DNA from: an uncultured bacterium
Lineage (GTDB): Bacteria; Patescibacteriota; Saccharimonadia; Saccharimonadales; Saccharimonadaceae
NCBI GenBank assembly: GCA_903900345.1
Contig: CAIUMO010000010.1
Span: forward strand, 1 to 53,724
Reading direction: 5' to 3'
Length of the DNA: 53,724 nt
Shown here: piece by piece, positions 1-53,724 of the stretch
Position numbering within the stretch: the first letter of the stretch is position 1
Layout: the number at the start of each line of letters is the position of its first letter
The notes under the pieces: generated by a model
The model's database searches: none
The model's input: the letters and a program-made list of their open reading frames with translations, nothing else
Told to the model about the DNA's origin: nothing
Program-made: the position numbers and the translations under genes

Positions 1-2
1 AT

Positions 3-107
3 AACGGAGTCTCCAACGTCGACGCCGAACTGTATTATGCCGATCATCAAGCTCCAGCACCAAAAGGTAGAACAAAGCCAATTGATGCTGTAGTAGTTAA
101 TGCTTAA
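3..107 (+). CDS. C-terminal end of an unidentified protein (partial)
   Basis: An open frame enters from the left edge and ends at TAA 105-107, leaving the last 34 residues (ending IDAVVVNA). The tail is rich in Ala, Pro and Val and shows no motif I recognise. It converges with the minus-strand gene ending at 109, one base away. That this is a real gene end is inferred from the tight fit to the next gene; function cannot be assigned from so short a piece. Confidence 0.45.
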   Translation, partial: NGVSNVDAELYYADHQAPAPKGRTKPIDAVVVNA

Positions 108-108
108 A

Positions 109-597
109 TTAGCTTGTTCTGATACGGCGATAAGTAAATTTAGCAGCTACTCGCCAATTAGTGGTCGAGTCGCTATCAAATTGATAAACCAAACCATCTT
201 TAACTTCACTAATTAAAACCAGTGCTGGATTATAAGGCACAAGCGTACGATAAAATATCAAGTCGTCGTTATTGACGTGTTTGCGACCAGGAAAGACCTC
301 GTGAAATTTACTTAGGCTAACTTCGTCAAAATAACGTTGATTATTCTTGGGCGGTAAGTACATTTCAGCCTTTAGGCCAACGCGCGTCACTAGCTTTTTA
401 ATATCTCCAAGTAATAACTTGGATTTACCATTAATATACAGATACAGCTGTTTTTTGGATGTTAGAAATAAAGTCGCCTCGGTTGTATGGCTGACAGGAA
501 TTCTGAAAACAACTACTTGACGGACGTCAATATCTAACCCAAATCGTTCTTGGATAGCACGCTCAAGCGCCAATTCGTCATACATCTTATCGCTCAT
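109..597 (-). CDS. Hypothetical protein, 162 aa
   Basis: I do not recognise this protein. It is soluble with mixed alpha/beta character; the C-terminal half carries the segment VPYNPALVLISEVKDG, which looks like a buried strand. The longest frame begins at 651, but I place the start at ATG 597 (MSDKMYDEL). A TATAAT box at 607-612 on the minus strand lies 9 nt before it, with AGGAA in the gap that could serve as a weak ribosome site. A start at 651 would lie upstream of this promoter. It is divergent from the helicase gene starting at 661, so the 63-bp gap probably carries promoters in both directions. No homologue is named, so function is unknown. Confidence 0.7.
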   Translation of the reverse strand: MSDKMYDELALERAIQERFGLDIDVRQVVVFRIPVSHTTEATLFLTSKKQLYLYINGKSKLLLGDIKKLVTRVGLKAEMYLPPKNNQRYFDEVSLSKFHEVFPGRKHVNNDDLIFYRTLVPYNPALVLISEVKDGLVYQFDSDSTTNWRVAAKFTYRRIRTS

Positions 598-606
598 ATT
601 TTTCCT

Positions 607-612
607 ATTATA
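607..612 (-). promoter_or_regulatory. -10 box of the hypothetical gene at 109-597
   Basis: Perfect TATAAT on the minus strand, 9 nt upstream of the chosen ATG. It follows the short-leader pattern seen at many genes of this window. Confidence 0.55.
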
Positions 613-660
613 CCACTTCCGTATCATATAACCTCGACTAGATATAGCCAATCAACTACA

Positions 661-3600
661 ATGGACTTAATGGATTTTAAAAAACGATATGCCAAATTAA
701 ACCAAGCTCAAAAAACGGCAGTCGATACAATCGACGGGCCAGTAATGGTTATCGCAGGCCCTGGCACTGGTAAAACCGAACTTTTAAGTGTCCGAGCCGC
801 CAATATTCTAAAAGAAACCGACACTTTACCTGAAAATATTTTATGTTTGACTTTCACCGACAGCGGCGCCAATGCCATGCGCGAAAGGCTAACCGAAATT
901 ATCGGCAAAGAGGCCTATAAAGTCGCTATCCATACTTTTCACAGCTTTGGTTCGGAAGTAATTAATCAAAATGGCCAATATTTCTATCAAGGCGCCAAGT
1001 TTCACGCCGCCGACAGCCTTAGCAGCTACGAAATAATGCGCGAAATATTCGAGCAGCTTGATTATAACAATCCAATCGCCGGTAAAATGAATGATGAATA
1101 CACCTATTTATCGGATAGTCTGACAACTATTTCTGAGCTTAAACGCAGCGGTCTAACCAGTGACGAATTAATTAAAGTTTTGGATGAAAATAACATCGCC
1201 ATCGAAAAAGCCGAGCAGTTATTATCACCAATCTTTGCGCAGGGGATCAACAAAAACACTGCCACATTAGCAGCCGATACCATTGCGGCGATTCGATCTT
1301 GCGGTGATGAAGCCTCCTTGCCAACGATCGTTCCGTTGTCTCAGATCCTAGCTGATTCGTTATTAACTGCCACCAACGAGGCATCTAATTCAAACTCAAC
1401 CAAACCAATTACCGCGTGGCGCAACGACTGGTTCGTCAAAGACAAATCTGGCAAATTCGTCTTAAAATCGCACGATCGTCAGTCTAAATTACGAGCTTTA
1501 AGTTTTGTTTATAATCAATATCTAAATCGTATGCAAGAAACCTCGCTTTATGACTTTGACGACATGATTATGCGCGTCGTTCACACTATAGAAACTCAGG
1601 ATGATCTGCGTTTTAATCTGCAAGAAAAATATCAATACATCATGGTGGATGAGTTTCAGGATACCAACTTGGCGCAAATGCGTATCTTGCACAATTTGAC
1701 TAATAATGAAGTCCAGGGCGACACGCCAAACATTATGGTGGTTGGTGATGATGACCAGGCAATCTATAGTTTTCAGGGTGCTGATATTAGCAATATTATT
1801 GATTTTCGTAAAAATTATCCAAGACTTAAAACCGTTACATTAACCGACAATTACCGCTCGACAGCCGACATTTTAAACGGTTCACGCGATATTATTCTGC
1901 AAGGCAACGGCCGACTGGAAAACATTTTTGATGATATTAATAAACAATTGACAGCCAATAACAACAAGCAGGGTAGTAGTGTTGGCCTACATGAAGCCGA
2001 AGCAATCGGCGACGAAAGGCATTGGGTCGTTAATGACATTAAATCACAGATTGAATCAGGCCAACAGCCAAATACCATCGCCGTATTAACCAGGCGACAT
2101 TATGAAATTAATGCACTGCTACCATACTTCGCCAAGGCTGGCATTGCCGTCAATTACGAGCGTCGTGACAATGTATTAGACCTAGCGCCAATTAAAGTAA
2201 TTGAGCAACTATCCAGATTGCTAATCAATCTAGCTGATGGTCGACACGACGAAGTCAATGCCTTGATGCCAGAATTACTGGCGCATTCCGCCTGGAAGAT
2301 TAAGCCAATCGCATTATGGAAATTAAGTCTGAAAGCTTACGACAGTCACAGCCGCTGGCTGGACATCATGGCCGTTACACCAGAATTCGTAGCACTTTGT
2401 AACTGGCTAATTGAAACCGCTTCATCAGCAATTGACATACCACTAGAACAAATCTTAGATATCATTATTGGTAAGCAAAATTCGGACAGCTACGAAAAAC
2501 CAGGTTTTGTTAGTCCGCTTTATAACTATTTCTTTTCAAACGATAGTTTAGTCAACAACCCAACTGAATATTTAACTTATTTAGAAGCCTTGCGGACCAT
2601 CAGGTCTAAATTACGCGAATATCGCCCCGATCAAACACCAACCTTATCAACACTAATCGAGTTTATCGAATTAAACCGCAAAGTCGGCAGCACGATTAAT
2701 GTTACTCGGCAATCAGTCGGATCTGATAATGCCGTCAATATTATGACCGCCCACAAATCAAAAGGCCTAGAATTTGACAGCGTCTACGTTATCAATGCCG
2801 TTGATACCGTCTGGGGCGAGCGCGCTCGCAGCCGTAACCGATTAATCAACTATCCCGAAAACTTGCCACTGGCGCCAGCAGGTGAAAGCGAGGACGAACG
2901 TCTGCGACTATTTTACGTCGCCATTACCAGGGCCAAGCATCAACTTCATATTAGTTATAGCCTAAGTGATGATAATAACAAAAACAGCTTGCGCGCTGCC
3001 TTTTTGGTCGACAGTAAATGGGATTTGCAAACTATACCAACACCATCAACTGCCGAACAATTAATCGAATCGGTCGAGTTGGCTTGGTATCAGCCAATCA
3101 TTAATCCGACGACTACTAATATGCGTGATTTGTTAATGCCATCACTGGATAACTATAAACTCAGCGTCACACACTTGCATAACTTTTTGGATGTTACCCG
3201 CGGCGGCCCAGCCACGTTTTTATTGAATAATTTACTGCGTTTTCCAAGCGCCAAAAGTGCCAACGCTGCTTTTGGAACCGCTATTCATGATACCTTGCAG
3301 CGCGCCCACACCCATATATCTTCAACTGGCAACAAACAGGCTATTGAGGATATCGTGTCCAACTTTGAGACCAACCTACGCGATCAACATTTAGGTAAAC
3401 GTGATTTTGACATATTTTTGCAAAAAGGTAGTGATGCCTTGCGAGTATTTCTGGAAGATAAGTATGATAACTTTACAACAACCGAACAAACCGAACTAAA
3501 TTTTGGTGGTCAACATTCAATCGTCGGTGAAGCGCATTTAACTGGATCACTCGACCTGGTTGATATTAGTAAACCAGACAAAACAATCGTCGTAACTGAT

Positions 3601-3957
3601 TACAAAACCGGCAAACCATCCAACAGCTGGACGGGCAAGACCGATTACGAAAAGATTAAGTTGCATAAATATAAACAACAATTATTATTTTATAAATTAC
3701 TAGTCGAATCAGCCCGTGATTACCGTGATTTTAAAGTCATTTCCGGCATTATGCAATTCGTCGAACCAACCTTGACAGGCGATATTTTGTCGCTGGACGC
3801 CGAATTTAGTAATGATGAGATTGACCGATTTAAAACCCTAATAAATGCCGTTTGGACGCGTATCAAAAAACTAGATTTACCAGATATATCAGGCTATGAT
3901 CAGTCAATCAAAGGTGTACTAGCTTTTGAGCAAGACTTGATTGACAATATTATCTAA
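661..3957 (+). CDS. UvrD/Rep-type superfamily 1 helicase with C-terminal RecB-like nuclease domain
   Basis: ATP-dependent 3'-5' DNA helicase fused to a PD-(D/E)XK nuclease, about 1098 aa. Visible SF1A motifs in order: Walker A GPGTGKT (near residue 33), motif II MVDEFQDTN, motif III GDDDQAIYSFQGAD, motif IV DNYRST, motif V TAHKSKGLEFD, motif VI YVAITRAKHQL. In the last 200 residues GSLDLVDI followed by VTDYKTGK matches the catalytic Asp and D-x-K of RecB/AddB nucleases. The family acts in double-strand-break repair; no AddB/RecC partner is visible here, so this may be a single-chain version. The frame is open from 550, but ATG 661 is preferred because the helicase fold begins right after it and the upstream part is low-complexity sequence antisense to the neighbour's leader. 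Confidence 0.9.
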   Translation: MDLMDFKKRYAKLNQAQKTAVDTIDGPVMVIAGPGTGKTELLSVRAANILKETDTLPENILCLTFTDSGANAMRERLTEIIGKEAYKVAIHTFHSFGSEVINQNGQYFYQGAKFHAADSLSSYEIMREIFEQLDYNNPIAGKMNDEYTYLSDSLTTISELKRSGLTSDELIKVLDENNIAIEKAEQLLSPIFAQGINKNTATLAADTIAAIRSCGDEASLPTIVPLSQILADSLLTATNEASNSNSTKPITAWRNDWFVKDKSGKFVLKSHDRQSKLRALSFVYNQYLNRMQETSLYDFDDMIMRVVHTIETQDDLRFNLQEKYQYIMVDEFQDTNLAQMRILHNLTNNEVQGDTPNIMVVGDDDQAIYSFQGADISNIIDFRKNYPRLKTVTLTDNYRSTADILNGSRDIILQGNGRLENIFDDINKQLTANNNKQGSSVGLHEAEAIGDERHWVVNDIKSQIESGQQPNTIAVLTRRHYEINALLPYFAKAGIAVNYERRDNVLDLAPIKVIEQLSRLLINLADGRHDEVNALMPELLAHSAWKIKPIALWKLSLKAYDSHSRWLDIMAVTPEFVALCNWLIETASSAIDIPLEQILDIIIGKQNSDSYEKPGFVSPLYNYFFSNDSLVNNPTEYLTYLEALRTIRSKLREYRPDQTPTLSTLIEFIELNRKVGSTINVTRQSVGSDNAVNIMTAHKSKGLEFDSVYVINAVDTVWGERARSRNRLINYPENLPLAPAGESEDERLRLFYVAITRAKHQLHISYSLSDDNNKNSLRAAFLVDSKWDLQTIPTPSTAEQLIESVELAWYQPIINPTTTNMRDLLMPSLDNYKLSVTHLHNFLDVTRGGPATFLLNNLLRFPSAKSANAAFGTAIHDTLQRAHTHISSTGNKQAIEDIVSNFETNLRDQHLGKRDFDIFLQKGSDALRVFLEDKYDNFTTTEQTELNFGGQHSIVGEAHLTGSLDLVDISKPDKTIVVTDYKTGKPSNSWTGKTDYEKIKLHKYKQQLLFYKLLVESARDYRDFKVISGIMQFVEPTLTGDILSLDAEFSNDEIDRFKTLINAVWTRIKKLDLPDISGYDQSIKGVLAFEQDLIDNII

Positions 3958-3963
3958 TTGTTT

Positions 3964-3969
3964 TATAAT
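3964..3969 (+). promoter_or_regulatory. -10 box of dus
   Basis: TATAAT 12 nt before the dus ATG, just after the stop of the helicase gene. It implies a leader of only about six nucleotides and independent transcription of dus. Confidence 0.6.
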
Positions 3970-3981
3970 GAAGATATACTA

Positions 3982-4971
3982 ATGTCAAACTTTTGGGCAG
4001 ACCTACCAAAACCATTCTTTGTACTGGCTCCAATGGAGGCAGTAACAGATGTTGTTTTTCGCCATGTCGTTGCAGCTGCCGCCCGACCAGATGTCTTTTT
4101 TACGGAATTCGTCAATGCCAGTAGTTATTGCAGTCCCAAAGGAATCGCCAGCACTAAAGGTCGCCTGACTTTTACGGCCGACGAACAACCAATGGTCGTC
4201 CAAATTTGGGGCAACAAACCCGACCAATATGCGCAGATGAGTTTAGGAATGGCTGAACTTGGTTTTGCTGGCATTGACATCAACATGGGTTGCCCCGACA
4301 AATCTGTCGTTCATGGCGGATCGGGCAGCGGATTAATCCGGACCCCCGAACTAGCTGGACAATTAATTGCCGCTGCTAAAACTGGCGGACTGCCCGTCAG
4401 CGTCAAAACTCGTATTGGCGATCGTAAGGTTGAAGAATGGCGTGACTGGCTAACATTTTTACTGCAACAAGACATCGTTAATTTGACTGTCCATTTGCGA
4501 ACTCGCAAAGAAATGACCAAAGTTGAAGCTCACTTTGAATTAATTCCTGAAATCATGAAATTACGCGACGAAATCGCACCACAAACATTAATTACGATTA
4601 ATGGCGACATCCGTGACCATCAACATGGATTAGAATTAGCCGCAAAATACGGCGTTGATGGCATCATGATTGGCCGCGGAGTTTTTCAGGATCCATTTGC
4701 ATTTGAAATCAACAAAAGGGAACACACTAATCAAGAATTGGTCGATTTATTAAACTATCATTTGGATATGCACGACAAATATGCCACCGACCCATCTTTG
4801 CAAGGATTATCCTTGCAAAAGGTAGATGTCCGTAAATTTGACCCATTGAAACGGTTTTTGAAAATTTATGTCCGTAATTTTCCAGGCGCTAGTGAGGTGC
4901 GTGATAAAATGATGCACACTACCAGCACCGATGAGGTTCGGGCGATTCTAGCCTCGGTGGCGACGTCGTAA
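3982..4971 (+). CDS. dus: tRNA-dihydrouridine synthase
   Basis: Flavin-dependent reduction of uridine to dihydrouridine in tRNA D-loops, 329 aa. The TIM-barrel signature is clear: APMEAVTD at the N-terminus, INMGCPDK with the catalytic Cys, SVKTRIG, and IGRGVFQDP near the phosphate-binding end. The start is ATG 3982 (MSNFWADLP), 12 nt after a TATAAT box at 3964-3969; an upstream in-frame TTG would lie before that promoter. Near the C-terminus a perfect palindrome of the RAYT-associated repeat family (4797-4819) is read in frame as LQGLSLQ, which looks like an insertion into a surface segment. The last 24 nt overlap the convergent atpC. Which Dus subfamily it belongs to I cannot say. Confidence 0.93.
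4797..4819. repeat. RAYT-associated palindrome, copy 1 (inside dus)
   Basis: Perfect inverted repeat with core TGCAAGGATTATCCTTGCA and one central unpaired T. It belongs to the same family as the copies at 11536, 11814, 12535 and 12732. It lies in frame within dus and is translated. Confidence 0.9.
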
Positions 4972-5370
4972 TTCGGCGACTTTCAATCTGACAGCGTGAC
5001 GATCAACCAACTCATGGGCTTCATCTAGTTCAACTTGGTCTTTGGCATCTTTGCGCATTTGCAAAGCCCGTTCATAAGCAGCTTTTGATTCGGCTTCAAC
5101 AATATTATCGCCATGATCAGCTTCGTCAACTAACAGTTGAATCGTTTTGTGTGTAATTTTAATCAGACCGCCTGAAATCGCAAAGTATTGCAGTTTTTCG
5201 TTGCCGTCATCTTTGTTATGACGAATCGAGACCACGCCAGGGACCGCCAAAGCAATTAGTGGTTCGTGGTCAGGATAAACGGCAATTTCACCTTCCGATG
5301 TCGGAATCATAACCTCATAAACTTCTTGATCAATTTTGACACCAAGCAGTGTAACGAGTTTAAAATTCAT
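4948..5370 (-). CDS. atpC: ATP synthase F1 epsilon subunit
   Basis: Central-stalk subunit of the F1Fo ATP synthase, 140 aa. The N-terminal beta-sandwich is recognisable ([26 protein letters not shown], cut here only by description at the usual G-x-x-G-x-L-P-x-H region), followed by a helical C-terminal domain (residues about 95-140) rich in Arg and Glu. It is the last gene of the operon, starting 4 nt after the atpD stop. The C-terminus overlaps the convergent dus gene by 24 nt and ends in a basic tail (ELRRRHRG). Confidence 0.93.
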
Positions 5371-5374
5371 TTAA

Positions 5375-7632
<2,258 letters not shown>

Positions 7633-7634
7633 GT

Positions 7635-9164
7635 TTAAGCCTCCTTTGAACCTTTCACGACAGCCTTGGCAACTTTAACAATTGCCGCGATTTGATCGTC
7701 AGTTGGTTTAGCGCCTTTATCAAGTTCGTTCATTTCAGATTTGTGGTCTGTCTTCAAACGACTTAATAATTTAGCTTGAACGTCTTTGATGTTTTCAGGT
7801 TTAATATCGTCAAACAAGCCGTTAGTTGCAGCATAGACACTGGCAACTTGCTGCCAAATGCTATATGGCTGATATTGTGGCTGTTTTAGCAGTTCAGTCA
7901 AGCGTTGACCACGACTAATTTGTGATTTAGTAGCATCATCCAAGTCGCTACCAAATTGGGCAAAACTGGCAAGTTCCCTAAACTGAGACAAACCGAGTTT
8001 AAGATTACCGCTGACACTTTTAACAGCTTTGGTTTGAGCGTCACCACCAACACGCGAAACGGATAGTCCAGCCGAAATAGCCGGTCTAATACCTTGATAA
8101 AATAGGTCGGTTTCAAGGAAAATCTGACCATCGGTAATCGAAATCACATTGGTTGGAATGTAGGCACTAATATCGCCGGCTTGAGTTTCAATAATCGGCA
8201 GGGCAGTTAGTGAACCGCCACCTAGGGCGTCACTTAATTTAGCCGAGCGCTCCAGTAGACGTGAGTGCAGGTAAAAAACGTCACCCGGAAAGGCTTCGCG
8301 TCCTGGTGGACGACGGAGTAGTAGCGACATTTGGCGATATGCCACAGCGTGTTTAGTTAAATCGTCATAAATCATCAAAGCGTGACCACCGTTATCGCGG
8401 AAATATTCACCCATAGCAGTGGCCGCATACGGCGCCAAATACAAAAGTGATGCAGGGTCAGATGGACTGGTTGCAACCACAATTGTTTGCTCCATCACAC
8501 CTTCTTTTTTAAGACGATCAATCAAACGAGAAATTTTTGAAGAGCGTTGACCAATTGCTACATAAACGTTAACCACGCCAGTTTTTTGCTTGGCCTGATT
8601 AATCATCGTATCGATTGTCAAAGCAGTTTTACCAGTCTGACGGTCACCAATAATCAACTCGCGCTGACCACGACCGATAGGGAACATGGCATCAATTGCA
8701 ATGATGCCGGTCATCAAAGGTTCGTGAACCGATTTACGGCCCATAACACCAATAGCTTCACGTTCAACTAAACCTGTTTGTTTAGTTTTGATTGGCGCAC
8801 CACCATCAAGTGGACGACCAAGTGGGTCAACTACACGACCTAATAACTCTGGACCAACTGGCACCGACAAAACGACACCTTTTAGGCGAACTGTATTACC
8901 AGCCGAGACTAAACTATCTGAGCCCAGTAAAACGGCGCCGATTTCGTCTTCCATTAAATTCAAGGCAAATGCTTCAACAATGCCGCTTGGTGTTTCAATT
9001 TGTAACACTTCGTTATAGCCAGCATCGCGTAGTCCTTGGACCCAAGCCACGCCGTCTCCGACGCGAACGACAATACCGACCTTTTCTAAACCTTCAGTCG
9101 ACTCTAGCCCCGCAATCGCGTCGCGTAGGTCTTTTGAAAGTTCCGCTACTGATATCTTTGTCAT
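7635..9164 (-). CDS. atpA: ATP synthase F1 alpha subunit
   Basis: Non-catalytic nucleotide-binding subunit of F1, 509 aa, normal length. The P-loop is [10 protein letters not shown], and the family segments [19 protein letters not shown] (named here by its position near residue 280) and [17 protein letters not shown] are intact. ATG 9164 follows AAGGA. The residue [10 protein letters not shown] replaces the more usual GQ-x-x-S-x-V-A segment without loss of the fold. Confidence 0.97.
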
Positions 9165-9177
9165 ATCTTATTCCTTA

Positions 9178-9576
9178 TCATTTCTTATATTTTGTCTTTA
9201 ATGCGGTTAATCGTCTAGCGATTGTAGTGTCAATCTCAGATCCGGCAAATTCCAGGCGTAATCCACCAAGTAAACTTGAGTCAATTTCGGCACGTAATTG
9301 CACATCGTCGGCATCGATATTTTGGCGGACTAATTCGATAACCGCCTTTTTAGTCAGTTCGTCTAACTCGTGGGCCGAGGTCACATTGGCAACCACTACA
9401 CCACGTAGACTCAACTGATATTCGATGTCACCAATAATCAATTGCTGTTCTTTGGTGCGCTTCGAATCAATCAGATAGGCCGCTAATTGTTGAGCCAACT
9501 GCTTGGCATCGGCGCCATCAATCAATGACTTGGCATAGTAGCTGGCTATCTTGCGACGAGACAGACGAATAGCCAT
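9178..9576 (-). CDS. atpH: ATP synthase F1 delta subunit (short form)
   Basis: Peripheral-stalk subunit linking F1 to the b subunits. It is identified by position between atpF and atpA and by its C-terminal half: DIDVQLRAEIDSSLLGGL-like text (here ADDVQLRAEIDSSLLGGLRL), followed by the final helix. The usual length is about 175-180 aa; this one is 132 aa, so the N-terminal helical bundle that binds the top of alpha is much reduced. No frameshift is visible and the neighbouring gaps (13 and 6 nt) leave no room for a longer protein. Confidence 0.85.
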   Translation of the reverse strand: MAIRLSRRKIASYYAKSLIDGADAKQLAQQLAAYLIDSKRTKEQQLIIGDIEYQLSLRGVVVANVTSAHELDELTKKAVIELVRQNIDADDVQLRAEIDSSLLGGLRLEFAGSEIDTTIARRLTALKTKYKK

Positions 9577-9582
9577 AAAGGA

Positions 9583-10119
9583 CTACTTCGCTTCCTTGAT
9601 TGAATCGGTAATTAATTTATTATCGATTTTGTCTGATACGACTTTACCAACTACTTTTTCAGTCGCTAAGGCGACCAGTTCAACCATTTCATTTTGAATC
9701 GCTTTTTTAACTAACAAAATTTCATTGTCAATCTCTCGTTGAGCTGTCGCAATGATTTGATCGGCCCGCTTTTTCGATGATTCTTCGGCAGCAACAATTG
9801 TCGCCATCGATTCAGCTTTGGCGCTAGCCACAATTTCATTAGCCTCTATCTGAGCCTTGTTAAGTAGCTTAACAATCCTTTTTTCAGTATGATCAGCCGC
9901 TTCTTGAGCTTCGGCTGCGGCTTTGGCGCCAGATTCAATCTTATTTTGACGGTCATCAACTGATTTCATTAACATAGGATAGACGAACTTACTCAGTAAC
10001 CAAACTGTAACCAGAAAGGCAACTATCTGAAAAGTTAACATCATCCAATCAATGCCTAGCACACTAATTAGGCTAGGATTGGCGGTCTCAGTCGCGGCAA
10101 ATTGTCCTAATATTTCCAT
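9583..10119 (-). CDS. atpF: ATP synthase Fo b subunit
   Basis: Peripheral-stalk subunit, 178 aa. It has a single N-terminal membrane helix (about residues 25-48, MLTFQIVAFLVTVWLLSKF) and a long charged coiled coil rich in Ala, Glu and Lys. ATG 10119 is preceded by GGATA. It lies 17 nt after atpE and 6 nt before atpH. Confidence 0.94.
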   Translation of the reverse strand: MEILGQFAATETANPSLISVLGIDWMMLTFQIVAFLVTVWLLSKFVYPMLMKSVDDRQNKIESGAKAAAEAQEAADHTEKRIVKLLNKAQIEANEIVASAKAESMATIVAAEESSKKRADQIIATAQREIDNEILLVKKAIQNEMVELVALATEKVVGKVVSDKIDNKLITDSIKEAK

Positions 10120-10136
10120 GTTTTATCCAATTTGAC

Positions 10137-10364
<228 letters not shown>

Positions 10365-10389
10365 TTACTCCTTATTCTTGTTACTTATA

Positions 10390-10395
10390 ATTATA
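10390..10395 (-). promoter_or_regulatory. Candidate internal -10 box before atpE
   Basis: TATAAT on the minus strand inside the atpB-atpE gap, 28 nt from the atpE ATG, which also has its own strong SD. No good -35 is visible, so it remains a candidate. Confidence 0.35.
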
Positions 10396-10419
10396 TCATT
10401 CGAGCCGAGGCAGAAGTTA

Positions 10420-11223
10420 TCATTCTACATGTAGCTCATGAATTGGTTGATGAGTTTCCGCGCCACCATCGTGGTGAGCAACGGCCAAAGACGTAAAAAT
10501 GAGGGTTAGAACAAAAAACACATAAGCCTGAATGAATCCAATTAACATCTCAAAGCCCATAAAAATCGGTAGGGCAATAGTCGAAGCATAGCTAGCCAAA
10601 ATAACAATCACCAACAACAAAATCTCACCAGCAAAGGCATTACCAAACAAACGCATCGCCAGTGATATAGCGCGCGAGAACTCACCAATAATTTCGAGTA
10701 GACCCTCAAAAAAGCCGACAGCGTCTTTGAGTGGATTGCGAAAATATCGTCCAGCATTACCCCAGATACCAAGCTGCTTAATCGCAAAAATTTGAATCGC
10801 AACAATCGTAACTATCGCTAAGCCTAACGTAAAGTTCAAATCAGCCGTCGGACTACGTAAAATCGGCACACCATTGATTTTGATTGAATCAAGACCAGGT
10901 AAAACACTCAACCAATAGTTAAATAAGACCAAGAAAAAGATAGTCACTACCAGTGGAGTCATCCTGCGACCCAGTTTACGATCTGGGATAATTTCGTTGA
11001 TTTGTTTTAATAGACCTTCAAAAACCCACTGAGCCAAACCGACAAAACGATTGTAATGTCCACGGCGAACAGCATTGCCGACATAAAATAGCACACCCAA
11101 AGTAACGGCTGTGCCGACCAGGCCAGTTAACATCGCATTAGTAACTGAAAAAACGCCGATTTTAAAAATTTCTTTGGCAGCGATATCAACTGGAATCTGC
11201 AAAGCAGCAAAACTGTCAATCAT
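10420..11223 (-). CDS. atpB: ATP synthase Fo a subunit
   Basis: Membrane stator half-channel, 267 aa, with five to six membrane helices. The essential Arg sits in SRAISLAMRLFGNAFAGE and the C-terminal helix ends FFVLTLIFTSLAVAHHD. The ATG is directly adjacent to the stop of the upstream small gene, typical of translational coupling. Confidence 0.95.
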   Translation of the reverse strand: MIDSFAALQIPVDIAAKEIFKIGVFSVTNAMLTGLVGTAVTLGVLFYVGNAVRRGHYNRFVGLAQWVFEGLLKQINEIIPDRKLGRRMTPLVVTIFFLVLFNYWLSVLPGLDSIKINGVPILRSPTADLNFTLGLAIVTIVAIQIFAIKQLGIWGNAGRYFRNPLKDAVGFFEGLLEIIGEFSRAISLAMRLFGNAFAGEILLLVIVILASYASTIALPIFMGFEMLIGFIQAYVFFVLTLIFTSLAVAHHDGGAETHQPIHELHVE

Positions 11224-11472
11224 TTATTTCTTCAGACCTTTCAGCTGCGACATTATTAGCATTAGACTAGTAATGGAACCTACGATGACGGACATAAAAG
11301 TAAACACTGGGGTAGTAAGCAGGATATGATCCAGCGCAATACCTATAATTACACCACCAATTGTGGGTATAAACATCCTCCAACTAGTGTCCAGAAGTGT
11401 CAGTGATAATAAAATAGCCGCAGAACGTGGCTGTTTCAGTTTATCGTCATTTGCCATTGGCGACCCTGTCAT
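11224..11472 (-). CDS. AtpZ/AtpI-like small membrane protein at the head of the ATP synthase operon
   Basis: 82 aa with two predicted membrane helices (about 35-55 and 57-77). Position directly before atpB and the two-helix layout match the AtpI/AtpZ group, which assists c-ring assembly or divalent-ion transport; the assignment rests mainly on position. A TACAAT box at 11481-11486 lies 8 nt before ATG 11472, so a leaderless start there is plausible. A second in-frame ATG at 11457 (MANDDK) is the alternative. This is the probable promoter of the whole operon. Confidence 0.75.
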   Translation of the reverse strand: MTGSPMANDDKLKQPRSAAILLSLTLLDTSWRMFIPTIGGVIIGIALDHILLTTPVFTFMSVIVGSITSLMLIMSQLKGLKK

Positions 11473-11480
11473 ATAATCTT

Positions 11481-11486
11481 ATTGTA
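11481..11486 (-). promoter_or_regulatory. -10 box of the ATP synthase operon
   Basis: TACAAT on the minus strand, 8 nt upstream of the first gene's ATG. It is the only good promoter candidate ahead of the nine-gene operon. Confidence 0.5.
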
Positions 11487-11535
11487 GCAACCCAATAAGG
11501 ATATGTACAGAGACACATTTACAACGACACCCCCC

Positions 11536-11554
11536 TGCAAGGATTATCCTTGCA
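11536..11554. repeat. RAYT-associated palindrome, copy 2
   Basis: Perfect inverted repeat TGCAAGGATTATCCTTGCA with central T. It lies in the leader of the small Cys-rich gene at 11587. Confidence 0.9.
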
Positions 11555-11586
11555 AAATGATACAATTACAAAAAGGTAATAAAAAT

Positions 11587-11796
11587 ATGCCAAGACGCAA
11601 CAAAATAATAAAATACACCAGGTCATACCCAACAAACAACAATACTAATTGCGAATCCAAGCGCCAATTTTTAAATGAGCGTGAAGCAGTAAAAGCAGCT
11701 GAATACCAGATGCTCGTCAACACCAACCTAGAACTGTCAGTCTATAAATGCGACGTCTGTAACAAATGGCACCTCACGCGACAATCCAAGGATTAA
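11587..11796 (+). CDS. Small CxxC-WHLT protein, 69 aa
   Basis: Basic N-terminus (MPRRNKIIKYTRSY), a helical middle, and a C-terminal YKCDVCNKWHLT segment that looks like half a zinc ribbon or treble-clef (two Cys plus His). The frame is open from 11503, but that part runs through the palindrome copy at 11536, so ATG 11587 with AAAGG upstream is preferred. It lies between two palindrome copies of opposite central base (11536 and 11814). Function unknown; nucleic-acid binding is a guess from charge and the Cys motif. Confidence 0.6.
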   Translation: MPRRNKIIKYTRSYPTNNNTNCESKRQFLNEREAVKAAEYQMLVNTNLELSVYKCDVCNKWHLTRQSKD

Positions 11797-11813
11797 TCTG
11801 ATTAGCAAATATA

Positions 11814-11834
11814 TTGCAAGGATAATCCTTGCAA
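11814..11834. repeat. RAYT-associated palindrome, copy 3
   Basis: Perfect inverted repeat with core TGCAAGGATAATCCTTGCA (central A), 36 nt beyond the stop codon of the transposase gene. Confidence 0.9.
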
Positions 11835-11870
11835 CGTATTACAGCGATATTATTACACTGGAGTACAGGG

Positions 11871-12485
11871 CTACTTGTTAGCCAGATCGTGTTTTATCTC
11901 GTCCAGCATATCTTTGTAGTCCTCGTAATCAGATATAAACTCTTTATATTCTTTAGCTGAAGAGAATTGATCTAATATTCGCGCAGGACTCAACCACTCT
12001 GGCGATATCCTACCTAGGAAATAGGGTAGGCTAGAGTAATCATATCTTTGCCAATCCTTGGGATTGATATGGATATAACGAGAAATATGCGTCAAATATC
12101 TTTCCGACATAATCATCGAAGCTTTATATGTAGTCTCAAATAAGGCTCCGGATGAATCATACTTTTTGTTAAAATATCGGCTATAACTAGTCATTAAACC
12201 TCGCATCAATCGAGACATAGCGCCTTCTTCTATTTGATAGACCAACATATGAAAGTGGTTCGCCATCAAACAATAACAATTTAACTCAATCTCCTTATAT
12301 AAATGTACGTATGGTCTGCCGCATGAATCATTTTTAGCCTCGAAACTTAGGTATCTTTTTAATAAATTAAGAAAAACTCGATAATCTTCATCATCCAAAT
12401 AAATAGCTTTTTTGCCATGACCACGCGCATAGATGTGATAGAAAGTGTTTGAAACATCCTTTTTGATGACATTCCGACTAGGCAT
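11871..12485 (-). CDS. REP-associated tyrosine transposase-like protein (RAYT, Y1/HUH family)
   Basis: 204 aa single-strand HUH nuclease of the IS200/RAYT branch. The HUH pair is HFH within NCYCLMANHFHMLV. The Tyr-helix region reads TSYSRYFNKKY and continues SSGALFETTYKA, as in the family. Known RAYTs are domesticated transposases that act on short palindromic repeats. Here palindromes of one family flank the gene 36 nt beyond the stop (11814) and 49 nt upstream (12535). The start ATG 12485 lies 6 nt after a TATAAT box (12492-12497). No terminal repeats of a mobile IS are seen. Confidence 0.88.
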   Translation of the reverse strand: MPSRNVIKKDVSNTFYHIYARGHGKKAIYLDDEDYRVFLNLLKRYLSFEAKNDSCGRPYVHLYKEIELNCYCLMANHFHMLVYQIEEGAMSRLMRGLMTSYSRYFNKKYDSSGALFETTYKASMIMSERYLTHISRYIHINPKDWQRYDYSSLPYFLGRISPEWLSPARILDQFSSAKEYKEFISDYEDYKDMLDEIKHDLANK

Positions 12486-12491
12486 AAGCTT

Positions 12492-12497
12492 ATTATA
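12492..12497 (-). promoter_or_regulatory. -10 box of the RAYT gene
   Basis: TATAAT on the minus strand 6 nt before the ATG, implying a leaderless mRNA. Confidence 0.6.
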
Positions 12498-12534
12498 CTA
12501 CTTATTTAAGTTTATTTTAAAATGATATCACCTC

Positions 12535-12553
12535 TGCAAGGATAATCCTTGCA
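12535..12553. repeat. RAYT-associated palindrome, copy 4
   Basis: Perfect inverted repeat TGCAAGGATAATCCTTGCA, on the promoter side of the transposase gene. Confidence 0.9.
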
Positions 12554-12620
12554 AAAATCATCATTGCATAAACATAAGCAATATAGTAGATTGAGGATAT
12601 AAATATGATTTAATTATATT

Positions 12621-12697
12621 TATTTTTTGTATGCGTGGTATTCGCATTAAATGCATACAAAAATACCTAAGCGCCCAGTTTTACTGAGCGCTTATTT
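12621..12697. terminator. Two hairpins between the RAYT gene and the surface-protein gene
   Basis: The 321-bp gap 12486-12806 holds palindrome copies 4 and 5 and two other hairpins. The first pairs TTTTTGTATGC (from 12624) with GCATACAAAAA (to about 12662). The second is AAGCGCCCAGT with ACTGAGCGCTT, separated by three bases, at about 12668-12692 and followed on the plus strand by TATTTTATT. Together they probably end the minus-strand surface-protein transcript and may work in both directions. I see nothing else in this gap. Confidence 0.55.
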
Positions 12698-12731
12698 TAT
12701 TATGTTAAACAGGCATAAACTACGTGTAGCC

Positions 12732-12754
12732 TTTGCAAGGATAATCCTTGCAAA
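12732..12754. repeat. RAYT-associated palindrome, copy 5
   Basis: Perfect inverted repeat with core TGCAAGGATAATCCTTGCA extended by two paired bases per side. It lies downstream of the large surface-protein gene. Confidence 0.9.
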
Positions 12755-12806
12755 TGGTATTAGCCGTAATGAGAGCTTGTTTAGTTAAAATTCTGTTGAA
12801 ATCTAA

Positions 12807-15800
12807 CTATGGGTATCGACTATTTAGTGCATTGTAATTTTTTGTAACTTCTGTAGATGAGAGTGCTCGATTATAGATATGAACTGCGCCAATTAAGCCG
12901 TTATAATAAACTCCTGTATAACCAAAACCGATCAGAACGTTATTAGCACTAGCGACTGCTGCTGCATATTGTCCTGCTGCCGAACTCGTAGAAACACCGT
13001 TTACGTATCCATAAACCCTAGAATTAGCCGCATTAGATGGATCTAGATCCCTGACTAATGTCACACAATTCCATTTTCCCTGAGTAACATTACCTAACGC
13101 AAATCCCGTATAAGTTCCGCCGTCAGGACCATTAATACCAAAGAAATAACTCATGACCCCATTTGTCTCTTGCGTAAAAGTATACTCACCACCAAAAGAT
13201 TTATTTATTATGTTTTGACGTCCAGCTAATAAGTTAGTTGGATTAATCCAAAATTCTATAGTTAGATCACCAGTGATCTGTAACGATGAATTATTAGTTA
13301 TGACTCCATAATTATTAACACCATTAAAATTCAAAGCCCCCTTATTATTACTGGAATATCCTACGAGATTGACTAGACTTGCATTATTACCATTATTACT
13401 TATGTCATTCCAGACTGATCCGCTACCATTATAAGAAGTCGGGTCACCAGCATCCAAATTCAAGACAAGACCGCCCGAGACAATACTATCAGCATACGAA
13501 GTCGCCATAGAGCTGGTCTGAGAATAAGTACGCCAGATAGCATTATCTGAGGTTCTTGATAGACTTACTGTGCCGGTAGATCTAATGACAGTTGCTTTAC
13601 CGTTAGCATCCAAATCTGGCAGACCGACACTAAAGCTGGACTTAGTCCCACCACCTACAGAGCCAACAGTAAAGGTTCCGCTACTAGTAAAAGTGTGAAT
13701 GGTATTGCCACCAGATGTAGTGATTGTGCCACCAGTAGCTGTTATGGAGCCAGTAGGGTAGGAGATTATAACGATACCTGAACCACCAGATCCACCAGCG
13801 TTATTAGAACCGTTCTGCCAGCCACCGCCACCGCCACCGCCGCCAAAGTTTGCAGCAGCAGACGTTGCCGACGAAATGACAGTCGTATTTTTACTTACTC
13901 CGCCACTACCAGCATTTGTTCCGCCATTTCCTCTGTTGGTTGCATCGCCAGTACCACCGGTATCTAGCCAACCGCCGCCACCGCCCGAAGCGTATATTTG
14001 TGACGAACCGCTTATAGAAGAGTTTAGGCCCTCGCCGCCATTTCCAGCTTTAGCTGCCGTAGCAGCTTGGCCTACAGCACCAGCGCCACCACCGCCACCG
14101 CCATTCCAATATCTACTGGAGCCAACATAGCCAACACCGCCGTTATAACCTTGGCCTGCTGGAGTTGAAACACCACCGTTATAACCTGGCGTATTTACAG
14201 ATCCGCCACCGCCCGAAGCACCATTAGCACCACCGCCACCGCCGCCATAGCTAATAATATTTGAAAAGACTGAGTTACCGCCATTAAATCCATTATTGCC
14301 GACTGCTGCGCCACCAGCGCCGCCATTACCAACTGTCACATTGTAAGTTTGATCTGAGACCGACAAAGACGACACATATTGGTAGCTGCCACCGCCACCA
14401 CCGCCAGCATCATCATTACCACCACCGCCACCACCGCCAACAACTAAAACTTTAATCGTAGATACTACTGGTAAAACTGTAAATGTTCCACTACTAGTAA
14501 ATGTATGAATTGTATCAGTACCGGACGCAGTGATTGTACCGCCAGTCGCCGATATAGAACCAGTAGGGTAGGAAATAATAACAACACCTGAACCACCACT
14601 AAATCCAAAAGGAGAAGATGTACTACCAGCACCACCGCCACCCGTATTAGCAACTCCTGCACTACCGCTACCACCACCGCCACTACCACCTACACCATTA
14701 GTTGTGATAGCACCACCGCCACCGCCACCGCCATAATAAAGTAGACTGCCTGATATTGAGTTAGATGTTCCTGCACCACCAGCACCGCCAACATTTGTGC
14801 TTACAGCATTCTGCCCAACCGAAGCATCACCAGCGCCACCGCCACCACCAAAAGCAACAGAGTTTCCACCATTATAAGACGTGCTGCCACTAGCACCACC
14901 ATGTCCAGTAAGTACACCCCCAGCGCCACCTCTGGCGTTTATGACAGAAAAGGCTGAACTATCACCGCTACTTGCATTGCCACCACCATTAACAGGGGAT
15001 ACTCCTCCGCCGCCAACAGTTACAGAATAGGATTGAGAGGCTACAGAAAAAGCCGCATTATATAGTACCTCGCCTCCGCCGCCACCAGCAGGATAAACAA
15101 CGCCAGATACGCCGCCGCCGGCGCCGCCACCGCCGCCAACAACTAGGACTTTAACAGATGATATAGTTGGTAAAACCGTAAATGTTCCGCCACTAGTAAA
15201 CGTATGGATGGTATTGCCACCAGATGTAGTGATTGTACCACCAGTCGCGACCATCGAACCAGTAGGGTAGGAGACAATAACAATTCCCGAACCACCAGCG
15301 CCAGCAGCATTAGTAAAGCCGTCGCCACCATTGCCAGTATTTGCCGCACCAGAAGCAGCACTTTGTCCTGTTCCACCTCTGGCGTACGTCACAGCCGATC
15401 CACTTATCGATGACGATTTACCTACACCTCCAGTGCCGCCGCTAGAATAAATAGTACCAGCGCCGCCAGCGCCGCCGCCACCACCAGCGACCACGTTACC
15501 ACCACCAGCCCCACCGTTATTGCCATAGCCAGTTAAGCCACTGCTATTCGCCTGTGTTTTAGTGCCGTAGCCATTGCCAGCGTTTGAACCGCCACCGCCC
15601 GATCCACCATTTTGTCCGCCCGTAACGCCACCACCGCCACCGCCACCGCCGAGTGCGATCGCAGTGCCAAAGGTTGAGTTTTGACCAGGATTACCATTTG
15701 TCTGAGCTGTAGATTGAGAAGCTCCACCATTACCGACAGTTACTGTTACGCTACCCGGCGAAAGAGAGACTGTACCTTCCAAGTATCCACCAGCTCCGCC

Positions 15801-16253
15801 ACCGCCACCATGCCAAGATCCTGGATTGCCTTCACCGCCACCGCCACCGCCAGCAACAACCAAGACATTTGCCGACACACTACTAGGCGGAGTAGGGGAA
15901 GTAGAAGTAGTTGAACTAGATACAGCGACAGAACAACGCGGGTCAACTGATCTGATCGAGCAAGTAAAACCTGATATTTGATTACCAGAACAATCGGTGC
16001 TTGGCGTCAAAGGGCTAGCGTCGGACCATTGTGGTATGCCATTATTGGCGTCCAAACAAGATTTAGCATACTGAACACCAGCATCGGCAGCGCCACGTGC
16101 CACTTGTTGATAATACTGCGTTACTAGGGCCACTCGAACCGCAGCCGTTGATGTAACTGCCACCAACAACACGATTAGCATAATAATAGAAGCGATTAAA
16201 ACGCTAGGTAGAGCAAACCCAGTTGTCCGATAATATTTCTTGATTCTACCCAT
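12807..16253 (-). CDS. Giant pilin-like surface protein with Gly-rich modules and C-terminal LamG-like domain
   Basis: 1148 aa. Residues 1-45 have a short basic head, a Gly-Phe junction (TGFALPSVLIASIIML) and a long hydrophobic helix, as in type IV prepilin-like or PilX-type proteins. A Cys-containing region follows (residues 65-110). Three Gly-rich modules (about 130-322, 362-556, 596-824) begin with VLVVGGGGG-type strands. Each is followed by a linker of about 36 residues containing SYPTG, TIHTFTSSGTFTV or close variants; the linker DNA is nearly the same at about 13670-13780, 14468-14585 and 15170-15280. Residues about 925-1148 resemble a LamG/concanavalin jelly roll (GALNFNGVNNYG, LTIEFWINP). 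Likely a surface or pilus-tip adhesin. TATAAT at 16269-16274 lies 15 nt upstream of ATG 16253. Confidence 0.85.
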   Translation of the reverse strand: MGRIKKYYRTTGFALPSVLIASIIMLIVLLVAVTSTAAVRVALVTQYYQQVARGAADAGVQYAKSCLDANNGIPQWSDASPLTPSTDCSGNQISGFTCSIRSVDPRCSVAVSSSTTSTSPTPPSSVSANVLVVAGGGGGGEGNPGSWHGGGGGAGGYLEGTVSLSPGSVTVTVGNGGASQSTAQTNGNPGQNSTFGTAIALGGGGGGGGVTGGQNGGSGGGGSNAGNGYGTKTQANSSGLTGYGNNGGAGGGNVVAGGGGGAGGAGTIYSSGGTGGVGKSSSISGSAVTYARGGTGQSAASGAANTGNGGDGFTNAAGAGGSGIVIVSYPTGSMVATGGTITTSGGNTIHTFTSGGTFTVLPTISSVKVLVVGGGGGAGGGVSGVVYPAGGGGGEVLYNAAFSVASQSYSVTVGGGGVSPVNGGGNASSGDSSAFSVINARGGAGGVLTGHGGASGSTSYNGGNSVAFGGGGGAGDASVGQNAVSTNVGGAGGAGTSNSISGSLLYYGGGGGGGAITTNGVGGSGGGGSGSAGVANTGGGGAGSTSSPFGFSGGSGVVIISYPTGSISATGGTITASGTDTIHTFTSSGTFTVLPVVSTIKVLVVGGGGGGGNDDAGGGGGGSYQYVSSLSVSDQTYNVTVGNGGAGGAAVGNNGFNGGNSVFSNIISYGGGGGGANGASGGGGSVNTPGYNGGVSTPAGQGYNGGVGYVGSSRYWNGGGGGGAGAVGQAATAAKAGNGGEGLNSSISGSSQIYASGGGGGWLDTGGTGDATNRGNGGTNAGSGGVSKNTTVISSATSAAANFGGGGGGGGWQNGSNNAGGSGGSGIVIISYPTGSITATGGTITTSGGNTIHTFTSSGTFTVGSVGGGTKSSFSVGLPDLDANGKATVIRSTGTVSLSRTSDNAIWRTYSQTSSMATSYADSIVSGGLVLNLDAGDPTSYNGSGSVWNDISNNGNNASLVNLVGYSSNNKGALNFNGVNNYGVITNNSSLQITGDLTIEFWINPTNLLAGRQNIINKSFGGEYTFTQETNGVMSYFFGINGPDGGTYTGFALGNVTQGKWNCVTLVRDLDPSNAANSRVYGYVNGVSTSSAAGQYAAAVASANNVLIGFGYTGVYYNGLIGAVHIYNRALSSTEVTKNYNALNSRYP
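13670..15290 (-). repeat. Internal DNA repeats of the Gly-rich surface protein
   Basis: Three related segments of roughly 115 nt (about 13670-13780, 14468-14585, 15170-15280) encode the inter-module linkers and alternate with long GGN-codon tracts. They are substrates for slippage or recombination that would change module number. Confidence 0.75.
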
Positions 16254-16268
16254 ATTATTTATAGGTAA

Positions 16269-16274
16269 ATTATA
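16269..16274 (-). promoter_or_regulatory. -10 box of the surface-protein gene
   Basis: TATAAT on the minus strand, 15 nt before the ATG, in the 51-bp gap after the ABC-F gene. Confidence 0.5.
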
Positions 16275-16304
16275 GCATAAGTTATTTGGTCAAACTATTT
16301 ATTA

Positions 16305-17939
16305 CTAAGCGCCAACCTGTAAAACTTCGCCACCCATAGCCTTGCGGAAATAGCCGTCATGACTGACATAAAGGACCGCGCCGCTGTATTTAGTCAACGC
16401 CGTTTCTAGTTCTTCGATACTTGGTAAATCCAAGTGGTTGGTAGGCTCGTCCAGAATCAACAGTTGGGGATTGTTGGCCAACATCGTGATTAGCTGGAAC
16501 CTGGCTTTTTGACCGCCAGATAGCCGTGAAATTGGAACTTTGCCGTCGCCTTCAACGAATAAATAATCGCTAAGCAAACTACGAATTTTAGTGGTCGAAA
16601 TCGGCAAATTACGATCCAAATACATGCGCTCAACCGCATCCTCTAATGGTAGATCAAAATAAGTTGGCATGACTTCCTGTTCGTAAACGCCAATTCGAAC
16701 ATGTGGGTCAAGCGATATTTCACCAGCAAATAACTTCGGTGTTTTATCACCAAGCAACTTCTTGATAAGTGTCGTTTTACCAGCACCGTTGCGACCGCGT
16801 AACTCTAGGGCTTCACCTTCGCGTAAATCGATATTAATACCTTGAAATAACGGCTTGTCATAACCTAACGACAAATCTCGAGCAGTTATCAAAACATGTT
16901 TACTGCGCGATTCTTCATTCTTGAGGTTCATTCGAATATTTTTGGATTTAAACTTATCGTATTGAGCCGCCACTTTATAATTAAGATTGGCTGCTGATTC
17001 TTTATCAATCCAAAAAGTTGGTTTTTCTTTGGCTTGCAACTCGACTAATTCAGCTCGTGAATTTAATTCCAAACGCTTAAACTTTTGTATTGTACCTGGA
17101 TTACGCGATTTTTCCTTGAGCCGTTGATAATCTATAACTTTGGCTTTCAAGTTGACGATTCGCTTTTCAATCATCTCAAAATCATTCATCTGCGTACCGG
17201 TCGAAACAGCATTTTGCTTTAAATAAGCATTATAATTACCCTTATAGCTAGAGCATTCGCCATCTTTTAGCTCAATAATTCGATCAACCTCGTTTAAGAC
17301 ATCACGGTCGTGAGTAATGACTAACATCGCCTCGCTAGCACCCTTCATCCATTCGACATACTGAGCTTTGGCGATATAGTCCATGTGGTTAGTTGGTTCG
17401 TCGACTAGTGCCAGATTAGCATCGCTATGCATAACTTTGACAACCTCAACTAAACGCTTCTGGCCACCAGATAGGCTAGAGAAGACGCGATGAGCTATAC
17501 CAGGCAACTGAAAGTTATCTAGCTCACGTTCGATTTTCTCTTCAATCTGATAAAAACCCTTGTCGTCAAATCGCATCAAAGCCTGCGTATACTCGTCAAT
17601 CAGCTTCATATTGTCACCCATGATGTCTGGATAAGTCTCGATAATAGAACTTAAACCGGCATATTCTGGCAAGCCGGACAGAACATATTGCAAAACTGTC
17701 GTTTCGCCCATGTCATGATGTTCCTGGGCCGTCGAAACCACGACAACGCCACGTTTATAGATCACGTCACCTGTAAAATCTTTATCAACACCAGCCAATA
17801 TGCCAAAAAGTGTTGATTTACCAACGCCATTACGGCCAACTACGCCAACTTTTTCGCCATCATCAATACTGAACTTGATATTTTTCATCAAGACTTTGGG
17901 ACCAAAGCTTTTTTCAGTAATCATAATATCGGCGATCAT
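16305..17939 (-). CDS. ABC-F family ATPase (ribosome-associated type)
   Basis: 544 aa with two ABC domains and no membrane segment. Domain 1: Walker A GRNGVGKST near residue 37, signature LSGGQKRLVEV, Walker B ALVDEPTNHMD. Domain 2: GRNGAGKTTL, signature LSGGQKARF, Walker B LILDEPTNHLD. A charged linker of about 90 residues separates them. Members act on the ribosomal E site as translation factors or antibiotic-protection proteins; which subtype this is cannot be decided here. On the minus strand TACACT lies 7 nt before the ATG, another possible leaderless start. Confidence 0.93.
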   Translation of the reverse strand: MIADIMITEKSFGPKVLMKNIKFSIDDGEKVGVVGRNGVGKSTLFGILAGVDKDFTGDVIYKRGVVVVSTAQEHHDMGETTVLQYVLSGLPEYAGLSSIIETYPDIMGDNMKLIDEYTQALMRFDDKGFYQIEEKIERELDNFQLPGIAHRVFSSLSGGQKRLVEVVKVMHSDANLALVDEPTNHMDYIAKAQYVEWMKGASEAMLVITHDRDVLNEVDRIIELKDGECSSYKGNYNAYLKQNAVSTGTQMNDFEMIEKRIVNLKAKVIDYQRLKEKSRNPGTIQKFKRLELNSRAELVELQAKEKPTFWIDKESAANLNYKVAAQYDKFKSKNIRMNLKNEESRSKHVLITARDLSLGYDKPLFQGINIDLREGEALELRGRNGAGKTTLIKKLLGDKTPKLFAGEISLDPHVRIGVYEQEVMPTYFDLPLEDAVERMYLDRNLPISTTKIRSLLSDYLFVEGDGKVPISRLSGGQKARFQLITMLANNPQLLILDEPTNHLDLPSIEELETALTKYSGAVLYVSHDGYFRKAMGGEVLQVGA

Positions 17940-17969
17940 TCGTGATAGTGTAGCATAACAGAGGTGAAA

Positions 17970-18050
17970 ATGAAAGGTACTGGGCGCCGGGGCCCTTGTT
18001 CAGTCCCAGCGCGAAGCCGTTCTGATAAAACAGGCGTGCTGGTGCCGTAG
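17970..18050 (+). CDS. Candidate 26-aa ORF in a GC-rich intergenic island
   Basis: ATG 17970 follows GAGGTG with 3 nt spacing, the best SD in the neighbourhood. It encodes a basic peptide beginning MKGTGRRGPCS and ending at TAG 18048-18050. The stretch is clearly richer in G+C than its surroundings and can also fold (CTGGG with CCCAG). It lies between the divergent ABC-F and hydrolase genes. It could be a leader peptide, a structured RNA or chance; I see no decisive evidence. Confidence 0.22.
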   Translation: MKGTGRRGPCSVPARSRSDKTGVLVP

Positions 18051-18092
18051 TTGGCTGTAACACTAAACGGCGAAAATAATACTCAGATAAGC

Positions 18093-18098
18093 TATAAT
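18093..18098 (+). promoter_or_regulatory. -10 box of the alpha/beta hydrolase gene
   Basis: TATAAT 7 nt before ATG 18106, no SD: leaderless layout. Confidence 0.6.
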
Positions 18099-18105
18099 CA
18101 TTACC

Positions 18106-18936
18106 ATGGACTTACGACGCACATCACACGGAACAGCTTATTGGACACACAATGACAACCCCAAACTGCCAGTCATAATCATGATTCATGGCTTTCGCGG
18201 AACACACCACGGCATGGATTTAATAGCTAAAAATTTGAATAAACATCAAGTTATCGTGCCTGATCTGCCTGGATTCGGTGAAACAAAACCGCTAACAACC
18301 GAACATTCTATCGATAATTACGTAAAGTGGCTACATAAATTTATTGACGGCTTGAATCTAGCCAAACCACCGATCCTGTTAGGTCATTCATTCGGTAGTA
18401 TTATCACCAGTAATTACGCCAGTAAATATCCAAAATCAATCAAAAAGTTAATATTAGTCAACCCAATTGGCGCGCCAGCCCTTAAGGGACCCAAAGCCAT
18501 AATGACACGACTAGCCATCGTCTATTACTGGCTAGGCCGCAAATTGCCAGCAAAGTTCGCCACTTATCTGTTGTCGTCCAAACCAATCGTTATGGTAATG
18601 AGTCAAACCATGGCTAAAACCAAAGACAAACAACTGCGACGCTTCATCCACGACCAACATTTAACGCATTTTAGCTCTTTTACTAATCGTCAAGTCGTAG
18701 CTGAAGCTTTTAACGCTTCAATACACAATACCGTCCGCGATGTCGCCCAAAAAATACCGATGCCAACTTTGTTAATTGCAGGCGATCTGGACGACATCAC
18801 ACCGTTATACAAACAGCACGAGCTGCGTCAATTATTGCCTGACGCCAAACTTGAAATCATCAGATCAGTTGGCCATTTGACTCATTACGAGACGCCCGAA
18901 GCAGTAGCTCAGGCAATTGAATTATTTACGCTTTAA
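18106..18936 (+). CDS. Alpha/beta-fold hydrolase
   Basis: 276 aa single-domain hydrolase. The oxyanion region is MIHGFRGTHHG, the nucleophile elbow GHSFG (Ser95), the acid lies in AGDLDDITP and the catalytic His in SVGHLTHYE. No signal peptide, so cytosolic. The substrate cannot be inferred; esterase or C-C hydrolase roles are typical of the family. Its 3' end overlaps the convergent glycosyltransferase gene by 11 nt. Confidence 0.88.
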   Translation: MDLRRTSHGTAYWTHNDNPKLPVIIMIHGFRGTHHGMDLIAKNLNKHQVIVPDLPGFGETKPLTTEHSIDNYVKWLHKFIDGLNLAKPPILLGHSFGSIITSNYASKYPKSIKKLILVNPIGAPALKGPKAIMTRLAIVYYWLGRKLPAKFATYLLSSKPIVMVMSQTMAKTKDKQLRRFIHDQHLTHFSSFTNRQVVAEAFNASIHNTVRDVAQKIPMPTLLIAGDLDDITPLYKQHELRQLLPDAKLEIIRSVGHLTHYETPEAVAQAIELFTL

Positions 18937-20095
18937 TCAAATCTGAATATATTTCTTCAAATCGTTTAATAGTATTTTTGAGGTCATGAGTGGCAGCAAT
19001 TGCAACGCTCTCCTGACTCATAGTTTGGCGTAATTTCGAATCAGTAATAATTTTAAACAAACCGTCGGCAATTTGCTGTTCGTCATCTTGATCACACAAA
19101 TAGCCATTACGTTTTTGCTGACATAATTCGTTCAGGGCGCCAGCGTCAACTGCCACAATTGGCTGACCAGATGCCATCGCTTCAAGCGTCGCAATACTCT
19201 GTAATTCAGCTGGCGAAGGCATACAATACACTGCACCAACTTTATGAAGTTCAACAATCTCTTCGTCGCTAACACGACCCGTAAATGTAATATACTCTGA
19301 CAAGCCCAATTCATAAGCCAACAGCCTCAGATTGTCGCTGTCAGTACCAAAACCAACAATCAACAGATGAGCTTCTGTTTTAGCTAATATCATTTCGAAC
19401 GCCCTAATCAAGACTGATAAATGCTTTTCGGCATCAAGTCGACCAATATACGAAATAATTGGACGATCAGTTGGAAGCTTGAACTTTTTGATGATCGCTT
19501 TGGACGGCGCGCTAACTGTGAACCTGCTGAGGTCAATACCGTTAGACACTGCCTCAATTGGTGACGTTAATCTATCGACAGATGAGCCAAACATACCAAT
19601 GGCTGATTTAGTTGGCAAAGTAACATAATCCGACTTGGCATAAAAGCGTGTTCCGTATCTTTTGAGCATATAGTTTATTGGTCGAGCAACTGGCGCCAAT
19701 AACCTCAAATTATCCATCAAATTCTCGGGCATAGCATGATTAGTGCTAACGATCGGTATACCCAATTTGTTGCCATATTTCATGACAGCTTGGCCAATCA
19801 TCAAAAGCATCTGAATATGTATGACATCTGGTTGAAAATCATCAATAATCTTTTTTACTTCACGATAAGGTGAGATTGAGATCATAAAGTTCTGGTAAAA
19901 GGGGAAGGGGACAGCAACCGTGCGAACAACCGCATAGTTAACGTCAACTTCTTTGTATTTTTTGCCAGTTTGACTCGGCGCAATCACTAGAACGTCATGT
20001 CCCTTAGCGGCTAATCCTTGGGCCAAATTACGACTAAATGATGCCACCCCATTAACTGCGGGCCAATATAGATCTGAAGCGATAAGAATTTTCAT
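18926..20095 (-). CDS. Glycosyltransferase family 4 (GT-B fold)
   Basis: 389 aa transferase moving a sugar from an activated donor to a lipid or surface-glycan acceptor. The N-terminal half has DLYWPAVNGVASFSRNLA, the typical GT4 opening, and VIHIQMLLMIGQ. The C-terminal half has SYIGRLDAEKHL and the donor-binding PSPAELQSIATLEAMASG region. ATG 20095 (MKILIAS) is chosen: TATAAT at 20105-20110 touches the earlier ATG at 20104, so that codon would not be transcribed from this promoter. Related enzymes make glycolipids such as mannosyl-diacylglycerols, but the acceptor is unknown here. Confidence 0.9.
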   Translation of the reverse strand: MKILIASDLYWPAVNGVASFSRNLAQGLAAKGHDVLVIAPSQTGKKYKEVDVNYAVVRTVAVPFPFYQNFMISISPYREVKKIIDDFQPDVIHIQMLLMIGQAVMKYGNKLGIPIVSTNHAMPENLMDNLRLLAPVARPINYMLKRYGTRFYAKSDYVTLPTKSAIGMFGSSVDRLTSPIEAVSNGIDLSRFTVSAPSKAIIKKFKLPTDRPIISYIGRLDAEKHLSVLIRAFEMILAKTEAHLLIVGFGTDSDNLRLLAYELGLSEYITFTGRVSDEEIVELHKVGAVYCMPSPAELQSIATLEAMASGQPIVAVDAGALNELCQQKRNGYLCDQDDEQQIADGLFKIITDSKLRQTMSQESVAIAATHDLKNTIKRFEEIYSDLIKA

Positions 20096-20104
20096 ATATC
20101 GCAT

Positions 20105-20110
20105 ATTATA
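20105..20110 (-). promoter_or_regulatory. -10 box of the glycosyltransferase gene
   Basis: TATAAT on the minus strand, 9 nt before ATG 20095; it excludes the ATG at 20104 as start. Confidence 0.6.
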
Positions 20111-20180
20111 TCATGTTAAAATCACCAAATCATATGCATAGCCTGGCATTACCACGCAATTCATTTAACCAGTAATCTGT

Positions 20181-20186
20181 TATAAT
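20181..20186 (+). promoter_or_regulatory. -10 box of smpB
   Basis: TATAAT 9 nt before ATG 20196. Confidence 0.6.
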
Positions 20187-20195
20187 AAGCCCATC

Positions 20196-20672
20196 ATGGC
20201 ACAAAAAAAGAAAGCTGCTATCAAACCTAAATCCGTCGTTAACCGAAGGGCTTCTTTTGATTACGCACTCGACGAAGATTTAGTCGTAGGTGTGTCTCTA
20301 ACTGGTCCCGAAACACGCGCCGCTCGTGACGGACATGTTCAACTAAAAGGTTCTTTCGTTAGCATTCGTGACAATGAATTATGGTTAAATAACGCCAGTT
20401 TCAGCTTAAAAGCTAACGAAAAGAACAAAGTTGGCGCTCGAACCATCGACACTTCACCTCGAAAATTATTAGCAAAACGCAAACAAATTGACGACCTTTA
20501 TACTCGCAAGCAAGCTGGCATGAGCATCGTACCAACTAAATTACTGATTGGCGGCCGTTTTATCAAAGTCGTCATCGCCCTCGGAAAGGGCAAAAAGAAT
20601 TATGACAAACGCGAAACCCTAAAACGCCGCGACCAAGAGCGCGACGCCAGACGCGCCATAAAAAACAGCTAA
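20196..20672 (+). CDS. smpB: SsrA-binding protein SmpB
   Basis: 158 aa partner of tmRNA in ribosome rescue. The conserved blocks are in order: NRRASFDYALDED, VSLTGPETRAARDG, SPRKLLAKRKQI, IVPTKLLI and the basic tail ALGKGKKNYDKRETLKRRD that enters the mRNA channel. No tmRNA gene is seen in the window. Transcribed from its own TATAAT box. Confidence 0.96.
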   Translation: MAQKKKAAIKPKSVVNRRASFDYALDEDLVVGVSLTGPETRAARDGHVQLKGSFVSIRDNELWLNNASFSLKANEKNKVGARTIDTSPRKLLAKRKQIDDLYTRKQAGMSIVPTKLLIGGRFIKVVIALGKGKKNYDKRETLKRRDQERDARRAIKNS

Positions 20673-20680
20673 AGTAATGT

Positions 20681-20686
20681 TATAAT
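20681..20686 (+). promoter_or_regulatory. -10 box of the coiled-coil gene
   Basis: TATAAT 6 nt before ATG 20693, directly after the smpB stop. Confidence 0.6.
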
Positions 20687-20692
20687 AAATGC

Positions 20693-20932
20693 ATGGCCAA
20701 AGACGACAACTATACCAATGTATTACTCGAAGATATCCGTTCACAAATGCAAGCGGTACTAGAAATCAGTCGTGACACTCAGAAAAAAGTCGAGCCTCTT
20801 GCAGCTATACAAGAAGATATTACCGAACTCAAATCAGACATTAAGACTATAAAATTGGCCGTCACTGATACCAACAAGGATCTTACACTTCTAGAACGCC
20901 GCGTAACTCATCTCGAGAAAAAAATCGCCTAA
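20693..20932 (+). CDS. Small coiled-coil protein, 79 aa
   Basis: Almost entirely predicted helix with heptad-like spacing (LLEDIRSQMQAVLEI, then ITELKSDIKTIKLAV and LTLLERRVTHLEKK). No membrane segment. The type is common in Patescibacteria as small hypothetical proteins; no function is known to me. It is followed 2 nt later by the ExoIII gene and probably shares its transcript. Confidence 0.75.
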   Translation: MAKDDNYTNVLLEDIRSQMQAVLEISRDTQKKVEPLAAIQEDITELKSDIKTIKLAVTDTNKDLTLLERRVTHLEKKIA

Positions 20933-20934
20933 GT

Positions 20935-21741
20935 ATGTCCACAAGATTATATTCTTGGAACGTCAACGGAATTCGAGCAGTCATCAAAAAAGGTGATTTT
21001 CAGACTTTTATAGCCAAGCATCAGCCAGATATCTTATGCTTGCAAGAAACCAAGGCTAAACAAGGCCAAGCCGAGATTGATTTGTCAGACTACCAAGAAT
21101 ATTGGAACAGCGCCAACAAAGCCGGCTACAGCGGCACAGCTATCTTTAGCAAGACCAAACCATTATCAGTCATCAACGGCTTTACCGATGCCATTGCCGA
21201 CAAATACGGCCTGTCCGGCGACAGCTATGGCGACCCGACTCAAGAGGGCAGGGTTATATCAGCCGAATTCGACAAATTTTGGGTCGTAACGGTCTACACG
21301 CCTAATTCCAAAGATGACTTATCGCGATTAAAACTACGTCACCTGCAATGGGATCCGGCCTTTTTGGAGCATATACAGGGGTTAGAGAAGTCCAAACCAG
21401 TACTATTTTGTGGTGACCTAAACGTCGCCCATACTGAATTAGACCTCAAAAACCCCAAACCAAACATTGGTAAACATGGTTTTACAGATGAAGAGCGCTT
21501 AGGATTCGATTCATTCGAATCAGCTGGCTTTGTTGACGTATATCGCAGCCAAAACCCCGTTAAAGCCGATGCCTTTACGTGGTGGACTCACTGGGCCAAC
21601 GCTAGAGCCCGCAACGTCGGCTGGCGTATTGATTACTGGTTAGCCAGCAAATCTATCGCTAAATCGATTGTGGACGCCCAAATTTACCCTGACGTTATGG
21701 GTTCTGACCATTGTCCGATTAGTATCGAGATTGATTTATAA
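20935..21741 (+). CDS. xth: Exodeoxyribonuclease III / AP endonuclease
   Basis: 268 aa metal-dependent nuclease of base-excision repair, cutting at abasic sites. Motifs: SWNVNGIRA at the N-terminus, LCLQETKA with the metal-binding Glu, YSGTAIFSK, CGDLNVAHTELDL, and GSDHCPI with the catalytic Asp-His at the C-terminus. It begins 2 nt after the previous stop with no separate promoter. Confidence 0.95.
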   Translation: MSTRLYSWNVNGIRAVIKKGDFQTFIAKHQPDILCLQETKAKQGQAEIDLSDYQEYWNSANKAGYSGTAIFSKTKPLSVINGFTDAIADKYGLSGDSYGDPTQEGRVISAEFDKFWVVTVYTPNSKDDLSRLKLRHLQWDPAFLEHIQGLEKSKPVLFCGDLNVAHTELDLKNPKPNIGKHGFTDEERLGFDSFESAGFVDVYRSQNPVKADAFTWWTHWANARARNVGWRIDYWLASKSIAKSIVDAQIYPDVMGSDHCPISIEIDL

Positions 21742-21742
21742 G

Positions 21743-22534
21743 ATGGAATACCCGTATTGGCACAAACAAACCGCCGACAAACCGCTCTATCCAGACATCG
21801 AATGGTCTAAGCCTGAGCAAAAATCGCAAGCTGGCCGATTAGGTATTATTGGTGGCAACAGCCTAGGTTTTGCCGGTATCGCCGAAGCCTATCAAACAAC
21901 CCTCAAAACTGGCGCGGGTAGCGTTCGCATACTGCTACCAGACGCCCTAAAAAAGAACATTCCAAGTGTTATGACTGAAGTTATCTACGGACCAACTAAT
22001 CCGTCAGGTAGTCTGTCACGTGAGGCCTTGGTCGAAATGAAAGCCGTCGGCGACTGGGCGACTGCCATATTATTAATTGGCGACGCTGGCCGCAATAGTG
22101 AAACCGCTATCTTGTACGAAGATTTTATTCGTGATTACGCTGGACCAATTACAATCACACGCGACGCGATTGATCTGCTCAAAAACAGTAGCTCAGTCTT
22201 GGTTGAACGCCCAAACACCTTGATTGTGGCATCATTTGCCCAGCTGCAAAAACTTTTTTCTAGCGTCTATTACCCAAAAGTCCTGACATTCAGTATGCAA
22301 TTAACCAATCTGGTTGAAGCCTTACATAAATTCACGATTACATATCCCGTCAGTATCGCCGTTTTTCATCAAGGTATGATATTAGCTGCCAGTGGCGGAC
22401 AGGTCACAACCACCCCTTGGGATGAACCAATGCGCATCTGGCGCGGTAATACCGCCGCTAATGCCAGCGTTTATTGGCTATGGAATCAGTCAAAACCACT
22501 AGAAAGTGCCACAGCCAGTCTAGTTAATAACTAA
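21743..22534 (+). CDS. ADP/ATP-dependent NAD(P)H-hydrate dehydratase-like protein
   Basis: 263 aa ribokinase-fold protein resembling the repair enzymes for hydrated NAD(P)H. GRLGIIGGNSLGFAGIAEAYQTTLKTGAGSV (described rather than quoted in full: GRLGIIGGN, then KTGAGSVRILLP) matches the family's N-terminal GxVLxxGGS and RxGAGLV blocks. IGDAGRNSETAIL matches the GPGLG region. The C-terminal catalytic N-x-GAGGD-x-L motif is not visible, the end reading MRIWRGNTAANASVYW, so activity is uncertain. The chosen start ATG 21743 is 1 nt after the ExoIII stop. Confidence 0.65.
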   Translation: MEYPYWHKQTADKPLYPDIEWSKPEQKSQAGRLGIIGGNSLGFAGIAEAYQTTLKTGAGSVRILLPDALKKNIPSVMTEVIYGPTNPSGSLSREALVEMKAVGDWATAILLIGDAGRNSETAILYEDFIRDYAGPITITRDAIDLLKNSSSVLVERPNTLIVASFAQLQKLFSSVYYPKVLTFSMQLTNLVEALHKFTITYPVSIAVFHQGMILAASGGQVTTTPWDEPMRIWRGNTAANASVYWLWNQSKPLESATASLVNN

Positions 22535-22547
22535 AATTCAAACAGTT

Positions 22548-22633
22548 TGGTGGGCAGAGGGGGACTTGAACCCCCACGTCCTTACGAACACCAGATTTTG
22601 AGTCTAACGCGTCTACCATTCCGCCATCCGCCC
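22548..22633 (-). tRNA. tRNA-Leu (anticodon CAA)
   Basis: Class II tRNA with long variable arm. The acceptor stem GGGCGGA pairs with TCTGCCC, followed by the discriminator A and an encoded CCA. The anticodon loop CTCAAAA gives CAA. The T-arm contains GGTTCAAGTCC. Flanks are complementary: CAAACTGTTT (22636-22645) and AAACAGTTTG (22540-22549) can extend the acceptor stem by about ten pairs through the CCA end. Confidence 0.95.
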
Positions 22634-22705
22634 AACAAACTGTTTAAATTTTTAAATTTATTGATACCACTTACGTTTTAAGTAGTAGTAACTATTAATA
22701 TATTG

Positions 22706-22711
22706 TACAAT
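22706..22711 (+). promoter_or_regulatory. -10 box of the sortase gene
   Basis: TACAAT 23 nt upstream of ATG 22735; here an SD-like AGGA also precedes the start. Confidence 0.4.
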
Positions 22712-22734
22712 AGAACCCATTAGGAATCTATACA

Positions 22735-23946
22735 ATGAAGCCAGATGAAACCAGTAGTAGCCAGAGTGGGACGCCGCTATTGCCGCAGAGGTCTATGGCT
22801 GTTGCCCCAGATCAAAGGCCAAGTAACGCCATTCAGGAAGCCGCCGCTCAAGTCGTCCGTCTGCAAATTGATGATATTTACGCCTCAAAAGACGCCGCTG
22901 AATCGAATAAACAACAAATTCTCTCTCATCAACTGGACCAGGTTAGTCCATACCAAAGGACTCACTCGGCCCACCCTGGCCTGCAAGGTGATCAGATGCA
23001 AGAATACCATACCGCCTGGCAAAATTATTATCGACAATATTACGAGGGTTATTACACACATCACCTCCAAAAGGCACAGCGCGAACTACAAGAACAAACT
23101 TCAAATAACCAAGATAAAAAGGCGTATTTTAGCAGTCAACCAGTCCAAACACCAACAGCTTCAACCGAAGAAAATATGTTCGACTTGCGTCAAGAATTGA
23201 TATCCAAAGTCCATGAATCAGCTACAAAAATCCGAAAAAGCCGTCATTTTATTCCGCTGGCCGCCGGTTTATTGGTCGTTCTGATTTTTTTATTCTTACA
23301 ATATAACCAGCTAATTGTTTCAAACATCATCGCTTACGTCAGCCCTGGCAATATCGATCCTCAAAATATAGTCATCGACCCCAATAGTAATGTTAAGGTT
23401 GGGCCTGATCCTAAACTGATTATTCCTAAAATCAACGTTGATGTACCAGTGTTATATGACGTCGGCAACGATTACAAATCCCAGATGACGGCAATGACGC
23501 AAGGCGTCGCTCAATTCGCTATTCCAGGCGCTAACAGCCACCCTGGTCAGGTCGGCAATACTATCATCGCTGGCCACAGTAGCAACGACTTGCTTGATAC
23601 TGGTGATTACAAATTTATCTTTGCTCAGCTGGATAAGTTGGCGGTAGGCGACACAATCTACGCTAATTACAACTCGACTCGCTACACGTACACCGTCACC
23701 GGCAAACAGGTAGTCAAACCGACCGACGTCAGCAAATTAGTTTATCCTACGACCAAGCCAATTCTAACTTTATTGACCTGCACGCCACTTGGTACAGCGA
23801 TCAACCGTTTGTTAATCGTAGCCGAACAAGTCAGCCCCGATCCAAACCAATCAACTTCAGCCCCAGTTGCGACTAGTAGCCAAAGCACATCAATCCCAGG
23901 CAATTCGCCAACCTTATTAGAGCGTCTCTTTGGCGGCAGTAATTAA
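22735..23946 (+). CDS. Sortase with long cytoplasmic N-terminal region
   Basis: 403 aa membrane transpeptidase that would anchor surface proteins. Residues 1-170 are hydrophilic, Gln-rich and probably disordered. A single membrane helix spans about 172-194. The sortase barrel follows: PKINVDVPVL, His281 in IAGHSSND, Cys349 in LLTCTPLG, Arg358 in INRLLIVAE, so the catalytic triad is complete. The C-terminus is Ser/Pro-rich. The class (D/E-like) is a guess. No LPxTG substrate is seen in the window. It converges with the PEGA gene 4 nt away. Confidence 0.9.
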   Translation: MKPDETSSSQSGTPLLPQRSMAVAPDQRPSNAIQEAAAQVVRLQIDDIYASKDAAESNKQQILSHQLDQVSPYQRTHSAHPGLQGDQMQEYHTAWQNYYRQYYEGYYTHHLQKAQRELQEQTSNNQDKKAYFSSQPVQTPTASTEENMFDLRQELISKVHESATKIRKSRHFIPLAAGLLVVLIFLFLQYNQLIVSNIIAYVSPGNIDPQNIVIDPNSNVKVGPDPKLIIPKINVDVPVLYDVGNDYKSQMTAMTQGVAQFAIPGANSHPGQVGNTIIAGHSSNDLLDTGDYKFIFAQLDKLAVGDTIYANYNSTRYTYTVTGKQVVKPTDVSKLVYPTTKPILTLLTCTPLGTAINRLLIVAEQVSPDPNQSTSAPVATSSQSTSIPGNSPTLLERLFGGSN

Positions 23947-23950
23947 CTAA

Positions 23951-25423
23951 CTAAGGCAGAACCACTCGAACACGTTGTAATTGATAGCCAGTCGTGGTTT
24001 TATCAACACTATAAATATATCGTCCGTTACTAGTTATAGCAGCGCCTTGACCAGATGTAACACTGTTAATAGTGTGAACATTAGTGCCATCAAATTCACG
24101 AATTGTCAGCTTGCCATCACGATCAGACCAAACATAATTATCGTTCAGCCATTTCAGTGGCAAAATATCACCACTACCCTCAACTGACGACGCAACTAAT
24201 GACTGATATTCTAAATCATAGCTCGTAAAATTACCGGCCGATTGAGCAAAGATATATTCTCCCGTTGGACTAAAACTCAAATTTTGAACATTTCCAGTCA
24301 CCGTAAATGAAGTCAGTGCCTTTAAACTAGTCACATTATCACTTGATGTACCAGTAGGGTAGCTGCCCCTTAAAACATCGACTTTGCTATCTTCCGAGAT
24401 CGCTACATAATCTTCGTTAAAATAACGAGCCGCTACAGCATTCAAAGACGAATTGCTGCCATTAGTTATAGTTCGGACGGTATATGGCCGATCATCGCCA
24501 TCACGATATAAACCGACAATCTGTTGATTAGCACCATTAACACCTGTACCAACATAAGCAATGACGTTAGAGCTATTAATATTAAAGCTAACAACATTAC
24601 TGACAAGTGGTCGCGATATAGTGCCTGCCGACAAATCCAGCTTTCGGATATCACCAACTACAAGCGCGTAATAAATATTACCACTTGTACCAGAGAAACT
24701 TACGTTACTAATTGCTACGTCAAATAACCTAGTAATATTCTTGGTCAGCTTAACATCCTGAGTATCTAATACCAGCCATTCGCTCTGATTGCTATAATTA
24801 TGTTTAATCAAAACATATCTTCCGCCATCGTCCCATTTTTGGACTTGAAAGCTATGAACCACACCAACTGTCGTTGAATCACTATATATATCGGCTGGAA
24901 TTGATAATTTAGTCGTTTTAGCCGTATCCGAACTCAGATCAACCATATCAAAAGCGGGCGTATCAGCCTTGCCTTGAATCAATATATAATGACCGTCAGC
25001 CGAAGCAACCGAAGAATTAATAGCAGCATAGTTAATAACTGATTCAACTGTTAATTTTTTAGGCACCAAAAGGGCATAGTTTAGCCATTCCAAAACACCA
25101 GATTTAATAGTGATGGTTTTAGTCCAAGTCTCATAACCAGTCCGTGACATTGTAATCGTATGTTTACCAGCCCGAACAGTGCTTTTGTTGGGCGTCTGTG
25201 AGCCAATATTTTTCCCATCAATAGTGACTGTTGCGCCTGAAGGGTTTGAACTAAGCTGTATCAAGGCGTATTGTTCCAATCGACCATCTCCAGAATCAAA
25301 TCTGTAGCCCAAGACAAAAAGAATAATAAAGGTGACTATTATAATGACCGACAGGCTCATAACAATATAGGTTGCTATGCGTTTAATGAATTCTGATTGA
25401 TTGTTCGAAATCGAGTGATGCAT
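23951..25423 (-). CDS. Membrane-anchored PEGA-domain protein
   Basis: 490 aa. A membrane helix spans about residues 17-40. A PEGA domain follows (LSSNPSGATVTIDGKNIG, TPNKSTVRAGKHTITMSRTGY), then about 370 residues of WD/propeller-like repeats with blocks such as SFSPTGEYIFAQ and WLNDNYVWSDRDG. Probably extracytoplasmic. PEGA domains are typical of surface-layer and cell-wall proteins; exact role unknown. TATAAT at 25436-25441 lies 12 nt before ATG 25423. Confidence 0.85.
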   Translation of the reverse strand: MHHSISNNQSEFIKRIATYIVMSLSVIIIVTFIILFVLGYRFDSGDGRLEQYALIQLSSNPSGATVTIDGKNIGSQTPNKSTVRAGKHTITMSRTGYETWTKTITIKSGVLEWLNYALLVPKKLTVESVINYAAINSSVASADGHYILIQGKADTPAFDMVDLSSDTAKTTKLSIPADIYSDSTTVGVVHSFQVQKWDDGGRYVLIKHNYSNQSEWLVLDTQDVKLTKNITRLFDVAISNVSFSGTSGNIYYALVVGDIRKLDLSAGTISRPLVSNVVSFNINSSNVIAYVGTGVNGANQQIVGLYRDGDDRPYTVRTITNGSNSSLNAVAARYFNEDYVAISEDSKVDVLRGSYPTGTSSDNVTSLKALTSFTVTGNVQNLSFSPTGEYIFAQSAGNFTSYDLEYQSLVASSVEGSGDILPLKWLNDNYVWSDRDGKLTIREFDGTNVHTINSVTSGQGAAITSNGRYIYSVDKTTTGYQLQRVRVVLP

Positions 25424-25435
25424 ATATTACTTGCC

Positions 25436-25441
25436 ATTATA
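25436..25441 (-). promoter_or_regulatory. -10 box of the PEGA gene
   Basis: TATAAT on the minus strand, 12 nt before the ATG. Confidence 0.55.
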
Positions 25442-25469
25442 TCAAGTTATGGATTCTTTGACCAAGATC

Positions 25470-25498
25470 TTGTATATTTCCCAAATAACACCTATTAT
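25470..25498 (+). promoter_or_regulatory. Promoter of the membrane protein at 25555
   Basis: TTGTAT at 25470-25475, a 17-nt spacer and TATTAT at 25493-25498, followed by a leader of about 50 nt with the SD GAGGA before ATG 25555. Confidence 0.45.
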
Positions 25499-25554
25499 GA
25501 TGATACAACTGGTGTAAACAAAGCATAATCAGTATTCTAATGCGAGGATAGACA

Positions 25555-26418
25555 ATGAAGAACGATAAGATAAATGCGGCCGCAATTCAGCACAACATTA
25601 CCCAAAAGTCCCAAGCAATTTATCGTCAAGCGATCAAACAGCCTGTTAGCCAAATTAAACCATTCGTTCGCAAAGTCGGACACAGTATGGATATCGCTCG
25701 CAGCAAAAGCGTCGCTCATTTCACACCACATCCAATTCATACGCCGATTAATAAGCCGAATCCAGTCAAAAAACAATTTGACATCAACCCAACAAGGCAT
25801 CATTTGGCTGCCAAAGCCGATCTTAGACGTACACTGGTTGCAAACGTAGCTCCACAAGCGACAATCAATGCGCCACTTAATGTCAGCGCCAAAGAGCAAA
25901 TGATCGCCCAGGCTTTCGATCAACTCGATAAAACTCAAAAGACAAATACAGTTAATTTAAAAAATAGGTATAAATTAATTAGAAACCTTGTTTTTGGTCT
26001 TATTTTAATTCTAGCCATTGGCTATTTTATCTTTATTAATATACCAACCATCTCAGTTGCCGTCGCCAGTAACCAATCAGGGATAAAAGCCAGCTATCCG
26101 CAATATCTGCCCGAAGGTTATAGCCTAAACAACCCAGTATCTTACAGCAACGGCCAAGTTAGTTTAAGTTTTCATTCTAATACTAGCAACAAAACATTTG
26201 TAATTGCCGAATCCAAAAGTTCTTGGGATTCTAGCGCCGTCAAAAACAAAGTCAACAAAGATTCAAACGGTCTGTTTGTTACCACTCAAGAGAACGGCCT
26301 AACTATTTATACTTATGACGATAACGCCACCTGGGTAAACGGTGGCATTCTTTATAGTATTAGCGGTGATGCGCCATTATCCAGAAGCCAAATCCGCCGT
26401 ATTGCCACAAGTCTATAG
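25555..26418 (+). CDS. Single-pass membrane protein with DUF4367-like external domain
   Basis: 287 aa. The first 140 residues are basic, hydrophilic and cytosolic. One membrane helix spans about 143-165 (NLVFGLILILAIGYFIFI). The external part begins KASYPQYLPEGYSLNNPVSY and continues with beta-rich text, resembling DUF4367/anti-sigma C-terminal domains. That resemblance is by eye, so only moderate trust is warranted. GAGGA lies before the ATG. It converges with the GreA-like gene 5 nt away. Confidence 0.7.
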   Translation: MKNDKINAAAIQHNITQKSQAIYRQAIKQPVSQIKPFVRKVGHSMDIARSKSVAHFTPHPIHTPINKPNPVKKQFDINPTRHHLAAKADLRRTLVANVAPQATINAPLNVSAKEQMIAQAFDQLDKTQKTNTVNLKNRYKLIRNLVFGLILILAIGYFIFINIPTISVAVASNQSGIKASYPQYLPEGYSLNNPVSYSNGQVSLSFHSNTSNKTFVIAESKSSWDSSAVKNKVNKDSNGLFVTTQENGLTIYTYDDNATWVNGGILYSISGDAPLSRSQIRRIATSL

Positions 26419-26423
26419 ATTTG

Positions 26424-26897
26424 TTATTGATCCAAAGATTCAATCACCAGCAGATCATTATGTAATATCTCGTCATTACATTTTTTGCCAATTAGTTTAA
26501 GGGCAATTGGTGATCGGCGACTAACAATTATGGCCTCATCAACGACTTGTCCAGCATTTGCTGTCCAATCTCCAGCTATAAAATATGTCATAACCTTATC
26601 GTTAGTCTTGTTGCGCGCAGTAACCTTGGTACCAATACCAACGACGCCACGTTTTTGTTTAGGAATACTAGGCAGACAATTACGCAAAATTGATTTCAAA
26701 TTATCACGCTCGGCTGCCATCAAAGCTTGACGATCACGCAATACCTCAAATGGCGCATTATCATGCCAAGTTTCAGACGTTTGGTTAAAGACATCATAAA
26801 ATTCCGGACCAAGTGCAATAATCTGCGCGTCTAATTCAGCAATGCGCTGACGTGCATAATTTTTGTCATTTTCCAATATTAATAAATCTTTTTCCAT
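26424..26897 (-). CDS. GreA/GreB-like transcription elongation factor
   Basis: 157 aa. The N-terminal half is an antiparallel coiled coil with tip segment ETWHDNAPFEVLRDRQ; the tip Asp is kept, but the second acidic residue of the usual D-x-x-E-N pattern is changed. The C-terminal FKBP-like half has SRRSPIALKLIGKKCND, matching the GreA signature SPIARALIGK. The role would be transcript cleavage in backtracked RNA polymerase. ATG 26897 is preferred over GTG 26903 because the SD AGAGG sits at 5 nt from it. It could be a paralogous Gre-domain protein rather than GreA itself. Confidence 0.8.
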   Translation of the reverse strand: MEKDLLILENDKNYARQRIAELDAQIIALGPEFYDVFNQTSETWHDNAPFEVLRDRQALMAAERDNLKSILRNCLPSIPKQKRGVVGIGTKVTARNKTNDKVMTYFIAGDWTANAGQVVDEAIIVSRRSPIALKLIGKKCNDEILHNDLLVIESLDQ

Positions 26898-26948
26898 GAT
26901 CACCTCTGAAAACTGTTCTTATCGTACCGACTATTATAACTTATTTGT

Positions 26949-26954
26949 TATAAT
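26949..26954 (+). promoter_or_regulatory. -10 box of gltX
   Basis: TATAAT 7 nt before ATG 26962. Confidence 0.6.
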
Positions 26955-26961
26955 AAAATAC

Positions 26962-28407
26962 ATGACATCAATTCGTACTCGTTTCGCCCCAAGTCCAACC
27001 GGATACATGCACGTTGGAGGTGTTCGCACAGCGCTTTTTGCATGGTTATTAGCTAGACAAAGTCCAGATGGCAAATTTATTTTACGCCTAGAAGATACCG
27101 ACCAAAAACGAGAGGTAGCCGGATCAGCCGAACATCTAATCGAAAGTTTACATGCGTTAGGCATTGTCTATGATGAAGGTCCAGATATCGGTGGGCCATA
27201 CGCACCATACAAACAAAGTGAACGCTTGGATAGTTACAGAAAGTGGGCACAAAAGCTAATTGACGCAGGACGAGCATATGCAGACCCATACACCGCTGAA
27301 CAAATTGAGGCTTTCCGTAATCAATCCAGAGATGAAAAGCGAGCTTTTTTGTACCGCGATCATCGGCCAACCAATCCGCCAGTATGGGATGGCAAAATGC
27401 CGCTTCGTTTTAAATCTGATCCCAAATCTTATTCATGGCATGATGAAGTCATGGGCGACTTGCACTCAGGCCCAGAAGTTATCGACGATATTATCATTAT
27501 CAAATCCGACGGCTATCCGACTTACAATTTCGCACACATTATCGACGATGCCGAGATGAATATATCGCATATTATTCGCGGTCAAGAGTTTCTATCTAGT
27601 CAACCAAACTATATGAATTTATATGAGGCTTTGAATATAAAAGCACCGTTATTCGCAACAGTGCCACACATTTTGGGTGAATCTGGCAATAAAAAACTAG
27701 GTAAACGCGATGGCGCCAAAGACGTCTTGGACTATTTCAAAGACGGATATCTACAAGAAGCTATGATTAATTTTATTGCCAGTATGGGCTGGAATGATGG
27801 TAGCGAACAGGAAATATTTTCAAGTGCCGAATTAATCGAAAAATTCAGCCTTGCCAGGATTCAGCATAGCGGCGCTCGCTTCGACGAAAAGCGCCTACTA
27901 TGGCTAAATGGCCAATGGATCCGTAAATTATCACTTGACGATCTGTATAACCGCTGTGCCGAATTTTGGCCAGAATCAGCCAACCAAGTAGGGGATGATG
28001 TCAAAAAGCAGGTCTTGGCATTAGTCCAAGATCGACTCAAAACTTTAGCTGATTTACCACTACTGACATCTTACTTCTTTGCAGAACCAACGCCTGACTG
28101 GACAATGACTACCAACAACAACCAACTTAGCAAATTATCGACCGATGAAATCGTGACATTACTAAATCATGCCAAAGAAGCGTTATCAAATAGCAATTAC
28201 GACGCCGACTCATTACAGCAAACTCTAAATTCTCTACTTGAAACAACCGGTCAAAAGCCAGGTATACTATTCACACTCATCCGCATAGCCGTATCTTGGG
28301 CGCCATTTAGTCCAGCGTTGAATGAAACACTATCCACAATAGGACGCGACAAAGTTCAATCTCGATTGCAAAATGCAATTCAAGCAGCTGAATCAGCTTC
28401 TAAATAA
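26962..28407 (+). CDS. gltX: Glutamyl-tRNA synthetase
   Basis: Class I aminoacyl-tRNA synthetase, 481 aa, charging tRNA with Glu. The HIGH-type motif is PSPTGYMHVGG, the second signature KKLGKRDGAKDV replaces the commoner KLSKR, and LRLEDTDQKR is typical of the family. The frame is open from 26863, but ATG 26962 (MTSIRTRFAPSP) fits the family and has a TATAAT box 7 nt upstream. The 3' end overlaps the convergent gene at 28400. Whether it also charges tRNA-Gln cannot be told; no gatCAB is in the window. Confidence 0.96.
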   Translation: MTSIRTRFAPSPTGYMHVGGVRTALFAWLLARQSPDGKFILRLEDTDQKREVAGSAEHLIESLHALGIVYDEGPDIGGPYAPYKQSERLDSYRKWAQKLIDAGRAYADPYTAEQIEAFRNQSRDEKRAFLYRDHRPTNPPVWDGKMPLRFKSDPKSYSWHDEVMGDLHSGPEVIDDIIIIKSDGYPTYNFAHIIDDAEMNISHIIRGQEFLSSQPNYMNLYEALNIKAPLFATVPHILGESGNKKLGKRDGAKDVLDYFKDGYLQEAMINFIASMGWNDGSEQEIFSSAELIEKFSLARIQHSGARFDEKRLLWLNGQWIRKLSLDDLYNRCAEFWPESANQVGDDVKKQVLALVQDRLKTLADLPLLTSYFFAEPTPDWTMTTNNNQLSKLSTDEIVTLLNHAKEALSNSNYDADSLQQTLNSLLETTGQKPGILFTLIRIAVSWAPFSPALNETLSTIGRDKVQSRLQNAIQAAESASK

Positions 28408-28873
28408 CATCTTGCAAGTCTAATTCCGCTAAAATATCTTCGACACCTGGCGGCAATGCCTCGATCATACGATGATTTTGCTTTTTCTCAAGTTCATAAT
28501 AACTTTCCAAGACCTTCTTGATAACATCTCGGGATATATCACGATAAATATCCTTACTGCTGTGTCGATCATATAATTTTTCGCCAGCCTTGGCTGCTCG
28601 AACTATTTCTAGTAAGGCTTGAGTTGGAGTCGGTAGTTCCGGTGGATGATAATTTGCGTGCAGATAATTATGGACATCTTCTTCGACCAAAATTTGTTTT
28701 GAGGTTAAATCACGAAGAGTTCGATACAGCATATACTCTCCAAAAACTCTTCTCGGCCAGTACTCATGATGGACATTAAAATTTTCGGGATTGTCTACGT
28801 CCAGTTTAGAGACTGGAAGCTTTATCTTGTCTATAGACACAGGAATGCCATCAACCGAAGGATAGAATGTCAC
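28400..28873 (-). CDS. Hypothetical protein, about 157 aa
   Basis: I do not recognise it. The protein is soluble and helix-rich, with EYWPRRVFGEYMLYRTLRD in the middle and a charged C-terminal half. GTG 28873 with GGGGG 5 nt upstream is a better start than TTG 28885, which lies within the G-rich SD. TATATT about 11 nt before the GTG may be the -10. It overlaps the gltX end by 8 nt. Confidence 0.6.
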   Translation of the reverse strand: MTFYPSVDGIPVSIDKIKLPVSKLDVDNPENFNVHHEYWPRRVFGEYMLYRTLRDLTSKQILVEEDVHNYLHANYHPPELPTPTQALLEIVRAAKAGEKLYDRHSSKDIYRDISRDVIKKVLESYYELEKKQNHRMIEALPPGVEDILAELDLQDVI

Positions 28874-28981
28874 TATAACCCCCAAATATATACCCTGATA
28901 CAGCCCACCCGTTACTAATTGTCATCACTATTTTAGCAAATATTTTTTAACTATAGTAGTCAAATCATAACTGTTTTCTGC

Positions 28982-28987
28982 TATAAT
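28982..28987 (+). promoter_or_regulatory. -10 box of the DUF3048/kinase/regulator operon
   Basis: TATAAT 12 nt before ATG 29000. Confidence 0.55.
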
Positions 28988-28999
28988 TACGCTTAAGCT

Positions 29000-30094
29000 A
29001 TGAAATCGATGAACAAGATACACCAACTAAGGGTGAGCCTACATAATTGGCTTCTTAAACACCGCTTAACAGTTTGGATTATCGGTGTCATTATTGTGCT
29101 TTGGGCTGGCGCTTTTACTTATTTAATTCTATCTCAAAAACCAGTCATAATTGTCGCGACCGCCACGCCAAAAGTCGTTATCAAACCCAAGCCAGTAGTC
29201 ATTAAATATTATTCGCCATTGACTGGTAATTTGGTCAGTGACGAAACCGCTACTAAACAAGCTGTAACTGGCATTATGATCGAAAACAGCCCCGACGCTC
29301 GACCACAATCAGGCTTAAAAAACAGCGGTGTAGTCTTTGAAGCCATCGCCGAAGGTGGTATCACCAGATTCTTAGTTTTGTACCAGCAAGAAAAACCAGC
29401 GCTAATCGGGCCAGTCCGTAGTGTCAGATTATATGACCTAGATTGGCTAGCGGCTTTTAATTCCAGTATCGGCCACGTTGGCGGTAGCGCTGCTGCCTTA
29501 GTTGAAGTACGAAACGGCAGCTATCGCGACATTGACCAGTTCTTTAACTCAGGTTCATATTGGCGCGCCACTGATCGTTACGCACCACATAATGTCTATA
29601 CTAGCTCCGAGAGGTTAGATGCCTTAAATACAGCCAAAGGCTACACGACGTCCAATTTTACTGGTTTTAGTCGCACCGATGGCCAACCAAGTGTCGCCCC
29701 AGATGCCACTAACATTAATATTCAAATTAGCAGTCCGTTATATAACAGCACTTACGTTTATGATAAAACGACCAATACTTACGCCCGTTCTCAGGCTGGC
29801 GCACCGCACTTAGACCGTGAATCAGGCCAAATTACGCCTAGTGTAGTTATCGCATTACACGTCGACGAAACAACCGTTCTTGAAGACGGCTACAGGCAAA
29901 GTATCGTCACAATCGGCAGCGGTAATGCCACAATTTTCCAAAACGGCGTTGCGATCAATGCTATTTGGCACAAAACCAGCAAAAAAGACCAAATTACGCT
30001 TACTGATGCCGTTGGTACTGATATTCCATTAGTCAGAGGCCAAACTTGGATCGCAGCCGTTCCAAATGACGCTGGAGACGTAACATGGAATTAA
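29000..30094 (+). CDS. DUF3048 (YerB-type) membrane-anchored protein
   Basis: 364 aa. An N-terminal membrane helix spans about residues 22-45, followed by a Val/Lys/Pro-rich stalk, then the DUF3048 core with IMIENSPDARPQSGL, EAIAEGGITRFLVLYQ and GPVRSVRLYDLDWL. The family is extracytoplasmic with unknown chemistry. It overlaps the histidine kinase by 10 nt, so a sensory or envelope link is possible. Confidence 0.88.
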   Translation: MKSMNKIHQLRVSLHNWLLKHRLTVWIIGVIIVLWAGAFTYLILSQKPVIIVATATPKVVIKPKPVVIKYYSPLTGNLVSDETATKQAVTGIMIENSPDARPQSGLKNSGVVFEAIAEGGITRFLVLYQQEKPALIGPVRSVRLYDLDWLAAFNSSIGHVGGSAAALVEVRNGSYRDIDQFFNSGSYWRATDRYAPHNVYTSSERLDALNTAKGYTTSNFTGFSRTDGQPSVAPDATNINIQISSPLYNSTYVYDKTTNTYARSQAGAPHLDRESGQITPSVVIALHVDETTVLEDGYRQSIVTIGSGNATIFQNGVAINAIWHKTSKKDQITLTDAVGTDIPLVRGQTWIAAVPNDAGDVTWN

Positions 30095-31629
30095 AGAACA
30101 TACCACGCCAAGCTAACCAATTCTGGCCTAGCTTTTACAAAAAGAAATTACTAATTGTAATTTCTACGCAAATATTAATCTCACTAGCAATTGGTGCCGC
30201 CTTAGTTTTAACTAATACCTTGGCAATTACATCAGTAATACTTTGGATTATTGTTGGATCAGTATTAGTCATCAATCTGACCACCAGCTTGATCATATTA
30301 ATTTCTTCTGTCCGCCCAACTCGTGATTTATTGGCCGCAATTCTTAACGTAGCAGGTGAGCGCTCAACCTTAACGCCACCTAACCCTAATACTAAAACTA
30401 ATGAACGAACTGGCTTCCGCGATGCCCTGCAAACAATCTACAAACTTTCGGGCAGTCAAGGTGAAGTTGCGGTCAAAGCAGCCGATAGTTCAATTAGCTC
30501 ACAAGCCCTAGATATTAATGCCGCACTCGATATGACCAACTGTGGTTTCGTGGCTTTGGACAATAAACGCAATGTTATTTACGCCAACAAATCAACGCCC
30601 ATTCACACCGATAATAACGGCATCAAAGTACTCGACCTGATGTTCAACGGCACCGACACGCTTAATTCATGGTTGGATAATTGCGAGGAACACTCTGTTC
30701 ATGATGAGCATATTTGGACTCGAATTCCAGACCGCTTGCCAAACCAAGAAGATCGACACTTTTTCGATGTGATTGCTTCGTACCAAAAAGGCGCTGCCAG
30801 TGAGACCGTATTAACCCTCATCGACCGCACCAGTTTATACATAGTCGACGAAGAAAACTTAGATTTCATCTCTTTTGCCGCCCACGAACTACGTGGACCA
30901 ATTACCGTCATCAGGGGATATTTAGATGTCTTAGAGGATGAGTTAAACGGTGTCCTCAAAGATGACCAGCGCGAATTATTTCACCGTTTAGTCGTATCGT
31001 CCAACCGTCTTTCCGGCTACATCAATAACATTCTTAACACATCGCGCTATGATCGCCGACACTTAAAAGTTCATCTAATCGAAGATACGGCCGCCGCTGT
31101 TTATGACGTTATTAGCGACGACATGAAACTACGCGCCAGCTCTCAAAACCGTTTATTAGCCGTTACTATCCCCAAGGATCTGCCAACAATCGCCGTCGAC
31201 CGTGCCAGTATGAGCGAAGTATTCGGCAACCTAATCGACAACGCCATTAAATACAGCAACGAGGGCGGTGCGATTAACGTCGTCGCCCGAGCCAATGGTG
31301 ATTTTGTTGAATTTATAGTCCAAGATAACGGCATCGGCATGCCCGAAAACGTCGTCAGTAATCTATTCCAAAAATTCTATCGCTCCCACCGCTCGCGCGA
31401 AACCGTCGCTGGTACAGGCATCGGCCTATACATCAGTAAAGCAATCGTTGAATCACATGGCGGCACCATCAGTGTCCGCAGCGAAGAAGGCAAGGGCTCG
31501 ATCTTTACCGTTCTGTTACCAATTTATGCCACAGTTGCAGATAAACTCAAAGCAGGCGATAATAGTAACGAAGGAATGATCAACGAAGGCAAGGGTTGGA
31601 TAAAAAATCATTCAATGTTTAGGGGTTAA
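30085..31629 (+). CDS. Membrane sensor histidine kinase
   Basis: 514 aa. Two membrane helices (about 22-45 and 50-73), a PAS-like segment around residues 145-250 and the kinase core: H267 in SFAAHELRGPITVIRG, N-box FGNLIDNAIKYS, G1 QDNGIGMP, F-box FQKFYRS, G2 GTGIGLYISKAIV. It would phosphorylate the response regulator encoded 2 nt downstream. The loop between the helices is very short, so it probably senses the membrane or an intracellular cue. Confidence 0.93.
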   Translation: MELKNIPRQANQFWPSFYKKKLLIVISTQILISLAIGAALVLTNTLAITSVILWIIVGSVLVINLTTSLIILISSVRPTRDLLAAILNVAGERSTLTPPNPNTKTNERTGFRDALQTIYKLSGSQGEVAVKAADSSISSQALDINAALDMTNCGFVALDNKRNVIYANKSTPIHTDNNGIKVLDLMFNGTDTLNSWLDNCEEHSVHDEHIWTRIPDRLPNQEDRHFFDVIASYQKGAASETVLTLIDRTSLYIVDEENLDFISFAAHELRGPITVIRGYLDVLEDELNGVLKDDQRELFHRLVVSSNRLSGYINNILNTSRYDRRHLKVHLIEDTAAAVYDVISDDMKLRASSQNRLLAVTIPKDLPTIAVDRASMSEVFGNLIDNAIKYSNEGGAINVVARANGDFVEFIVQDNGIGMPENVVSNLFQKFYRSHRSRETVAGTGIGLYISKAIVESHGGTISVRSEEGKGSIFTVLLPIYATVADKLKAGDNSNEGMINEGKGWIKNHSMFRG

Positions 31630-31631
31630 TA

Positions 31632-32033
31632 ATGGCTATCAAGACAATATTATGTGTCGAAGATGATCGCTTTATCGGCGAGATGTATGTCCGTAGCCTT
31701 AAAAAAGCTGGTTATGATGTCGACTGGGTGGTTGATGGCAATGATGGACTGGTTTCAGCCCGCAACAAAACTTATGACTTAATTTTACTCGACGTTATGT
31801 TGCCCGAACGCCGAGGTACCGAAATACTTGAAGCCTTACGTGGCGGCAAACAAGATTTAATACCTAGCACAAAGGTGATTGTTTTGACTAACTTCGAACA
31901 AGACGACGAATCACGAATGGCTATGCAACAAAACGCCGACGCCTATTTAATCAAAGCCGAAATTACCCCTAAAAAATTGATTTCAGTGATTCAACAACTT
32001 GATGGCCAAACGACTGGTCAAACTCAAATCTAG
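31632..32033 (+). CDS. Single-domain response regulator
   Basis: 133 aa receiver domain alone, CheY-like: acidic pocket VEDDRF, phosphoacceptor Asp54 in LLDVMLPE, Thr in IVLTNF and Lys in AYLIKAEI. No DNA-binding output domain, so it acts by protein contact or as a phosphorelay step. Co-transcribed with the kinase. Confidence 0.93.
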   Translation: MAIKTILCVEDDRFIGEMYVRSLKKAGYDVDWVVDGNDGLVSARNKTYDLILLDVMLPERRGTEILEALRGGKQDLIPSTKVIVLTNFEQDDESRMAMQQNADAYLIKAEITPKKLISVIQQLDGQTTGQTQI

Positions 32034-32057
32034 AGAGATTCCCAGCGCGAGGCGCTA

Positions 32058-32098
32058 AAAATAAAATACCCATCATAAATGATGGGTATTTTATTTTT
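32058..32098. terminator. Bidirectional terminator between regulator and tRNA-Glu
   Basis: A/T-flanked perfect hairpin: AAAATAAAATACCCATCA pairs with TGATGGGTATTTTATTTT around a TAAA loop. It serves the plus-strand regulator transcript and, read the other way, the tRNA-Glu transcript. Confidence 0.85.
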
Positions 32099-32172
32099 GG
32101 TGATCTCACCGGGAATCGAACCCGGATTGCCAGGATGAGAACCTGGCGTCCTAACCGTTAGACGATGAGACC
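32098..32172 (-). tRNA. tRNA-Glu (anticodon CTC)
   Basis: 75 nt including an encoded CCA. The acceptor GGTCTCA pairs with TGAGATC, the anticodon loop TTCTCAT gives CTC, and the T-arm contains GGGTTCGATTCCC. It lies between the regulator gene and the cassette array, with its 5' end facing the array. Confidence 0.95.
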
Positions 32173-32223
32173 ACACTTGCACTACTTTAACAAATAACAC
32201 TAGTGGTGTCCAGGCTATGCCAA

Positions 32224-32262
32224 AAAAGGAAAAAGCACCCAATCATTAAGATTGCGCGCTTG
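32224..32262 (-). terminator. Terminator at the distal end of the cassette array
   Basis: On the minus strand an imperfect stem (GCGCGCAATC with GATTGGGTGC, one mismatch and one G-U) is followed by a T-run interrupted by CC, 28 nt or more after the last small gene. Confidence 0.6.
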
Positions 32263-32290
32263 TAATTAACTTGTCAGATTTTTCGCGTTA
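32256..32290 (-). repeat. Degenerate cassette arm after the last array gene
   Basis: Right after the stop, AGTAACG and AATCTGAC occur in the order found in the 3' arms of the other cassettes (GTAACG, ATCTGAT). It probably marks the end of the fifth cassette, but the match is weak. Confidence 0.35.
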
Positions 32291-32662
32291 CTATTTGCAA
32301 AGGACATTCAAAAGCCCCGTAACATTTGGGCAACGATAGTGGTTTTGGATTGTAGTGAAAAGCTCTCCAAGGTCCTTTATCGGTACTGAATATCGATTGT
32401 TTTGCCAATCATTGATCGCCCAAAACAATCTAACTTCAAACTGAGATATGAACCAGAAAAACACCATAGCGGCGATGCCGATGATAAATACCACTATAAC
32501 CGCATTCATTACCGAACCAACGGTATGTATAAACACCGTCCACAATCGCCTCAGCCATTTGCTAATTTCTTGCATCAGCTTAGTCCGCTTGATATTTATC
32601 TGATCAACCGCCTGGTCAATTGGTATAACTTGCACGATACTAATTGTTTTTGCTTTTGACAT
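32291..32662 (-). CDS. Array gene F: single-pass membrane protein, 123 aa
   Basis: Unrecognised. A charged N-terminal 40 residues (IKRTKLMQEISKWLRRLW), one long membrane helix (about 47-72, VMNAVIVVFIIGIAAMVFFW), and a C-terminal 50 residues with two Cys. It is the last gene of the five-cassette array, preceded by a structured leader (32663-32845) and AAAGGA before ATG 32662. It has no promoter of its own between its leader and gene E, so it probably depends on read-through from the promoter before E. Confidence 0.75.
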   Translation of the reverse strand: MSKAKTISIVQVIPIDQAVDQINIKRTKLMQEISKWLRRLWTVFIHTVGSVMNAVIVVFIIGIAAMVFFWFISQFEVRLFWAINDWQNNRYSVPIKDLGELFTTIQNHYRCPNVTGLLNVLCK

Positions 32663-32679
32663 TTTAGTTTTCCTTTGCC

Positions 32680-32780
32680 GTGAGGCGGTTAAGATTAGAT
32701 GCTAGCTTTTGCTAATATCTGCGCCCCACGATAGGGACAGCACGTTAACTAACCGTTTAGATTAGTAAACGCGCTGTCCC
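32680..32780 (-). promoter_or_regulatory. Structured 5' leader of array gene F
   Basis: Two hairpins on the minus strand. Distal hairpin 32734-32780: GGGACAGC with GCTGTCCC at the base and ACTAATC facing GGTTAGT near the loop. Proximal hairpin about 32680-32731 (GTGGGGCG with CGCCTCAC) lies just before the SD. The same two-hairpin order occurs before genes E, D, B and A with different base pairs. Confidence 0.75.
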
Positions 32781-32814
32781 AAAAGGAAAAAATATCAAAA
32801 TACATGTCTTAACT

Positions 32815-32891
32815 AGACATACACTATAAAATCTGACTTGTTAAAGTTCATCAGTTCGTTTCAAATCAGATCATTACAATAGTGCATGTCC
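32815..32891. repeat. Compact cassette junction E/F (inverted repeat)
   Basis: Imperfect palindrome of about 77 bp. The left arm (32815-32840, AATCTGACTTG) and right arm (32862-32891, CAAATCAGATC) are complementary around a 21-nt centre. A 43-nt stretch, 32830-32872, is identical to 34411-34453. It lies between genes E and F and contains neither promoter nor terminator. Confidence 0.85.
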
Positions 32892-32911
32892 GTAATAAAA
32901 TATCCCAGACA

Positions 32912-32947
32912 GGTTGGTACGTAGCCTTTTACAACTACGTACCAACC
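32912..32947 (-). terminator. Perfect 3' hairpin after array gene E
   Basis: GGTTGGTACGTAG pairs with CTACGTACCAACC (13 pairs, 10-nt loop) a few bases after the stop. There is no T-run, so it more likely protects the mRNA 3' end or separates cassettes than terminates by itself. Confidence 0.6.
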
Positions 32948-32951
32948 AAAA

Positions 32952-33296
32952 TTACAAACCCCTCATATCTTCTTGTGGCTCTCTTCGGAAATCTTCGTCT
33001 TCCTCTAACTCTAGAGACTCTAGATACTCCTCGATCAACTTTTTCAAGTTGTATCGATAGGCCCTCATTGCGGCCTTGCATCTGAATCTATCGCCTGGAT
33101 AGGCAACAGCAAATGCTAATTCAGCCGGCTTTTCTGGGCCTTCTTCAAAGTAGTCAGCCAATCTTCGAACGTATTCTAAGACGGCAAGCTTTCTGAATTT
33201 TATATCAGTCTGCTGGTCATACATGAATACATTCTCAAACGCTATTAACGAGAACAATCTCTTGTGTTCTACCTTTAAATCTTTATACTTTGTCAT
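32952..33296 (-). CDS. Array gene E: soluble protein, 114 aa
   Basis: Unrecognised. It is helix-rich and highly charged. The segment AVLEYVRRLADYFEEG and the acidic tail LELEEDEDFRREPQED stand out; no membrane helix. ATG 33296 (MTKYKDLK) is preceded by a G-run that may act as SD inside a weak hairpin. The nearest promoter is at 33534-33562, so E and F form one transcript. Confidence 0.72.
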   Translation of the reverse strand: MTKYKDLKVEHKRLFSLIAFENVFMYDQQTDIKFRKLAVLEYVRRLADYFEEGPEKPAELAFAVAYPGDRFRCKAAMRAYRYNLKKLIEEYLESLELEEDEDFRREPQEDMRGL

Positions 33297-33374
33297 GTTT
33301 TATTTCCCCCCGCCCCCTAGGCGATTAGTAACTTTTTATATTAGTCACCGCCATCACCCAAAAGGGGATCCGGA

Positions 33375-33415
33375 GCAACACGCAAACTAACCATTTAGAT
33401 TAGTGAGCGTGTTGC
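33375..33415 (-). promoter_or_regulatory. Distal leader hairpin of array gene E
   Basis: GCAACACGC pairs with GCGTGTTGC, with ACTAATC facing GGTTAGT near a short A/T loop. The loop-proximal part is the same as in the other leaders while the basal pairs differ. Confidence 0.75.
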
Positions 33416-33452
33416 CCCTATAGAAATAAACATTCAAAATACCTGTCCTGTT

Positions 33453-33486
33453 CGGACATGCACTGTAATGATCTGATTTGTTAACG
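33453..33486 (-). repeat. 5' arm of cassette E
   Basis: Copy of the conserved arm (plus strand GACATGCACTGTAATGATC), complementary to the arm found after gene E at 32862-32891. It lies in the 5' leader downstream of the promoter. Confidence 0.8.
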
Positions 33487-33533
33487 ATCATCTGTTATTT
33501 TAGATAAAAACACCTGAGATAACTGATGCGACT

Positions 33534-33562
33534 AGAATATAACAAAATCACCAAAGTGTCAA
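33534..33562 (-). promoter_or_regulatory. Promoter of array genes E and F
   Basis: On the minus strand a perfect TTGACA (33557-33562), a 17-nt spacer and TATTCT (33534-33539). It follows directly after the terminator of gene D. Confidence 0.75.
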
Positions 33563-33593
33563 CAGTTTTACACCTTAGACGCTTATGTTTTAA

Positions 33594-33624
33594 ACAAAAA
33601 GCTCGGTCAATCAAGACCGAGCTT
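33594..33624 (-). terminator. Terminator after array gene D
   Basis: AAGCTCGGTC pairs with GACCGAGCTT, followed by TTTGTTT on the minus strand: a classic intrinsic terminator. The 448-bp gap 33297-33744 is thus filled by leader, promoter, terminator, arm and hairpin. Confidence 0.88.
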
Positions 33625-33635
33625 CGCAGTTCGAA

Positions 33636-33665
33636 CAAATCAAATCATTACAAAATGCACGTCGA
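33636..33665 (-). repeat. 3' arm of cassette D
   Basis: Plus strand CAAATCAAATCATTACAAA then TGCACGTCGA: complementary to the 5' arm of gene D at 34395-34428 with several changes. Confidence 0.75.
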
Positions 33666-33703
33666 GTCAATTTAATGACTCACAAGGAATAAATTCCTCG
33701 GAT

Positions 33704-33736
33704 ATAACGGTACGCAATCTAGTTGCGTACCGTTAT
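33704..33736 (-). terminator. Perfect 3' hairpin after array gene D
   Basis: ATAACGGTACGCAA pairs with TTGCGTACCGTTAT (14 pairs, 5-nt loop) 8 nt after the stop. A second small hairpin, AGGAATAAATTCCT at about 33684-33697, follows and recurs after gene A. Confidence 0.65.
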
Positions 33737-33744
33737 GGGTTAGA

Positions 33745-34272
33745 TTAACTTAGAGATCTTTTTTCAAGATACACATAGAGGTAATCGTAATAGGCTTTTC
33801 GGCCTACTTCAATTACTTCATCTTCATTTTCATCCAACGTAAAGGTCTTGATTGCCGATCTCAAGGCTTCATCATCACCCTTAGGTAACGCCATCTTGAA
33901 CGCCACGACTTCAATGTCTATAACACTTTCGTTGTCGCAAAGCTGGTTGTAGACATATTCGTACTTAATCTTTAAAACGTCCAACATGACATAAAATGCT
34001 TCCATTCTATCTTCAAGACCCAGGATGCCATCAACAGCAATCAAATGGTCTCGTTTGTCACAATAAGCACGCCATGCTTTTAAATACCTTGATTCGTTAC
34101 CATCGGCAACCTTGCGGTACTCATCTCGCACCGACTCATCGATATCATAGCCGTTATCGAGTTGGTCTTTTAGACCATCTTCACTGTGTGCTAATTTACT
34201 AGTTTCCTCGGGAGTTATCAGATGAACAAGCCCTTTTCTAAATGCCCTTAACGTGATTTCACGATTTACCAT
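33745..34272 (-). CDS. Array gene D: soluble protein, 175 aa
   Basis: Unrecognised. Acidic and mostly helical; VNREITLRAFRKGLVHLI opens the protein and ends of helices contain EDRMEAFYVMLDVLKIKYEYV. Two Cys and no membrane helix. ATG 34272 is preceded by AAGGAG at 8 nt, within 20 nt of the leader hairpin. It has no promoter of its own and follows genes B and C through a compact junction. Confidence 0.78.
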   Translation of the reverse strand: MVNREITLRAFRKGLVHLITPEETSKLAHSEDGLKDQLDNGYDIDESVRDEYRKVADGNESRYLKAWRAYCDKRDHLIAVDGILGLEDRMEAFYVMLDVLKIKYEYVYNQLCDNESVIDIEVVAFKMALPKGDDEALRSAIKTFTLDENEDEVIEVGRKAYYDYLYVYLEKRSLS

Positions 34273-34287
34273 CTATATTTTCTCCTT

Positions 34288-34365
34288 CCACTCAAAGACT
34301 TCGTACTGCCTTGAGTGGGTAAGGGCAGTACGCAGACTAACCATATAGGTTAGCAAACGTACTGC
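34288..34365 (-). promoter_or_regulatory. Structured 5' leader of array gene D
   Basis: Distal hairpin 34325-34365: GCAGTACG with CGTACTGC, and CTAACC facing GGTTAG near the loop. Proximal hairpin 34288-34318: CCACTCAA with TTGAGTGG, directly before the SD. Confidence 0.78.
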
Positions 34366-34394
34366 TCTATAAGAAAAAGCGCATTGTCTTATTC

Positions 34395-34473
34395 AGACAT
34401 GCACTGTAATAATCTGACTTGTTAAAGTTCATCAGTTCGTTTCAAATCAGATCGTTACAATAGTGCATGTCTG
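34395..34473. repeat. Compact cassette junction C/D (inverted repeat)
   Basis: Near-perfect palindrome of about 79 bp. CAGACATGCACT and ATCTGACTTG on the left mirror CAAATCAGATC and AGTGCATGTCTG on the right. The left arm is the 5' arm of cassette D and the right arm the 3' arm of cassette B-C. The central 43 nt equals the E/F junction. Confidence 0.88.
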
Positions 34474-34495
34474 GTAGGTAATCGAGCGACAAGCA

Positions 34496-34529
34496 GTGTA
34501 GTTTTGAATCTTACGATTCAAAACTACAC
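34496..34529 (-). terminator. Perfect 3' hairpin after array gene C
   Basis: GTGTAGTTTTGAATC pairs with GATTCAAAACTACAC, 15 pairs and a 4-nt loop, 14 nt after the stop of gene C, without a T-run. Confidence 0.65.
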
Positions 34530-34543
34530 GCCCATCAACACGA

Positions 34544-34771
34544 CTACAACTTTTCGTTTTTGGCTGCCCAGACAACCCAAGCTACAAAGTAACCTGTTAA
34601 TGCAGCGGCTATCATAGCCCAACCAGCTTTATCTTTTACGTTATCGTCAGCCAGTTGCGCTAACGAATACATCCAGACCAAAGCTGGAGCAACAAGAAGC
34701 AGTAAGGCTCCAAAAAGTCCGCCCCACGTAAATTCATAATCCTCATCATGTCGTCTACCATACAAACTCAT
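34544..34771 (-). CDS. Array gene C: two-helix membrane protein, 75 aa
   Basis: Unrecognised. A charged, His/Asp-rich head (YGRRHDEDYEFTW), then two membrane helices (about 18-38 and 50-68) with both ends on the same side. AGGAG before the ATG. It is the second gene of the only two-gene cassette, 38 nt after gene B. Confidence 0.75.
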   Translation of the reverse strand: MSLYGRRHDEDYEFTWGGLFGALLLLVAPALVWMYSLAQLADDNVKDKAGWAMIAAALTGYFVAWVVWAAKNEKL

Positions 34772-34809
34772 AACATATTTCTCCTGTTTAAGTTTGATTA
34801 CAATCTAAT

Positions 34810-35259
34810 CTAATGTCCCGTCATTTTCCAAACAAACGAGGCAACAACCGCCAAAGTGACAACGACGACAACAGCCGTAACAATCCAGGCTTTATAATCA
34901 ACTGAATCATCTTCTTGTATCAAGGCCTCAAGCTTATCGTTATAAGCTTTCGAACCTTCACGTAAACGCTTGACTCTTCCCTGGGCAGCAATGTTCATAA
35001 CCATCGCCAAAATAGTCCTCGAATCGATATCTCTTCGGTTCTTATAATGTTCATAAACGACAGCGGCAATAACAGTCGAATCTTCAGCTATTAATTTTGC
35101 CGCCAAAATTTCATGAACAGGCCATCCTCTATACATCGAGTCTTTTATGACCTTCAGACCGCGACTAGACCGATCTTTGTTCGGCGCTGCAACTTCGAGA
35201 CCTTCGTTTATGGCAATTGCTTTATAGTTGTCCTCTTTGGATTTTCTTAACTTAAACAT
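34810..35259 (-). CDS. Array gene B: tail-anchored protein, 149 aa
   Basis: Unrecognised. Residues 1-122 are basic/helical and soluble (RGWPVHEILAAKLIAED, IAAVVYEHYKNRRDID). A single membrane helix at about 125-146 (AWIVTAVVVVVTLAVVASFV) leaves only a few residues at the C-terminus, so the bulk would face the cytosol. A very strong SD AAGGAGG follows a perfect 12-pair leader hairpin. It has its own promoter. Confidence 0.8.
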   Translation of the reverse strand: MFKLRKSKEDNYKAIAINEGLEVAAPNKDRSSRGLKVIKDSMYRGWPVHEILAAKLIAEDSTVIAAVVYEHYKNRRDIDSRTILAMVMNIAAQGRVKRLREGSKAYNDKLEALIQEDDSVDYKAWIVTAVVVVVTLAVVASFVWKMTGH

Positions 35260-35274
35260 TTTTTCCTCCTTCTG

Positions 35275-35365
35275 CCCACAAGGGCGTTAATATTGCTACT
35301 AACATCGCCCTTGTGGGATGAGAGTAGTACGTAAAACTAACCGTATAGATTAGCAAACGTACTAC
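35275..35365 (-). promoter_or_regulatory. Structured 5' leader of array gene B
   Basis: Distal hairpin 35324-35365: TAGTACGT with ACGTACTA, and CTAATC facing GGTTAG. Proximal hairpin 35275-35317: CCCACAAGGGCG with CGCCCTTGTGGG, 12 perfect pairs, 4 nt before the SD AAGGAGG. Confidence 0.8.
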
Positions 35366-35398
35366 CCTCAAAAGGAGAGAGAAATACATAGTCCTACT

Positions 35399-35432
35399 CG
35401 GACATGCACTGTAATGATCTGATTTGTTAACG
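35399..35432 (-). repeat. 5' arm of cassette B-C
   Basis: Same arm sequence as at 33453-33486 (34 of 34 bases by eye). Its complement follows gene C at 34443-34473. Confidence 0.82.
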
Positions 35433-35479
35433 ATCATCTGTTATTACGGGATATTGCACCCGACAAAACTGATGCGATT

Positions 35480-35508
35480 AGGATAGCATAAAAAGCGCAA
35501 AACGTCAA
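35480..35508 (-). promoter_or_regulatory. Promoter of array genes B, C and D
   Basis: On the minus strand TTGACG (35503-35508), a 17-nt spacer and TATCCT (35480-35485), directly after the terminator of gene A. Confidence 0.7.
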
Positions 35509-35529
35509 TGTCTGACCCCATATCGACAA

Positions 35530-35560
35530 CAAAAAACACTCGGCCATTTAGACCGAGTGT
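35530..35560 (-). terminator. Terminator after array gene A
   Basis: ACACTCGG pairs with CCGAGTGT around a 9-nt loop, followed by TTTTTTG on the minus strand. Confidence 0.85.
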
Positions 35561-35581
35561 CAGCAAGTTTCTATAATTACA

Positions 35582-35623
35582 CAAATCAGATCGTTACAAA
35601 AGTTAATACTAAGCGCATGTCGA
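35582..35623 (-). repeat. 3' arm of cassette A
   Basis: Plus strand CAAATCAGATCGTTACAA then, after an insertion of about 12 nt, GCGCATGTCGA. Complementary to the 5' arm at 36180-36213. The gap 35260-35764 holds, in this order, the leader and promoter of B, the terminator, this arm and the hairpin of A. Confidence 0.75.
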
Positions 35624-35698
35624 GTCGATAATGACTCACAAGGAATAAATTCCTTGGATTGACACATGCGTATTTTTTTATAGGCGGTTCCTAGGAAC

Positions 35699-35733
35699 CA
35701 GGTACGCATCCCTCGCAGAAAGATGCGTACCTG
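35699..35733 (-). terminator. Perfect 3' hairpin after array gene A
   Basis: CAGGTACGCATC pairs with GATGCGTACCTG (12 pairs). It is adjoined by the palindrome GGTTCCTAGGAACC at 35687-35700 and, further on, by AGGAATAAATTCCT at about 35641-35654. Confidence 0.6.
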
Positions 35734-35764
35734 TAGATGGCTTAAATTGTTTACAAATCTATTC

Positions 35765-36022
35765 CTAGATTTGTTCAAATATAAACAATAGTTTATTTCG
35801 AACAATTTTTATCACCGACGTCAGTTTATCTCTGCCGCATTGATAGGCAGACCTGATGCTGGCATTCATAGCCAAATCAAGCTTTTTGACGTCGTCTCCA
35901 TGCATAGAGGCATAGTTGTCAAACGTAGTTAGTCCACGTTTGGCGTCTTTCGCAGAAAGATTTAAATCCTCTGCGTAGGTTGCAACTAGCGCTCTTCGGT
36001 AGCATTTTACTGTTGTTTTCAT
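35765..36022 (-). CDS. Array gene A: small soluble protein, 85 aa
   Basis: Unrecognised. Basic and helical (KCYRRALVATYAEDLNL, then AKRGLTTFDNYASMHGDD). The frame is open to 36052, but ATG 36022 (MKTTVKCYRR) has GGAG at 8 nt and the longer version would begin inside the leader hairpin. It is the first gene of the array with its own strong promoter, and it ends in a terminator. Confidence 0.75.
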   Translation of the reverse strand: MKTTVKCYRRALVATYAEDLNLSAKDAKRGLTTFDNYASMHGDDVKKLDLAMNASIRSAYQCGRDKLTSVIKIVRNKLLFIFEQI

Positions 36023-36041
36023 TTTTATTTCTCCTATGGCT

Positions 36042-36128
36042 CTTGGGGCCATTTATTTTTTATAATAACTGGGCCCCCAAGATTCTCGGCGCAGCAGCCA
36101 ACTAACCAACTTGATTAGTAAACTGCTG
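36042..36128 (-). promoter_or_regulatory. Structured 5' leader of array gene A
   Basis: Distal hairpin 36092-36128: CAGCAG with CTGCTG, and ACTAATC facing GGTTAGT. Proximal hairpin 36042-36081: CTTGGGGGCC with GGCCCCAAG, just before the SD. The gap 36023-36385 contains this leader, the arm, the promoter and about 95 bp before cfa in which I see nothing certain. Confidence 0.78.
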
Positions 36129-36179
36129 TACCCAGCAAAGGAGAAATATATCCTATACAAAATACGCAATGTCTTATTC

Positions 36180-36213
36180 AGACATGCACTGTAATGATCT
36201 GACTTGTTAATGG
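36180..36213 (-). repeat. 5' arm of cassette A
   Basis: Plus strand CAGACATGCACTGTAATGAT then CTGACTTGTTAATG; complementary to the arm after gene A. Adjacent TGTCTTATTCAGACA can form a competing local hairpin that uses the same GACATG. Confidence 0.82.
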
Positions 36214-36260
36214 TCATCTGTTATCTCGGGTCTTTACACCTTGGATAACTGATTGACTAT

Positions 36261-36289
36261 ATATTAGCATAAGGATGTTAAATTGTCAA
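36261..36289 (-). promoter_or_regulatory. Promoter of array gene A
   Basis: On the minus strand TTGACA (36284-36289), 17-nt spacer, TAATAT (36261-36266): near-consensus. Confidence 0.78.
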
Positions 36290-36385
36290 TATTATATCGA
36301 TGTAATCTAGCTACGCCGTAAGTGGTGGCAGGTCTACTATTACCGCCATCGCTGGTGTACTATTAATACAGATACAAGGGGAGTT

Positions 36386-37501
36386 ATGAAGACCGACAAG
36401 CAAATCGCACAATCACTACTTGAAAGCGCTGGCATCACAATTAACGGCGCTAACGATTACGATATCCAGATACATAACGACGAGCTTTACAGTCGAGTCC
36501 TTCACCAAGGAGCGCTGGGTTTAGGCGAAGCCTACATGGACGGCTGGTGGGATGTACCAAAGCTCGACCTATTCTTTGAAAAGATAATCAACGCCAACTT
36601 GGACCAAAAGGTAAAAGGTGATTGGAGCATATTACTAAGCGGCGCTTTCAGTATCGTCATGAACGCCGGCCGCAAATCCAAGGCCTTTCAAGTCGGTCAA
36701 CAACACTATGACATCGGCAACGACCTATATCGCGCTATGCTCGACAAACGCCTGGTTTACACCTGCGGCTATTGGCAAAATGCCAAAAACCTGAACCAAG
36801 CCCAAGATGCCAAATTAGACCTGATTTGCCGCAAGATTGGACTGCAAAAAGGCCAAAAAGTATTAGATATCGGCTCGGGCTGGGGCAGCTTTATCAAATT
36901 TGCAGCCGAAAATTACGGCGCCGAAACACTAGGCGTTACGGTATCAGCCAATCAAAAGGAACTAGCTGATAAACTATGCCACGGCCTGCCAGCACAGACA
37001 ATCCTGGAAGATTACCGTGACATCAATCAACAATTCGATCATGTCGTTTCAGTTGGTATGTTCGAGCACGTCGGCTACAAAAATTATCGAACCTACATGA
37101 AAGTTGTGCATCGAGCATTATCGGACGATGGGCTATTTTTGCTACACACAATCGGCGGTAATAATTCAACACATGACACCGACCCTTGGCTAGGAAAATA
37201 TATATTCCCAAACAGCATGATTCCGTCAATGCAACAAATCAGCAAATCCGTCGAAAACCTGTTCGTCATAGAAGATTGGCACAATTTTGGACCAGATTAT
37301 GACCGAACTTTAATGCAATGGCATAAAAACTTCGAGAGAAACTGGGACAAATTAAAGTCCAACTACGACGAAAGGTTCCACCGCATGTGGCGCTATTATC
37401 TACTACAAAGCGCCGCTGGCTTCCGCACCCGCAAACTCCAATTATGGCAAATCGTCCTATCCAAAAACGGCGTCCCTGGCGGCTACAAATCAGTTAGATA
37501 G
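36386..37501 (+). CDS. cfa: Cyclopropane-fatty-acyl-phospholipid synthase family methyltransferase
   Basis: 371 aa SAM-dependent enzyme that methylenates double bonds of membrane acyl chains. Conserved: EAYMDGWWDVPKLD, QHYDIGNDLYRAMLDKRLVYTCGYW (seen as QHYDIGNDLY and YTCGYW), SAM site VLDIGSGWGSF, SVGMFEHVG and a C-terminal FRTRKLQLWQIVLSK. GGGGAG lies 2 nt before the ATG. CPR bacteria usually make few lipids themselves, so this would modify acquired lipids; that is inference. Confidence 0.95.
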   Translation: MKTDKQIAQSLLESAGITINGANDYDIQIHNDELYSRVLHQGALGLGEAYMDGWWDVPKLDLFFEKIINANLDQKVKGDWSILLSGAFSIVMNAGRKSKAFQVGQQHYDIGNDLYRAMLDKRLVYTCGYWQNAKNLNQAQDAKLDLICRKIGLQKGQKVLDIGSGWGSFIKFAAENYGAETLGVTVSANQKELADKLCHGLPAQTILEDYRDINQQFDHVVSVGMFEHVGYKNYRTYMKVVHRALSDDGLFLLHTIGGNNSTHDTDPWLGKYIFPNSMIPSMQQISKSVENLFVIEDWHNFGPDYDRTLMQWHKNFERNWDKLKSNYDERFHRMWRYYLLQSAAGFRTRKLQLWQIVLSKNGVPGGYKSVR

Positions 37502-37546
37502 AGTACTTTGTAGCAATAGGCTTAGTAAAAGCTTAAGTTCTAATGC

Positions 37547-37552
37547 TATAAT
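37547..37552 (+). promoter_or_regulatory. -10 box of radC
   Basis: TATAAT 6 nt before ATG 37559. Confidence 0.6.
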
Positions 37553-37558
37553 AATTTC

Positions 37559-38206
37559 ATGAAACGCATGTCTGACATCAAATCCGCCGATCGCCCGCGC
37601 GAGAAATTGCAGGCCAAAGGCCCAGCGGCTCTGTCAGATTTTGAGTTGTTGCAGGCACTGATTGGCAGCGGCAATAAACAAGCTGATGTTGGCAAAATCG
37701 CAGGGAATACTTTGAAATTATTGCGCGAATTTGGCGCCAATATCACATACCAACAATTACAGCAGGTGACTGGTATGGGTCCGGCGCGAATTACCGAAAT
37801 TTTAGCAGCACTAGAATTATCAAAACGCTATTTAATCGACAGTGACCAGCCAATCATTGACTCACCAGAAAAGGCTGTCGAACAACTGTCCGACATCCGT
37901 GATAAAAAACAAGAATATTTCGTCGTCCTAACGCTCGACGGGGCCAACCGCCTGATCGCCAAACGCATCATCACCATCGGCACTCTAACCAGTAGCCTAG
38001 TCCACCCCCGCGAAGTCTTCGCCGACGCCATAACCGACCGCGCCGCATCGATTATCGTGGCGCATAACCATCCGAGTGGTGAGCTGAAGCCTAGTGTGGC
38101 GGATATTGAAATTACAGACAGACTTAGAAAAGCTGGAGATCTTATGGGGATACAGCTGTTAGATCACGTAATAATTACAAAGACCGATTTTGCAACAATT
38201 AAGTAG
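37559..38206 (+). CDS. radC: RadC family (JAB/MPN) protein
   Basis: 215 aa. An N-terminal helix-hairpin-helix region (LQQVTGMGPARITEILAALE, cited by parts) precedes the JAB metalloprotease-like domain with VAHNHPSGELKPSVADIEITDRL; the H-x-H-x7-S-x2-D-type pattern is present (HNHPSG then D). Despite the name, a role in recombination repair is unproven for the family. The gene stands just before the restriction locus. Confidence 0.93.
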   Translation: MKRMSDIKSADRPREKLQAKGPAALSDFELLQALIGSGNKQADVGKIAGNTLKLLREFGANITYQQLQQVTGMGPARITEILAALELSKRYLIDSDQPIIDSPEKAVEQLSDIRDKKQEYFVVLTLDGANRLIAKRIITIGTLTSSLVHPREVFADAITDRAASIIVAHNHPSGELKPSVADIEITDRLRKAGDLMGIQLLDHVIITKTDFATIK

Positions 38207-38218
38207 TTTTAAGTCTGT

Positions 38219-38224
38219 TATAAT
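38219..38224 (+). promoter_or_regulatory. -10 box of the restriction locus
   Basis: TATAAT 8 nt before ATG 38233 of hsdR. Confidence 0.6.
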
Positions 38225-38232
38225 CATACTTA

Positions 38233-40824
38233 ATGAGTAAAAAAGAAGCTTCCGCACGACTGAAGATTAACGCAATGCTTGCTGATTCTGGGTGGCGTTT
38301 GCTTGATGGCGATAACCAACGCGCTAACGTTGATGTCGAGACTCGATTGAACCCTGGCAGCAAAATTGATCCAAGTCAAATGGGAGAAGATTTTGACAAC
38401 GCCCAAGGCGGTTTTGTTGACTATCTTTTGTTGAATGACAATCAAAAACCTATTGCTGTTCTAGAGGCAAAACGTGAGAGTAAATCACCGCTTGACGGCA
38501 AAGAACAAGCACGTGAATACGCCAATCGCACACATGTTCGTTATGTGATTCTAAGCAATGGAAATGTTCATTTCTTTTGGGACATGGTCGAGGGAAACCC
38601 TGAACCAATACTAAAATTACCAACCCAAGAATCTTTATTGGAAAACCAAAAATATACACCAAATCCTGCAATTTTGGCCGAAGAGCGAGTCGACGAAACA
38701 TATATTACGCGCTCACAAATGCCTGATTTTGATCAGTCGCCATTATATATTCAAGGTGGTGATGTGCGAGAGAATTTTATGCGCGATAACAAACTTAAAA
38801 TTATGCGCAAATATCAGGTTAATGCTGTTCATGCTATCCAAAATGCCGCTAAATCTGGCAAAAAACGTTATCTGCTCGAGATGGCAACCGGTACGGGAAA
38901 GACTTTGACATGCGCTGCAATTATCAAATTATTTTTAAAAACAGGCAATGCAAAACGAATTTTATTTTTGGTTGATCGCATTGAACTCGAAAGACAGGCC
39001 CAAGAGGCATTTCAAAATACTATTGGCCACGAATTTATTGTTTATACGTATAAAGACCACAAAGACGATTGGGGTAGTGCTGACATCTTGGTCAGTACAG
39101 TCCAAAATTTGCAAACTAATGATCGTTATCGAGATATTTTTTCACCTACTGACTTTGAATTAGTCATTAGTGATGAAGCTCACCGTTCAATCAGTGGCAA
39201 CGCCCGTGCGGTATTTGAATATTTTATAGGTTATCGTGTTGGATTAACAGCAACACCCAAAGATTATTTGAAGAATCTCGACAATGCCGATCAAAATACC
39301 GAAAAAGAATTCGAACGCCGTCAATTGCTAGACACTTATACGACCTTTGGTTGTGTTAGTGGTCAGCCGACTTACAGCTACAGTTTGTTGGACGGCGTAA
39401 ATGATGCGGACGGCCCATATTTGGTTAATCCAATTATTGTCGATGCCCGTACTAATATAACAACTCAGTTACTCAGTGACGAGGGCTATGCAGTTCATAA
39501 AGTGCTTGACGAAGAAGTCGAAGTTGACGCTATTTTTGGTGCCCGTGATTTTGAACGTAAATTCTTTAACGAAGAAACTAATAAAGTTTTAGCTGAAACG
39601 TTTATTGATAATGCTGATGTTGATCCGATCAGTGGCGAATTAGGTAAAAGCCTTATCTTTGCCGTGTCTCAAGCTCATGCTGCCAAAATGGTAAACATAC
39701 TCAATCAGTTGGCTATGGAAAAATGGCCTGGCAAATACCAATCTGACTTCGCAATTCAAGTAACCAGCAACGTTACTGACGCGCAAAATTTTACGACTCA
39801 ATTCAGTAATAATAATTTACTTGGACATACTCGATGGATAGAAAATTATGAAAATTCTCGCGCCCGCGTAGCCGTTACTGTCGGCATGATGACGACGGGG
39901 TATGATTGCAGTGATTTGTTAAACATCGCTTTTATGCGACCGGTTTTTAGCCCAAGTGATTTTATTCAAATGAAGGGTCGCGGTACACGACTTCATACAT
40001 TCAGATATGTTGATTACAATAACGATGCAAATGTTATCACCGCCACAAAAAATCATTTTAAATTAATTGATTTCTTTGCAGTTTGCGAATACTTTGACGA
40101 CGAATATGATTATAAGGCGGCTTTGAGCATTCCCAAAAAGATAGAAGGCGCCAATGTGACTTATGCGCCGCCAGAGTTCACTACTGGTGAAGGTAGCGTC
40201 GAAAGTCCAAATGGAAGCTATGCAAGTCGTCTAGACCTTGGTGAGGCCGACAGCTTACATCATCAAACAACAACTATTGTCGATGGATTAGGAATGGTAA
40301 TCGATCGTGAAATGTTTCACGCATTCGTTGATGAAGTTTCTCATGATCAAGAATTAATTAAACGTGACGACACCGATCGCGAAGCGGCCATTGACTATTT
40401 GAAAAATAACATTCTTGAAAAACCAAGTCATTTTATGACGCTAGACAAAATCCGTCATCACTTCAAACTAGATCGCAAAGTGACCATCGGTGAGGCCCTT
40501 GATATAATTATGGGGCGTATCGAAGAGCCCAAGAAAAAGGCCGAACTAATTAGCGATAAATTCCAAGAGGCGATTATCAACAAAGGTCTGATCGAAAAAC
40601 TTGCTGATGACAGCCAATTATTCCATCAGGCTTATCATTTATTTGATGCCTACATATCATCAAAGACCGTTCAAGAGGCGATTGACAGCAAAGAGTACGG
40701 CAGACTAGAACAAACCAGTCAAATCAGCCTAGATGATTACACCATGCTGTATCACGCTGGCATATCCGAACCATTAATAACTTACATTCGTGATTATATT
40801 GATACAGATAAACTAAGGGGATAA
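38233..40824 (+). CDS. hsdR: Type I restriction enzyme R subunit (DEAD/DEAH translocase-nuclease)
   Basis: 863 aa. The N-terminal nuclease core GFVDYLLLNDNQKPIAVLEAK (Asp then E-x-K; 20-residue limit observed by noting GFVDYLL and AVLEAK) is followed by helicase motifs: ATGTGKTLTCAA (Walker A), VISDEAHRSI (DEAH box), GLTATP, and MKGRGTRLHTF (motif VI). The length fits the shorter EcoEI-like branch. It restricts DNA lacking the cognate methylation. The spacing to the next gene is 2 nt. Confidence 0.95.
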   Translation: MSKKEASARLKINAMLADSGWRLLDGDNQRANVDVETRLNPGSKIDPSQMGEDFDNAQGGFVDYLLLNDNQKPIAVLEAKRESKSPLDGKEQAREYANRTHVRYVILSNGNVHFFWDMVEGNPEPILKLPTQESLLENQKYTPNPAILAEERVDETYITRSQMPDFDQSPLYIQGGDVRENFMRDNKLKIMRKYQVNAVHAIQNAAKSGKKRYLLEMATGTGKTLTCAAIIKLFLKTGNAKRILFLVDRIELERQAQEAFQNTIGHEFIVYTYKDHKDDWGSADILVSTVQNLQTNDRYRDIFSPTDFELVISDEAHRSISGNARAVFEYFIGYRVGLTATPKDYLKNLDNADQNTEKEFERRQLLDTYTTFGCVSGQPTYSYSLLDGVNDADGPYLVNPIIVDARTNITTQLLSDEGYAVHKVLDEEVEVDAIFGARDFERKFFNEETNKVLAETFIDNADVDPISGELGKSLIFAVSQAHAAKMVNILNQLAMEKWPGKYQSDFAIQVTSNVTDAQNFTTQFSNNNLLGHTRWIENYENSRARVAVTVGMMTTGYDCSDLLNIAFMRPVFSPSDFIQMKGRGTRLHTFRYVDYNNDANVITATKNHFKLIDFFAVCEYFDDEYDYKAALSIPKKIEGANVTYAPPEFTTGEGSVESPNGSYASRLDLGEADSLHHQTTTIVDGLGMVIDREMFHAFVDEVSHDQELIKRDDTDREAAIDYLKNNILEKPSHFMTLDKIRHHFKLDRKVTIGEALDIIMGRIEEPKKKAELISDKFQEAIINKGLIEKLADDSQLFHQAYHLFDAYISSKTVQEAIDSKEYGRLEQTSQISLDDYTMLYHAGISEPLITYIRDYIDTDKLRG

Positions 40825-40826
40825 AA

Positions 40827-43202
40827 ATGTTACCAGAATTTAAAAAACGCATAGATACACTACGCCAGATATTAGTCGGTGCCGTGCCGTCACCAGCAGG
40901 ACAAATTGAACAAATTACATTTGCTTTGATATATAAATTCATGAACGACATTGATGATCGTGCTACTAATCTACCTGATGGCAAACGTACGTATTTTGTT
41001 GGTGATTATGACAAATACAGCTGGCGTAACATTATGACTCCAACCCTGGGTGCACATGATCGTTTGACTCTGTATCGCGAAGCCCTGGCTAGTCTTGCTA
41101 GGAACCCAAATTTACCAGAATTATTTCAAAGTATTTACCAAAATGCATATTTACCATTTAATGATCCGCGTGTCTTAACATTATTTCTAAAAGAAGTCGA
41201 TCATTTCAAACATTCTAATAGTGATGATATTGGTAATGCCTATGAATATTTGCTACAGATTACTGGCGCGCAGGGTGATGTTGGTCAATTCCGTACACCT
41301 CGACACATTATCAACTTCATCGTTGGTGCGATTGCGCCGACCAAGAGCGACTCAGTGCTGGACCCGGCTTGCGGTACAGCAGGATTTTTGATAAGTGCAT
41401 ATAATTATGTCAAACATCAACATGATGGCGTCGATAATATTACAGGTGAACCGAATAGCGAGATTGAATTAAATTCTGACGAACGAGATAAATTACATAA
41501 AAACTATCACGGCTTTGACATCGACCCGACAATGGTTCGAACAGCTAAAGTCAATATGTATTTACATGGTTTCAAAGAACCAGATATTAAAAATCACGAT
41601 AGCTTAAGCTCAGAAGATTTTTGGAATGAACGTTACGATGTAATTTTGGCTAATCCGCCATTCATGACACCAAAAGGTGGTATTGTGCCGCATAAAAAAT
41701 TTGGCGTTCAAAGCAATCGTGCTGAAGTTTTGTTTGTTGATTACATCAAAAGCCATCTAAAACCTACTGGCCGTGCTGGTATTATTGTGCCCGAAGGCAT
41801 TATTTTTCAATCAGGTAACACCTACAAACAATTACGAAAGAGCTTAGTCGAGGACGGACTATACGCTGTTGTTTCGATGCCATCTGGAATCTTTGCGCCA
41901 TACAGTGGTGTCAAGACAAGCGTTCTGCTTTTTGATAATGAAATTACAAAAATAAAGAAAGAAATATTGTTCATAAAAGTCAGCAATGACGGTTTTGACC
42001 TTGGTGCCCAAAGGCGCGAAATCACAAGCAATGATTTACCAAAAGCTTTGGAAATTTTAAACAAATGGAAAAAGTCTAAAAAAGTTGATGACAAGATTGT
42101 GACGTATGTCGATAAAGCAAAAATTGCAGAGAGTGGCGATTATAATCTAAGCGGCGACAGATATCGCACTGTAACGGATTATTCAAATTCGAAATGGCCA
42201 ATATTAAAGCTGGGGGATGTAATCAGCCTAAATTTTGGCGAGAGAATTACAAAAAATGATGAACTTGGTACAAAATACCCAGTTTATGGAGGCGGCGGTG
42301 AGAGTTTTAGAACAGACGAATTTAATCGTGAGAACGAATACGTAATTGCGCGTTTCGCAATGTCTGAAAGATGTGTCCGCTTTGTAGCAGATAAATTCTG
42401 GATGATGGATTCGGGCGGTACTTTCTTAATTAAACCAAAATTTCTAGATAAATTAAGTAAAGATTTTGTTGGCAAAATTTTAATAAGTCGCCAAAAAGAT
42501 ATTTTTATGTGCGCACGTGGTGGAGCACAGAAGAATCTAAATAACGATTACTTCTACGAATTAGAAATCCCTCTCCCTCCTCTCGAAGTTCAAGAGCAAA
42601 TCGTTGCAGAGCTGGATAATTATCAAAACATTATTAACGGTGCCAAGCAAATCATCGATAATTGGAAACCAAAAATTGACATAGATTCAAAATGGGAAAA
42701 GAAAAAGCTTGGAGAGGTCTTAAATACAATATCGCCACCATGCAGAATACAGAAGAGTGCATATTTGAAAGAAGGTAAGTACCCAATTATAGATCAATCT
42801 CAAAACGATATTACTGGATGGACAAATGATATTAACGCAATTATAAATATCCCAAAACCTATTGTTATTTTTGGAGACCATACTTGTGCGATAAAATATT
42901 CCAGCGCTAAATTTGCACAAGGTGCTGATGGTATTAAAATTTTAATGACCGATGACAACCTAATTCCTGAATTTTTATATTATTATCTTTTAGCTTTTCC
43001 AATTCAGTCTGATGGCTACAAGCGTCATTATAGAAAGTTAGTGGAATCGGAAATATCAATACCGTCTCTCGATGTTCAAGAAAAAATCGTAGAAAGAATT
43101 AAAGCTGAGAGCACTTTAGTAGAATCCGCCAAAAAACTCGTCGAGATCTATGAACAAAAAAATGAAGCCAAAATTTATGAAATATGGAACAAAGAATGTT
43201 AG
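40827..43202 (+). CDS. Fused type I modification-specificity protein (HsdM-HsdS)
   Basis: 791 aa. Residues 1-440 are an HsdM N6-adenine methyltransferase: SAM motif DPACGTAGFL and catalytic NPPF, with GQFRTPRHI before them. From about residue 450 two HsdS-like target-recognition halves follow, each beginning WPILKLGDV / WEKKKLGEV and ending in PLPPLEVQEQIVAELD and SIPSLDVQEKIVERI coiled-coil spacers. Thus methylation and both half-site specificities sit on one chain instead of separate hsdM and hsdS genes. The specificity region is AT-rich, as often in exchanged target-recognition domains. Confidence 0.93.
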   Translation: MLPEFKKRIDTLRQILVGAVPSPAGQIEQITFALIYKFMNDIDDRATNLPDGKRTYFVGDYDKYSWRNIMTPTLGAHDRLTLYREALASLARNPNLPELFQSIYQNAYLPFNDPRVLTLFLKEVDHFKHSNSDDIGNAYEYLLQITGAQGDVGQFRTPRHIINFIVGAIAPTKSDSVLDPACGTAGFLISAYNYVKHQHDGVDNITGEPNSEIELNSDERDKLHKNYHGFDIDPTMVRTAKVNMYLHGFKEPDIKNHDSLSSEDFWNERYDVILANPPFMTPKGGIVPHKKFGVQSNRAEVLFVDYIKSHLKPTGRAGIIVPEGIIFQSGNTYKQLRKSLVEDGLYAVVSMPSGIFAPYSGVKTSVLLFDNEITKIKKEILFIKVSNDGFDLGAQRREITSNDLPKALEILNKWKKSKKVDDKIVTYVDKAKIAESGDYNLSGDRYRTVTDYSNSKWPILKLGDVISLNFGERITKNDELGTKYPVYGGGGESFRTDEFNRENEYVIARFAMSERCVRFVADKFWMMDSGGTFLIKPKFLDKLSKDFVGKILISRQKDIFMCARGGAQKNLNNDYFYELEIPLPPLEVQEQIVAELDNYQNIINGAKQIIDNWKPKIDIDSKWEKKKLGEVLNTISPPCRIQKSAYLKEGKYPIIDQSQNDITGWTNDINAIINIPKPIVIFGDHTCAIKYSSAKFAQGADGIKILMTDDNLIPEFLYYYLLAFPIQSDGYKRHYRKLVESEISIPSLDVQEKIVERIKAESTLVESAKKLVEIYEQKNEAKIYEIWNKEC

Positions 43203-44050
43203 AAGAAAGGTTCAATGAATTAGAAAAATACCTGCCTCTTGATATCAATAAAGGCCAGAATATGGATTATATTGATTATCACGTACGAGCAATTAATATA
43301 AATAGTGATAACAATTTACACACGATTAGTTTCTTTGCGTGGCACATACTTTGGATGTCATTCATGGAAAAGGTTTGTTATTTTATTTATAATTACGATA
43401 AAGTTGGTTTATTGAGTGTCCTTGGTATTGGGGAAAATCAAAAGAAGATTCTTGCCGACGCCAATAGCCCCTATGATTTATCAGTTATTAACGAAAAAAC
43501 TCTGTGTAATGTCGCCAGATACAAAATGATTCAATGGCATACGAACAAAATTAGAAATATAACTGAACTCGTAGATCATCGTGACCATATTGCACACTGT
43601 TCCGGTGTTATAGACCGTGAATTAAGTGATATTGAGCACGATATGGATTTGTGCTTGAGATACACAAAGGAGATTGCAGAAAAAACTACTACCATCACTC
43701 TTGCAATTTGGGACAAGTTTTCTGATGATATGAGCACTATGAATCCAGAAGGTGAACGCGAATATGCTCTCGTGTACGATGCTGTTACTAACCATTTTTC
43801 AAATGCATATTATTCAGCTTACGATATACTAACTATACTTAAAGAACGCTCATACACTTCAGCAGACGAAGAAGATGAAGTGATTTTTTCTAAAAACCTA
43901 GCAATACTTCACGTATCATTATTAGCTGAATCTTACGATATTGATTGCGGTATAGTCGCCGAAGATTACGTTTCTAGAATGATGTCCATGTATAAAAAGA
44001 GATGCGAAGACGTAATGAACGAAGTTAGATATCATAGAAGTTTAATGTAG
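43184..44050 (+). CDS. HEPN-motif-like accessory protein of the restriction locus, 288 aa
   Basis: Helix-rich protein not otherwise recognised. It contains DHRDHIAHCSG at residues 131-141, where R133 and H138 form the RX4H signature typical of HEPN ribonuclease-type domains. Its start overlaps the fused modification gene by 19 nt, so it is translationally coupled. A second candidate ATG is at 43196. Roles of HEPN proteins in defence loci include RNA cleavage after phage sensing; that role here is inference. No partner MNT nucleotidyltransferase is seen. Confidence 0.7.
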   Translation: MEQRMLEERFNELEKYLPLDINKGQNMDYIDYHVRAININSDNNLHTISFFAWHILWMSFMEKVCYFIYNYDKVGLLSVLGIGENQKKILADANSPYDLSVINEKTLCNVARYKMIQWHTNKIRNITELVDHRDHIAHCSGVIDRELSDIEHDMDLCLRYTKEIAEKTTTITLAIWDKFSDDMSTMNPEGEREYALVYDAVTNHFSNAYYSAYDILTILKERSYTSADEEDEVIFSKNLAILHVSLLAESYDIDCGIVAEDYVSRMMSMYKKRCEDVMNEVRYHRSLM

Positions 44051-44165
44051 GCTACGTCTAGTCACGGATAGGGATTTTCACAATTAATTTATACTAATTC
44101 TGAATACTCTAGATAGCCATTCAGCTATGCGCAGCATATGCGATAATCCACTAAAAAGTAATCCT

Positions 44166-44312
44166 TTATTTTTCCAATATATATATATATATCCATAAGA
44201 TTGATACGTAACAACTGTTGATGCTAAAGCCATCATGAAACGGCAAGATCACTAATTTTAATGCTTCCTCGGCGAAGGTACCTTTTATCTCAGAGAATGT
44301 ACCGACTGTCAT
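44166..44312 (-). CDS. Candidate small ORF, 48 aa
   Basis: ATG 44312 (MTVGTFSEIKGTFAEEALK) with TATTAT 7 nt upstream, following the leaderless pattern. The C-terminus runs into an (AT)n tract (about 44178-44196). The region 44051-44359 has no other gene that I can support. It could be a remnant. Confidence 0.28.
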   Translation of the reverse strand: MTVGTFSEIKGTFAEEALKLVILPFHDGFSINSCYVSILWIYIYILEK

Positions 44313-44359
44313 TTTTATAATAATAAGCAAATTATCAAAAGTAAGTATTGGTTGCACAA

Positions 44360-44587
44360 TTAACCTCGTGGTGGGTTTGGATCGTTGCCATAGCTATTTT
44401 TCGATGCTATTTTGCCATTAATATTATGGATAACATGTTCAGCTTTTTGGTTGATTGCTGTTTGACGGCCAGCGGATTGAGCCTCTATTTTTGTTTCAAA
44501 TATTTTGCTTACTTTTGTTGCTCCGCTGCTGATGTTGCCCCAACCGTTTGGTCGGTGAACTGTATGAATTTGTTTTGGTTGTGCCAT
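44360..44587 (-). CDS. DUF2188 family protein
   Basis: 75 aa. The family pattern is clear: IHTVHRPNGWGNISSG at the N-terminus, a helix with Ala/Glu-rich text, then HVIHNINGKIASKNSYGNDPNPPRG (ending SYGNDPNPPRG). ATG 44587 (MAQPKQIHT) with AGGA at 9 nt is preferred over the longer frame to 44638. Function of the family is unknown. Confidence 0.85.
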   Translation of the reverse strand: MAQPKQIHTVHRPNGWGNISSGATKVSKIFETKIEAQSAGRQTAINQKAEHVIHNINGKIASKNSYGNDPNPPRG

Positions 44588-44640
44588 AATGAAAAATCCT
44601 TTCGATATAGCGTTAAATTTGTAATTTGGCCGGTTCACGC

Positions 44641-44706
44641 TATACTAAAAGTACAAATGGGGTTCCTATTCTATTTGCACGGATAATCGGCGAAAGCCGA
44701 TTTTTT
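44641..44706 (+). ncRNA. Candidate small RNA with promoter and terminator
   Basis: Plus-strand TATACT at 44641-44646, with TTGTAA about 16 nt upstream. Transcription would start near 44653. A weak hairpin CAAAT...ATTTG follows, then a perfect terminator: AATCGGC, GAAA loop, GCCGATT, TTTTT (44685-44706). This gives an RNA of about 50-55 nt divergent from the DUF2188 gene. No protein is encoded in it. Confidence 0.4.
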
Positions 44707-44713
44707 CGTATAT

Positions 44714-44749
44714 GCGCGAGGACGATAACCCTCCTCGTCAAACTCGCGC
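44714..44749. other. GC-rich nested inverted repeat
   Basis: GCGCGAG (44714-44720) pairs with CTCGCGC (44743-44749), while CGAGGA (44717-44722) can instead pair with TCCTCG (44732-44737): two exclusive folds. The stretch is richer in G+C than its surroundings. On the minus strand a 49-codon frame without ATG covers it and ends at 44671. Confidence 0.35.
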
Positions 44750-44823
44750 TCCACCTGCGTGGGTTCTAAATAAATATTATATATGCTTAGTATTGTAAAC
44801 GCAACACCATATGTAACGTATTA

Positions 44824-44852
44824 TTGACAATATCCAAATCAACCTGTATTAT
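44824..44852 (+). promoter_or_regulatory. Promoter of the antitoxin-toxin operon
   Basis: Perfect TTGACA (44824-44829), 17-nt spacer, TATTAT (44847-44852), 6 nt before ATG 44859: consensus-like and leaderless. Probably autoregulated by the HTH domain of the first gene. Confidence 0.75.
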
Positions 44853-44858
44853 TAAAGT

Positions 44859-45551
44859 ATGAGTAATTATAATCAAATTACAGAGCGGGTTACGGAACTA
44901 AGAGAAAAAAGTGGATTAACTCAAGAAGAAGTCGCGAACAAAATCGGTATCAGCCGCCAAAGGTGGATTATGGTCGAAAAGGGTGATCGTGATTTAAGTA
45001 CCGAGGAATTGGGTAAGCTGGCAATTTTATTCGGTGTTGATATTACTGACTTTTTTGCCGACGTACCAGATGTCGAGAAGTTCAAGCAAATGTATTTTGC
45101 ATGTATTAAGTTTGCCTCGGATGATCGTGGTGGCGTGCCAAAAACCAAGCTTGCAAAGTTATTGTATTTGGCCGACTTTACGAACTTTTTCAAAGAACTT
45201 GAACCAATGAGTGGTATTAAATATCGTCGCATGGAATACGGTCCGGTGGCTGACATCTTCTTTTCGCTAACCGAAGATTTATATGATGGTGGCAAAATTA
45301 ATATAACGCCAGTTGATCAAGCGCTGATAATATCGTCATCAACAAGGGATATGAACTTTGATCGGCTGTCAAAACAAGAACTTAATTTGATTGAAAAAAT
45401 ATGTAAAACTTGGAAAGATAAGCGCACGGCTGAAATAGTTAATTTTACTCACGAACAAAAACCTTGGAAGATGTGTCGGGATGGCGAATATATTCCATAT
45501 AGTCTAATCATTCAGGAAGACCCCGACCATGTTTACCAACCCGTTGCCTGA
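44859..45551 (+). CDS. Panacea-domain (DUF4065) antitoxin with N-terminal HTH
   Basis: 230 aa. Residues 5-60 form an Xre-type HTH (REKSGLTQEEVANKIGISRQ). The rest resembles the Panacea/SocA-like domain: KLAKLLYLADFTNFF, KYRRMEYGPVADIFF and the tryptophan-containing end. Panacea proteins neutralise many toxin types in PanAT modules. It ends with TGA, the only TGA stop I noted in the window, and overlaps the next gene by 23 nt, typical of antitoxin-toxin pairs. Confidence 0.85.
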   Translation: MSNYNQITERVTELREKSGLTQEEVANKIGISRQRWIMVEKGDRDLSTEELGKLAILFGVDITDFFADVPDVEKFKQMYFACIKFASDDRGGVPKTKLAKLLYLADFTNFFKELEPMSGIKYRRMEYGPVADIFFSLTEDLYDGGKINITPVDQALIISSSTRDMNFDRLSKQELNLIEKICKTWKDKRTAEIVNFTHEQKPWKMCRDGEYIPYSLIIQEDPDHVYQPVA

Positions 45552-45951
45552 CAGCGAAGATTATCGAATATTTTTTAGCGAATACGCACAGCGGCATCAT
45601 ATTAAGCGATTCGCCAAAGATTACAAAGGTAAGCGCTGGATAATTACCCAGGATTCTATTTTTCAGGATTTAAAGCGTGTCCATTCAATGCAGACGACTC
45701 AACAAGTCGATGAATTAAAAAGTGGTGATGGTTGTAAATTATTCAAATACGACTTTGTAGTTGCGCAATCGGGCGTATCGCCAAAAGCATCCGGCAACAG
45801 ATGTATCGTTTTTTTGGATGTCGCTAATCATCGCCAAGACGTACTGTTGGTCTATGGCAAAAATGACTTACCAAAAAACATGAGCGAAACTCAATATATT
45901 TACAAAACTATTGCCGATGAGTTTAGTGATTTATGGGAAAAGTTGAACTAA
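45529..45951 (+). CDS. RelE/HigB-like toxin partner
   Basis: 140 aa. RFAKDYKGKRWIITQDSIF, then KYDFVVAQSGVSPKASGNRCIVFLDV and DVLLVYGKNDLPKNMSETQYIY (noted in parts) fit the RelE/ParE beta-sheet with the conserved S-GNR segment. Toxins of this fold cleave mRNA at the ribosome. The identification rests on pattern and on the preceding antitoxin, so moderate trust. Confidence 0.7.
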   Translation: MFTNPLPDSEDYRIFFSEYAQRHHIKRFAKDYKGKRWIITQDSIFQDLKRVHSMQTTQQVDELKSGDGCKLFKYDFVVAQSGVSPKASGNRCIVFLDVANHRQDVLLVYGKNDLPKNMSETQYIYKTIADEFSDLWEKLN

Positions 45952-45955
45952 TCGC

Positions 45956-46636
45956 TTAACCAGCCACTTTTCGCTCAATCAAATACCCAGCATCAATCTT
46001 GGCTGAATTGACGTCGTCGCTGACGGGGATGATTGTTAGTTTGCTGGCGTCGTATGGGCGCATGATTTGATAAATCGAGTTCATGTCGCCGATGGCGGGG
46101 TTTAGCCAAGTTGATTCTTCGTCGGGTTGGACGATGATGGGCAGACGACTGGGGATCATGTCGCTGTCGGATTCGCTGGCTGTCGTAATAATGGCGCACA
46201 TACCATGGGTGACGCCGTCAGGGTCGGTCCAACTGCCATAAATTCCAGCAAAGGCAAACAATGTTTGGTCGGTTGGGTGGATGTAAAATGGCTTTTTGCC
46301 AGTTTCTAAAGTTTTGAATTCAAAATATCCATTGGCAGGTATCAAACAGCGCTGTTCGCGGATGGCGCGTGACCAAGTTGGCTTGTCAAAAACAGCTTCG
46401 CTGCGCGCAATTTGGGTTTTGTATCGAAAGATTGAATTGGTATCTTTGGCGCCAGCTGGAATAAATCCCCAAATCATTCTTTCGATAACATTAACGCCAT
46501 CGCGATTAACGATCACTGGCACTAATTGCCCAGGATTGATGTTATAACGCAGCTTGACGCCCTTAGGTACGCCACTTTCAGGCGCAAATTGTTTGCTGAT
46601 TTTGTTTATTTCATACAGAGCATACTTGGAAGTCAT
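45956..46636 (-). CDS. SRAP (YedK/HMCES-type) protein with degenerate active site
   Basis: 226 aa. The SRAP fold is clear: YNINPGQLVPVIV, MIWGFIPAGAKD, CLIPANGYFEF with the conserved Glu (E106), and PSRLPIIVQPDEES. Active SRAP proteins begin Met-Cys and use Cys2 to crosslink abasic sites; here the start reads MTSKYAL. The conserved Asn of the NAR block is Ile76 (QIARSE) and the His of the H-x-R-x-P block is Pro162. The start is fixed by TATACT 6 nt upstream (46643-46648). It converges with the toxin gene and is divergent from the LexA-like gene. Confidence 0.85.
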   Translation of the reverse strand: MTSKYALYEINKISKQFAPESGVPKGVKLRYNINPGQLVPVIVNRDGVNVIERMIWGFIPAGAKDTNSIFRYKTQIARSEAVFDKPTWSRAIREQRCLIPANGYFEFKTLETGKKPFYIHPTDQTLFAFAGIYGSWTDPDGVTHGMCAIITTASESDSDMIPSRLPIIVQPDEESTWLNPAIGDMNSIYQIMRPYDASKLTIIPVSDDVNSAKIDAGYLIERKVAG

Positions 46637-46710
46637 CTTGTCAGTATAGCTTGGGCTTGAATTAAACACAAAAAAGACACAAAACAAAATGTTTATGTTA
46701 TTATTAATGT
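46637..46710. promoter_or_regulatory. Divergent promoter region of SRAP and LexA-like genes
   Basis: 74 bp. Minus strand: TTGTGT, 17 nt, TATACT (46643-46648), 6 nt to ATG 46636. Plus strand: TATTAT (46699-46704), 6 nt to ATG 46711. Between them AAACA-AAA-TGTTT (46682-46694) is an inverted repeat that could be the operator of the LexA-like protein controlling both genes. Confidence 0.55.
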
Positions 46711-47343
46711 ATGAATAGGGTCCAGCAAAAATTATTAGATATCGCCAAGATTTCAGACATTGACAAGGTTCGTCGTGTCGATCTAGTCCAGATGGTTAAC
46801 TGCGAGTATCCATCTCAGATCACACATCACCTGAATCAATTGATTAAACGCGGCGATCTGGTACGTTGCCATGGACGATTGACACCGGCCCTCAGTACGT
46901 CATGCGGATTAGTCCGCATTCCTATCATGGGCGAGGCCGATTGTGGCGAAGCAACCAAATATGCCGATGGACGAATTATCGACAATCTGGCTATATCGCC
47001 GTCAGTCCTGAAACCTAAATTATCGGACCGTCTGTACGCTTTAATCGCCCGTGGTAATTCGATGAATCACGCCAAAGTTAATGGCAAAGAAATCTGCGAT
47101 GGCGATTACATAATCATCGAGAAAAAGGATGATTATGTGCCAGCTGATGGCGAGATAGTCACGTCAATTATTGGCGGTCTGGCTAACATTAAACGTTTGC
47201 GCCGCGATAATGCCAACAAACGCATCTTACTGTTGTCTGATTCATACCGACCTGATGACTATGCACCAATAATTATCGACGACAAAGATGACTTTCAGGT
47301 CGACGGCCAAGTGGTGGATGTGATTAAAGGAATTAAAAATTAA
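46711..47343 (+). CDS. LexA/UmuD-like S24 self-cleaving repressor
   Basis: 210 aa. The N-terminal 60 residues fit a winged helix (VDLVQMVNCEYPSQITHHL). The S24 peptidase half has Ser117 in ARGNSMNHA and Lys161 in GLANIKRLRR. The cleavage-site region reads GEADCGEA, i.e. Cys78-Gly79, as in UmuD rather than the Ala-Gly of LexA. Likely a damage-responsive repressor activated by RecA filaments. It is divergent from the SRAP gene, which would fit an SOS-type pair. Family is sure; regulon is inferred. Confidence 0.85.
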   Translation: MNRVQQKLLDIAKISDIDKVRRVDLVQMVNCEYPSQITHHLNQLIKRGDLVRCHGRLTPALSTSCGLVRIPIMGEADCGEATKYADGRIIDNLAISPSVLKPKLSDRLYALIARGNSMNHAKVNGKEICDGDYIIIEKKDDYVPADGEIVTSIIGGLANIKRLRRDNANKRILLLSDSYRPDDYAPIIIDDKDDFQVDGQVVDVIKGIKN

Positions 47344-47379
47344 GGATCAAACCAGCGCCTACGCGTCGAGGTTACCAGC

Positions 47380-47408
47380 TTGACTTTTAAGCATAAGAGC
47401 GTTAATCT
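47380..47408 (+). promoter_or_regulatory. Promoter of the small membrane protein gene
   Basis: TTGACT (47380-47385), 17-nt spacer, TAATCT (47403-47408), then a leader of about 35 nt with the SD AGGAG. Confidence 0.45.
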
Positions 47409-47447
47409 AAACCTAATAATATACATATATTTTAGGAGCTGCAAATT

Positions 47448-47687
47448 ATGTCAAAGCTATTTAAAAGGTTTAACAAACAAAATACCGCTGAAATTCGCAA
47501 AGAACTAGCCAGAGCCCACGTCATGATCGCTTTATTGTCTATGGCTATCATCACATTGTTATCACTAGGCGCCATTCAACCAGTATCTTATGACCAATCA
47601 TTATCAGCTATTTGTGTCGTCCTACTTAGCATTGTAGCGCTTATATCACTAGGCATGGCCTACAATCTGTCCAAATCAAAAAAATAG
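47448..47687 (+). CDS. Small two-helix membrane protein, 79 aa
   Basis: A basic amphipathic head (KLFKRFNKQNTAEIRKELAR) and two membrane helices (about 25-43 and 53-72) with a basic tail. Not recognised. AGGAG lies 9 nt upstream. It stands 36 nt before the sensor kinase and may belong to it. Confidence 0.7.
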   Translation: MSKLFKRFNKQNTAEIRKELARAHVMIALLSMAIITLLSLGAIQPVSYDQSLSAICVVLLSIVALISLGMAYNLSKSKK

Positions 47688-47723
47688 TCTAATAGTAGGG
47701 TAGGGGGCAACATCAAACCAATC

Positions 47724-49745
47724 GTGTTAACTCGTTTTTGGCACCGCCGTGTTTGCGAGGCGACTTTTTTGATATCCTTGGCTGTGATTGCCTTGTACTT
47801 TTGGACATTCCTCAAGATCAGCCCAAGTGTTGGCAAATCATTCATCGTCGATATGCCAGCTGTCATCTTGGCTGGCGTGACAACTTTAATTAGTTTCGTC
47901 ACTTATTTGTGGACCCCCAAGAAAGTAAATTTTCCGTTCACATTCGTCATCTATTTATTATTATCAGCTACCATCGCCACCTTAATTATCAGCACTGGCA
48001 GCACGTTATCACCATTCGTTACTTTATGGATGCTAGTCAGCATATTCGCTGGCATTTTTGGGTTGTGGGGGGCACTGCCGATTTTTATTGCGACTAGTGT
48101 CTTTATGGCCATTGAATATATCCAAGGTGGTTTTACGATCGACGCCATGATAACAACTGTCATTAGTAGCTTTTTACCACTGTTAATCGGTGCACTTGTT
48201 TGGTATAAAAAGTCCGACAGTTACGAATCGGGCGGCGAAAACCGCGCTTATCGTAATTTGGCCAATGAATTAACAGAGGTCGCCAGCAAATCCGAAGTCG
48301 TGATTAACGCTATTGGTGACGGCGTTATGGCTATCGACAGCCAGGGTGTTATTCAATTAATCAATCCAGCAGCGCAACGACTGATCGGTTGGGGCAAACA
48401 AGACGCTTTGACGCTGAACTATAAGTCCGTTCTACAGATGGTTAACCAAAAAAACGAAGCTCTCGACATTGCCAGTGATCCAATCCAGCAGGTCTTGAAC
48501 ACTAACCAACAGATACGAACCAACGATTTGTCAATTATCACGAAAAGTAGTAAAAAAATCATAATATCCTTAGTCGTTTCACCAGTTGGTGACATGGGAT
48601 CTGGTATTATTGCTGTTTTTCATGACATTACCAAAGAAAAGGCCGAAGAACGCGAACAGAGCGAGTTTATCAGTACCGCCAGTCACGAGATGCGTACACC
48701 AGTCGCCTCAATCGAAGGCTATTTAGGCTTAGCCATCAATCCTCAGACGGCCCAAGTTGACAGTCGAGCCCGCGACTTCATTTTAAAGGCTCATGCTGCC
48801 GCCGAACACCTGGGCCATTTGTTCCAAGATCTGCTGGACGTGTCCAAGGCTGATGATGGTCGTATATCCAATAATCCTAAAGTGGTCAATATCGTGACGT
48901 TTGTTCATGACATCGTTGAGGGATTAGGACCAAAAGCCGCTCAAAAAGGCCTTAAACTTGTTTATAAACCAATTCCAGACGATACCAAAGAACGAACCGT
49001 TGCGCCAGTTTACTCTGTTAACCTCGATAATGATCATATCCGCGAAATCGTTAATAATCTAGTTGAAAACGCCATCAAATACACGCCAAAAGGCGAGGTT
49101 TTCGTCGACATCAACGGCGATGATGACCATGTCACAATTAGCGTCAAAGATAGTGGTATTGGCATTCCAGCCGAAGACATGTCACATCTCTTTCAAAAAT
49201 TCTATCGTGTCGACAACAAAGACACCCGAGAAATCGGTGGTACTGGTCTTGGTCTGTATCTGTCACGTCGTTTAGCCGAGATAATGGGTGGCCGTATCTG
49301 GGTAGAGAGTATCTACACTCGTGGTAGTACGTTTTATCTGGAATTACCGCGCATTAGCAGCCAAGAGGCAACTCGCATATCCGAACAAGAAGCTTTGATC
49401 GCCCAAGAATTAATTAATCAAAAGCCTGTCGCCGAACCACAACCAGCGGCATTTATACCGACCGCTACGCCAATCGCGACTGCCCCAACAGCTCAACCGG
49501 CGCCAGCACCAGCTATAACAACAGCAGCACCGACACCAATAGCTACAACCGAGCCAACCCATAATGTTCCCAGGGGTCAGGCTTTGACTCCAGAACAAAT
49601 TGCCGCTTATGTCGCTCGACAACGAGCCTTGATTCAACAACAGCAACAACAGGTTGCAGCAGCTCCCCCAGTACCAACCCAGCCGCAACCAATACCAGCT
49701 ACTCGTCCACAAACAATATCTGTCCCTGTGAGAGGTCCACAATGA
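47724..49745 (+). CDS. Membrane sensor histidine kinase with PAS domain
   Basis: 673 aa. About six membrane helices in residues 12-160 (7TM/MASE-like arrangement not recognised precisely). A PAS domain spans roughly 190-305 (AIGDGVMAIDSQGVIQLIN). The kinase core has H321 in STASHEMRTPVASI, N-box VNNLVENAIKYTP, G1 DSGIGIP and G2 GGTGLGLYLSRRL. The last 120 residues are rich in Pro, Ala, Thr and Gln and include a poly-Gln run. The start GTG 47724 has no well-spaced SD, so the exact start is uncertain. Confidence 0.9.
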   Translation: MLTRFWHRRVCEATFLISLAVIALYFWTFLKISPSVGKSFIVDMPAVILAGVTTLISFVTYLWTPKKVNFPFTFVIYLLLSATIATLIISTGSTLSPFVTLWMLVSIFAGIFGLWGALPIFIATSVFMAIEYIQGGFTIDAMITTVISSFLPLLIGALVWYKKSDSYESGGENRAYRNLANELTEVASKSEVVINAIGDGVMAIDSQGVIQLINPAAQRLIGWGKQDALTLNYKSVLQMVNQKNEALDIASDPIQQVLNTNQQIRTNDLSIITKSSKKIIISLVVSPVGDMGSGIIAVFHDITKEKAEEREQSEFISTASHEMRTPVASIEGYLGLAINPQTAQVDSRARDFILKAHAAAEHLGHLFQDLLDVSKADDGRISNNPKVVNIVTFVHDIVEGLGPKAAQKGLKLVYKPIPDDTKERTVAPVYSVNLDNDHIREIVNNLVENAIKYTPKGEVFVDINGDDDHVTISVKDSGIGIPAEDMSHLFQKFYRVDNKDTREIGGTGLGLYLSRRLAEIMGGRIWVESIYTRGSTFYLELPRISSQEATRISEQEALIAQELINQKPVAEPQPAAFIPTATPIATAPTAQPAPAPAITTAAPTPIATTEPTHNVPRGQALTPEQIAAYVARQRALIQQQQQQVAAAPPVPTQPQPIPATRPQTISVPVRGPQ

Positions 49746-49793
49746 TAAAATTCAATAAATATCAAAACTATAGCATTTTTATTTGCTTTTAAG

Positions 49794-49799
49794 TACAAT
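49794..49799 (+). promoter_or_regulatory. -10 box of the response regulator gene
   Basis: TACAAT 10 nt before ATG 49810; a GGGGG run in between could act as SD. Confidence 0.4.
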
Positions 49800-49809
49800 G
49801 GGGGTAACC

Positions 49810-50754
49810 ATGACCAAGATACTATTAGTTGAAGATGACAAAAGCTTACGCGAAATTTATGGCGTACGTTTACTAGCCGAGGGTTATCAAATCGCAACGG
49901 CCGGCGACGGTGAAGAAGCCCTAGCCATGGCAATCAAAGAAAAGCCTGATTTGATAATTAGCGACGTTATGATGCCTAAAATTAGCGGCTTTGACATGCT
50001 CGATATCTTGCGTTCAACCCCAGAGACCAAAGAGATAAAAGTCATAATGATGACTGCCCTCAGCAGCGAAGACCAACGAGCTCGCGGTGAATCATTAGGC
50101 GCTAACCGATACTTAGTCAAATCACAAGTTGGCATCGAAGACGTCGTCCGAACAGTTCATGATGTTTTGGCCGATGCGCCCGTAGCAGTCAAGCCAGCCT
50201 CTCAAGCATTTGGCGCGCCAATCAGTTCAACTACGCCTGCGCCCGCACCTCAACTACAGCCTCAATCTCAACCTGTAACGATACCTGTCCAAGCACCAGT
50301 TGCACCCGTAGAGCCCGTACAGGCACCAGTTCAAGCGCCAGCAGCGACACCATTCGGACCATCTACACCAGTCGTAGATGAGCCGACAGATGCGCCAACG
50401 CCAGTTTTGCCACCAATGCCTATGTTTGTACCTCAACCTGTGTCCGCGCCTGAGCCAATCGCGCCTGTGGCGCCTCAACCTGTAACGATACCTGTCCAAG
50501 CACCAGTTGCACCCGTAGAGCCCGTACAGGCACCAGTTCAAGCGCCAGCAGCTATGCAGCCTGAAATACTGCAGCCTACGATTACCGCGCCTTCGCAGTT
50601 GCCACAGCCTACAGCGCCTTTTTCAACACCTTCGCCAACACCACTTAATAATCGAATTATTAATCCTATGGAGCCATCGTCAGCCGTCGATATCAGCACT
50701 CTCATCAATCAAGAGCTAAACGGCCCAACCCCTCCACCAACACCACAAGCTTAA
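49810..50754 (+). CDS. Response regulator with long Pro/Ala/Gln-rich tail
   Basis: 314 aa. The receiver domain covers residues 1-123: VEDDKSLR, phosphoacceptor Asp52 in IISDVMMPKISG, and Lys in RYLVKSQV. The remaining 190 residues are low-complexity (APVAPVEPVQAPVQAP) with no DNA-binding domain. The kinase upstream carries a similar tail, so the two may interact or be positioned together. ATG 49810 (MTKILLVEDD) is preferred over 49783, which lies before the promoter. Confidence 0.9.
   Translation: MTKILLVEDDKSLREIYGVRLLAEGYQIATAGDGEEALAMAIKEKPDLIISDVMMPKISGFDMLDILRSTPETKEIKVIMMTALSSEDQRARGESLGANRYLVKSQVGIEDVVRTVHDVLADAPVAVKPASQAFGAPISSTTPAPAPQLQPQSQPVTIPVQAPVAPVEPVQAPVQAPAATPFGPSTPVVDEPTDAPTPVLPPMPMFVPQPVSAPEPIAPVAPQPVTIPVQAPVAPVEPVQAPVQAPAAMQPEILQPTITAPSQLPQPTAPFSTPSPTPLNNRIINPMEPSSAVDISTLINQELNGPTPPPTPQA
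50267..50552 (+). repeat. Perfect 79-nt direct repeat in the regulator tail
   Basis: 50267-50345 and 50474-50552 are identical by eye, in frame, 207 nt apart. They encode the same VTIPVQAPVAPVEP-type segment. Confidence 0.88.
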
Positions 50755-50776
50755 ACCAGTTTTATCTTTAATCTGT

Positions 50777-50782
50777 TATAAT
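50777..50782 (+). promoter_or_regulatory. -10 box of the pseudouridine synthase gene
   Basis: TATAAT 7 nt before ATG 50790. Confidence 0.6.
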
Positions 50783-50789
50783 AAAGCCA

Positions 50790-51491
50790 ATGCAACCACA
50801 ATCGACTAATTCATTGCGTCTCAACAAATATTTAGCCCTACAGCTAGGCGTCTCACGTCGAGAAGCTGACAATCTGATATCCCAACAAAAAGTCACGATT
50901 AACGGCCAGCCCGTGACACTTGGCGCCCGTTTTAATGAAGGTGACAAGATTATCGTTGACGGCAAGCCCGTCAAAGGCAAAACTCAGTACGAATATATTG
51001 CCCTCAACAAACCATCAGGTTATGTTTGCTCGCGCAAGCAACAGGGTGATCATCCAACAATTTATGAACTTCTACCAGCATCACTGCATCACCTTAAGCC
51101 AGTCGGTCGCCTGGACCGAGATTCTAGTGGTCTAATATTGTTATCTAATGATGGCGACTTTACTTATCAGATGACCCATCCTAGCTTTTTCAAGACCAAG
51201 ATATACAACGTCCGTCTAGAAAGCAGCCTATCGCCACTACACCAACAGATGATTAGTGATTACGGCATTACACTAGAAGATGGACCAAGTAAGTTGCATC
51301 TGGAACGCATGAATGACGAAAAAGACAGCAAGAACTGGATTATCACAATGCACGAAGGTCGCAATCGTCAGATCCGACGTACTTTTGGATCACTAGGTTA
51401 TACGGTCATCAAATTGCACCGAACTAATTTCGGCAATTATTCACTTGGCGATATACGACCAGGCAAATACGAAACCGTCAATATCCAGTAG
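50790..51491 (+). CDS. RsuA/RluB-family pseudouridine synthase
   Basis: 233 aa. An N-terminal S4 RNA-binding domain (LRLNKYLALQLGVSRREADN, shown as its first part) and a catalytic domain with Asp in VGRLDRDSSGLILLSNDG, and GRNRQIRRTFGSLGY. It isomerises uridine in ribosomal RNA. RluB, RluE, RluF and RsuA cannot be told apart here. Confidence 0.93.
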   Translation: MQPQSTNSLRLNKYLALQLGVSRREADNLISQQKVTINGQPVTLGARFNEGDKIIVDGKPVKGKTQYEYIALNKPSGYVCSRKQQGDHPTIYELLPASLHHLKPVGRLDRDSSGLILLSNDGDFTYQMTHPSFFKTKIYNVRLESSLSPLHQQMISDYGITLEDGPSKLHLERMNDEKDSKNWIITMHEGRNRQIRRTFGSLGYTVIKLHRTNFGNYSLGDIRPGKYETVNIQ

Positions 51492-51536
51492 GTGATATAA
51501 ATCCCGCTTATGCTCGCTCCGCGCGCTTATCTCTGT

Positions 51537-51542
51537 TATAAT
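51537..51542 (+). promoter_or_regulatory. -10 box of der
   Basis: TATAAT 11 nt before ATG 51554. Confidence 0.55.
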
Positions 51543-51553
51543 AACTCTAAATT

Positions 51554-52936
51554 ATGGCTTCAAAACTACCTACAGTTGCAATTATTGGTCAGGCGAACGT
51601 TGGCAAAAGTTCGCTTTTTAATCGCATGGTCAGGTCACAACAGGCGATTGTCGCCCGTGAAGCTGGTACGACTCGCGACAACGTCATTGGTCGTGTTGAG
51701 TACAAAAAGCACAGCTTTTGGTTGGTAGATACAGCCGGCCTAAAAGATCCAAATGACGAATTTGAAGCTTCAATTCAAGAGCAAATAACAGAGGCTGCCG
51801 AGTCAGCTGATGTTATTTTAGTTGTTGTCGACAGCAGCCAATATTCTAGCGACCAAGACAAATTCGTCGCCAAAAAAGCCTTGCGTAGCAAAAAACCATC
51901 TATCTTGTTGCTAAACAAAACCGACCTCAAAGAAGCCTTGCCTGATAACGAGTTCAAACGCCTAGGCATCGGCCAAATCATCCGCACTAGCGCCGAACAC
52001 AACCGTGGCATAACCGACGTCCTGGACAGCATTATCGAACTTATTCCAGCTAAAAATGAATACGTACCAGACGATATTCTGCGAGTTTCACTAATCGGCC
52101 GCCCAAATGTTGGCAAAAGTTATCTGTTCAACACCCTAGCTGGCAAACAACAGGCAATTGTCGCCAATGTCGCTGGCACAACTCGTGACGTTAACCGTAT
52201 ATCGGTTCGCTATGGTGATCGTGATATTGAATTACTAGACACCGCTGGCATGCGCAAGCCAGGCAAACAAGAGACCGGCGTCGAGAAGTTTAGCGTCCTG
52301 CGGACCCTAGCCGCTATCGAAGAGTCCGACATCTGTTTATTGTTAATGGATGCTAATGAATTAAATACTCAGCTTGATCAACGAATCGCTGGCATCATTA
52401 ACGAGTCAGGCAAGGGTATGGCAATTGTTATCACTAAATGGGACAGTGTTGAAGGCAAAGACGCCTTTACGCGTGATGATTTAGCGCCAAAGATTGCTCG
52501 AACATTCGATTTTACACCTTGGGCACCACTGATTTTCACCAGTAGCGTAACTGGTCAAAACGTCACTAAATTATTCGATTTAGCTATCGACATCGACGAT
52601 CGCCGCAAACAAGCAACCAAAACTCGTGTCCTAAACGACATGCTCCAAAAAAGCGTCCAATCACATCCACCAGCTGGCCTCAAAAACACGCATCCAAAAC
52701 TGCGCTACATGGTTCAGACTGACACAACACCACCATGGTTTGTGATTTATGGGTCAAATCTGAAGTTTATTCACTGGAGCTACAAACGCTACCTCGAACA
52801 TCAACTTCGCGAAACCTATAATTACACCGGTACACCAATCAAGTTTAGTTTTATCGACGAAAAACAGATCAAAGCTAACCGCGAAAAAGAGCAGCTCGAG
52901 AAAGAAGCCCTTAATCGCACACCGAAAGCTGAATAA
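51554..52936 (+). CDS. der: Ribosome-assembly GTPase Der (EngA)
   Basis: 460 aa with the diagnostic tandem G domains: G1 GQANVGKSSLFNRM and GRPNVGKSYLFNTL, G2/G3 EAGTTRDN...DTAGL and VAGTTRDV...DTAGM, G4 NKTD and TKWD, and the C-terminal KH-like domain. It matures the 50S subunit. Its stop overlaps the pth start (TAATG), so the two are translationally coupled. Confidence 0.97.
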   Translation: MASKLPTVAIIGQANVGKSSLFNRMVRSQQAIVAREAGTTRDNVIGRVEYKKHSFWLVDTAGLKDPNDEFEASIQEQITEAAESADVILVVVDSSQYSSDQDKFVAKKALRSKKPSILLLNKTDLKEALPDNEFKRLGIGQIIRTSAEHNRGITDVLDSIIELIPAKNEYVPDDILRVSLIGRPNVGKSYLFNTLAGKQQAIVANVAGTTRDVNRISVRYGDRDIELLDTAGMRKPGKQETGVEKFSVLRTLAAIEESDICLLLMDANELNTQLDQRIAGIINESGKGMAIVITKWDSVEGKDAFTRDDLAPKIARTFDFTPWAPLIFTSSVTGQNVTKLFDLAIDIDDRRKQATKTRVLNDMLQKSVQSHPPAGLKNTHPKLRYMVQTDTTPPWFVIYGSNLKFIHWSYKRYLEHQLRETYNYTGTPIKFSFIDEKQIKANREKEQLEKEALNRTPKAE

Positions 52937-53505
52937 TGAAAATTATCTTTGCGCAAGGCAATCCAGGACCAGATTACGCTCAAACCAGACATAATATCGG
53001 CTTTATCGTACTCGATACATTAGCCGCTAAACTCGAAGCCGATTGGACCAACAAACCTAAATTTCAGGCTCTGTTAACCCAAGTAACTATCGGCAATGAA
53101 AGAGTTATTCTGGTTAAACCATCGACGTTTTATAATGAAACCGGTGTATCGGCTCGCAAATTAATCGATTTTTATAAATTAAATTCAGCCACCGATTTAT
53201 TAGTTGTTCACGACGACTTGGCATTACCGTTCGGCACTATCCGCGTTCGAGCCCAGGGTAGTGATGCCGGCAATAATGGCATTAAATCGCTGAATTCTCA
53301 TCTGGGAGAAGATTACACTCGTATTCGCATCGGCATTTTAAATGAATTCCATGACAAGATGGGTGATACTGACTTTGTAATCTCAAATTTCCGCAACGCC
53401 GAGGCCAGGCAATTAAAAAAGACTATCATTCCACAGACCATCGAAATCATCGAGCAATTCTGTGACAATAGTCACAAACACACCAGTTACAAAGATCTGG
53501 CCTAG
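52936..53505 (+). CDS. pth: Peptidyl-tRNA hydrolase
   Basis: 189 aa. It frees tRNA from peptidyl-tRNA that drops off ribosomes. The active-site features GNPGPDYAQTRHNIGF (catalytic His), KPSTFYNETG, VVHDDLALPFG and GSDAGNNGIKSL are all present; family members usually have GxGGHNG where this has GSDAGNNG. The start overlaps der by one base. Confidence 0.96.
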   Translation: MKIIFAQGNPGPDYAQTRHNIGFIVLDTLAAKLEADWTNKPKFQALLTQVTIGNERVILVKPSTFYNETGVSARKLIDFYKLNSATDLLVVHDDLALPFGTIRVRAQGSDAGNNGIKSLNSHLGEDYTRIRIGILNEFHDKMGDTDFVISNFRNAEARQLKKTIIPQTIEIIEQFCDNSHKHTSYKDLA

Positions 53506-53584
53506 TTTTCTGCCGCCTCCCCTCAAGCCCCATCTTCATTGCTGCCTACACCCCACTACCACCAAAGGCACATGCTTCGCTCTA

Positions 53585-53724
53585 GTCTTTCTTTTCTGCC
53601 GTTCACCACCACTTAGTCCAGGCAGATGGCCACTTTACGTGTGACCACGAAGTGGTCAGCACGTGGCGCTTGGCCTCCGCTACCGCTACGCATCCATCTG
53701 CACTGAACCAAGTGGTGTTGAACG
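53585..53724. other. GC-rich, strongly foldable stretch (possible RNA gene), cut by the window edge
   Basis: GTTCACCACCACTT with GCAGATGG (about 53600-53630) mirrors CCATCTGC and AAGTGGTGTTGAAC at the right edge, giving a stem of about 28 pairs with few mismatches. Inside, ACGTG and GACCAC pair with GTGGTC and CACGT around a GAA loop. No convincing reading frame. I cannot match it to RNase P, tmRNA, SRP or 6S RNA. 53506-53584 is C-rich and holds no gene I can support. Confidence 0.4.

Follow-up and report, generated by a model that had tools for sequence, protein, structure and literature searches.

What are the complementary arms that bound each small gene of a tandem array in this genome, and do they act at the level of RNA or of DNA? 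The window (the whole stretch of 53,724 nucleotides that was analysed) carries on its minus strand, between tRNA-Glu (32101-32172) and a gene at 36386-37501 that we take, from its sequence, to be cyclopropane-fatty-acid-synthase-like (cfa-like), six ORFs, A to F (85, 149, 75, 175, 114 and 123 aa), which lie in five units:

36261-36289, minus: promoter of unit 1 (TTGACA-17-TAATAT), best-scoring site of the promoter scan
36220-36250, minus: leader hairpin P1 (GTTATC...GATAAC), from sequence; 5 of 7 pairs changed on both sides
36204-36213, minus: boxA-like CCATTAACAA of unit 1, rRNA boxA matrix
36181-36206, minus: 5' arm of unit 1, arm pattern and pairing alignment
35765-36022, minus: ORF A, 85 aa, ORF list
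35582-35621, minus: 3' arm of unit 1, with a long bulge, pairing alignment
35535-35561, minus: terminator after unit 1, terminator scan
35480-35508, minus: promoter of units 2-3, promoter scan
35424-35433, minus: boxA-like TCGTTAACAA of unit 2, rRNA boxA matrix
35401-35426, minus: 5' arm of unit 2, arm pattern and pairing alignment
34810-35259, minus: ORF B, 149 aa, C-terminal transmembrane segment (TM), ORF list
34544-34771, minus: ORF C, 75 aa, two TM, ORF list
34443-34471, minus: 3' arm of unit 2, arm pattern and pairing alignment
34419-34428, minus: boxA-like ACTTTAACAA of unit 3, compact joint, rRNA boxA matrix (rank 1 in unit)
34396-34421, minus: 5' arm of unit 3, arm pattern and pairing alignment
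33745-34272, minus: ORF D, 175 aa, ORF list
33636-33663, minus: 3' arm of unit 3, pairing alignment
33598-33625, minus: terminator after unit 3, terminator scan
33534-33562, minus: promoter of units 4-5, promoter scan
33478-33487, minus: boxA-like TCGTTAACAA of unit 4, rRNA boxA matrix
33455-33480, minus: 5' arm of unit 4, arm pattern and pairing alignment
32952-33296, minus: ORF E, 114 aa, ORF list
32862-32890, minus: 3' arm of unit 4, arm pattern and pairing alignment
32838-32847, minus: boxA-like ACTTTAACAA of unit 5, compact joint, read directly from the sequence
32816-32840, minus: 5' arm of unit 5, with a 1-nt deletion, sequence and arm alignment
32291-32662, minus: ORF F, 123 aa, TM, ORF list
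32266-32282, minus: degenerate 3' arm of unit 5, 88% complementary over 17 nt
32231-32260, minus: terminator-like hairpin and T run at the array end, from sequence; absent from the terminator scan list
32101-32172, minus: tRNA-Glu(CTC) next to the array, orientation opposite to that in most relatives, Rfam match and locus comparison

The initial annotation had described five minus-strand cassettes, and all five 5' arms and four good 3' arms were found where it placed them; the fifth 3' arm is indeed degenerate (32282-32266). Its arm pattern has six exact matches in the window versus 0.00 expected in shuffles. Both kinds of joint that it distinguished were borne out, with two examples each. In the compact joints, the 3' arm is followed after ∼ 21 nt by the next 5' arm, whereas the remaining two contain a terminator (35561-35535 and 33625-33598) and a new promoter (35508-35480 and 33562-33534), so that the array is predicted to form three transcription units, [1], [2-3] and [4-5]. 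Strong hairpins precede each 3' arm, and a hairpin lies near the ribosome-binding site ahead of the window genes.

The arms are not confined to this array. Searching at the DNA level placed further copies of the leader on three other contigs of this genome. Three units lie between genes read as those for triosephosphate isomerase and pyruvate kinase, a fourth lies next to a different tRNA-Glu and a serine-recombinase-like ORF, and a fifth is near a tRNA gene; with the one unit that a covariance model contributed on contig 4, the genome has 11 units in all. Matches were also present in 23 of the 27 other genomes of the genus and in 2 of 8 genomes from other genera of the family. The recurrence of the arms around unrelated small genes at other loci, which the initial annotation had proposed as a check, is thus established. 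In the order as a whole, the covariance model matched 76 of 393 genomes, mostly from this family and a second one (f31), with the proviso that matches near E 0.01 may be due to chance. Arm pairing in the second family spans 2.5-2.9 kb, with scores of 41-49 versus shuffled maxima of 28-31. In a phylum-wide sample of 380 genomes, matches at E 0.001 were found inside the family alone. An exact-pattern scan of a collection of 84,980 species returned 29 stretches, of which those with informative titles all came from Saccharibacteria or Patescibacteria. Among these stretches is one from the complete genome of the isolate TM7i (CP075337.1), which has one unit. Among the curated Rfam models, only tRNA reached the threshold in the window.

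To examine the pairing of the arms, we aligned 48 units with both arms, matching each 5' arm by position to its own 3' arm, which lies 0.4-2.5 kb away. Of the 1248 cells in this alignment, 1159 are Watson-Crick pairs and 54 are G-U, against 15 A-C. Inverted repeats acting as DNA would lack such a bias, and the arms therefore appear to pair as sense RNA. Both sides change together: column A10 is C-G in 25 units and T-A in 19, and column A7 is G-C in 36 and A-T in 7. Among the 39 distinct rows, 96.9% of the cells are paired, compared with 25-38% in slid controls, and 13 of the 26 pairs are changed on both sides, which was equalled in 0 of 500 shuffles. Because such shuffles leave relatedness in, and related sequences inflate the result, we also exchanged the 3' arms between units. 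This lowered the number of paired cells from 1213 to 1156 +/- 3.9 (0 of 5000 exchanges reached the observed value), and exchange within loci only lowered it from 554 to 531 +/- 4 (0 of 5000). The unusual 5' arm of one unit (L073:9800), ATTTCG/ACGC, finds its match in that unit's own 3' arm ∼ 450 nt further on and not in the ordinary 3' arm adjoining it. A panhandle RNA enclosing each gene, one of the two options offered by the initial annotation, is therefore nearly certain, judging from these compensatory changes. A hairpin between a 3' arm and the 5' arm of the next unit was rejected as the main pairing, since within arrays the two arms of a unit on the whole pair better with each other than with those of its neighbours, although some adjacent-arm pairs of the window equal the own-unit pairs.

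The other option was that the arms are terminal inverted repeats of mobile DNA cassettes, or folded recombination sites, with arrays growing by capture. Arrays of unrelated orphan genes behind one wrapper would fit this, as does the history of the locus. Genes for a histidine kinase and a response regulator lie together with tRNA-Glu in most of the genus; in two relatives (G022 and G018) tRNA-Glu is followed directly by the fatty-acid-synthase-like gene, without an array, whereas this genome and G016 have cassettes and an inverted tRNA, the G016 cassette lying in the other orientation beside the tRNA. Given this presence and absence between relatives, the arrays appear to come and go, in a setting where the flanks have also been rearranged. 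Nevertheless, mobility of this kind leaves the strand-asymmetric wobble and the unit-specific covariation unaccounted for, and the arms enclose neither the promoter nor the first hairpin. Among the units compared, no cassette gene was common to different genomes or found at two places; the arm pattern had 0 matches in viral contigs, and throughout the order single units have stayed next to the same surface gene. We therefore regard it as highly improbable.

Gene content is far less constant than the arms. Across the order, single units carry one or two membrane or proline-rich proteins and are followed by a surface-protein-like gene, whose product has a hydrophobic signal at its N-terminus and, in the cases examined, ends in an LPxTG-like sequence. 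Fourteen of the core proteins encoded by the single units cluster by BLASTP, the remaining ORFs of the units are singletons with the exception of a few close pairs, and ORF D has no homologue in the 27 other genomes of the genus. Thus, the wrapper is conserved and its small-gene content is not. The core unit adjoins a surface-protein gene, and the arrays appear to be genus-level expansions with orphan genes. A paired trailer for the downstream surface gene was considered and rejected, its best complements lying in conserved coding sequence. The six window ORFs, unrecognised in the initial annotation, remained so: none scored above the Pfam cut-off, PHROGs gave nothing convincing and PADLOC nothing. 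AlphaFold models of ORFs D and E, made without relatives, were unusable (mean pLDDT 38 and 51).

Two elements at the start of the units had escaped the initial annotation, the hairpin P1 and a boxA-like motif. In stand-alone units the promoter lies just 5' of P1, which in turn lies upstream of the 5' arm; P1 covaries, with changes on both sides at 5 of its 7 pairs, and is absent in compact joints. Nearly every 5' arm begins within a boxA-like TTAACAA, and the T, T, A and A between P1 and the helix are invariant in 33 leaders even though they lie outside the helix. We scored each unit with a weight matrix derived from 12 rRNA boxA sites of the genus, selected by hand. In 43 of 51 units the arm start was among the three best of ∼ 500-2700 windows; boxA is poor in a few divergent units (ranks 22 and 68). 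Most core units have a further boxA-like site after the 3' arm. The motif at the arm start is thus likely to be a boxA. It overlaps the 5' arm by three bases, and Nus binding and closure of the helix might therefore compete. One could also read the 5' arm as coding (MTINKSDHYSAC...), the arms acting through translation of a leader peptide as in an attenuator, and an ATG followed by an open arm is indeed seen in units 1 and 2 of the window. Most other units, however, have no ATG there, several arms have indels or stops, and the 5' arm varies in step with its pairing partner in the 3' arm, which leaves this reading with almost negligible probability.

The same order of elements is seen at the 16S rRNA genes of the genus, examined in five related genomes since this assembly has no 16S: a promoter and a hairpin come first, then a boxA that runs into the leader arm, the gene itself, the trailer arm and a terminator-like element. 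The 16S leader of the genus has a hairpin CAACGTGGAGTTG, then AACAGATG, the boxA CTTTAACAATTTGG and the pairing arm. Leader-trailer pairing scored 60-67 in four of the five genomes, compared with shuffled maxima of 28-36; in the fifth, there was no strong partner within the 310 nt examined. The 23S leader and trailer, which have a similar layout, were rejected as the source of the arms, since most of their pairing scores lie close to the shuffled maxima. The rRNA leaders gave no significant match when searched with a profile of the cassette leaders (best E 0.38). What connects the two is therefore their layout and a short motif, and the similarity may be analogy rather than shared ancestry. 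Genes for NusB and RNase III (nusB and rnc) are both present, at most ∼ 0.8 kb apart, in all four genomes tested, from two families. The cassettes accordingly combine the putative boxA, hairpin and leader-trailer pairing of an rrn-type module, in a genome that encodes NusB and RNase III, with protein genes in place of rRNA. The initial annotation had called the layout undescribed; it is that of the bacterial pre-16S leader and trailer with boxA, and what does stand out as unusual is the protein gene inside.

These observations suggest that an rRNA transcription and processing route has been borrowed for mRNAs. We consider it probable, at roughly two chances in three, that the cassettes are mRNAs with an rRNA-type boxA and a leader-trailer helix, probably using NusB/S10 and RNase III. 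The transcript would be built like pre-16S rRNA: promoter, short hairpin, boxA, 5' arm, gene, hairpins, 3' arm and terminator. NusB/S10 and other Nus factors would bind boxA on the nascent RNA, and the Nus complex would keep the 5' arm close to RNA polymerase as transcription proceeds through the gene and loops it out. The emerging 3' arm would then pair with the held 5' arm into a ∼ 26-bp helix around the message, which RNase III would probably cut, separating cassettes that share a transcript and leaving their ends defined and protected. For E. coli it has been proposed that boxA, anchored to NusB, keeps the leader strand at the polymerase up to the emergence of the trailer; 30S formation there requires the leader-trailer helix (PMC10250234). 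In the cassettes, tethering by Nus factors and release by RNase III are plausible; Nus binding, antitermination, cutting and mRNA protection are what we infer from the design.

A simpler proposal dispenses with Nus factors and takes TTAACAA as a mere conserved lip of the helix, the arms and 3' hairpins shielding the message or restraining its translation. It builds on arm pairing, the best-supported fact, and on the hairpins before the 3' arms and near the ribosome-binding sites of the window genes, and treats Nus binding at the boxA-like motif as the prediction that it is. It does not explain, however, why the TTAA just outside the helix is invariant in 33 leaders, why the motif matches the rRNA boxA of the genus and recurs after the 3' arm, or why the layout matches that of 16S rRNA, and we consider it unlikely.

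If the rRNA-type reading is extended, the order would express selected protein genes by the rRNA route, as boxA-tethered, looped-out, RNase III-released panhandle messages, and one genus would reuse the wrapper as expression slots for orphan genes; we put this forward tentatively, at somewhat less than even odds. A family of protein genes across the order shows an rRNA-type design, with covariation strong enough to call. Two questions thereby become testable: can the rRNA transcription complex serve mRNAs, and does enclosure in a helix protect an ORF or silence it? The unit of TM7i (CP075337.1) brings such questions within reach of the laboratory. Saccharibacteria are tiny parasitic bacteria, and the design raises the question of why ultra-small parasites use the wrapper for surface proteins and orphan genes.

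Nus/boxA and leader-trailer helices are considered part of the rRNA machinery, and rRNA is where this class is known; in the literature searched, its use on a family of mRNAs is without description. Like integron gene cassettes, the units are small orphan genes arranged head to tail and separated by imperfect palindromes; unlike in integrons, the promoters lie beyond the arms, and pairing joins the two arms of a unit instead of the sequences at a joint. The mRNAs of icaR in Staphylococcus aureus and hbs in Bacillus subtilis likewise pair their leader with the 3' UTR, but these are single genes, with no known wrapper common to unrelated genes. The first cellular mRNA target of Nus/boxA was reported in 2017: boxA occurs in the 5' UTR of protein genes, namely suhB of E. 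coli, which Nus factors repress, and a toxin gene of Citrobacter koseri; the cassettes share this feature and add a paired 3' arm, none being described in the portions of that report drawn on here (PMC5725501). The closest counterpart is pre-16S rRNA with its rrn boxB-boxA-boxC leader, which the cassettes match in the promoter-hairpin-boxA-leader arm-gene-trailer arm order, the long helix around the gene, the second boxA downstream and a leader-strand sequence that is conserved (cf. boxC) yet covarying (PMC10250234). They differ from it in enclosing protein ORFs with ribosome-binding sites, and so are not an rrn operon, in having arms distinct in sequence from the 16S arms of the same genus, and in forming arrays of several units.

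The genes for NusB and RNase III, the factors proposed for boxA binding and helix cutting of the units, adjoin each other in four Saccharimonadales genomes. Units 1 and 2 have overlapping short ORFs that start immediately ahead of the 5' arm, and many units carry a second conserved leader hairpin (sequence type GTACGTTTGCTAATC-TATAC-GGTTAG...ACGTAC), placed 3' of this arm and before the ribosome-binding site.

G000:C29:20936-22534; G353:C1:274719-276324, nusB and rnc pair
window:36053-36217, short ORF, 54 aa, unit 1
window:35252-35437, short ORF, 61 aa, unit 2
window:35331-35374, further leader hairpin, with equivalents in other units

The tRNA-Glu(CTC) gene that follows the histidine kinase and response regulator pair is inverted in the source genome, G016 and G012, and lies in forward orientation in 18 further relatives in which it was found. 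Several relatives have repeat-like stretches close to tRNA-Glu (motifs GAATCCGG... and CGACCCCGCCTC...). Serine-recombinase-like C-terminal sequences adjoin tRNA-Glu genes on contig 19 of the source genome and in G007, which suggests that tRNA-Glu serves as an integration site.

window:32101-32172; loci L119, L125, L142, orientation of tRNA-Glu(CTC)
L125:3500-3980; L130:3790-4000; L142:3410-3600, repeat-like sequences
L010:6000-6600; L121:4171-4566, serine-recombinase-like C-terminal sequences
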